Shown piece by piece: positions 1-35,140 of a DNA stretch of 35,140 nt (position 1 is its first letter; the number at the start of each line of letters is the position of its first letter). A program made the translations under genes and the position numbers. Below the pieces are notes generated by a model. The model was not told where the DNA came from, made no database searches, and saw nothing but the letters and a program-made list of their open reading frames with translations. Source of the DNA: an uncultured Bacteroidales bacterium (GTDB taxonomy: Bacteria > Bacteroidota > Bacteroidia > Bacteroidales > F082); NCBI GenBank assembly GCA_900318085.1, contig ONJF01000038.1, positions 1 through 35,140 on the forward strand. Reading direction: 5' to 3'.

Positions 1-93
1 TTCGTTGAGCCACTTCTCGCGTTGTTCGCGGGTGGATTTCTTAATGGGTTCAACCATCTTGATTTTCCACGCTTCTGCAAATGGTAATTCCAT
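1..93 (-). CDS. tnaA: Tryptophanase (beta-eliminating lyase), N-terminal fragment
   Basis: Only the first 31 codons lie in the window; the gene runs leftward off the edge. The visible start MELPFAEAWKIKMVEP followed by IKKSTREQREKWL matches, from memory, the N-terminus of Bacteroides-type tryptophanase, a PLP enzyme that splits tryptophan into indole, pyruvate and ammonia. The closely related tyrosine phenol-lyase has a similar N-terminus and cannot be excluded. No catalytic residue is visible in this fragment. The ATG at 91-93 is the only sensible start. The upstream region is AT-rich and contains no convincing TAnnTTTG box close by; the nearest match, CATCTTTG on the minus strand at 240-247, deviates in its first base and would leave a leader of about 140 nt. 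Confidence 0.72.
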   Translation of the reverse strand, partial: MELPFAEAWKIKMVEPIKKSTREQREKWLNE

Positions 94-100
94 GATATTA

Positions 101-146
101 TTTGATTTAAGATTTATGATTTAAAGATTTAAAATTTCAAGATTTG
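101..146. repeat. AT-rich direct repeats of the motif GATTTA
   Basis: Five copies of GATTT(A/G) occur within about 45 bp in the leader of the tryptophanase gene, at roughly 104, 111, 118, 126 and 141. The rest of the 94-361 gap holds no gene that I can support. A short leftward reading frame at 256-450 is antisense to the next gene and has no family features. Confidence 0.5.
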
Positions 147-335
147 AAAGCTCTATTGGAGAAGGGAATACAAACCTCCTTACCGAACAGGTATTCAGAA
201 ACGGTCGCGTTCCTTGATGTTCAAGTATACCATATTACCAAAGATGTGGGGCATATCAATAATAAGGTGCTTTCAAAAACGCTTCAAAGATATGGAATTT
301 TTGGGTAATGCAAGCCGTTTCGACAAGTTTTTTCT

Positions 336-343
336 TACATTTG
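336..343 (+). promoter_or_regulatory. Bacteroidota -7 element (TACATTTG)
   Basis: This matches the TAnnTTTG consensus exactly and lies 18 bp upstream of the ATG at 362. It supports that start over an in-frame ATG at 308, which would lie upstream of the transcript. No clean TTTG -33 element is present at the right spacing. Confidence 0.55.
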
Positions 344-361
344 CCCCAAATATTTAGCCAT

Positions 362-1459
362 ATGAAGAATCTGTTTCTTACCCTCTTGGTTTGTTTGACA
401 ACAACAGCCTTTGCTGACATCATTCTCACCGAAGGCTTCGAATATGCCAACCATGATTTGGAGACACCTGTGGGATGGACCAGCGACGACGGCTCGTGGA
501 TTTGCGGTTATCTCGAGAAAGACCACAACCGCGTCGCCCATACTGGCAACTGGTATGCCTTCAACAACGCCGAAGATGCTTGGATGTACATGCCACTCTC
601 GCTCTTCTCCCGTATGCAATACCGCATCAGTTGCTGGGCTATCTCCGATGGCGAATTCCAACTGGAGTTTTGGGCAGGCGATGCTCCCCATGCCGACAAC
701 ATGCATACCCCACTGCTCAACACCCTTGTCAGTGGTGGTGTCTATGAAAAGTGTTCTTCCTATGTCGACACAATACCCTCTGGATGCCAATATATTGCCA
801 TACATGCAGTAGCGGGTTCAGGAGCCACCTACCTTACCATCGATGACATTGAAATCGACATGCTGGAACAATATACTTTTGAAGCTTATGAAATCACTGG
901 TGACACCGCCTTGTATCCTGGCACGGAGGCCACTTTCCGCTTCCTCATCCACAACACCGGCTACGACCCCGTCGATGTCACTGTGCACCCATCCAACGAG
1001 TTCTTCACCGACTTCAGTTTCTTCTCAAATGGCGTCATGACGACGACCTTCCCCACCCAACCTGACGAAACCGTCGAAGTGACCGCCCACGCCACATTGC
1101 GTCCCGAGGTGGAGCCTGGCACAGTGGCATGGCTCGACATCCATATGACCATCCCCTGCAACTGCAACACAGCATTAGTTACCTTCTGGGTGACACCGTT
1201 AGACCCAACCGAACTATCGGAAAACAACGCACATAGAATCAGCGTTTTCCCCAACCCCACCGCCGATATTGTGAACATCGAAGCAGAAGGGTTGGTGCAG
1301 GTCGACCTATTCGACGAAACGGGGAAAACAATAAAGAGCGTCCCCTCCGTCGGGAACGCCCTTCAACTAGACTTAACCGGCCTTAAACCTGGCGTTTATT
1401 TCATTTCAGCCAGAACGCGCTCCACTTCCTCTTTCGTGAAGTCGATCCTGAAAATGTGA
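362..1459 (+). CDS. Secreted protein with T9SS type A sorting domain
   Basis: This 365-residue protein begins with a signal peptide (MKNLFLTLLVCLTTTAFA) and ends, from about residue 292, in a type IX secretion sorting domain: VFPNPTAD, then a DLTGLKPGVYF turn and a basic KSILKM tail. Such proteins cross the outer membrane through the Por machinery and are usually anchored to the surface or released. Residues about 20-165 (GFE, then GWT, W and aromatic-rich strands) resemble the cleaved-adhesin/MAM-like jelly roll found in many T9SS cargo proteins. The middle, about 170-285, looks like an Ig-like beta-sandwich with no catalytic motif. The start at 362 was chosen because the signal peptide begins there and the promoter element lies inside the longer reading frame. 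The last 64 bp overlap the convergent cysteate synthase gene. Function is probably adhesion or binding; the substrate is unknown. Confidence 0.85.
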   Translation: MKNLFLTLLVCLTTTAFADIILTEGFEYANHDLETPVGWTSDDGSWICGYLEKDHNRVAHTGNWYAFNNAEDAWMYMPLSLFSRMQYRISCWAISDGEFQLEFWAGDAPHADNMHTPLLNTLVSGGVYEKCSSYVDTIPSGCQYIAIHAVAGSGATYLTIDDIEIDMLEQYTFEAYEITGDTALYPGTEATFRFLIHNTGYDPVDVTVHPSNEFFTDFSFFSNGVMTTTFPTQPDETVEVTAHATLRPEVEPGTVAWLDIHMTIPCNCNTALVTFWVTPLDPTELSENNAHRISVFPNPTADIVNIEAEGLVQVDLFDETGKTIKSVPSVGNALQLDLTGLKPGVYFISARTRSTSSFVKSILKM

Positions 1460-2688
1460 TCCGGCTTCAAATAATAAATCTCATGCTCGGCATGGAAGCG
1501 CTTTTCGCCTCCACCCGTGATGTTGAGCATCACCACATCATCAGGTTTCACCGTTCCCTTTTCTATTGCCTGCTGTAACGAGGCCGTGGCCACAGCAGCG
1601 GCATGGTAGATGTCGATGCCTTCCGTCTCTTCAAACAAAGCTTTGGCAGCATTGGCTTCGGCATTGCTGACAGCGAGGATGTCGCCATTGGTGTCCTTCA
1701 ACGCGTCATAGAGGCCACCGGCAAGGCCATAGGGCGGCTTGCGGTTGGAGAGCACGGGGGCGCAAATCTCGGCGGCATCTTTACGGGCCTGGTCGGCATC
1801 ATAAGGCAATAAGGCACGCGAATCGGCACGCCAAGCGTCATACATGGGCACGAAAGGCTTGTTTTGCGACACTATCAGGCGTGCTTTGTGACTGCCAAAG
1901 CGTCCGTCTTCTATGAAACGCAGGTTGGCCTCCCAAGCGGCTATGGCACCAGTGCCACTACCCACAGCCTGGAAATAGAAATCGGGCGTACGGCCAATGA
2001 AGGTCGTGGCCGACATCATAGTCGTGCCCATGCCATCGCGACGGGCGATATTCTTGGCACCACCTTCAGCAAGGTAGCCTTCCAATCCACAGACCACATT
2101 CGAAAGGTTGATGGCATCGAAATAGTCGCTGCCCGACTCAGTGGTGATGAGTTTTACACAGGGATTTAATGGCTTGTCGAACCATAAGGCATTAATATTG
2201 TCCTGAGGCACGCAGAGCAGCAATTTGATGCCGTTATCGGAACACACCTTGGCAAAGGCACGAGCCGTATTGCCAGCCGAAGCCACCACCAGCACCTTTT
2301 CTTTCAGGTCATCGCCCAAGCGGGCACACACCGAATAAGCCTCCATCTCCTTGAAGGAGCAGGTCGTCATACGGGCTTTTCGCTCGGGCCACCAACCATT
2401 AAAGGTGATGTAAAGGTTATTCAGGCCAAGCCGTTTGGCCAAAGCCTCGCTTTTATAGGTAATGGGTTCCGAGGGCTTGCTCAACATGGTCTTGATGGGC
2501 AGCCAATCGGCATAGCGGTAAAGGCCCAAGCAAGCGCCCTCTGCCACTTCCAATTGTTTCTTTTCGTAGACAGGCCGTACCATGCTCGGTTGATCACATT
2601 GCTTGTCATCCAAAGTCCAGCCTTCATCGTTGAAAATGCGACCCGTAGCCACGGTCTGCAGTTGGTATTTCGTAGGCACAAATATCAT
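1396..2688 (-). CDS. Cysteate synthase family PLP enzyme
   Basis: This 430-residue fold-type II PLP enzyme is related to threonine synthase. Cysteate synthase makes L-cysteate from O-phosphoserine and sulfite. In Methanosarcina the product feeds coenzyme M; in Bacteroidota it is a plausible precursor of capnine-type sulfonolipids. Seen here: ITYKSEALA at about 76-84, the PLP lysine K113 in TCSFKEMEA, ASAGNTA at about 136-142, an EGGAKNIARRDGMGT block, a phosphate-binding AVGSGTG, and NRKPPYGLAGGLYDAL. Recalled M. acetivorans cysteate synthase shares most of these blocks, and they differ from canonical threonine synthase. A TAnnTTTG promoter sits 29 bp upstream, so the gene is transcribed alone. 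Its 3' end overlaps the T9SS gene. Automatic annotation may call it threonine synthase, and activity on O-phosphohomoserine cannot be excluded from sequence. Confidence 0.82.
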   Translation of the reverse strand: MIFVPTKYQLQTVATGRIFNDEGWTLDDKQCDQPSMVRPVYEKKQLEVAEGACLGLYRYADWLPIKTMLSKPSEPITYKSEALAKRLGLNNLYITFNGWWPERKARMTTCSFKEMEAYSVCARLGDDLKEKVLVVASAGNTARAFAKVCSDNGIKLLLCVPQDNINALWFDKPLNPCVKLITTESGSDYFDAINLSNVVCGLEGYLAEGGAKNIARRDGMGTTMMSATTFIGRTPDFYFQAVGSGTGAIAAWEANLRFIEDGRFGSHKARLIVSQNKPFVPMYDAWRADSRALLPYDADQARKDAAEICAPVLSNRKPPYGLAGGLYDALKDTNGDILAVSNAEANAAKALFEETEGIDIYHAAAVATASLQQAIEKGTVKPDDVVMLNITGGGEKRFHAEHEIYYLKPDHIFRIDFTKEEVERVLAEMK

Positions 2689-2716
2689 TTTTCAGTCTTT
2701 TGCGGTTATTATGGTG

Positions 2717-2724
2717 CAAAAATA
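2717..2724 (-). promoter_or_regulatory. -7 element (TATTTTTG) for the cysteate synthase gene
   Basis: An exact TAnnTTTG match on the minus strand, 29 bp before the ATG at 2688. Confidence 0.6.
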
Positions 2725-2783
2725 CAAAAAGTAAACACATGGATAGTAAATGTATTTACTATTTTATTTCATCAAGTTTATAC

Positions 2784-2816
2784 AAAAAAAGAGTGGCAGC
2801 TTGTTAGCTGCCACTC
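2784..2816 (-). terminator. Intrinsic terminator of the exbB-exbD operon
   Basis: A perfect 10-bp stem (GAGTGGCAGC, 2791-2800, paired with 2807-2816) encloses a 6-nt loop. Read leftward it is followed by seven T residues. It lies 24 bp after the stop codon of the last operon gene. Confidence 0.9.
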
Positions 2817-2839
2817 CGAGAACTTTAATTTGAGAAACA

Positions 2840-3307
2840 TTAGTTCTCCAAGGCGCTGCCTTTCAGTGTCGTGTAAGTGATACGGAAGGCACTCACCTTA
2901 CGGAGTTCCTGTTTCACGTCGGTGACGACACCCATACGGGTATCCTTATGCACCTTAAGGGCTGTGGTCATCAGCGGGCGGTCAGCCTCGTTGCGTGAGT
3001 CACGTTCCTTTTGGATCCAGTCGGCGATGTCGGCCGGACGGGCAAAGGCGTCATCGAGTTGGATACGTGATTCGGTACCCAGTTTGGCATCCCTCGGCGG
3101 GCCGATGTAGATGGAGCTCACCAATGACTTGTGCTCGAGTTTTTGGATCTCGGTGGCCTTCGGCATGGCGTTCTTCACCTTAAGTTCGACGTCGCGCATG
3201 GTTGTGGTGATCATGAAGAAGAATATCAACATGTAGACGATGTCGGGCAATGAAGAGGTGCTCACTTGTGGCACTTCCTTTTTACCTTCTTTTCTGAATT
3301 TTCCCAT
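2840..3307 (-). CDS. exbD: ExbD/TolR family transport protein (second copy)
   Basis: This 155-residue protein has one N-terminal membrane helix (about residues 21-37) carrying the ExbD aspartate in SLPDIVYMLIFFF, preceded by a basic cytoplasmic tail. The rest is a periplasmic ExbD/TolR domain. ExbD works with the ExbB pentamer to convert the proton gradient into force on TonB-type partners. It is the last of four leftward genes, 20 bp after the other ExbD, and is followed directly by the terminator. The two copies differ in length and sequence, which suggests an ExbD heterodimer or two separate roles. No TonB is encoded in this operon. Confidence 0.9.
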   Translation of the reverse strand: MGKFRKEGKKEVPQVSTSSLPDIVYMLIFFFMITTTMRDVELKVKNAMPKATEIQKLEHKSLVSSIYIGPPRDAKLGTESRIQLDDAFARPADIADWIQKERDSRNEADRPLMTTALKVHKDTRMGVVTDVKQELRKVSAFRITYTTLKGSALEN

Positions 3308-3327
3308 ATTTTATCCTCCTTTATGTT

Positions 3328-3888
3328 TTAGTACACAACGGGTTCGGCCTCGCTGATACGCACTGGCACGGCCTCGTTGATAGCCTTAGTTTGATCTTCA
3401 TTAAGTTGGTCGAGGTGCTTGTGGAATTTCCTCCAAGCCAGGTCTTCCTTCATTTCATTGAAGGCGCGGGCCAACTCGTTCTGCACACTGATATACATAG
3501 CATACGACGTACCACGGTCATTCTGCAGTGAGATAACGCCCTTCGACATGAGCACATCGCCCACGAGGTCGAAGGTCTTGGTCTCCACTTCAGGAGCGGT
3601 ATCATCGTTGGGACGCGGCGTCATAAAGCGTTTGGCCTCGTCCTTGAGCAAGCTCAAGTCCATAGGACGGCCATTCACCAGCAGACGGTCGCTCTTATTC
3701 ACCATCACATTCATCACATTTCTTTCCTTGACCTTCACTTCCTCGTCGTTTTGCTCGACCGGGGGAGGCAGACGACGGGTGATACCGTAGTCCACATCCA
3801 TGGAGGTGGTCATCAGGAAGAAACATAACAGCAAGAATGCTATGTCAGCCTGCGAACTGGAATTGATTTCAGGAGTTTTTCTTGCCAT
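3328..3888 (-). CDS. exbD: ExbD/TolR family transport protein (first copy)
   Basis: This 186-residue ExbD has a short N-terminus MARKTPEINSSSQ, then one membrane helix with the conserved acidic residue in ADIAFLLLCFFLMTTSMD, and a periplasmic domain of about 145 residues. It is longer than typical ExbD (about 140), with a charged C-terminal extension (about 140-186) rich in Glu, Lys and Asn. It lies 11 bp after the small membrane protein and 20 bp before the second ExbD, so all four genes are probably one transcript. The paired-ExbD arrangement is common in Bacteroidota. Confidence 0.9.
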   Translation of the reverse strand: MARKTPEINSSSQADIAFLLLCFFLMTTSMDVDYGITRRLPPPVEQNDEEVKVKERNVMNVMVNKSDRLLVNGRPMDLSLLKDEAKRFMTPRPNDDTAPEVETKTFDLVGDVLMSKGVISLQNDRGTSYAMYISVQNELARAFNEMKEDLAWRKFHKHLDQLNEDQTKAINEAVPVRISEAEPVVY

Positions 3889-3899
3889 GATGAAATGAT

Positions 3900-4322
3900 T
3901 TACTTTTTAACTGCCTTGTAGATGACGGAGAACAAGATGGAAAGGATGGCTACTCCAAGAGTGACATAGAAGAAGTTGAGGCCGAGTTCGACCCATCCGT
4001 GCGTCTTGGCTGAATAAGCCACCTCGCCGGCTTCGTAAGGAGTGGCGAAAGCGCCTCTCGACATAAGGTAAGCTACAACTCCAATAATAGCGAATGCAAT
4101 GACTGCAACCAGGAGCGTCTTTCCGTTGACGCCTTTGATGGCGGCGGTGAAGAAGACTGAAATCAATGCGATGACGATGCCAAGTATAATCAAGATGTAG
4201 CCCCAATTCAGGAGTACGTTGGTGCGGGCTTCATCGGAGAGGCCAAGGTAGAAATACACTGCCAGACCCACAGTGATGAGCGCCAACACGGCAAGTACCC
4301 ATTTTGAAATCTTACTGTTCAT
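3900..4322 (-). CDS. Four-helix membrane protein inside the exbB-exbD operon
   Basis: I do not recognise this 140-residue protein. It has four predicted membrane helices: about 8-26, 39-61, 69-88 and 113-136. A short lysine-rich start (MNSKISK) and end (KAVKK) suggest both termini face the cytoplasm. There are no catalytic motifs. It lies 14 bp after exbB and 11 bp before exbD, so it is almost certainly co-transcribed and may be an accessory component of the ExbBD motor. The function is inferred from position only. Confidence 0.75.
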   Translation of the reverse strand: MNSKISKWVLAVLALITVGLAVYFYLGLSDEARTNVLLNWGYILIILGIVIALISVFFTAAIKGVNGKTLLVAVIAFAIIGVVAYLMSRGAFATPYEAGEVAYSAKTHGWVELGLNFFYVTLGVAILSILFSVIYKAVKK

Positions 4323-4336
4323 GATTAATACTTGTT

Positions 4337-5167
4337 TTATTTGTTGTTGTACTTAGCGAGGATATCCATGAACGAGATGGAAGCGTCTTCCATATCGTTG
4401 ACGATGCTTTCGATCTTTGAAGCGATGAAGTTGAAGAAAATCTGAAGGATAATAGCGGCGATCAGACCGAACACGGTGGTCAACAGAGCGACCTTCATAC
4501 CGGAGGCCACGACCGTGGGGCTCATGTCACCAGCAGCGGCGATGTCGTCGAAGGCCTGGATCATACCGATAACAGTACCCATGAAACCGAACATAGGAGC
4601 CAAGCTGATGCAGAGGCCGATCCAGCTCAAACCGCTTTCAAGCTTGCCACCTGCGACGGAGCCGTAGGAGACGATGGCTTTCTCGACTTCCTCGAGCGAC
4701 TGACCGTCCTGATAACGGATAAGGCCTTGGGTGAAGATGCTGGCCACAGGACCACGGGTGTCCTTGCAAAGCTGTTTGGCACCTTCAACATCACCATTCT
4801 TCATCTTGGCTTCGATACCAGCCAGGAGTTTCTTGGAGTTGGCGGTAGAAAGGGTCAGATAAATGATTCTCTCAATGGAGATGGCCATACCGATGAGCAA
4901 GATGACCAACACGATACCCATGAAACCAGGACCACCATCGATGAATTGCTTCTTGATGGACTCACGGAAAGTCTTGGGAGCTTCTGCCTGGGCAGGCGTG
5001 ATTTCTTCGGTGGTCTCCACTTCGGCGGGAGTCACTTCGGTTTGTTCAGGAGCAACGACTTGTTCGGTCTGCTCGGTTTGCGCTTGCTCGTCTTGAGCAA
5101 CGACGAGATTGCTGACGCCAAAGGTCATAAGGCCAGCAACCATGAGGAAAGCAATTAATTTTTTCAT
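4337..5167 (-). CDS. exbB: MotA/TolQ/ExbB proton channel family protein
   Basis: This 276-residue protein has a signal-like hydrophobic start (about 1-24), then a Gln/Glu/Thr/Pro-rich linker to about residue 68, then the MotA_ExbB core. The core has a helix at about 83-105, a cytoplasmic segment, and two helices at about 180-200 and 222-250. The LAPMFGFMGTVIGMI segment is the conserved channel-lining helix. ExbB forms the ring around the ExbD dimer in the inner membrane. The extra N-terminal signal and low-complexity linker are absent from enterobacterial ExbB but are seen in Bacteroidota homologues. It heads the operon; no promoter was seen between it and tRNA-Ser, so both may share the promoter at 5361. 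Confidence 0.9.
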   Translation of the reverse strand: MKKLIAFLMVAGLMTFGVSNLVVAQDEQAQTEQTEQVVAPEQTEVTPAEVETTEEITPAQAEAPKTFRESIKKQFIDGGPGFMGIVLVILLIGMAISIERIIYLTLSTANSKKLLAGIEAKMKNGDVEGAKQLCKDTRGPVASIFTQGLIRYQDGQSLEEVEKAIVSYGSVAGGKLESGLSWIGLCISLAPMFGFMGTVIGMIQAFDDIAAAGDMSPTVVASGMKVALLTTVFGLIAAIILQIFFNFIASKIESIVNDMEDASISFMDILAKYNNK

Positions 5168-5231
5168 AGTTTAGTTTGAATGTTTTGATTATTACTGTTA
5201 TGAATTACTTTGTTCTAGCATTGCTTTTCTG

Positions 5232-5319
5232 CGGAGAGAGCGGGATTCGAACCCGCGGTACCCTTTTGGAGTACACACACTTTCCAGGCGTGCTCCTTAA
5301 ACCACTCGGACATCTCTCC
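5232..5319 (-). tRNA. tRNA-Ser (GGA)
   Basis: An 88-nt class II tRNA. The acceptor GGAGAGA pairs with TCTCTCC, the anticodon loop CTGGAAA gives anticodon GGA, there is a long variable arm as expected for serine, and the T loop reads TTCGAAT. The discriminator is G and CCA is not encoded. Confidence 0.95.
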
Positions 5320-5360
5320 TCTTCCGTGCCTTCCCCTCAAACCCATTCTGAAATCGTTGC

Positions 5361-5368
5361 CAAAAGTA
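5361..5368 (-). promoter_or_regulatory. -7 element (TACTTTTG) for tRNA-Ser and possibly exbB
   Basis: An exact TAnnTTTG match on the minus strand, 42 bp upstream of the tRNA 5' end. A TTTTTTG run lies about 22 bp further upstream as a candidate -33 element. Confidence 0.55.
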
Positions 5369-5444
5369 CAACATTTTTTGTTTAGGGAAACAAAAAACTT
5401 TCATTTTTTATTGCAATTATTTTCCAAATGCTTGAATTTTAGCC

Positions 5445-6479
5445 TCAAAGGGTCATCTCGCCACGGATGGAATTCTGCATGATTTCCAGAATTCGCTCCT
5501 TGGCCAAGCCTTCACCAATGAGATACATGAGTTTGGCAACGGCAGCCTCTGTGGTCATGTCGTGTCCACTAATGACGCCGATGCGTGCCATATCGAGGCT
5601 CGTTTCATAGCGACCCATCTCCACCGAACCGGCCTTGCATTGCGTGATGTTGAGGATGATGAGGCCATGGTCGATGGCGTCTTTCAAGGCATCCAAGAAC
5701 CAAGCAGCGGTAGTGGCATTGCCCGAACCGAAGGTCTCCAAAACCAATGCCTTGAGGCCAGGAGTCTTCAAGGCATGGCGCACGAAGTCCTCGGAGATGC
5801 CTGGGAAGAGCTTGAGGATGCCCACATGACGGTCCATCTGGGTATGCACCTTGAGTTTCTTGAAGTTGGGCTTCAGGATGCGGTCTTTATTATATTTAAT
5901 GTGTACGCCCACCTCGGCCAGATTAGGATAGTTGGTGGAAGCAAAGGCGTTGAAGTTCTCGGCGTTGAACTTGGTGGCACGGTTACCGCGCAACAGCTGG
6001 TTCTGGAAGAAGATGCACACCTCGGGGACAAGAGGTGTGTCGTCGTCTTTGGCGGCGGCAATCTCAATGGCGGCAAGGAAATTCTCGCGACCATCGGTGC
6101 GCACCACACCCATGGGCAGCTGTGAGCCGGTGAGTACGACAGGCTTGTTAAGATTCTCAAGCATAAAACTCAAGGCCGAAGCAGTATAAGCCATGGTGTC
6201 GGAGCCGTGAAGCACAACAAAACCATCGTAATGCTCATACTCCTCCCCTATCTTCGACGCCAGCCGGATCCAGAAATCAGGCGACATATTGGACGAGTCG
6301 ATGAGCGGATCGAAGCTGTAGAAGTCGATTTGGTAGCCGAAATTGCGCAACACGGGCAGATGGGCATAGATATGTTCAAAGTCAAAAGGCACCAAGGCAC
6401 CCGTCTTGGGGTCTTGCATCATGCCGATGGTGCCGCCGGTATAGAGCACCAGTATGGAGATTTCTTCGTTGCTTTGCAT
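5445..6479 (-). CDS. ansA: Type I (cytoplasmic) L-asparaginase
   Basis: This 344-residue enzyme hydrolyses asparagine to aspartate and ammonia. The first signature TGGTIG lies at about residues 14-19 (T14 the likely nucleophile), and the second, HGSDTMAYTAS, supplies the Ser/Asp/Thr part of the active site. No signal peptide is present, which fits the cytoplasmic type I form. The length matches the AnsA family. The longer reading frame (to 6572) was rejected because the minus-strand promoter TACTTTTG at 6505-6512 lies inside it; the start at 6479 begins MQSNEEISILVLYTGGT. The gene is divergent from trmO with a 77-bp shared promoter region. Confidence 0.9.
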   Translation of the reverse strand: MQSNEEISILVLYTGGTIGMMQDPKTGALVPFDFEHIYAHLPVLRNFGYQIDFYSFDPLIDSSNMSPDFWIRLASKIGEEYEHYDGFVVLHGSDTMAYTASALSFMLENLNKPVVLTGSQLPMGVVRTDGRENFLAAIEIAAAKDDDTPLVPEVCIFFQNQLLRGNRATKFNAENFNAFASTNYPNLAEVGVHIKYNKDRILKPNFKKLKVHTQMDRHVGILKLFPGISEDFVRHALKTPGLKALVLETFGSGNATTAAWFLDALKDAIDHGLIILNITQCKAGSVEMGRYETSLDMARIGVISGHDMTTEAAVAKLMYLIGEGLAKERILEIMQNSIRGEMTL

Positions 6480-6504
6480 GACAAGCGTTTTTGTTTTGCG
6501 GCGG

Positions 6505-6512
6505 CAAAAGTA
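6505..6512 (-). promoter_or_regulatory. -7 element (TACTTTTG) for ansA
   Basis: An exact TAnnTTTG match, 25 bp before the ATG at 6479. A TTTTTG lies about 22 bp upstream as the -33 candidate. Confidence 0.6.
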
Positions 6513-6544
6513 ATGCTTTTTTCGGCTTGGTTGGCAAAAAGCGT

Positions 6545-6552
6545 TATTTTTG
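6545..6552 (+). promoter_or_regulatory. -7 element (TATTTTTG) for trmO, near-leaderless
   Basis: An exact TAnnTTTG match ending four bases before the ATG at 6557. If transcription starts at the usual distance the mRNA has almost no leader. Confidence 0.55.
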
Positions 6553-6556
6553 CACC

Positions 6557-7222
6557 ATGAAAACCATCGCACGCATCCACACCGACTTCCCGACCAAGTT
6601 TGGCATCCCCAGACAGAGCGGCATCATCGACTCGCTGCAAGGGCGCATCGTCTTCGAGCCTGAATACCGAAACGCCGAGGCAGTGCGCGGGTTGGAGGAG
6701 TTCTCACACATCTGGATCTTATGGGAGTTCACTGAAGCCGTTCGCGACGAATGGTCGCCCACTGTGCGTCCGCCTCGTTTGGGTGGCAATGTGCGCAAAG
6801 GCGTTTTCGCCACGCGATCGCCTTTCCGCCCCAACCCCATCGGGCTTTCGTCGGTGAAATTGGAGAGCGTGGAAATCGACCCAAAACTAGGTCCCGTGCT
6901 TCATGTGTCGGGTGCCGACCTGATGGATGGCACACCCATCTATGATATCAAACCCTACATCGCCTACACCGACAGCCACCCTGACGCTGTCAGTGGTTTC
7001 GCCTCAAAACCAGCGGAATACCTATTGGAGGTGGTTTTCCCAGAGGCCTTGTTGCAAAGTGTACCCGAACACCAGCGCGAAAGCCTTATTGCCGTCTTGC
7101 AGCACGACCCGCGGCCGCAGTACCATGACGACCCAAAGCGGGTGTATGGCATGGCTTTTGGCGGGATGGAGGTAAAATTCAAGGTTGAAGAAGGGCTACT
7201 TACCGTCGTTGGCATCAGCTGA
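6557..7222 (+). CDS. trmO: tRNA (t6A37) N6-methyltransferase TrmO (YaeB/TsaA family)
   Basis: This 221-residue protein has the family order: an N-terminal IHTDFPTKFGIPRQSG segment (about residues 6-21), EFSHIWILWEF, the SAM-binding RSPFRPNPIGLS motif, and a VSGADLMDGTPIYDIKPYI segment. TrmO methylates N6-threonylcarbamoyladenosine at position 37 of tRNAs that read ACY codons. The start was placed at MKTIARIH because the promoter TATTTTTG lies just upstream; the reading frame extends further 5' but that part would not be transcribed. The last 27 bp overlap the 3' end of the convergent SGNH-like gene. Confidence 0.9.
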   Translation: MKTIARIHTDFPTKFGIPRQSGIIDSLQGRIVFEPEYRNAEAVRGLEEFSHIWILWEFTEAVRDEWSPTVRPPRLGGNVRKGVFATRSPFRPNPIGLSSVKLESVEIDPKLGPVLHVSGADLMDGTPIYDIKPYIAYTDSHPDAVSGFASKPAEYLLEVVFPEALLQSVPEHQRESLIAVLQHDPRPQYHDDPKRVYGMAFGGMEVKFKVEEGLLTVVGIS

Positions 7223-8683
7223 CTTGTAGGTTTGCGCTTTGACCCTCGGCTTGAGGTAGGCAGGGCGGAATGAAACATCCAAATTTCTGATTTGAATCGG
7301 ACTGTCCGAGAAATTATGGACATATAACTTGATTATCTGCGCAGTACGGAAAACCGAGTCGACAGGCAAAGCATAAGTGGCGAAATCCCATGCGTCGTTT
7401 TTTTGTATTTGCTCCTTCACGGCATACGAATCAATGGACTTTTCGCCTTGCACACCGTGTTTTTCCACAGCAAAGACCGGATTGCACAAGTCATCTTGCC
7501 TTTTGAGCTCGAAAGCCACATTCACCATATCCCAATCAGGACGGATGCTATCAGCGGTGAGCATTAATGTCATACTATAGGGATGCTGTTTGTCCAATGT
7601 TCTCAAATCGCCTAAAAAGTAATGACCGACATCCAGTTTCAGCGAATCCGGATTATGGTAATCGTCGGGATAGAACTCTCGTAAAGCCAGCGCCAAATGG
7701 TCGGCAACGATGCGGCGGCCTTCTTCGTAATAATGTTCAGTGGTCCAGTCCTGATCGATGAAGTTGACGTCACGGACAAGGTTGAGGTTATCGACCACGG
7801 TCACACCTTCGAGGCTGCCATAGCGCTGCATTAGGTAGTCATGATTCTTCTTGAAGAGTAGCATTAGGTCCTTGCCTACCAGTTCGTTGGCCTTGTCGAC
7901 ATTCTCGGCCATCAAGTTGAACACCAGTTTCCAACCTCTTTCGCGGCACAAATCCACAATAGCGTCGAAGTCCTTGACACGCGGGTTGTCGTCGTTAATC
8001 TCAAAAGCGTATGTCTTGATGTAGTGGCATGCCAAAGCGGTCAAATCCCAGTCACGCTGACCGTTTGCATCATACCATCCATAGGAATACATGCCATAGT
8101 CCCAATCAACATTGGTGCGCCAGGCAAAATTCGGAATGCTAAAGGTGTCGTTACGCCAATGCTCAAACACCAATTCGTTCCATTCCTCTTCGGTTTTGAC
8201 GGGATATGCCTTAAACGCCAGCAGGAATCGGTTTACCAAAGGCGGATAGTCCTCAAGCAGCACCAGTTGCTTACGCAAAGGGGTCTCAAGTTTCGAATAA
8301 ATCCAAAGTGGACCAAACGAGCGCAGGTTCATCGTCACCACCACCGTCTCGACTGCCGAGGTAGCCGGGATGTGCTTCAGCATATAATAGTAGGTCTGGG
8401 CATGTGATGCTTCCTTCGTCAAATCACCCATCTTCATCGTTGGGAAATAATCCGCAGTGAAGTCACTGATTTTGCGATGGTTGGATTCCTCATCACCATA
8501 GTGGTTGTTCGACGACTCACCAAGATAGATAATGCGGCAACTGTCATCAATCACTTGCCACGAGAGCTCGACGATGTCGGAATGCTTGCGCAAGTCCTTC
8601 TCGAAGAACCACTTGGAATACACCCAATTGAGTATCAGGAGCATCACCAAAACTATTCCTATGCGTATCAACAATTTCTTCAT
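7196..8683 (-). CDS. SGNH/DltD-like membrane-anchored protein paired with MBOAT
   Basis: This 495-residue protein has one N-terminal membrane helix (about 5-22) and a large extracytoplasmic domain. A GESSNN motif at about residues 56-61 resembles the block I serine motif of SGNH hydrolases. A later DWTTEHYYEEGRR segment could supply the Asp-His pair, as in the C-terminal DxxH of DltD/AlgX/AlgJ-type proteins. It starts 2 bp after the MBOAT stop, so the two are translationally linked. In such pairs the MBOAT moves an acyl group across the membrane and the SGNH partner transfers it to a polysaccharide or other acceptor. The acceptor is unknown. The C-terminal part (about 370-495) looks like a beta-rich domain. 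Assignment of the catalytic residues is inferred. Confidence 0.72.
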   Translation of the reverse strand: MKKLLIRIGIVLVMLLILNWVYSKWFFEKDLRKHSDIVELSWQVIDDSCRIIYLGESSNNHYGDEESNHRKISDFTADYFPTMKMGDLTKEASHAQTYYYMLKHIPATSAVETVVVTMNLRSFGPLWIYSKLETPLRKQLVLLEDYPPLVNRFLLAFKAYPVKTEEEWNELVFEHWRNDTFSIPNFAWRTNVDWDYGMYSYGWYDANGQRDWDLTALACHYIKTYAFEINDDNPRVKDFDAIVDLCRERGWKLVFNLMAENVDKANELVGKDLMLLFKKNHDYLMQRYGSLEGVTVVDNLNLVRDVNFIDQDWTTEHYYEEGRRIVADHLALALREFYPDDYHNPDSLKLDVGHYFLGDLRTLDKQHPYSMTLMLTADSIRPDWDMVNVAFELKRQDDLCNPVFAVEKHGVQGEKSIDSYAVKEQIQKNDAWDFATYALPVDSVFRTAQIIKLYVHNFSDSPIQIRNLDVSFRPAYLKPRVKAQTYKSADANDGK

Positions 8684-8685
8684 GG

Positions 8686-10104
8686 CTAAAACTGGAAATA
8701 GATGAACGGGAAATTCTTGACACTCGAACAAGCGATGACCATAAAGACAAGCACGGCATAAATCATCCACCTGACCGCCATTGGCTTGCCCTCGCACCAC
8801 GCGTCGAAACGGGTATTACGAAGCACAATGTCTGAAAGGATGAACAGGCCGAGATAGATCCACATACCAGGTTTGACCGACATCTGTTCACCACCCCCGA
8901 AGTTGGTGAAAGCGGTCACAAAGATGGCCTTCAGATGCTCCAGATCCGTGGCACGAAACACAACCCAAAATAGGGTAACCAGAATAAAAGTCTTGAGTAC
9001 GCATAGTACGTCAACGCCGATTTTCAACCATTTTGATTGACTTTCCTTGCTTGGGAAACGGTTACGCAAGGCCTTCTCGATGATGTGAAGCAAACCATGC
9101 GCGAAGCCCCATAACAGGAAAGTCCAAGCCGCACCGTGCCAGATGCCACTTAACACGAATACGACCAAGATATTGAAGGCCCATCGCCCGAACTTGACGC
9201 GGCTGCCGCCCAAAGGAATATAGACATAATCGCGAAACCAAGTCGACAGCGAGATGTGCCAACGATGCCAAAACTCGGCGATATTTTTGGAGAGATAAGG
9301 CGAGCGGAAATTGTCCATCAGGTCGAAGCCCATGAGTTTCGCACTACCGAGGGCTATGGTGGAATAGCCGAAGAAGTCACAGTAAATCTGAAAACTGTAG
9401 AAAAACATACAACCCAGAACACTCCAAGAATTATACTCGTCAAGATGACCATACACCTCGTCGACATATTCGCCCAAATGGTCGGCCACCACCATCTTGA
9501 CAAAGAAGCCGAACAGGATAAGGCGCATGCCCTTGGAGATGTTCTCATAGCAAAACTCTTTCTTTTCATGGAGTTGATGCAGCAGGTTGCCCGGGCGTTC
9601 AATGGGGCCAGTAACCAACTGTGGGAAGAACATCACATAGAGCGCGTAATACCCGAAATGCCTTTCAGCCTTTTGGTGGCCGCGATACACCTCTATGACA
9701 TAACTCATGCTCTGGAAGGTGTGGAACGACAAGCCGATGGGCAGGATGATATGCGTCAAGAGATGGGTCTCCATGCCCAAAGAGGCACAGAGTTGGTCGA
9801 GATTGGCGGTAAGGAAGTTCAGATACTTGAAAACCAACAGCACCGTGAGCGTACTCACGATGCTGATGATGAAAACTGTTTTCTTCAGTTTGCGTCGGTC
9901 GGCATAGCGTTCCATAAGCACCCCTGCCCCGTAGTCGATGACGATGGTGACCAACAAGATGAGGATGTACTTGGGCACGAACCACATGTAGAACACGCAG
10001 CTGGCAGCCAGCAACATCAGCCATCTCCACTTGTGGGGCAGCAGGTAGAACAGCAGCACCACAATGGGCAGGAAGATGAGGAATGCTATGGAGTTGAATA
10101 CCAT
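8686..10104 (-). CDS. MBOAT family O-acyltransferase (AlgI/DltB-like)
   Basis: This 472-residue polytopic membrane protein has about ten helices. The signature EFWHRWHISLSTWFRDY followed by YIPLGGSR, and the invariant histidine in SGIWHGAAWTFLLWG, mark the AlgI/DltB branch of membrane-bound O-acyltransferases. These export acyl groups for O-acetylation of cell-envelope glycans. It lies 18 bp after the Omp28-like gene and 2 bp before the SGNH-like partner, so the three may share a transcript. The length matches AlgI-like proteins. Nothing looks broken. The donor and acceptor cannot be told from sequence. Confidence 0.93.
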   Translation of the reverse strand: MVFNSIAFLIFLPIVVLLFYLLPHKWRWLMLLAASCVFYMWFVPKYILILLVTIVIDYGAGVLMERYADRRKLKKTVFIISIVSTLTVLLVFKYLNFLTANLDQLCASLGMETHLLTHIILPIGLSFHTFQSMSYVIEVYRGHQKAERHFGYYALYVMFFPQLVTGPIERPGNLLHQLHEKKEFCYENISKGMRLILFGFFVKMVVADHLGEYVDEVYGHLDEYNSWSVLGCMFFYSFQIYCDFFGYSTIALGSAKLMGFDLMDNFRSPYLSKNIAEFWHRWHISLSTWFRDYVYIPLGGSRVKFGRWAFNILVVFVLSGIWHGAAWTFLLWGFAHGLLHIIEKALRNRFPSKESQSKWLKIGVDVLCVLKTFILVTLFWVVFRATDLEHLKAIFVTAFTNFGGGEQMSVKPGMWIYLGLFILSDIVLRNTRFDAWCEGKPMAVRWMIYAVLVFMVIACSSVKNFPFIYFQF

Positions 10105-10122
10105 AAGACCCTCAACTACAGT

Positions 10123-11445
10123 TTATTTGATCTTCTTTACCGCAGTTTGCAGGATTTGGTCGCCAAGCGAGATGTAGACCATTAGGTAGCAATTATCGGC
10201 ATTATAGTCCGCGTTGAGTTCGGTGCTATAGTTGAAATTGAAAGTCTCGTCGGCCTCAACTTGGATGCTTTCAAATATGTCGCCATAGGCGCCATTGAGG
10301 GTGCCACGCAACACATTGCGGAAGTCATATTCCCTATCGACGCCACCCACAATGGTTTGCCAACCAATGATATGGTCTTCAACCAGGCATGCCGTGATAG
10401 AGAACGCTCCTTCTTTATCAGCCAAGGCAACTGCTTTGACCCCCACATTCAATTGGCGCGAAGTCTCATCAAAACTGGGCGTCACCATGATTTCAAACGA
10501 CTGATCTTCTGTCAACGCTGCTGCTACGGGAGCATCGATTTGCTCCGCGAGGAGGGTATTGCCATCCGTCAAGGCCACATGGTCGACAGCGAAAAGCGGG
10601 TTGGAGTCGTGATTATTGTACCATTCGGTGCCCTCATCGGTGAGGAAATCGGGGAACTGACCCAAAGGTTGGGCGAGATAACCGGCATGGACGCTCATAA
10701 TGAAGATGTGGTCCTCGCCAAGTTGGTGCTGCAGGTTATGGACATATTCAGCAGCGGCAGGGCAATTGACGCAACGCACGCCAGTGAAGTCCTTGATGAG
10801 CACAGTCTTGCCCGTCGGCTCCAGCACTCCGCCTTCCACATAGACCATCACCTCATAGTCCGCCGTAGTACCATTTTGGGCTGTGACGGTGTAAGTAACG
10901 GGGTCGGTGAAGTCCTGGGCCTCGCCAGAGGCGGGGCTAATCGTGGCGCCTTCCGACACCTCGATGGTCGGGACGAGTTGGGTGACATCGGTGTCTTCCG
11001 GCATCGTCAGCGTAACAATCTTGGCGGTTTCGTTGATATCGCCTTCCACGCCATCGATCGTGAACGACAGGATACTCTTCTCGTTGTCGGCATCGTGGAC
11101 CACCGCCTCCACCATATATTGTGCCGTAGTGCCATTCATGGCCGTGACCGTATAATAAACAGGGTTGGTGAAGTCTTGTGCCACACCCGATTCAGGCTCG
11201 ATGGTGGCATAAGTGGAGACCATAATAGTCGGCGTCAGATGGCTTACATCTGTGCCAGCTTCGAAATCCAACCTTACCACTCGGGATTCTTCGTCAATAA
11301 AGCTATCAGCACCATCCACTTTAAAACTCAAAATGGACTTTTCGTCTTCTTCGCCTTGGATATAAGGTTCCTTCTCGACATCGCAGGCATTCATGAACAA
11401 CATGGCGGCCAGCAATGCCATACCTATTCTGAATAATCTTTTCAT
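10123..11445 (-). CDS. Omp28-related lipoprotein with two tandem beta domains
   Basis: A 440-residue lipoprotein with signal peptide and lipobox ending at the cysteine of LFMNACD (about residue 21). Two clear tandem repeats follow: about 36-115 and 121-200. Each starts EKSILSF, continues through a VxLxxxxxTDVxxLxPTI stretch and closes with YTVTAxNGTTAxY. These resemble DUF5018-type beta domains. The C-terminal part (about 213-440) is Omp28-like, with a thioredoxin-fold-like opening KTVLIKDFTGVRCVNCPAA whose CxxC recalls a redox site. The start at 11445 was preferred over 11457 because the signal peptide begins there. It lies 28 bp after the DUF6029 gene and downstream of a TlpA-like protein, so a shared redox or envelope-assembly role is plausible. 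Confidence 0.85.
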   Translation of the reverse strand: MKRLFRIGMALLAAMLFMNACDVEKEPYIQGEEDEKSILSFKVDGADSFIDEESRVVRLDFEAGTDVSHLTPTIMVSTYATIEPESGVAQDFTNPVYYTVTAMNGTTAQYMVEAVVHDADNEKSILSFTIDGVEGDINETAKIVTLTMPEDTDVTQLVPTIEVSEGATISPASGEAQDFTDPVTYTVTAQNGTTADYEVMVYVEGGVLEPTGKTVLIKDFTGVRCVNCPAAAEYVHNLQHQLGEDHIFIMSVHAGYLAQPLGQFPDFLTDEGTEWYNNHDSNPLFAVDHVALTDGNTLLAEQIDAPVAAALTEDQSFEIMVTPSFDETSRQLNVGVKAVALADKEGAFSITACLVEDHIIGWQTIVGGVDREYDFRNVLRGTLNGAYGDIFESIQVEADETFNFNYSTELNADYNADNCYLMVYISLGDQILQTAVKKIK

Positions 11446-11473
11446 TGTTCCAATCATTAGGTTTAAACATCAA

Positions 11474-13213
11474 TTAAAAGCTCGTCGAAACGGTCAACGA
11501 CACGCCGCTTGAGGCGGGCACCGTACGGCACACACCGCCGACGCAAACCACGCCTTCGCTCTGGCGACCAGCGCTCAACATAACACGAGTGGCATCATGG
11601 ATATAGGTCACCGTACCAGTGAAGTAATGGTCACGGTATTCTTCAACCGGGTTGCCGTAGTTCCACTTGTCGGCGATGGAGAATGACCAATGGGGATTGA
11701 TGGAGTATTCGAGCAAGGCAGCAGCCCAGTCACCACGCTTCTGGTAGTCTTTCTTCTCGCTCTCATCATATTCGTAGCCTTTGTGGACTTCATTCTCCCA
11801 CAAGCCTTGTAGTTCGAGACGCAGGCTTTGTTTCTTATTAATCTTGTAGGTCACATCCATGAAGCCGATATTAGCCTTCACAACAGGAGCGCCGGCATGG
11901 CCTTCGATGGTCTCGATATCGTAATATAAGTTGATGTATTGGGCGGTGAGGTGCCAATCCTTGCTGATTTTCTTGTCGACCTCGAAGTTGATGTCGCGGA
12001 AGAAACGGTGGTCGCTGACAGCGAAGAACTTGGAGGTGTAACCCAAGGTACCAGGTTGGTTCAAGCCGATTTGGTTGCCATAGGCCACGCTGTCGCGTAC
12101 GATGTCGTTCACCTGACTCATATTGAAAGCAAGTTTGGTGCCATATTTGCCACCGAGGGCTGTGCCTTTCGGGATGGTGTAGTTGACCTGCAACTGTGCC
12201 GCCATCTCGCCATTGGGCTGGGTCGAATAGGTGTACATCGAAGGCAAGCTATGCGTATGGGTGTAGTTGATGGGCGGGATGAAGTTGATGTCGAGGTCGT
12301 TTTGCTTGCCCGTGTACATCGACTTGAAACTCATATTGTCGGTACGCTTCACCTGGAGAACGGCTCCAAAGCCTTTCTGCGAATAGCTCAACGATGACAG
12401 CAGGGCGCGGCCTTCCTTATAGATGAAGTTGTTGATGGCCGACGGGTCGTTGATCTTGTATGCATACTCGGTACTGAAAGCCCAGTTGCCATAGCCGAGG
12501 TTGATGCGAGCTGCAGCGGCGCTGACATTTTCGGGGATGTTATAGAACGAACTCTGGTCGGCCTGTTTTTTGCTGACGAAACTACCGCCAAGGCTCATCT
12601 TGAACTGTGACTCGTTGAGGGCTGGGATGCTTTGGTTGAGGTCCCAATCCGCATCAAAGCCGCGCACGATGCCACGGTAGTCGTCGGTGTTGAAGTCACG
12701 CTCGAGATAAGGCGCCCAGAAATAGCGTTGACGACCATAGACAGCCTTTAAGGTCACGCCTTGGGTAGGACGCAACACCACGCGCGCGCCGCGCAGCGCG
12801 TTGTCCATGCCCAACGACCACTCCTCATAGGTGCGGAACACAAGGCCGCTGCCGAACTGGTCATAGATGTCGCCCACCGTCATGCCGATGAAGCCGTTGT
12901 CGTAGGTGGCGAAGAAATTGGCCAGACCCACGCCATTCAATTCGCTGCGGAAGCCATTCATCTCGGGAAGAAAAGCCTCAAAACGCATACCTGCCGAGAA
13001 ATTTCCGTTGGTATAATTCACTTTTCCGAAACCATTGATGCCTAGTTGCTTTCCTTTAAGGTCATTGATATCGATGCCTTTGTCGAGCATGTAGTATTGG
13101 GCGTCGGTTTGGAAGCTGCCGCTCACTTGGCTGTTTTCAAGGAACGACTGAGCACTCGCTCTGAAACCGAATGTCAAGGCGAGTGCGAGCAATAATAGTA
13201 TATGTTTTCGCAT
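11474..13213 (-). CDS. DUF6029-type outer-membrane beta-barrel protein
   Basis: This 579-residue protein begins with a signal peptide ending at ASAQ (about residue 22). Alternating hydrophobic strands continue to the end, and it finishes in a short SLTVSTSF segment with a C-terminal aromatic, typical of outer-membrane barrels. Its position between a TlpA-like thioredoxin and an Omp28-related lipoprotein, and its overall pattern, fit the DUF6029 family of Bacteroidota (recalled, not searched). Function is unknown. A CVGGVC pair of cysteines near the C-terminus (about 557-562) is unusual for a barrel and could form a disulphide, which would fit the neighbouring thioredoxin-like gene. The start MRKHILLLLA at 13213 was chosen for the signal peptide. 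Confidence 0.8.
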   Translation of the reverse strand: MRKHILLLLALALTFGFRASAQSFLENSQVSGSFQTDAQYYMLDKGIDINDLKGKQLGINGFGKVNYTNGNFSAGMRFEAFLPEMNGFRSELNGVGLANFFATYDNGFIGMTVGDIYDQFGSGLVFRTYEEWSLGMDNALRGARVVLRPTQGVTLKAVYGRQRYFWAPYLERDFNTDDYRGIVRGFDADWDLNQSIPALNESQFKMSLGGSFVSKKQADQSSFYNIPENVSAAAARINLGYGNWAFSTEYAYKINDPSAINNFIYKEGRALLSSLSYSQKGFGAVLQVKRTDNMSFKSMYTGKQNDLDINFIPPINYTHTHSLPSMYTYSTQPNGEMAAQLQVNYTIPKGTALGGKYGTKLAFNMSQVNDIVRDSVAYGNQIGLNQPGTLGYTSKFFAVSDHRFFRDINFEVDKKISKDWHLTAQYINLYYDIETIEGHAGAPVVKANIGFMDVTYKINKKQSLRLELQGLWENEVHKGYEYDESEKKDYQKRGDWAAALLEYSINPHWSFSIADKWNYGNPVEEYRDHYFTGTVTYIHDATRVMLSAGRQSEGVVCVGGVCRTVPASSGVSLTVSTSF

Positions 13214-13220
13214 AAATGTA

Positions 13221-13310
13221 TGTTTTTGACACGAAATAACACAATAGCGGGACACGGAACCCGTTGTAAATCAGGATCTCGTGTCTCGCACCTTGCGGTA
13301 TCGCGCCAAT
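13221..13310. repeat. Possible diverged copy of the GGGAC-rich intergenic repeat
   Basis: The 100-bp gap between the TlpA-like and DUF6029 genes contains GACACGA and TCGTGTC as inverted arms and a CGGG/CCCG hairpin. Read leftward it ends in GTGTCAAAAA. The arrangement recalls the repeats at 28842 and 30944 but the match is loose. No TAnnTTTG promoter is present, so the genes are probably co-transcribed. Confidence 0.35.
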
Positions 13311-13313
13311 GAA

Positions 13314-13823
13314 TTACTTTTTCTTCTTTGTCTTGGCCACTTTCAAGATTTCCTCATAGAGGTCTTCTTCACCACCTTCGATATAGCCGGTGTGTTGGTA
13401 AACGAGTTTGCCATTGCCATCGAAGAGGAAAGTATGTGGCGGGTTGCTCACGTTCATGGCGCGCTTGAGGTCGCTGTTCACATCAAGAAGGACGTCAAAG
13501 TCCCAACCTTTACCTTCCACAGTGGGCTTCACCTTGGCGGTGGAACGCGAGTCGTCGATCGAAACGGCATAAATCTTCACACCCGTCTCATCCTTCCAGT
13601 CTTGATAGACATCGTTGAGGGCATTGTGTTCCTTAATGCAGGGACCGCACCAGGTAGCCCAGAAGGTGATAACAATAGGATTGCCGTTGTTGTTGAGTTT
13701 GGCGATGTTTACGTCCTTGCCGTTCAGATTCTTAAGGGTCACATTCGGCAATTCCGATTTCGTTTGCGCGTGAAGGCCTGTTACCATCAGGGCCATCAGC
13801 AAGAGTGTCACAAGTTTTTTCAT
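13314..13823 (-). CDS. TlpA-like thioredoxin-fold periplasmic oxidoreductase
   Basis: A 169-residue exported protein: signal peptide about 1-20 (MKKLVTLLLMALMVTGLHAQ), then an AhpC/TSA-TlpA type thioredoxin fold with the redox motif WCGPC in FWATWCGPCIKEHN (about residues 57-61). The cis-proline region is NPPHTFLFDGNGK. TlpA/ResA proteins reduce disulphides in the envelope. It is 100 bp upstream of the DUF6029 barrel and the Omp28-like lipoprotein, both of which have paired cysteines (CVGGVC and CVNC). These are plausible but unproven partners. No promoter was seen between it and the repeat at 13865, so the transcript may begin at the manA promoter. Confidence 0.88.
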   Translation of the reverse strand: MKKLVTLLLMALMVTGLHAQTKSELPNVTLKNLNGKDVNIAKLNNNGNPIVITFWATWCGPCIKEHNALNDVYQDWKDETGVKIYAVSIDDSRSTAKVKPTVEGKGWDFDVLLDVNSDLKRAMNVSNPPHTFLFDGNGKLVYQHTGYIEGGEEDLYEEILKVAKTKKKK

Positions 13824-13864
13824 TGGATTTAATGGTTTAATATTCAATAATTTAAAGATTCAAA

Positions 13865-13924
13865 ATTCATCATTCATCATTCATCATTCAGCATTCCTCA
13901 TTCAGCATTCATCATTCCTCATTC
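13865..13924. repeat. Short tandem repeats of ATTCATC/ATTCCTC/ATTCAGC
   Basis: About eight near-identical 7-bp units run through the gap between manA and the TlpA-like gene. The repeat runs into the last codons of manA and supplies its TGA stop (on the minus strand the unit reads GAATGA). The same vocabulary recurs as a hairpin at 27418-27470. Confidence 0.8.
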
Positions 13925-14914
13925 CTCTTCAAGTTGGCAATAAATCTCAAGCATCTTACAGTATTCCACCGCCCTGATGCTCACCTTTTTGATGACATTG
14001 GGGATCAGAACACATTCTCCAGCACTTACAAATACCGCGCCATTTTCCCAAACCAGCGAAAATTTTCCTTCAAGTGGCATTAAAATCACGAACGAGTCGA
14101 GGTTGGAATAGTCCTTCTCCATCTCACCTTGAAGTTGCAGCAAATTGGTGACAAAATACTGGCAGTCAATGACGGGAACGGTCTTGTTCATCACATCAGC
14201 CACTTGGGTTTTGTAGCGTTCGGGCAATCTGCCGTCGATGGCCTCTACCGACTGCGCGACATGCAACTCACGGCGCATACCCGCCACATCGATGCGGTCC
14301 CAGTCATAAATACGATATGTGGTATCACTCGTCTGCTGGATCTCGGCCACCATGATGCCAGGACCCAAGGCATGCACACGACCTGCGGGGATGAAGAAGA
14401 CATCGTTCTTTTTCACCGCTTCGTGATTGAGCACCGATTGCAGATTATTGTCTTTCAACACATTGACATAGTCCATCCGTGTCATCTCGCGGTTGAAGCC
14501 CATGATGAGTTCTGCATCTTGTTCGGCCTGCATCACATACCACATCTCGGTCTTGCCATTGCCCAAACCTCGTTTTTCGGCCAACTCGTCGTCGGGGTGC
14601 ACCTGCACCGAGAGCCAGTCATTAGCATCGATGATCTTGAGCAACAAGGGGAACTGTTCTCCATATTGGTCGAAGACGCTCTCGCCCACCAAGTCGCCCA
14701 TGAAGGTCTCCACCAAGTCGTTGATTTCGTCGCCCTCGAAGTCGCCATTGGCAATTTCACTTTGCTCATCCCAAATACCTGAGAGCAGCCACACTTCGCC
14801 ACAGTTGGGCAGCGGACCATAGTCCATGCCAAGCACTTCCTTGATTTTACGTCCGCCCCAGATCTTATCTTTGAAGATGGGCTTGAATTTTAGGGGATAG
14901 AGTACTGTTTGCAT
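13919..14914 (-). CDS. manA: Class I mannose-6-phosphate isomerase
   Basis: This 331-residue enzyme interconverts mannose-6-phosphate and fructose-6-phosphate. The zinc-site residues are visible: Gln and His in VQVHPDD, Glu in GKTEMWYVM, and a later His in IPAGRVHALG. The C-terminus is a small cupin-like domain. The start MQTVLYPLKFKP at 14914 was chosen because the promoter TATCTTTG at 14936-14943 overlaps the first codons of the longer frame. The gene is divergent from the M20 amidohydrolase. Its stop codon lies in the ATTCATC repeat, so the last residues (EEE) may have been remodelled by repeat growth. Confidence 0.92.
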   Translation of the reverse strand: MQTVLYPLKFKPIFKDKIWGGRKIKEVLGMDYGPLPNCGEVWLLSGIWDEQSEIANGDFEGDEINDLVETFMGDLVGESVFDQYGEQFPLLLKIIDANDWLSVQVHPDDELAEKRGLGNGKTEMWYVMQAEQDAELIMGFNREMTRMDYVNVLKDNNLQSVLNHEAVKKNDVFFIPAGRVHALGPGIMVAEIQQTSDTTYRIYDWDRIDVAGMRRELHVAQSVEAIDGRLPERYKTQVADVMNKTVPVIDCQYFVTNLLQLQGEMEKDYSNLDSFVILMPLEGKFSLVWENGAVFVSAGECVLIPNVIKKVSIRAVEYCKMLEIYCQLEEE

Positions 14915-14935
14915 TGTCCGTCTGAAATTTGGGGG

Positions 14936-14943
14936 CAAAGATA
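14936..14943 (-). promoter_or_regulatory. -7 element (TATCTTTG) for manA
   Basis: An exact TAnnTTTG match, 21 bp before the ATG at 14914. Confidence 0.6.
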
Positions 14944-14986
14944 AAACAATTCTTTAAATGAAGGACTTGCCATGATGAAAAAGCCG

Positions 14987-14994
14987 TACCTTTG
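14987..14994 (+). promoter_or_regulatory. -7 element (TACCTTTG) for the M20 amidohydrolase
   Basis: An exact TAnnTTTG match 22 bp before the ATG at 15017. A TTG at 14967-14969 is separated by 17 bp, a good -33/-7 spacing. The element lies within the longer reading frame and so fixes the start at 15017. Confidence 0.65.
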
Positions 14995-15016
14995 CCTGAC
15001 AAAAACAAACCTCATC

Positions 15017-16147
15017 ATGCAAAACCTCATCGAACTGCGACATATCCTCCACGCCCACCCCGAGCTTTCAGGGCAGGAGGCCATTACCAATAGAATTTTG
15101 AACGAATGGGTGAAACAGACCCAACCCGACCAACTCATCGAAAAAATCGGTGGCTATGGACAGGCGGCTATATATAAAGGTGCAAAGCCTGGCAAGTGCA
15201 TTCTCATCCGTGGCGACATCGACGCGCTACACATCCCCGAACCGAACGACATTCCCTATCGTTCACAAAACCAAGGCGTTTCGCACAAATGCGGTCACGA
15301 CGGTCACGCCACCATCCTCTGCGGCTTGGCCCAATGGCTTGGTGAGCAACGCCCCGACCAAGGCGAAGTGGTGCTGCTCTTCCAGCCCGCCGAGGAGACT
15401 GGTCAAGGCGCACAAGCCATCCTCAGCGACCCGCAATTTGAACAAATCAAGCCCGATGTGGCCTACGGGCTGCACAACCTACCCAGCTTCGAGAAAGGTA
15501 AAATTATGGTGAAGGAAGGCTGTTTTGCAGCGGCTTCGTTCGGCTTAAAGCTCATTTTCGACGGTCGCACAGCACATGCTTCACAGCCTGAGACGGGGCA
15601 CAGTCCTTCGGAATTGTTGGCCCAACTTATCCACCATTTGGAGAAAAAACGCGAGCAGCTGAAAGCCGTGAAGCCACTCACCACTTTCGTCATCACGCAC
15701 GCCATCTTGGGCGAAGAAACCTTTGGCGTCGCCCCTGGCCATGCCGAGATTTGGCTTACCTTGCGCAGCTTCAACGACCGCAACCTGGAACTGATGTCGA
15801 CGGAGATCATCGAGTTTTGCCGCGCCAAGGCCAAAGACCACCTCTTCGACTTCAGTTTCTCCGAACACGAAGCCTTCGCCGCCACCAACAGCGACAACAA
15901 CTGTGTGAAAACCATAGAGCAAGCCGCGAATAACCTTGAGTTGAGCCTCGGTCATTTGGACGAGCCTTTCCGTTGGTCGGAGGACTTTGGACGGTTTGGA
16001 AGCGTCTGCCCTATCGGTTTCTTTGGTTTAGGTTCAGGCTTAGAACAACCCGCATTGCACGACCCTATGTTTGACTTCCCCGATGACATTCTTGAAATCG
16101 GAATGGGGATGTTTTGGGAGATTATTAGATTAGAATTGGAAAACTAG
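15017..16147 (+). CDS. M20 family amidohydrolase (N-acyl-amino-acid or hippurate type)
   Basis: This 376-residue metallopeptidase-fold enzyme removes acyl groups from amino acids. Metal ligands seen: Cys/His in HKCGHDGHA, the catalytic Glu pair in PAEETGQGA, a His in GLHNLP, and the dimerisation-domain segment AHASQPETGHSPSE. A late HDPMFDFPDD segment supplies another ligand. It belongs to the M20D/HipO branch. The start is fixed by the promoter at 14987. It is followed 30 bp later by the zinc-ribbon gene with no promoter between, so they are probably co-transcribed. The exact substrate cannot be assigned. Confidence 0.9.
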   Translation: MQNLIELRHILHAHPELSGQEAITNRILNEWVKQTQPDQLIEKIGGYGQAAIYKGAKPGKCILIRGDIDALHIPEPNDIPYRSQNQGVSHKCGHDGHATILCGLAQWLGEQRPDQGEVVLLFQPAEETGQGAQAILSDPQFEQIKPDVAYGLHNLPSFEKGKIMVKEGCFAAASFGLKLIFDGRTAHASQPETGHSPSELLAQLIHHLEKKREQLKAVKPLTTFVITHAILGEETFGVAPGHAEIWLTLRSFNDRNLELMSTEIIEFCRAKAKDHLFDFSFSEHEAFAATNSDNNCVKTIEQAANNLELSLGHLDEPFRWSEDFGRFGSVCPIGFFGLGSGLEQPALHDPMFDFPDDILEIGMGMFWEIIRLELEN

Positions 16148-16177
16148 TATCGTCGAGCCAAATTCAGCATATCTACT

Positions 16178-17749
16178 ATGAAAGAACAAGTCAGCAACCC
16201 ATTAGTCGTCCGTTGCAATAACTGCGGAGGCGACCAATATTATGATATATCCAAGCAAAAATATTGCTGTTCACATTGCGGCTCCGAAGCCGAGGCATCG
16301 GAAAAGATAGCCGAATACCGTCACTGGAGAAGCCTCCATCATGGCATCGTCCTTAAGGACCTCGCCAAAGTCAAGACTTTTTCCTGTCCGAGTTGTGGAG
16401 CCCAAACCATGGCCACGGGCGAGGATGCCTCGGCACAATGCCCCTTTTGCCAAAACACCATGATCGATGCCGAGTTTGCTGGCAACGACGTGCCAGAGGT
16501 GATCATCCCCTTCAAACTCAACAAAGAAGAAGCCCTGGAAAGACTAAACGCCTGGCTGAACCAAAACAAAAGCAACCCTGCGGCCAAACTGATCGAGAAG
16601 AACCGTCATCGTTTCACAGGATGTTATCTGCCTTATCACATCGTTCGCGGCGCATATAATGGAAAAATGGGCATCACCCTCCAAGACGGCACGAATGCAA
16701 ATTATCCGTTTCGGGCCTACCTGAACCATACTGCCGTGAATGCCTCCAAAGACTGGGACAACCTGTTTCTCGATGGCATCGAGCCTTTCGATTTCAATGA
16801 GGCGCGTGAGTTCGATTTCGGCTACCTGAACCACCAAAACGCCAAGATCCAGAATGTGGTCGGAGAAGCGTTGAATGCCCGCGTTGCAGAAGAAACCCGT
16901 GCAGAACTGTACCAAAACCTCACAAAGAAAGTGGGCACCAAAGAGCTCACCGTCTTCCTCGACAATGACGAGAACGAGTCCATTCCCGCCCTCATGCCCG
17001 TTTATCTGGTAAAATGCAAAGGCGGCATAGCTGCGGCCGTAAACGGACAAACCGGCAAAGTATCCATCGCCACTGGGAAAACGAAAAACCTGACCAGCAA
17101 ATGGTGGCTATGGCCCTTGCTTTCCACTCTGGTGGTCAGCATTTTGGCTTCGTTAATTATTGGAGAAGTGCTTGCTGGTTTAGCTGTCGCTGCCGTGTTC
17201 GGCCTCGTCTTCTTCGCCATCGCCCACAATCGACACCACAAGGAGCTCATTCAAGAAATCATCACTTTGCCCAAAGAAAAAGCCAGCCACAATGACACCC
17301 AGACGGAGTTCGTCGCCGACTTTGGCCAAGGTCCCGTGCCTGCCAAGCTGAAATTTTTCACTCCTTGGCGCATTATCAAAACCGTGTTGATTATCCTTGC
17401 AGTGATTTTCCTGCCTGTCCTTATCGCCATACCTATTCAAATATTAAGATGGCAGCCGCTTTCAGACATCCGCATCGGCTACGGCGCGGCATGGTACTGC
17501 ATCCCGGGCTTCTTTGCCATCCTGGCGGCTGGCGGACTGGCCAAAGCGATGATGTATGGCGCTCCATTGTATTACGAGGTCCTCCCAAATGGGAAAACAA
17601 GACAGAGAAAGGCGGTCGACCAGAAACGGCCTTCGCTGAAAGAGTTGCTCTCACACACCAAACTCGCCCTCAAGTCCAAACTCGGATGCTTGGTCATTGG
17701 ATTTATAGTGTTTCTGCTGGTGGGTAGCGTGTGTGCGATGATTATGTAA
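16178..17749 (+). CDS. Zinc-ribbon membrane protein of unknown function
   Basis: A 523-residue protein with two zinc ribbons at the N-terminus: CNNCGG with CSHCGS (about residues 14-38) and CPSCGA with CPFCQN (about 71-95). These are followed by a soluble domain to about residue 300 and then membrane segments at about 308-330, 332-350, 395-420, 430-455 and 497-520. The arrangement resembles the TFIIB-type zinc-ribbon membrane proteins found in many bacteria. Function is unknown; a role as a metal-dependent scaffold or stress protein is only a guess. Its stop is 3 bp from the stop of the convergent mtnN gene, so there is no room for a separate terminator. Confidence 0.75.
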   Translation: MKEQVSNPLVVRCNNCGGDQYYDISKQKYCCSHCGSEAEASEKIAEYRHWRSLHHGIVLKDLAKVKTFSCPSCGAQTMATGEDASAQCPFCQNTMIDAEFAGNDVPEVIIPFKLNKEEALERLNAWLNQNKSNPAAKLIEKNRHRFTGCYLPYHIVRGAYNGKMGITLQDGTNANYPFRAYLNHTAVNASKDWDNLFLDGIEPFDFNEAREFDFGYLNHQNAKIQNVVGEALNARVAEETRAELYQNLTKKVGTKELTVFLDNDENESIPALMPVYLVKCKGGIAAAVNGQTGKVSIATGKTKNLTSKWWLWPLLSTLVVSILASLIIGEVLAGLAVAAVFGLVFFAIAHNRHHKELIQEIITLPKEKASHNDTQTEFVADFGQGPVPAKLKFFTPWRIIKTVLIILAVIFLPVLIAIPIQILRWQPLSDIRIGYGAAWYCIPGFFAILAAGGLAKAMMYGAPLYYEVLPNGKTRQRKAVDQKRPSLKELLSHTKLALKSKLGCLVIGFIVFLLVGSVCAMIM

Positions 17750-17752
17750 TCA

Positions 17753-18508
17753 TCATAGCAGACGCATGATTTCCTGGACGATGGCCCTTGAATAGGCATT
17801 CGCCACCTCGACGATGAACTTGCCGAAGTCAACGCGTGCATTGTGATTAGCAGTGTCGCTGATTGTACGGATGACCGTGAATGGCGTGCCAAATTCCAGA
17901 CAGACTTGTGCCACGGCGGCGCCTTCCATCTCGACACAGAGCACATCGGGCAACAAACTGATGATTTCGTTACGCTGCGCATCGCTATTGATAAACTGGT
18001 CGCCACTGGCAATGTCGCCGAAATACAGAGTCGGTGCGAGATTGAAATCCTTGGCAGCCTCCTCACCCACCATTTTATCAACGCCTTTATCCAAAAGATT
18101 GGCTACCGCCTTACCTGCCAGCTCGGTCAATTCCGGGTTGCTGTCGACATAGACACGGTTCAGCAAGGGCAACTCGAAACGCGAAATGATGGGACGGGCA
18201 TCCAAATCATGCTGCACCAAGCGTTTGGAAATCACGATGTCACCCACCTTGAGGCCATCGGCCAAGGCGCCTGCCGTGCCAATGAAAAAGAGGTCGGTGA
18301 CGCCGAACTCTTGTATTAATAAGGTGGCAGTGATGGTAGCGGCCACCTTGCCCCATTTGGAGAAGGCCACCACGCATGCAATACCGTTGATCTTGCCAAC
18401 AACGAACTCACGGTTCGCGATTTTTACGACGGTCTTGTTCGTTAATAGGGCCTTCACCTCGTCGATTTCCTGGGCCATGGCACCCAAAATGCCTATCGTC
18501 CTATCCAT
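17753..18508 (-). CDS. mtnN: 5'-methylthioadenosine / S-adenosylhomocysteine nucleosidase
   Basis: This 251-residue PNP/UDP-phosphorylase-fold hydrolase cleaves adenine from MTA and SAH in methionine salvage and the activated-methyl cycle. Seen: GILGAMAQEIDEV at the start, FIGTAGALADGLKVGDIV, the substrate-binding VEMEGAAVAQV, and the catalytic Asp in RTISDTAN. The start MDRTIGILG at 18508 is preferred over the longer frame. It is 23 bp downstream of a lipoprotein gene on the same strand and probably shares its promoter at 19164. It is about 20 residues longer than E. coli MtnN, mainly in the middle. Confidence 0.92.
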   Translation of the reverse strand: MDRTIGILGAMAQEIDEVKALLTNKTVVKIANREFVVGKINGIACVVAFSKWGKVAATITATLLIQEFGVTDLFFIGTAGALADGLKVGDIVISKRLVQHDLDARPIISRFELPLLNRVYVDSNPELTELAGKAVANLLDKGVDKMVGEEAAKDFNLAPTLYFGDIASGDQFINSDAQRNEIISLLPDVLCVEMEGAAVAQVCLEFGTPFTVIRTISDTANHNARVDFGKFIVEVANAYSRAIVQEIMRLL

Positions 18509-18531
18509 ATATAAGAATTGCAAAAAGTCAG

Positions 18532-19152
18532 TTAATACATGCGAATCATTTTGACCTTGGCTTCCGGTTTGAAAGAAGGATTCTTTATGATGGCACCTTC
18601 GTCGCTTGTGACTTCGGGGAGCTTGCCGTCAAAATCCTCCGCTGCCACCATAAACTGTGTGCCGTCCGCGTCCAGACAAATTTCGCCCATGACCGTAAAA
18701 CTTGTCAACAAATCGGGGTAGGCGGCCAGTACATCGCTGACATTGCTACCCACATGGAAGTTCTTCTCACTCTGATACAGGTCAGAATAAACGTTGATTA
18801 CACTTATGGTATTCGTGAAAGCATTTTTTACAAAATCATAATCCGGTTCCAGCTCCGCTAACAATTCACCATCCTTTTTGATGGCATACTTGATTTGTTC
18901 CTCGCCTTCCGCCATATAGGTCACAGGCTCTATAGTGCAACCATCTATCTTTTCTGGGATATCGGAGCCAATCTTCAAGGCGCCCCAGTCAAAAGGCGTT
19001 TCCGCGACCTGTACTTCGTCAACTACAGCAGAAGTTTCTGTAGCGTTTCCATTAGTGACACTTTCGTCCGTCTTGGGCTGGTTGCCACAAGAGGCCAGAC
19101 AAAAAGCCAAACCTAGAGCAAGGATAAGTTTTGTGATTTTCATGATTCTCAT
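18532..19152 (-). CDS. Lipoprotein of unknown function
   Basis: A 206-residue lipoprotein. The signal peptide ends at the lipobox LASC (about residue 22, in AFCLASCGNQ), followed by a Thr/Glu/Asn-rich linker to about residue 45 and then one globular domain with no motif I recognise. A start at 19143 (MKITK) is equally possible; the longer frame to 19302 crosses the opposite-strand gene and the promoter and was rejected. It is co-directional with mtnN, 23 bp upstream of it. The C-terminus is short and basic (KVKMIRMY). Confidence 0.7.
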   Translation of the reverse strand: MRIMKITKLILALGLAFCLASCGNQPKTDESVTNGNATETSAVVDEVQVAETPFDWGALKIGSDIPEKIDGCTIEPVTYMAEGEEQIKYAIKKDGELLAELEPDYDFVKNAFTNTISVINVYSDLYQSEKNFHVGSNVSDVLAAYPDLLTSFTVMGEICLDADGTQFMVAAEDFDGKLPEVTSDEGAIIKNPSFKPEAKVKMIRMY

Positions 19153-19155
19153 ATT

Positions 19156-19171
19156 TAGTTTTGCAAAACTA
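19156..19171. promoter_or_regulatory. Perfect 16-bp palindrome TAGTTTTGCAAAACTA between divergent genes
   Basis: The palindrome consists of two face-to-face TAGTTTTG elements. The minus-strand half (19164-19171) is the -7 box of the lipoprotein-mtnN operon. On the plus strand, the TTTTG of the left half lies 21 bp before the plus-strand -7 box, a fair -33 position. It could also be an operator. Confidence 0.65.
19164..19171 (-). promoter_or_regulatory. -7 element (TAGTTTTG) for the lipoprotein-mtnN operon
   Basis: An exact TAnnTTTG match, 11 bp before the ATG at 19152. A TTTTTG at about 19193-19198 on this strand is the -33 candidate, about 21 bp away. Confidence 0.6.
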
Positions 19172-19184
19172 CGAAAAAAACACC

Positions 19185-19192
19185 TACATTTG
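19185..19192 (+). promoter_or_regulatory. -7 element (TACATTTG) for the LOG-family gene
   Basis: An exact TAnnTTTG match, 14 bp before the ATG at 19207, with TTTTG 21 bp upstream as the -33. Confidence 0.62.
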
Positions 19193-19206
19193 CAAAAATT
19201 TACCGA

Positions 19207-19797
19207 ATGAAAAAGATTTGTATCTTTTGCGGCAGCAGCATGGGTTTCGCCCCGATTTACAAGGAAAAAGCCGCAGAATTGGGTCACGTGCTGGCCGACC
19301 ATGGCTGTGAACTGCTCTTCGGCGGCGGCAGCGTTGGCCTAATGAAAGTCATCGCCGACGTGATGATGGAACGTGGTTGCAAGGTGACCGGCACCATCAC
19401 AAAGCATCTACTCGACATGCACGTCGGACACGACGGCATAGACGAGCTCATTGTGGTAGACTCGATGGCCGAGCGCAAGAAAATCCTTGAGGACATGGCT
19501 GATGGCTTCATCGCCTTACCAGGCGGCATCGGCACCATGGATGAGTTCTTTGAAGCTTATGTGCTCAGCCAACTGCGTGTCTTCGACAAGCCTGTCGCAC
19601 TCTACAACGTGAACGGCTACTACGATGGCATCGTCGCGTTTATCAAACACATCGCCGACGAGGGCTTCATGCGCCGCGAACATGCCGAGAACCTCATCGT
19701 CAGCGACGACGCAAAAGACCTCCTAGAGAAAATGGAGCAATTCCAGCCCGCGGATGTCACGAAGTGGGTGGTGGAGATTAAGGAACAAGTGAAGTAG
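19207..19797 (+). CDS. LOG family nucleotide phosphoribohydrolase (TIGR00730)
   Basis: A 196-residue Rossmann-like protein of the lysine-decarboxylase-like/LOG family, which cleaves ribose 5-phosphate from adenine or cytokinin nucleotide monophosphates. Seen: ICIFCGSSMG at the start, FGGGSVGLM, and the signature PGGIGTMDEFFE with its conserved Thr and Glu. The length is normal. The physiological substrate in bacteria of this group is unclear; AMP or modified AMP is most likely from family knowledge. It has its own promoter, divergent from the lipoprotein-mtnN operon. MtnN and LOG both act on adenine nucleosides or nucleotides, a possible functional link. Confidence 0.9.
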   Translation: MKKICIFCGSSMGFAPIYKEKAAELGHVLADHGCELLFGGGSVGLMKVIADVMMERGCKVTGTITKHLLDMHVGHDGIDELIVVDSMAERKKILEDMADGFIALPGGIGTMDEFFEAYVLSQLRVFDKPVALYNVNGYYDGIVAFIKHIADEGFMRREHAENLIVSDDAKDLLEKMEQFQPADVTKWVVEIKEQVK

Positions 19798-19829
19798 TTT
19801 AGAGTTGAGTGTTTAGAGTTTAGAGTTAA
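19798..19829. repeat. TTTAGAGT direct repeats
   Basis: Three copies of TTTAGAGTT (one separated by GAGTG) follow the stop codon of the LOG gene and precede the hairpin repeat. Confidence 0.6.
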
Positions 19830-19832
19830 TAC

Positions 19833-19875
19833 CAGTCCCGTAGGGACGTCAATAAGCAGGCGACGTCAGTCCCTG
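19833..19875. repeat. Inverted repeat upstream of the kinase-deaminase gene
   Basis: Contains the hairpin GTCCC-GTA-GGGAC (19836-19848) and two GACGTC-type segments (about 19846-19850 and 19862-19867), followed by AGTCCCTG. It resembles a degenerate relative of the palindromes at 20970 and 30413. It ends 19 bp before the ATG and may fold in the mRNA leader. Confidence 0.55.
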
Positions 19876-19894
19876 CTCTTAAAACAACAAGACC

Positions 19895-20947
19895 ATGATC
19901 ATCATAGGAATAACAGGAACACTAGGCGCCGGAAAAGGCACCATCGTCGACTATCTCGTCAAGGAAAAAGGCTTCGTGCACTACTCGGTACGTGCCTATA
20001 TCACAGAAGAATGCCAACGCCGCGGACTCGAGGTGAACCGCGACACCCTCACCATGGTGGGCAACGACCTGCGTGCTGCGCATTGCCCCAGCTACATCAC
20101 CGACCAGCTCTTCGAGCGGGCCAAGACCGAAGGCAAGAATGCCGTCATCGAGAGTGTGCGTACCCCAGGCGAGATCCACTCGCTGCGCGAGAAGGGCGAG
20201 TTCTACCTCTTCGCCGTCGACGCCGACCGTAAGATCCGCTACGACCGCATCTACCTGCGTGGCTCAGAGACAGACCACATCGACTTCGATACCTTCGTGG
20301 CTAACGAAGAACGTGAGATGACCGCCACTGATCCCAACAAGCAAAACCTCGGCGCCTGCATCAAGGAGGCTGACTTCGTCTTCATGAACGACGGCACTAT
20401 CCCTGAGTTGCACCAGCAGGTGGAGAAAGTGTTGACACAGCTGCATGTGCGTCCTTCATGGGATGACTATTTCCTCAACCTCGCCGACACCGTCAGCGAG
20501 CGTGCCACCTGCAACCGTGGCCGCAGCGGCTGCGTAATCGTGAAGGACAAACAAATCCTGGTGACAGGCTATGTGGGTTCGCCCAAAGGCCTCCCCCACT
20601 GCGATGATGTGGGCCACCTATTCCGCAAGGTCATCCACGAAGACGGAAGTGTCACCCAACACTGCGTGCGCACCGTGCATGCCGAGCAGAACGCCATCTG
20701 CCAGGCCGCCAGAAGAGGTATCGCCTTGGACGGCAGCACTTTATACTGCCGCATGACCCCCTGCCGCACCTGCGCCATGCTCATCATCAACTGCGGCATC
20801 GTTCGCGTGGTGTGTGAACGCCGCTACCACGACGGCGCTGAGACCGAAGAGATGTTCAAACAGGTGGGCATCGAATTGGTCTACAAATATGATGAGGTGC
20901 AGCAGTATGAGGGACAAAGGTGCGACAATACCGATCCAACAAAATAA
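19895..20947 (+). CDS. P-loop nucleotide kinase fused to deoxycytidylate deaminase
   Basis: This 350-residue protein joins two domains. Residues about 1-185 are a P-loop kinase-like domain with Walker A GTLGAGKGT (about 8-16), resembling dephospho-CoA/dNMP kinases. Residues about 190-350 are a zinc dCMP deaminase: zinc ligands and the proton-shuttling Glu in VHAEQNAICQAA and the CxxC in TPCRTCAMLI. dCMP deaminase makes dUMP for dTTP synthesis. Stand-alone ComEB-type dCMP deaminase is about 150 residues, so the fusion is notable. The same domain order is found in the AvcD/DcdV antiphage deaminases, which are much longer (about 500 residues). A housekeeping bifunctional enzyme is at least as likely. 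The gene lies between two palindromic repeats, the downstream one probably acting as terminator. Confidence 0.88.
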   Translation: MIIIGITGTLGAGKGTIVDYLVKEKGFVHYSVRAYITEECQRRGLEVNRDTLTMVGNDLRAAHCPSYITDQLFERAKTEGKNAVIESVRTPGEIHSLREKGEFYLFAVDADRKIRYDRIYLRGSETDHIDFDTFVANEEREMTATDPNKQNLGACIKEADFVFMNDGTIPELHQQVEKVLTQLHVRPSWDDYFLNLADTVSERATCNRGRSGCVIVKDKQILVTGYVGSPKGLPHCDDVGHLFRKVIHEDGSVTQHCVRTVHAEQNAICQAARRGIALDGSTLYCRMTPCRTCAMLIINCGIVRVVCERRYHDGAETEEMFKQVGIELVYKYDEVQQYEGQRCDNTDPTK

Positions 20948-20969
20948 ACAACTAGGAATAACACCTTTT

Positions 20970-21003
20970 GTAGAGACGTAGCGCGCTACGTCTCTACTTT
21001 TTT
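20970..21003 (+). terminator. 28-bp perfect palindrome plus T-run (repeat family member)
   Basis: GTAGAGACGTAGCG and its exact complement (20970-20997) form a 14-bp stem with no loop bases, followed by six T residues. It can terminate the kinase-deaminase transcript. Very similar palindromes occur at 30413 and 30456, so it is also a dispersed repeat. It lies 4 bp from the nhaC stop codon. Confidence 0.75.
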
Positions 21004-22558
21004 ACCTACCAACCGAACAATCAGCCACAGCACCACAAGGCATTTGTGTCCTGACATGCTGCAAGTGGTTGCAGCTGGATGCCAAAGAACTCATAATCGT
21101 CGTGTCGGAAATCGGGCTACAGTGGTCGCCCATGACGGAACCCGCCAAAACCGAGGCCACCACGTTGTAGAACAAAGGCATCGTCGCATCAACGCTCATG
21201 CCCTCTTTCTGGCAGAGTAACCACAAAGCCGGCAGAATCAAAGGATAAAGGATGGCCATTGTACCCCATGAGGTACCCGTTGAAAAACCAATCAAGGCGG
21301 CCAAGAGAAAGGTCAACACGGGAACTACCACGGGCGACAGCGACCACTGAACCAGCAATTGAGAGACAAACTCTGCCGTATGCATATCCTTGGTCACCAA
21401 GGCGATGGACCAAGCCATGGTCAGAATCAGCACCGCATTGAACATGCTCTTGAAGCCTTCTACCATTTCCTCCATAATCTTTCCAAACTTCATGTCGCCT
21501 CGCAACAAAGTCATCACGATGGCGGTGAGTAGAGAGAGCACCGAAGCCCATAGTAAAGCCTTATAGGAATTGGCTGCACCTATGGTTTCGGAGAGTTTGG
21601 AGAAGAAATCCGTTCCCGCCTGCCACACCGTGGCATCGTAACCCGTGGCTATCAGTCCGATGATAGTGCCAAAAATCAGCACAGTGAGTGGAATCAAGGC
21701 ATCGATGATATGGGCAGGTCTCGACACGCTATTCGACATGTCCGTTTCCATGGAAGAAGCCAAGCGTGCCTTGCGTTCAGCCTTCAGCATGGGGCCGAAG
21801 TCACGCCCACTGAAGATGAGCATCAACACGAAACCGAGGGTCAAGAAAGGATAAAAGCTATAGGCCAAGGAATGGAAAAACACCGAATAGGCCGATGCAT
21901 CCAATCCAATGGCGTTGATGCCATCTTGGATGTAACTCAGTTCTGCCCCAATCCAGGTCGTCACGAAAGCCACGGCCACCACGGGCGCCGAAGTGGAGTC
22001 GACAATATAAGCCAACTTTTCGCGTGACACCTTGAGTTTGTCGGCAATGGGCCGCATGGTGTTGCCTACCACGAGGGTATTGGAGTAGTCGTCGAAAAAG
22101 ATACAGAGATCCATAAAGAACGTCATCAGCTGTCCCGAACGTGGTCCCTTTGCTTTTCGCGACAGCCAGTTGACCACACCCTGCATGCCACCGTTTGCGG
22201 TGATAATACGCACCGTACCGCCGATGAGCAATGTGAAAACAATGATGGTTACATGGTCGGCATTGAACAACGAACCTACGACATAGGTGTCGACCACGCG
22301 CAGCAGTCCGCCACCCAAGGCCGAGGCTGGACTTGCCCCACCATACAAGGCCATGAGGAAGGTACCTGTCAGGATGCCCACAAAGAGTGATGAGATCACC
22401 TCTTTTATTAATAAGGCCATCGCGATGGCCACCAAAGGCGGCAGAATCGACATCCACAGCGGCATCGGACCCTCAACGGGACCAAGTACATAGAGCAGCG
22501 TCATACCTATTGCCAAAACGGCAAGCGCCACCACCCAGGCTATCCATTTGTTCTTCAT
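21002..22558 (-). CDS. nhaC: NhaC family Na+/H+ antiporter, apparently truncated at the C-terminus
   Basis: This 518-residue polytopic protein has about eleven membrane helices. Family segments seen: FFDDYSNTLVVGNTMRP, STSAPVVAVAFVTTWIGAE, FSTGTSWGTMAILYP and GSVMGDHCSPISDTTIMSS. It exchanges sodium for protons at the inner membrane. The start MKNKWIAW at 22558 follows a promoter TATTTTTG (22576-22583). After HVRTQMP the predicted tail CGAVADCSVGR is polar and stops, whereas relatives continue with one or more hydrophobic helices. The +1 frame at this point reads the hydrophobic CLVVLWLIVRLVGKK and then enters the palindrome at 20970-20997. This suggests a frameshift or repeat-associated loss at the 3' end; activity may be impaired. 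Confidence 0.88.
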   Translation of the reverse strand: MKNKWIAWVVALAVLAIGMTLLYVLGPVEGPMPLWMSILPPLVAIAMALLIKEVISSLFVGILTGTFLMALYGGASPASALGGGLLRVVDTYVVGSLFNADHVTIIVFTLLIGGTVRIITANGGMQGVVNWLSRKAKGPRSGQLMTFFMDLCIFFDDYSNTLVVGNTMRPIADKLKVSREKLAYIVDSTSAPVVAVAFVTTWIGAELSYIQDGINAIGLDASAYSVFFHSLAYSFYPFLTLGFVLMLIFSGRDFGPMLKAERKARLASSMETDMSNSVSRPAHIIDALIPLTVLIFGTIIGLIATGYDATVWQAGTDFFSKLSETIGAANSYKALLWASVLSLLTAIVMTLLRGDMKFGKIMEEMVEGFKSMFNAVLILTMAWSIALVTKDMHTAEFVSQLLVQWSLSPVVVPVLTFLLAALIGFSTGTSWGTMAILYPLILPALWLLCQKEGMSVDATMPLFYNVVASVLAGSVMGDHCSPISDTTIMSSLASSCNHLQHVRTQMPCGAVADCSVGR

Positions 22559-22575
22559 AGACACAAAATAAGGCT

Positions 22576-22583
22576 CAAAAATA
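22576..22583 (-). promoter_or_regulatory. -7 element (TATTTTTG) for nhaC
   Basis: An exact TAnnTTTG match, 17 bp before the ATG at 22558. Confidence 0.6.
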
Positions 22584-22626
22584 CGATTTTTTCTCCAAAA
22601 AACGTTATTTGTATTGAATTTGGTTC

Positions 22627-22634
22627 TATTTTTG
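22627..22634 (+). promoter_or_regulatory. -7 element (TATTTTTG) for the lipoprotein pair
   Basis: An exact TAnnTTTG match, about 103 bp before the ATG at 22738, with TTTG at 22608-22611 as a -33 candidate at a short 15-bp spacing. The leader contains a repeat-like segment. Confidence 0.5.
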
Positions 22635-22683
22635 CACTATAAAGGTTCTTGAGCCCTTCGAAAGGCCGATTTGATTCTGCAAC

Positions 22684-22707
22684 GGTGCTTCGACAGGTTC
22701 AGCAACC
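22684..22707. repeat. Intergenic inverted repeat (GCTTCGACAGGTTCAGC)
   Basis: GGTGCT and AGCAACC form short inverted arms around TCGACAGGTTC. Sequences of this kind are recalled as dispersed intergenic repeats in Bacteroidota. Only one clear copy is in the window. Confidence 0.45.
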
Positions 22708-22737
22708 TACTAAATAACAAGTAAAAACACTAACATC

Positions 22738-23982
22738 ATGAAGAGAACACTCATCATCGCGCTGTGCTGCCTTACCGCATTGCTGGCAGCCTGCAACAAA
22801 GAGAAACCCAATGAAAAATTCATCGGCGACTGGTATGGCAACGGCGTTGCCAACGTCACTTTGACCATGACCGTGCCCACCGGTGGTTCCTACAGCCAAG
22901 AATTCAACAACATCACTGTGCCCATGAGCATCAACCTGGCGGCAGGCGAGACAAAGGACCAAGTCATCTTCACATACACCAATGAAGAGGTTCACGAAAC
23001 CTATACCACCAAGGGCGTCGTCAAAAACAACGATGTGGACTTCGACCCCATCAGTGTCAACATGACTGTCGAAGGCACCACCGTCACGGCCACCCTTGAC
23101 TTGAAAGGCATCCTTTCCACAAGCGGAGATGTCCTCGCCCTCAATGGCACTGTGAGCGGACAAGGCAATTATGCCGAAGGCGGACTCTTTATCCCCTACA
23201 CGGCCACTGGCACCATCACAGCCAACCTCAACAGAGGCACAGCGCCTACCCCTGCCCCCTACAACGGTCCCACCATCACATTGTTCGAAGAAGAAAACTG
23301 CATATCCGAAGGCTCCGAAGTCGTCGCTGGAGAACTCTTCTTTGTTGCACTGTCAGGCGAGGGCAAGGCGCTCAAAGACCTGAAAGTTGTCTTCGTTGAC
23401 AACGATGCCAACATCTTGGAAGAATGGACCAAAGAGCTCAACAACGGCAATGAATTCACGAGCACGAAATACTTCACCCTCACCCAAGTCGGCGACGTCA
23501 CCATGACAGCTACGGTGACCGACAGCCAAGACAAGATGGCCTCGCTCGATGTCCATTTCAAGATTCTTCCCGCCCCTGAACCAGAATTCGAGGCACACTA
23601 TGCAGGCAGCGTGAACCTCGACGCCACGGCATCAGCCTTGATGTTGTCCTACCCCATCAACATCGACTATGACATGGACATCATGTTCTCTGAAGCCGCA
23701 GAAGAAGGTCGTGTAAATGCCACCATCACCTTCGCCGGAAACAACTACAACACGACAGGCACCAAAGACGGCGATGCCATCGACCTGGAGCCTTTCGAAA
23801 TCGTCCTCGACTTTGAAGGTTCCACAGTCAATGCCACCATCGACATGAGCGGCACCATCGAGGGAACCGTCTTTAAAGTGGAAGGCTCCCTGGAAGGAAG
23901 CGGCAACATTTCGTTCTCGGGTGCCTCAATCCCCGCCACCATTGAAGGCACTGTGGCCGGCGACTTGGATAAGATCGAATAA
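22738..23982 (+). CDS. Lipoprotein with two homologous beta-rich domains
   Basis: A 414-residue lipoprotein with lipobox cysteine C19 (LLAAC). Two homologous domains flank an Ig/PKD-like middle: domain A about residues 25-167, middle about 175-280, domain B about 286-414. The shared pattern is a TGT or TKG turn, D-(I/V)-(D/E) followed by P(F/I), then V(E/D)G(S/T)TV(N/T)AT(I/L)D, a G-(T/I) step, G(S/T)(V/L)xGxGN, and an IPxTxxGTxxxDL-type ending. The repeated beta strands resemble lipocalin-like or calycin-type domains of Bacteroidota surface proteins. I do not recognise a specific family. It lies 21 bp before the next lipoprotein gene with no promoter between, so they form an operon. No catalytic motif is visible. 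Confidence 0.78.
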   Translation: MKRTLIIALCCLTALLAACNKEKPNEKFIGDWYGNGVANVTLTMTVPTGGSYSQEFNNITVPMSINLAAGETKDQVIFTYTNEEVHETYTTKGVVKNNDVDFDPISVNMTVEGTTVTATLDLKGILSTSGDVLALNGTVSGQGNYAEGGLFIPYTATGTITANLNRGTAPTPAPYNGPTITLFEEENCISEGSEVVAGELFFVALSGEGKALKDLKVVFVDNDANILEEWTKELNNGNEFTSTKYFTLTQVGDVTMTATVTDSQDKMASLDVHFKILPAPEPEFEAHYAGSVNLDATASALMLSYPINIDYDMDIMFSEAAEEGRVNATITFAGNNYNTTGTKDGDAIDLEPFEIVLDFEGSTVNATIDMSGTIEGTVFKVEGSLEGSGNISFSGASIPATIEGTVAGDLDKIE

Positions 23983-24003
23983 ACGAAGGCAAGCTTTATC
24001 ATC

Positions 24004-26220
24004 ATGATGAACCGTATACCGTCATATAAGAGCATCGCAGCAGCACTCGCGATGCTCTTTTTGCTCCTCACGGGATGCCGCCATAAGATGGTTGACGACC
24101 TGCTCAGCATCGACCTCGACCAATACCAGCCCATCGAGGAGTTTGCCGCCGCCTACGACTCGCTTACCGTAGGAGAGCAGGCCCAGACTGACGCACCCTA
24201 CGACATCGAGCAGACCATACGCGTCATCAACGCCATGGAATTGGCACAGATAAACGCCGAGAGCTTCGACGAATATCTCGACTATATGGCCAAGCAAGAC
24301 TTCACCGGTGTGGCTCCCGATGTGCTGGAAGCCAAGCGCAAGCTATTCCCACTCTTGGAATACACCTACAAGTTGCAGCAGACCGACGAGCAGCTGAGTA
24401 ATGTGTGGATGCTGATGCGCAGCGTGGCCAAGGGTAGCGAGACCCTGACGGAAAACACCTCGCTCATCGAACTCATCATGATGATGCACAGCGACATCTT
24501 CGCCATCTTCCACCTCGCCTCGGGTGGCGACACCGAGAAAGCCTTGGAAGAAGCCTTCAGCCAATACGAAAATGACACCAAACTAAAGGCACAGGTACGC
24601 GAAGACCTGGAACGCCTGCGGCTGTCGTACCGCAACTACCTCGAGTACTATGTACCCATCTACAAAAAATACATGCAGGAATACGACGCGCTATGCGTCG
24701 AGAAAGACCGTGCCTACCTCGACCTCTATGGAGGGCGCGCCGACGATGCCCTGGTACACACCAGCAACATCTTGAAGAAATACCCCAACAACAGCGAGGC
24801 CATGCTGTTGCATTCGATGGGACTCATCATCGAAAGTGCTTCTGAGGTCGAACCGCGTCCCACCATCACCATGAATGACATCGAGACGCAGCAACGCAAC
24901 CCCAACAACGAACAGGATGAACTTCCACGGCTACCGATGACCGTCAAGCAAATGCAGGCCAATGACATGCTGCAACACTACACCGAGCTCTACCCCGACC
25001 GCACCGCGCCCGCACTCGTCTTGGAAGGTCTGCTCTACCAACAACTCGGCGACCAGAAAACCGCCATACTACGCTTTCACCAAGCCTCGGCGGAATACCC
25101 ACGTCAGGCCGAGCAACTCACCGACATGCTCGATGCCTACAACATGCGCACCTACCTGTGCAAGACACAAGAAGGGCAATACCTGCGCCGTCTCTATGCT
25201 TCCACCATGGAAGGCTATGGCCTCTTCAGTCCCAACCTGCTTAAAGCGCATCACTACGCCGCCAACGGCGACATGGAGGAAAGCCGCAACGAGATCTTCA
25301 ACCACTTCTTCCGCCGTGGCAACCAAGGCATCTACGACGAGTTGCTTTCCGACATGCAGTTCTGCGAAGAGAACCTCTACGGGCCCTTCAAGAGCCTCTT
25401 GCTCGAGCAGTCTTACCTCGATGTCAAGGTTGAGCCTGAAAAGAAAATGATCTTTTGGCACAAGAACAAAGTGCTGCATGTGACCCTCAGCAACCGCTCC
25501 GACCTCAAATTGGAGAATGTGCGCGTCTTCCTCTGCATCCACTATACCGACATGTATAAAGACGAATACGATGTGGTGAAAGTGCCCAAGACTCAAAACA
25601 TCATTGAGCCACGCTCCACCGTCGATTTGGAGACCGTGGAGATCAACTACCGCGACAAAGGCTACGACGACATCACACGCATCCGTGCCATCGCCATGAC
25701 CGACGACCGCATCTGCTGGATCGACGAAGTGAACTACAAAAATGCGAAAGCCTTGGCCCCCTACCGCAGTGAACAAGGCACCTTGAACGAACGTCAGCAA
25801 CAAGCTCGCGAGGAATACCTCAGCAACTACTCGCTGGAGCCACAAAAACTACAGAAAACCATTCGCGAAGGTGTCAGTGTGATGGCACCCGAGGAAGATC
25901 CCTGCGTCGAGAAGTCAGGCTGGAAAAAATTCACTAGTTGGTTCAAGCACCACGACAACACACTCAACATCGAATTGCCGCGTGCCTTGGTGATGGCCGA
26001 CCCCGTGTTCTCCATCCGTCCGTTGGACACCGACGATGCCTTGCAGCCCGATGAGAACTATCTCGCTGGCACTGCCATCCACCTTCACTTCGACTACGAG
26101 CCCGGATGCGGTGAGATGCTTCCGCTATACATCTATACCGAGGCCGCCGACTTCAAGGTCGACATCGAGTATCGAGGGAAAGACTCCACCGTTCAGGCAG
26201 TGACTATAATTAGGCAATAG
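24004..26220 (+). CDS. Large alpha-helical (TPR-like) lipoprotein
   Basis: A 738-residue lipoprotein with lipobox cysteine C25 (LLLTGC); ATG codons at 24004 and 24007 are both possible starts. Residues about 30-450 are alpha-helical with TPR-like spacing: KKYPNNSEAMLLHSMGL, then YPDRTAPALVLEGLLYQQLGDQKTAILRF. Residues about 470-560 look like a beta-sandwich (VLHVTLSNRSDLKLENVRVF). The C-terminal third contains a small charged segment and another beta-like region ending near the stop. I do not recognise the family. Co-transcription with the preceding two-domain lipoprotein suggests a shared outer-membrane function. Confidence 0.75.
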   Translation: MMNRIPSYKSIAAALAMLFLLLTGCRHKMVDDLLSIDLDQYQPIEEFAAAYDSLTVGEQAQTDAPYDIEQTIRVINAMELAQINAESFDEYLDYMAKQDFTGVAPDVLEAKRKLFPLLEYTYKLQQTDEQLSNVWMLMRSVAKGSETLTENTSLIELIMMMHSDIFAIFHLASGGDTEKALEEAFSQYENDTKLKAQVREDLERLRLSYRNYLEYYVPIYKKYMQEYDALCVEKDRAYLDLYGGRADDALVHTSNILKKYPNNSEAMLLHSMGLIIESASEVEPRPTITMNDIETQQRNPNNEQDELPRLPMTVKQMQANDMLQHYTELYPDRTAPALVLEGLLYQQLGDQKTAILRFHQASAEYPRQAEQLTDMLDAYNMRTYLCKTQEGQYLRRLYASTMEGYGLFSPNLLKAHHYAANGDMEESRNEIFNHFFRRGNQGIYDELLSDMQFCEENLYGPFKSLLLEQSYLDVKVEPEKKMIFWHKNKVLHVTLSNRSDLKLENVRVFLCIHYTDMYKDEYDVVKVPKTQNIIEPRSTVDLETVEINYRDKGYDDITRIRAIAMTDDRICWIDEVNYKNAKALAPYRSEQGTLNERQQQAREEYLSNYSLEPQKLQKTIREGVSVMAPEEDPCVEKSGWKKFTSWFKHHDNTLNIELPRALVMADPVFSIRPLDTDDALQPDENYLAGTAIHLHFDYEPGCGEMLPLYIYTEAADFKVDIEYRGKDSTVQAVTIIRQ

Positions 26221-26228
26221 TATAGGCC

Positions 26229-26273
26229 GTGTGTCGAAGACACACCATCCTATTTACCCCACATATAGTGTGG
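26229..26273. repeat. Two small hairpins downstream of the lipoprotein operon
   Basis: GTGTGTC-GAA-GACACAC (26229-26245) and CCACA-TATAG-TGTGG (26259-26273). Neither is followed by a T-run, so they may stop or stabilise the transcript only weakly. Nothing else is seen in 26221-26314. Confidence 0.5.
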
Positions 26274-26314
26274 AGGAGACACCTATCGATATCTATGGCA
26301 AAGTAATAAAATGA

Positions 26315-26342
26315 AATAAGGATGGCCATGGCCATCCTTATT
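26315..26342 (-). terminator. 28-bp perfect palindrome, terminator of tRNA-fMet
   Basis: AATAAGGATGGCCA and its exact complement. Read leftward it starts 2 bp after the CCA end of the tRNA and is followed by a T-rich stretch (TTTCATTTTATT). It is unlike the palindromes at 20970 and 30413 in sequence. Confidence 0.75.
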
Positions 26343-26344
26343 GT

Positions 26345-26419
26345 TGGTAGCGGGGGGAGGATTCGAACCTCCGACCTCCGGGTTATGAGCCCGACGAGCT
26401 GCCTCTGCTCTACCCCGCA
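26345..26419 (-). tRNA. Initiator tRNA-fMet (CAT)
   Basis: A 75-nt tRNA with encoded CCA. The anticodon loop CTCATAA gives CAT. Initiator hallmarks are present: three G-C pairs (GGG/CCC) in the anticodon stem, an A11:U24 pair in the D stem (GAGC/GCTC), and no Watson-Crick pair at 1:72, here T1 opposite T72. Elongator Met or Ile2 is therefore unlikely. Confidence 0.9.
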
Positions 26420-26465
26420 TCGTGCGAAAAATCTCGGAAAACAAAAACGTTCCCGAAATCGGCTG

Positions 26466-26473
26466 CAAAGATA
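26466..26473 (-). promoter_or_regulatory. -7 element (TATCTTTG) for tRNA-fMet
   Basis: An exact TAnnTTTG match, 47 bp upstream of the tRNA, separated by one base from the divergent era element. Confidence 0.6.
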
Positions 26474-26474
26474 A

Positions 26475-26482
26475 TAATTTTG
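26475..26482 (+). promoter_or_regulatory. -7 element (TAATTTTG) for era
   Basis: An exact TAnnTTTG match, 39 bp before the ATG at 26521. No good -33 was seen. Confidence 0.5.
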
Positions 26483-26520
26483 TTTCTTTGCAAGGCCAAA
26501 AACAAGAAAAAATTTTCATT

Positions 26521-27402
26521 ATGACACATAAAGCAGGCTATGTCAATATTATAGGACGCCCAAATGTGGGCAAGTCTACCCTCATGAACCAGCTCGTAGG
26601 CGAGAAAATCTCCATCATCACATCGAAAGCGCAGACCACTCGCCACCGCATCCTCGGCATCGTGAACGGCGATGACTTCCAAATCGTCTTCTCCGACACG
26701 CCCGGCATCATCAAAGACCCGGCCTACAAGATGCACGAGGTGATGAATCAATTCGTCAATGTGGCCCTCATCGATGCCGACCTCATCCTCTTCGTTGTCG
26801 ACATCACCGACAAGAAAATCGAGGAAAAGACCGTCGAAAGGCTGAAGACGACCGACATCCCTGTCTTTGTGCTCATCAACAAAATCGACCTGTCGACGCA
26901 AGAAGCTGTGGAACAGGCAGTTGAACAATGGCGCGAGACACTGCCCAATGCCACCGTGTTCCCCCTCTCGGCACAATACAACGCCAACGTGGAGTTTATC
27001 TTCAAACAGATCCTAGAGAAGCTGCCCGAGTGCCCACCCTATTTCCCAAAAGACGAGCTCACCGACCGCTCCATGCGTTTCTTCATCACCGAGATCATTC
27101 GCGAAAAGATACTGCTCAACTACCAACAGGAGATCCCCTATTCCGTGCAAGTCGAAGTGGAGAGCTATGAGGAGAGCGAACACCGCATCCACATCCGCAG
27201 CGTCATCTATGTGGCCCGCGACTCGCAAAAGGCCATCATCATCGGCAAGGGCGGCAGTGCCATCAAGAACCTCGGCATGCAGGCCCGTACTGATATTGAG
27301 GAGTTTACAGGCAAAAAGATATTCTTGGAGCTCTTCGTCAAAGTCGACAAGGACTGGAGAGACAACGAGGCCGAACTGAAAAGATTCGGATACGAGGCAT
27401 AA
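26521..27402 (+). CDS. era: GTPase Era
   Basis: This 293-residue GTPase binds the 3' end of 16S rRNA and helps mature the 30S subunit. G1 is GRPNVGKST (about residues 12-20), G3 is DTPG, and G4 is NKID. The C-terminal KH domain carries IIGKGGSAIKNLG and ends with ELFVKVDKDWRDN. The start MTHKAGYVNIIG at 26521 follows the promoter at 26475; the longer frame begins upstream of that promoter and was rejected. The gene precedes der with its own promoter. Confidence 0.97.
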   Translation: MTHKAGYVNIIGRPNVGKSTLMNQLVGEKISIITSKAQTTRHRILGIVNGDDFQIVFSDTPGIIKDPAYKMHEVMNQFVNVALIDADLILFVVDITDKKIEEKTVERLKTTDIPVFVLINKIDLSTQEAVEQAVEQWRETLPNATVFPLSAQYNANVEFIFKQILEKLPECPPYFPKDELTDRSMRFFITEIIREKILLNYQQEIPYSVQVEVESYEESEHRIHIRSVIYVARDSQKAIIIGKGGSAIKNLGMQARTDIEEFTGKKIFLELFVKVDKDWRDNEAELKRFGYEA

Positions 27403-27417
27403 TAAATGCTGAGTGTT

Positions 27418-27470
27418 GAATGATGAATGCTGAATGCGCGAAGCTTTGCGACATTCCGCATTCATCATTC
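27418..27470. repeat. Long imperfect hairpin of the ATTCATC repeat family
   Basis: Nineteen-base arms (27418-27436 and 27452-27470), 18 of 19 paired, flank a 15-nt loop, CGCGAAGCTTTGCGA, which is itself nearly palindromic. The arms are made of GAATGATGAATG units like those at 13865-13924. Confidence 0.75.
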
Positions 27471-27494
27471 CTAATTCCGCATTCAAAAAATGTG

Positions 27495-27502
27495 TACTTT
27501 TG
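27495..27502 (+). promoter_or_regulatory. -7 element (TACTTTTG) for der
   Basis: An exact TAnnTTTG match, 24 bp before the ATG at 27527. Confidence 0.6.
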
Positions 27503-27526
27503 CAGCCGATTTAAATTCAAAGTATT

Positions 27527-28834
27527 ATGTCAAACATCGTAGCAATAGTGGGGAGACCCAACGTGGGAAAATCGACGCTTTTCAACCGTCTGCTGAAGCA
27601 GCGCATGGCCATCGTGGAAGAAACGAGTGGCGTGACACGTGATCGGCACTACGGCAAGAGCGACTGGAATGGCAAGGAATTCACCGTCATCGACACTGGC
27701 GGTTATGTGGTAGGGTCGGACGACATCTTTGAAGAAGAAATCCGCAAGCAGGTGGACCTGGCCATCGACGAGGCCGATGTCATCGTCTTCATCGTCGACG
27801 GGCGCGAAGGCTTGCATGTCCTAGATGAAGATGTGGCGGTCATCTTGAGACAACAGAAGAAACCTGTTCTATTGGCTGTCAACAAAATAGACGAACCCAA
27901 CAAGGAAGTGCTGGCAAGCGAGTTCTACGCCTTGGGCTTGGGCGAACCCTACCCCATGTCGGCCATGACCGGCACAGGCACGGGCGATCTCCTTGACAAG
28001 GTATGCGAGCTGCTGCCTTCCGACACCACCGACTTCGACACCGACCTGCCCAAGTTCACCGTGGTGGGAAGACCTAATGTCGGAAAATCATCATTAATCA
28101 ATGCTTTCCTCGGCACCGACCGCCATATCGTGACCAACATCGCGGGCACCACGCGCGACGCCAACTACACACGTTACAACGCCTTCGGCATGGAGTTCAT
28201 GCTCGTCGACACGGCCGGACTTCGCAAGAAGAGCAAGGTGGAGGAGGACATCGAGTTCTATAGTGTGCTGCGTTCCGTCCGCGCCATCGAAGACTGTGAT
28301 GTGGCCATCCTCATGCTCGACGCCACACAAGGTTTTGAGGCACAAGACATGAACATCCTACGCCTCATCGAGAAGAACAAGAAAGGCTTGGTGATGGTCG
28401 TCAACAAATGGGACCTCGTGGAGAAAGACTCCAACACCCATTTGGAATATGAGCAGTTCATCCGCGAGCGCACCGCACCTTTCACCGACTACCCCATCAT
28501 CTTCACCTCGGCCATCAACAAGCAGCGTATATATAAGGTGCTGGAGACCGCTCACCATGTGTATGAGAACCGCGAGCGCCGCATCGCCGTGCGCGAGCTG
28601 AATGACAAGATGCAGGAGATCATCAACTCCGTGCCGTTGCCCACGGCTTCGCGCGGACGCTTCCTGAAGATCAAGTACATCACTCAACTGAAGAGCATAT
28701 CACCCCAGTTCGTTTTCTTCTGCAACCTGCCTAAAGATGTGAAAGAAAACTACAAGCGCTTCCTGGAGAACAAGATCCGCGAGACCTGGGACTTCCATGG
28801 CGTTCCGATCCAGTTGATTTTCAAGGAGAAGTAG
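27527..28834 (+). CDS. der: Ribosome-assembly GTPase Der (EngA)
   Basis: This 435-residue protein has two tandem GTPase domains and a C-terminal KH-like domain, the hallmark of Der, which is needed for 50S subunit assembly. Domain 1 has [12 protein letters not shown] (about residues 8-19), DTGG and NKID. Domain 2 has [12 protein letters not shown] (about 180-191), [16 protein letters not shown] and NKWD. The KH-like part ends with [15 protein letters not shown]. The length is standard. It is followed by an S4-domain gene after a 72-bp gap that holds a GGGAC-rich repeat and no promoter. Confidence 0.97.
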
Positions 28835-28841
28835 TTTATTG

Positions 28842-28904
28842 ACACGAGACTGCGGGACGACGAGACATGGATGGTCCCGCGTCCCGAAGTCCCGAAGTCA
28901 AAAA
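28842..28904. repeat. GGGAC-rich intergenic repeat, copy 1
   Basis: Starts GACACGAGACTGCGGGAC, contains GGTCCCGCGTCCCG and ends CCCGAAGTCCCGAAGTC followed by an A-run directly before the ATG of the S4 gene. The G-rich and C-rich halves can fold back. The same outline, inverted, lies at 30944-31019. Confidence 0.7.
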
Positions 28905-28906
28905 AA

Positions 28907-29296
28907 ATGGAAAACGAAGAAAACATCGTCCGGATAGACAAATGGCTATGGGCAGCGCGTCTCTTCAAGACGCGTAGCTTGGCTGTCGACGCCATCAAGG
29001 GCGGCAAGGTGAAGATGGACGATAATGCCGTCAAGCCCTCGCGCGAGGTAAAGGTGGGCGATGTCATCCAAGTGCAAATCGAGCAACTGCACAAAGTGGT
29101 GGAGGTGAAAATGGTAATCAAAAACCGCGTCTCCGCCAAGCAGGTACCCGAGGTCTACACCGACCTCACGCCCAAGGAGGAATATGAACGCATCGAGTTC
29201 ATGAACGCCTACAAGGCCGAATGGCGCGACCGCGGTGCCGGACGTCCCACCAAAAAGGAACGCCGCATGATCGAGAAGATGAAAGACGACCTGTAA
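28907..29296 (+). CDS. hslR: S4-domain RNA-binding protein (Hsp15/RqcP-like)
   Basis: A 129-residue protein with an S4 RNA-binding domain (about residues 8-70): RIDKWLWAARLFKTRSLA, then KGGKVKM and VKVGDVIQVQ, followed by a basic tail (GRPTKKERRMIEKMK). Hsp15-type proteins bind stalled 50S-peptidyl-tRNA complexes. The start MENEENIV at 28907 was chosen because the longer frame translates the upstream repeat. It probably shares a transcript with der upstream and lies 12 bp before the PagL-like gene. Confidence 0.9.
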   Translation: MENEENIVRIDKWLWAARLFKTRSLAVDAIKGGKVKMDDNAVKPSREVKVGDVIQVQIEQLHKVVEVKMVIKNRVSAKQVPEVYTDLTPKEEYERIEFMNAYKAEWRDRGAGRPTKKERRMIEKMKDDL

Positions 29297-29308
29297 ACCC
29301 ATACTTCC

Positions 29309-30406
29309 ATGAAGAAATGGTGGCTCATAGCACTTTTTGCCTTCGCCGCACCACTGTTGTCGGCACAAGGCCTCTATCTTGAGCCTGGCTTCCGTTATGC
29401 CCACCACCTGCCCCTTCCCATCTATGCCGACTACCCCGTATATGGTGCAGACCTCCGCCTCGGCTGGCAGACCAACGGCTCGGAGGCTTGGGAGAAGTTC
29501 TTCAACTATCCGCTTGTCGGCATCGACTTTCGCTTCGAACACCACACAATGAAAGACTATTTCGATGAAGAAAGCCAGAAAATCATCGACTTGGGCAACA
29601 GCTACGCCGTGTTCGGCTACTGCAATGGCCATATCTTCAAAAGACCCAGGTTCCAGTTCGATTACACCTGGGGCATCGGCATGGCCTACTGGCCTAAAGG
29701 CCACAACCGTCTTGTGAGTTCGCCTGTGACCGTCCACCTCAACCTCGACTTTGGCCCCGTATTCAAGCTCAACGAACAGTTCGACCTCTATGTACGTGCC
29801 GTGTTCTCTCACGCCTCCAACGGCGCTCTCAAGGTGCCCAACAAAGGCATTAACATTTTGGGCGCGCAGACGGGTTTCCGCTATTTCCCGAAAGGCCGTG
29901 CCAGTGAGATTCACGACCGAGACTATCCCTTCGAGAAATACAACCTCATCTATGTCTTGGACGGCATCGGCGTGCGCGAGTCGAACACCGAACTAGGGCA
30001 TTACTGTTTGGGCAACACCTTCGAGATAGGCTATTCGCGAGCCTTTCATCCCTGTTTCCGTTATGGCGGAGGCATCGATGTACTATATACGGGTGAGAAC
30101 AGGATTATGTATGCCTACAACCACGCGGAAGAGCAATACAAAACCTCCGATGCTTTCAGCATCGCGCCATACATTGCTGGCGAATTGTGCTATGGTAATT
30201 TCATCGGCCACCTCTCATTTGCCTATTACGTGTGGCAACCTGCCGAATACCTACCTCGTCATTACCAAAGATACTACGAGAGGCTGTCGTTCCGCTACCA
30301 TTTCGGCAAGAGCAAGGCACTGTTTGCAGGCGTCGGCATGAAGGTACATGCCACCAAGATCGACTATATCGAATGGACCGTGGGGGCCAATCTCTACAAA
30401 TGGTAA
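29309..30406 (+). CDS. PagL-like lipid A deacylase / acyloxyacyl hydrolase family barrel
   Basis: This 365-residue protein has a signal peptide ending at LLSAQ (about residue 20) and then many beta strands. The motif SHASNGALKVPNKGIN (about residues 169-184) matches the His-x-Ser active-site region of PagL outer-membrane deacylases, which remove a 3-O-linked acyl chain from lipid A. It is about twice the length of Pseudomonas PagL; the second half (about 220-365) has further barrel-like strands. It is the last gene of the era-der region before the convergent V-ATPase operon. Enzyme activity is inferred from the motif only. Confidence 0.78.
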   Translation: MKKWWLIALFAFAAPLLSAQGLYLEPGFRYAHHLPLPIYADYPVYGADLRLGWQTNGSEAWEKFFNYPLVGIDFRFEHHTMKDYFDEESQKIIDLGNSYAVFGYCNGHIFKRPRFQFDYTWGIGMAYWPKGHNRLVSSPVTVHLNLDFGPVFKLNEQFDLYVRAVFSHASNGALKVPNKGINILGAQTGFRYFPKGRASEIHDRDYPFEKYNLIYVLDGIGVRESNTELGHYCLGNTFEIGYSRAFHPCFRYGGGIDVLYTGENRIMYAYNHAEEQYKTSDAFSIAPYIAGELCYGNFIGHLSFAYYVWQPAEYLPRHYQRYYERLSFRYHFGKSKALFAGVGMKVHATKIDYIEWTVGANLYKW

Positions 30407-30412
30407 AAAACA

Positions 30413-30442
30413 TGTAGAGACGCGCCATGGCACGTCTCTACA
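30413..30442. repeat. 30-bp palindrome (repeat family member)
   Basis: TGTAGAGACGCGCCATGGCACGTCTCTACA is palindromic apart from one mismatched pair. No T-run follows. It shares the TAGAGACG core with 20970-20997 and 30456-30485. Confidence 0.8.
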
Positions 30443-30455
30443 GAAATTGTCCGAA

Positions 30456-30485
30456 CATAGAGACGCGGCGCGCCACGTCCCTACA
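30456..30485. repeat. Imperfect palindrome (repeat family member)
   Basis: TAGAGACGCGGCG followed by CGCCACGTCCCTA, with two mismatched pairs. Together with the copy at 30413 it fills the gap between the two convergent genes. Confidence 0.75.
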
Positions 30486-30490
30486 GCGGT

Positions 30491-30937
<447 letters not shown>

Positions 30938-30943
30938 TTATCG

Positions 30944-31019
30944 ACTTTTTGACTTCGGGACTCCGGGACTTCGGGGATTGGCTTGTCCCGTAGTCCCGTA
31001 GTCCCGCAGTCTCGCGTCC
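30944..31019. repeat. GGGAC-rich intergenic repeat, copy 2, inside the V-ATPase operon
   Basis: Read leftward it starts CGCGAGACTGCGGGACTACGG, contains a doubled CGGGACTA unit, and ends CCCGAAGTC followed by five A residues, the same outline as 28842-28904 in the opposite orientation. The first bases touch the stop codon of subunit I. Between it and subunit K lies an AT-rich stretch of TTTGTTGAT units. Confidence 0.7.
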
Positions 31020-32792
31020 TTATGATTGTAATGGTTTATATCTTCTGCCTGATCCTTCATAACCCGAATTTTTGAAGAATTCAAGGAAGTTGAGGCGCAA
31101 GGGATGTACGAAAGCACCCAGGATACACATAGCGATGTTGAGCACATGGCCAATCACCACGATGAGGATGAACCACACCCAGCCGACACCGCCATCGCCC
31201 AATGCCTGTGTGCCAATGGCGTTGAAGGCCTCTCCCAGTTTGGCACCTGCCAAACCCAAGGCGTAGAGACGCAGGTAACTCAACACATCACCGAGCAAGC
31301 CCGTCGCTGTGTTGTAGGTCTCCCACAAACCCGAGCCCACATTGAGCAAGGGGTTACGGTGCAGGTTGTTGAGGAAGAAGATACCCAAAGCCGAAAGGCT
31401 ACCCAAACCGATGATAACCCATTTCGTCACTGCCTTGTCCATGACACCCATCAAGGCGAGACCACCAACGATGACGCCGCCCACGATGAGCAAAGTCCAG
31501 CCCCAAGTGCCCAAGGAATTGGCAAAGCCTTTCACCTTGGTGCTTTGGTAGGTCTTCACAATCATAGCCAGACAGATGTGGACAATACCAACGAGCAGGG
31601 CCAGCACCATCGTACCGTCATAACCTGCAATCGTGGAAGGCAACATGCACTTCTTTACGGCATCAGGAATCCAACTCCATTCAAGCATATCCATCGAGAA
31701 GAAGGTATGGAACAACAAGCCGATGATGGTCGTGGCGATACCCAAGGTGACACCCAACGGCGCAATCTTGCCCAACTTCTTCTTCAGTGCAAGGCTGCCG
31801 AGAATGAGCACGAGGCCATAGCCTGCATCGCCCATACAGAAGGCAAAGAACAGCATGAAGAAGATGGAAATGAATACCGTCGGGTCGAACTCATCGTATT
31901 TAGGCCGACCATACATATCGGTCAGCATCTCAAACATCGATACAAACTTATTGTTTTTCAGTTTGATGGGAGGATTGTCTTCCGTCTTGGCCTTGTCTTC
32001 CAAATAGAAAACATGTTCCTTCTCGAGCATATCGCGCAAAGCGGGTACATTGACTGCAGGAGCAAAACCTTCGAAGACGGTGAGGTAGTCCTCGGCAGCC
32101 TTCTCGCCCGACGCATGCGCCAAATGCAGGTCGAGTTTCGACAAGGTCTTGTCCAACTCACCTTGCAGCACTGGCTCATGCCATTTCAGCTGGGCCAAAC
32201 GGTGGTCTTTCTGTTTCACGGCGGCATCCACCTCGGCGATCTCCTTCTCGATTGCGGCATAGTCGCTCTCGGGCATGGGCAGTTCCTTCAAAGGGAAGTC
32301 GTATTCATCGCTATCGGAGACGACCACGAAATAGGTGTAGCCCTCCACCTTGGAGATCTCGCTCAAGGCATATTGTTCCTTCCATTCGGGCTCTATTGCC
32401 TTGGCTTTGTAGAAGTGTAGCTTCAGCCCGTTTTCCTTGAGTCGGTCGAAACTCGAGGCATCGAACTGTCCCCAAGGACGGAGTTCTTCCACATCCTTGT
32501 AGAGTTGCGAGAGGCGTGCTTGCAAGGTTTCCCTGTCGCGCACGGTCTCCATCACCTCCACGGCAAAGTCTGTGGGTTTCTCGCCTGGGTCGGCGGCTTT
32601 CTCGACTCCTTTCAGTTGCGAGAGGGCCTTACGGTAGACTTCGGCTCGAGCCGACAGTTTCTCCGATTTATCGTCGACAGGCTTCAGCGAACGGGTGATG
32701 TCGACCACGCCCACCGATTGCAACTTCTCTAGGAAGGCATCGGCGTCGCCGCTCATGAGGATGAAGTCATATTTTGTCATTTCAGTTACCAT
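31020..32792 (-). CDS. ntpI: V-type ATPase subunit I (stator membrane subunit)
   Basis: This 590-residue protein is the two-part stator subunit. A long N-terminal cytoplasmic region (about 1-300) has coiled-coil segments, followed by a membrane domain from about 305 with seven or more helices. Segments seen: FFMLFFAFCMGDAGYGLVL, and the functional arginine region DVLSYLRLYALGLAGAKLGEAFN. It connects the V1 head to the rotor and forms the ion half-channels. The first ATG overlaps the end of subunit D by 11 bp. A second ATG at 32780 is possible, but MVTEMTKYDF resembles the start of relatives. Confidence 0.92.
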   Translation of the reverse strand: MVTEMTKYDFILMSGDADAFLEKLQSVGVVDITRSLKPVDDKSEKLSARAEVYRKALSQLKGVEKAADPGEKPTDFAVEVMETVRDRETLQARLSQLYKDVEELRPWGQFDASSFDRLKENGLKLHFYKAKAIEPEWKEQYALSEISKVEGYTYFVVVSDSDEYDFPLKELPMPESDYAAIEKEIAEVDAAVKQKDHRLAQLKWHEPVLQGELDKTLSKLDLHLAHASGEKAAEDYLTVFEGFAPAVNVPALRDMLEKEHVFYLEDKAKTEDNPPIKLKNNKFVSMFEMLTDMYGRPKYDEFDPTVFISIFFMLFFAFCMGDAGYGLVLILGSLALKKKLGKIAPLGVTLGIATTIIGLLFHTFFSMDMLEWSWIPDAVKKCMLPSTIAGYDGTMVLALLVGIVHICLAMIVKTYQSTKVKGFANSLGTWGWTLLIVGGVIVGGLALMGVMDKAVTKWVIIGLGSLSALGIFFLNNLHRNPLLNVGSGLWETYNTATGLLGDVLSYLRLYALGLAGAKLGEAFNAIGTQALGDGGVGWVWFILIVVIGHVLNIAMCILGAFVHPLRLNFLEFFKNSGYEGSGRRYKPLQS

Positions 32793-33393
32793 GTTCTTCC
32801 TCCTCTTCTGCTATGTGTTTACCTTTCACGATCTTTTGTGAAGCCTTGGAGAGGTTCTCCTCATCTTCCATATATCGTTTGATCTTACGTATGGCTTCGT
32901 TATAGCCAGGAATCTGAACCTTCTCGTAAAGGTTGACCTTCTGGGTGGTCTTCTTCCTCTGGTAGTCGAGGATGCGTGCCACCTCGGTGTAAACCTCCGA
33001 CTCGATGCCCAGTTGTGCAAGGTTTTTCAATATCTGCACGCCGTCGGCATACCACATGGGCTTGGTGAAGAGGTTGATGTCCTTCACATCGAACAGCACC
33101 TCTTCCAAAGCCGGTACGGGCACACCCGCAATCTTGACGGTCTTCAACTTGACATCAGTCACCGAAATCAGTCCTGGCTCAAATTCATTCCAAAGCCGGG
33201 CCATGTACTCATACGACTTGAGTTCGGCCTCTAACTGCTCTACAAGGCCTTCCGAACGCTGCTTGGCTTTCTTCACCTCAAGACGCAGCGCGCTCTCTTT
33301 GCTCTTCAGCGTGGGGAGAGCTTTCACCCGCGTTTTCAGCTGCTTGTTCAGCTCGTTCAGCGAGGTCTTGTTATATTGGAATTTGATGGCCAT
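32782..33393 (-). CDS. ntpD: V-type ATPase subunit D (central stalk)
   Basis: This 203-residue coiled-coil protein forms the rotating shaft. The N-terminus MAIKFQYNKTSLNELNKQL and the KSKESALRLEVKKAK helix are characteristic. The C-terminal helix pairs back along the N-terminal one and is rich in Lys and Glu. It lies 3 bp after subunit B and overlaps subunit I by 11 bp, which indicates tight translational coupling. Confidence 0.92.
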   Translation of the reverse strand: MAIKFQYNKTSLNELNKQLKTRVKALPTLKSKESALRLEVKKAKQRSEGLVEQLEAELKSYEYMARLWNEFEPGLISVTDVKLKTVKIAGVPVPALEEVLFDVKDINLFTKPMWYADGVQILKNLAQLGIESEVYTEVARILDYQRKKTTQKVNLYEKVQIPGYNEAIRKIKRYMEDEENLSKASQKIVKGKHIAEEEEEHGN

Positions 33394-33396
33394 GGT

Positions 33397-34722
33397 TTAT
33401 ACTTTTTCTTTCCAGTATTTCTCAATGAGTTTCTCCTTCAGACCCGTCTCGGCCTTGGTGAAATACTTGCCGAACAGCTCCCAGCCCGTGTCAAGCATCT
33501 CTTCGATGGAGATGTTGACGTCGATGGCCAGCAGACGCGTGGCGTATTCCTTGGCGTAGTCGAGGCAGCGCAGGTCGTAGTCGCTCAAGTCGAAGCCGTT
33601 CTCCAACTTGGTCTTGGCGTTCGCGGCATCAGCATAGAGTCGCACCGAGGTGTTCATCACGGCGCTGTGATCCTCACGGGTCTTCTTGTTCTGCACCAGC
33701 TGTTTCAGACGCGACAGCGAACGGAACGGGTCGACGATGACCTTGCCCGAATCGGGGTCGGCACGAAGGAACAACTGTCCCTCTGTGATGTAACCCGTGT
33801 TATCGGGGATAGCGTGCGTGATGTCGCCGTCGTTCAAGGTCGTCACAGCAATGATGGTGATGGAACCGCCATCAGGCAACTGCACGGCCTTTTCGTAAAT
33901 CTTGGCCAAGTCGGAATACAACGAGCCAGGCATGGAGTCCTTGGACGGGATTTGGTCCATACGGTTACTCACAATACTCAAGGCATCGGCATACAGCGTC
34001 ATGTCGGTGAGCAGCACCAGCACCTTCTCGTTCTTATCCACTGCAAAATATTCTGCCGCAGTCAGTGCCATGTCGGGAATCAGCAGACGCTCGACAGGCG
34101 GCTGGTCGGTGGTGTTCACGAAGCTGATGATCTTGTGCAAGGCGCCTGCACTCTCAAACTGGTTCTTGAAGAAGAGATAGTCGTCGTTCGAGAGGCCCAT
34201 GCCGCCGAGGATGATCTTGTCCACATCGGCGCGGAGGGCCACCATGCTCATCACCTGGTTATAGGGTTGGTCGGGGTCGGCGAAGAACGGGATCTTCTGT
34301 CCGGAGACCAAGGTATTGTTCAAGTCGATGCCAGCGATACCCGTCGGGATCAGTTGCGAAGGCTGGCGACGCTTGAAGGGATTCACTGAAGGACCGCCGA
34401 TCTGGCGTTTCTCGCCTTCCACGGCTGGACCGCCGTCGATAGGCTCGCCGTAGGCATTGAAGAAACGGCCGGCGAGTTCATCGCTCACGTTCAGTGAAGG
34501 CGGCTCGCCAAAGAAGGTCACTTCGGCATTGGTCGGGATGTCTTCCGTGCCGCCAAACACCTGCAGGGTGACAGCATTGTCTTTAATCTTCACCACCTGC
34601 GCCAGACGGCCTGCCACGAGGGCGAGTTCGTCGTTGGCCACGCCTTGCGCCTCAAGGGTCACAGTGGCCTTGGTGATGGCGCTCAACTTGGTATAGATAC
34701 GTTGAAAGGCTTTCTCACTCAT
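33397..34722 (-). CDS. ntpB: V-type ATPase subunit B
   Basis: This 441-residue non-catalytic nucleotide-binding subunit forms the V1 hexamer with A. The region FNAYGEPIDGGP, RRQPSQLIPTGIAGID and the later LLTDMTLYADALSIVS are typical; the P-loop is degenerate, as expected for B. It overlaps the subunit A stop by 8 bp (ATG within the last codons of A). The order A-B-D-I-K matches the simplified V-ATPase operon of Bacteroidota, which lacks some subunits of the Enterococcus operon. Confidence 0.95.
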   Translation of the reverse strand: MSEKAFQRIYTKLSAITKATVTLEAQGVANDELALVAGRLAQVVKIKDNAVTLQVFGGTEDIPTNAEVTFFGEPPSLNVSDELAGRFFNAYGEPIDGGPAVEGEKRQIGGPSVNPFKRRQPSQLIPTGIAGIDLNNTLVSGQKIPFFADPDQPYNQVMSMVALRADVDKIILGGMGLSNDDYLFFKNQFESAGALHKIISFVNTTDQPPVERLLIPDMALTAAEYFAVDKNEKVLVLLTDMTLYADALSIVSNRMDQIPSKDSMPGSLYSDLAKIYEKAVQLPDGGSITIIAVTTLNDGDITHAIPDNTGYITEGQLFLRADPDSGKVIVDPFRSLSRLKQLVQNKKTREDHSAVMNTSVRLYADAANAKTKLENGFDLSDYDLRCLDYAKEYATRLLAIDVNISIEEMLDTGWELFGKYFTKAETGLKEKLIEKYWKEKV

Positions 34723-35140
34723 GTTTCAGTTCCTCCTTTAACTGTCCAAGATATTTTTCAAATTGTTCCGACTTATATTCCGAGTAGTTCATCTGGCGGC
34801 AGATGTTGATCAAGCCCTTGAAGTAGGTTGTGCACTCCTCGAAGTTGTCGAACTTGAAGCTGCGGTCGCAGATTTCAAGCACGAGGTCGAGCATGAACTT
34901 CTGACGCTCGAGTGGCGTGGAGCCGTCGATGTCATCGAAAGCATCCTGTTGCAGGATGACGAAGTCGACCAATTCCGACTTCCAATATTGCTCGTGATAC
35001 GACATCGGCACGCCGTCGTCGCCCAAGATGTTGATCTGCTCGTAGGCGTCCTTGCCTCGGCGGATGATATATTTCGTCTTCGTCACCTTGTCGACCCACC
35101 CCTTCTCAATCTTGCTGTCAAGATACTCGATGATTTCGGG
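34715..35140 (-). CDS. ntpA: V-type ATPase subunit A, C-terminal fragment
   Basis: The last 141 residues of the catalytic subunit; the gene continues beyond the right edge. The frame is open to the edge (PEIIEYLDSKIEKGW at the boundary), so the GTG at 35086 is not the real start. INILGDDGVPMSYHEQYWKSE, LQQDAFDDIDGSTPLERQ and the terminal NYSEYKSEQFEKYLGQL are typical of the subunit A helical C-terminal domain. The Walker A part lies outside the window. Subunit E and other early genes probably lie further upstream. Confidence 0.93.
   Translation of the reverse strand, partial: PEIIEYLDSKIEKGWVDKVTKTKYIIRRGKDAYEQINILGDDGVPMSYHEQYWKSELVDFVILQQDAFDDIDGSTPLERQKFMLDLVLEICDRSFKFDNFEECTTYFKGLINICRQMNYSEYKSEQFEKYLGQLKEELKHE

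Follow-up and report, generated by a model that had tools for sequence, protein, structure and literature searches.

A kinase–dCMP deaminase fusion protein in uncultured Bacteroidales, probably a housekeeping pyrimidine nucleotide enzyme standing in for Cmk

Introduction

The DcdV/AvcD antiphage deaminases consist of a kinase-like domain followed by a deaminase with HAE and PCxxC motifs; they deplete dCTP/dCMP on infection and are restrained by an upstream RNA. In the fungal dCMP deaminase Dcd1, a kinase-like N-terminal part precedes the deaminase. ComEB and the other single-domain dCMP deaminases (TIGR02571; S. mutans 2hvw, T4 1vq2 and human 2w4l) share the deaminase fold and the zinc motif. 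On the kinase side, the described relatives are the P-loop kinase Cmk (TIGR00017) and the AdkA-like/UPF0200 archaeal kinases (3lw7 and 3h0k) together with the family PRK08356, which are stand-alone proteins of unsettled function.

Here, we describe a kinase-deaminase fusion gene in a contig of an uncultured Bacteroidales bacterium (35,140 nucleotides, hereafter the window), and compare its kinase half (K) and its deaminase half (D) with DcdV/AvcD, the single-domain dCMP deaminases, and the kinases named above. The features are listed in Table 1.

Table 1. Features of the fusion locus (positions in the window).
Feature	Position	Strand	Basis
First gene of the LOG-K-D row, LOG family (185 bits with TIGR00730, above its cut-off)	19207..19797	+	
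Spacer of 97 bp containing repeat units; differs among relatives, no conserved RNA	19798..19894	+	Rfam, congeneric loci, shuffles
Kinase-deaminase fusion gene, 350 aa	19895..20947	+	ORF call, domain profiles, AlphaFold model, fold matches
K, a proposed CMP/dCMP kinase: P-loop nucleoside monophosphate (NMP) kinase domain whose Walker A (GTLGAGKGT) is intact	19895..20440	+	AAA_18, NMP kinase fold, 15-row alignment
D: dCMP deaminase domain, HAE and PCxxC zinc motif	20447..20947	+	PF00383; fold match to S. mutans 2hvw, 5c2o
Palindrome GTAGAGACGT-N8-ACGTCTCTAC then T6; possible terminator, of a type repeated across the genome	20970..20997	.	

Results

Domain architecture of the fusion protein

The initial annotation had described a P-loop kinase fused to a dCMP deaminase, and both domains proved to be intact. 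The AAA_18 profile matched residues 4–141 of the protein (8.5e-11), while PF00383 matched residues 188–307 (2.3e-24; 85.6 bits against a cut-off of 25); in the profile search, K also matched UMP-CMP kinases, weakly. Thirteen fused relatives showed no variation in the lysine and glycines of Walker A, in HAE (262–264), or in C290 and C293, and K14, R60, R115, R118, and R122 were invariant across 15 aligned K domains, free-standing K included. The AlphaFold model had a mean pLDDT of 91.2 and a pTM of 0.68, indicating a good model of each domain and a less certain position of the two relative to each other. Foldseek returned dCMP deaminases for D, including the S. mutans enzyme 2hvw (E 5.6e-16) and its dTTP complex 5c2o; for K, it returned NMP kinases, including 3lw7 (AdkA-like, AMP-bound, E 1.1e-9), adenylate kinases, and the UMP/CMP kinases 1uke and 2ukd. 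D thus combines a PF00383 match over the cut-off with a dCMP deaminase fold, the combination by which we recognised dCMP deaminases.

Neither half could be assigned to the described single-domain families. The fusion protein scored 105.9 bits against TIGR02571, whose cut-off is 219.45, and unlike ComEB it carries K. K had no TIGR00017 match and was related to Cmk by a distant hhalign alignment only (87%, E 4e-6), although the same reaction is proposed for both. The nearest solved fold and the nearest family model were those of the AdkA-like/UPF0200 kinases and PRK08356, respectively, but K reached 56–58 bits where the PRK08356 cut-off is 189.

Four places in the source genome matched PF00383: the fusion, two TadA-like proteins, and one cytidine deaminase (over the cut-off). 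The TadA-like proteins scored 84 and 136 bits against a cut-off of 150, and the 84-bit protein appeared guanine-deaminase-like by eye. No other dCMP deaminase was found by this search of the genome, and its sole dCTP-deaminase-like match was a dUTPase. When 81 deaminase domains were placed in a tree (a quick method, with long branches flagged), the family of the fusion stood apart (support 98) from both the DcdV and the ComEB-type groups; seven DcdVs formed one side of a branch (99), as did six ComEB-type enzymes of cmk-bearing relatives (99).

Distribution and pairing of K and D

Of 35 other congeneric genomes, 33 had a match to the fusion, one of these matches being split into two pieces; the two genomes without a match were 85% and 76% complete. 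In an order-wide survey of 393 genomes, K/D matches were found in 130 at E≤1e-20 and in 126 at E≤1e-55 (hereafter strong); the four weak ones (G044, G085, G164, and G314, of which G044 and G314 carry cmk) were left out before cross-tabulation. Among the 126 strong genomes, 20 had one continuous match, 102 had at least two matches listed (taken as one per half), and 4 had a single half; the first two groups together made up 122 genomes. Five of the continuous matches (G142, G152, G251, G276, and G287) corresponded to adjacent ORFs separated by a stop, leaving 15 true fusions, 5 in the genus and 10 elsewhere. In several genomes, K and D lay far apart or on separate contigs (L040/L041, L042/L043, L045/L046, and L081/L082).

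Of 584 named relatives, the best 80 included fused proteins from ruminant-gut Bacteroidales, from one Lentimicrobiaceae, and from six archaeal MAGs (DPANN or unnamed). A Woesearchaeota MAG (L129 4001–5673) encoded a fused protein with another K-like gene (200 aa, 31% identity) directly behind it. Genomes bearing K also occur in Sphingobacteriales, Chitinophagaceae, Nanoarchaeota, and Patescibacteria. In 14 spirochaete loci, the deaminase was present with no K inside the fetched flanks, and in a spirochaete MAG (L172 2984–4576), a 530-aa ORF ended in a deaminase of this type, its approximately 370 preceding residues having no Pfam match.

Mutual exclusion with Cmk

Across the 393 genomes of the order, 126 had strong K/D matches and 242 had cmk (TIGR00017 over the cut-off), none had both, and 25 had neither. 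The pattern was the same among genomes at least 90% complete (106 with K/D, 211 with cmk, and none with both) and at the family level, where 43 families with K/D and 72 with cmk did not overlap. Thus, K and D are retained almost throughout a large clade that lacks the kinase found in most of its relatives. Of the CMP-kinase families TIGR00017, TIGR02173, and PF13189, the search of the source genome itself covered the first, which had no match. In a set of 60 relatives of the source genome, cmk was present in 16, none of which had a close K; one of them (G039) showed a remote K-like match at 24% identity (E 2.2e-5).

Since cmk is absent wherever a strong K/D match is present, the most likely role of K is that of a CMP/dCMP kinase not orthologous to Cmk, its substrate being deduced from the exclusion with cmk, the fold, and the gene row. 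In a marker tree of five proteins (a quick method; 18 of 20 rows were kept, G043 and G047 being dropped for lack of data), the K/D genomes formed one clade (support 97), and the K/D and cmk families were disjoint; the exclusion therefore probably reflects one retained historical swap, and the idea of many independent replacements was rejected. For the same reason, the Fisher value of the cross-tabulation, which takes no account of relatedness, was not counted as evidence. A search of open-licence papers found no description of the K-D enzyme or of a replacement of Cmk by K.

The LOG-family gene row

In 28 of the 29 congeneric loci with complete genes, the fusion was immediately preceded by a LOG-family gene in the same orientation. 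In the 29th (L048 2928–4733, genome G014), LOG and K formed a single ORF of 385 aa, with D as a separate gene. Outside the genus, LOG was found at most 300 bp upstream in 14 of the 37 loci that had at least 700 bp of upstream sequence, with overlapping stop and start in 3 of the 14. LOG-family enzymes take their name from the cleavage of nucleoside monophosphates, in keeping with a set of adjacent genes for NMP enzymes. Canonical cmk adjoined LOG in 2 of 28 cmk loci (flanks were short in some), both from one family, so a general link between LOG and canonical cmk was rejected. In these two loci of family f10 (L273 1489–2728 and L300 932–2171), canonical cmk was followed by an overlapping LOG-family gene. 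Elsewhere in the window (26422–28834), two GTPase genes appeared era- and der-like by eye, and homologues of the second were located near K/D in six other fetched loci.

Upstream spacer and downstream palindrome

The gene had initially been annotated as lying between a structured leader and a palindromic terminator. The spacer does fold better than its shuffles (z −3.16; 3 of 200 shuffles were equally good), and the palindrome is real, with a 12-pair stem followed by six T, but neither belongs to this gene alone. The repeat units AGTCCCGTAGGGACG and GCAGGCGACGTAAGTCCCTGC, to which the folding signal of the spacer is due, were present in 11 of 29 congeneric loci; they were multiplied in some loci and absent from others, where the DNA was unrelated, and the spacer length ranged from 0 to 225 bp. 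An Rfam scan of the window yielded two tRNAs only, with no match in the spacer. The minimal functional AvcI RNA has been given as approximately 171 bases (PMC10511110). Against that figure, the spacer is short and unconserved, and the suggestion that the leader might be an AvcD-type small RNA was rejected for it; an RNA overlapping the LOG gene lies outside this comparison.

Seven strict copies of the palindrome type were counted genome-wide, compared with none for a reversed control pattern, and its interpretation as a gene-specific signal was likewise dropped. Within the window, similar palindromes were located at 30414–30441 and 30457–30484, and together with the copy behind the fusion they constitute a repeat family of the GTAGAGACG...CGTCTCTAC type.

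Alternative explanations

The domain order of AvcD/DcdV, pointed out in the initial annotation, is indeed that of the fusion, and the relationship extends to both domains: K aligned with the DcdV N-terminal domain over 178 columns (hhalign, 98.6%, E 1.2e-15), the HAE...PCxxC motif is shared, and the PADLOC dCTPase model matched the protein across both domains with 141.6 bits. It is nevertheless very improbable that the fusion is a compact antiphage deaminase of the DcdV/AvcD kind, acting on dCTP/dCMP during infection under the restraint of an RNA. The PADLOC model also gave 110 and 120 bits to ordinary single-domain dCMP deaminases of the order (31 to TadA), whereas true DcdVs scored 421 and 538, and against the NCBIfam model NF041025 (antiphage_deaminase) the fusion reached 100.2 bits with a cut-off of 400. 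The DcdVs compared here are longer (510–658 aa) and patchy, with DcdV-like matches (E≤1e-30) in 9 of the 395 genomes surveyed across the phylum, 4 of them over the cut-off, whereas the fusion is a core gene of its genus. The Walker lysine was present in 15 of 15 K domains but replaced by L, M, S, or C in seven of eight DcdVs of the phylum, two of which were nearly identical; the remaining one (L258) kept the lysine and had lost the preceding glycine and the following S/T, leaving the P-loop broken in all eight. None of the 2633 matching phage records and none of the 52 matching plasmid records covered 80% of the protein, and the best 80 of 186 viral relatives matched the deaminase half, the longest match starting at residue 117. 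The upstream spacer, at 97 bp and without conservation, offers no counterpart to the restraining RNA either. Near-universal presence in relatives and the lack of another dCMP deaminase in the genome, which the initial annotation had named as evidence against defence, were both observed (33 of 35 congeneric genomes; the other three PF00383 proteins are TadA-like or a cytidine deaminase), and the phylogeny that it had put forward as a check left D outside the DcdV clade. The defence reading was rejected on the score, the short length, the tree, and the distribution, while the homology over both domains, combined with the broken P-loops of the DcdVs, suggests that the two kinds of protein share a fused ancestor.

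The remaining alternatives accept a cellular role and concern K itself. Among 15 K sequences searched at E≤0.01, 13 matched an archaeal (d)CMP kinase model and 10 the UMP-CMP kinase family, but 9 each also matched adenylate kinase and dephospho-CoA kinase models, all far below the cut-offs, so the sequence does not fix the substrate. K could be an active kinase for something other than CMP, such as a dTMP kinase or a broad deoxynucleotide kinase acting downstream of D in dTTP supply, a reading that we regard as unlikely but worth keeping in view. The deoxynucleoside monophosphate kinase family phrog_139 matches K, and canonical tmk (TIGR00041) was over the cut-off in 6 of the 60 genomes, all six with cmk and none with K/D. 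However, 10 of the 16 cmk genomes also had no tmk over the cut-off (one of them, G043, at 80.7 against 83.25 bits), as was the case for the control Bacteroides ihuae, which had no TIGR00041 match; tmk therefore fails to sort with K in the way that cmk does, and a role for K as the missing dTMP kinase is not favoured. The weak tmk matches of the source genome were deoxynucleoside kinases (PF01712). Still less probable is a silent or regulatory K that merely accompanies the deaminase, with the absence of Cmk having another cause. Such a role would agree with the fusion or adjacency of K to D and with the broken P-loops in the K-like domains of DcdVs. Against it, the Walker lysine and the four arginines (R60, R115, R118, and R122) persist in all 15 K domains even where K is free-standing, K and D lie far apart or on different contigs in several genomes, and one genome fuses K to LOG instead of D.

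Discussion

The predicted folds of both domains, their intact active-site motifs, the near-universal presence in the genus, the co-occurrence of K and D, and the recurring row with LOG, once as a fusion, were all observed. On balance, we consider the fusion to be probably a housekeeping bifunctional pyrimidine nucleotide enzyme in which K stands in for Cmk; the conservative interpretation given in the initial annotation, that of a bifunctional pyrimidine enzyme, is thereby supported, and the mutual exclusion with Cmk and the gene row with LOG go beyond what it had foreseen. Judging from family, fold, and distribution, D would convert dCMP to dUMP, the precursor of dTMP, and K would phosphorylate CMP and dCMP to CDP and dCDP in place of Cmk. 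Joined in one chain at the dCMP branch point, the two activities would set the split between dCTP and dTTP supply, possibly under allosteric control.

A more far-reaching proposal, which we put forward tentatively as possible rather than probable, is that K represents a new CMP/dCMP kinase family that displaced Cmk in a large Bacteroidales clade and forms a single dCMP switch with a dCMP deaminase that is either fused to it or encoded by a partner gene, and that DcdVs arose from such an enzyme when the P-loop was lost and the kinase half turned regulatory.

These results bear on both annotation and evolution. The PADLOC dCTPase defence model picks up housekeeping deaminases, and the DcdV architecture could plausibly have originated from a housekeeping kinase-deaminase. 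In 43 families of the order, compared with 72 that have Cmk, an unrecognised enzyme apparently performs a core pyrimidine step, and pathway annotation would therefore miss the CMP kinase in many such bacteria.
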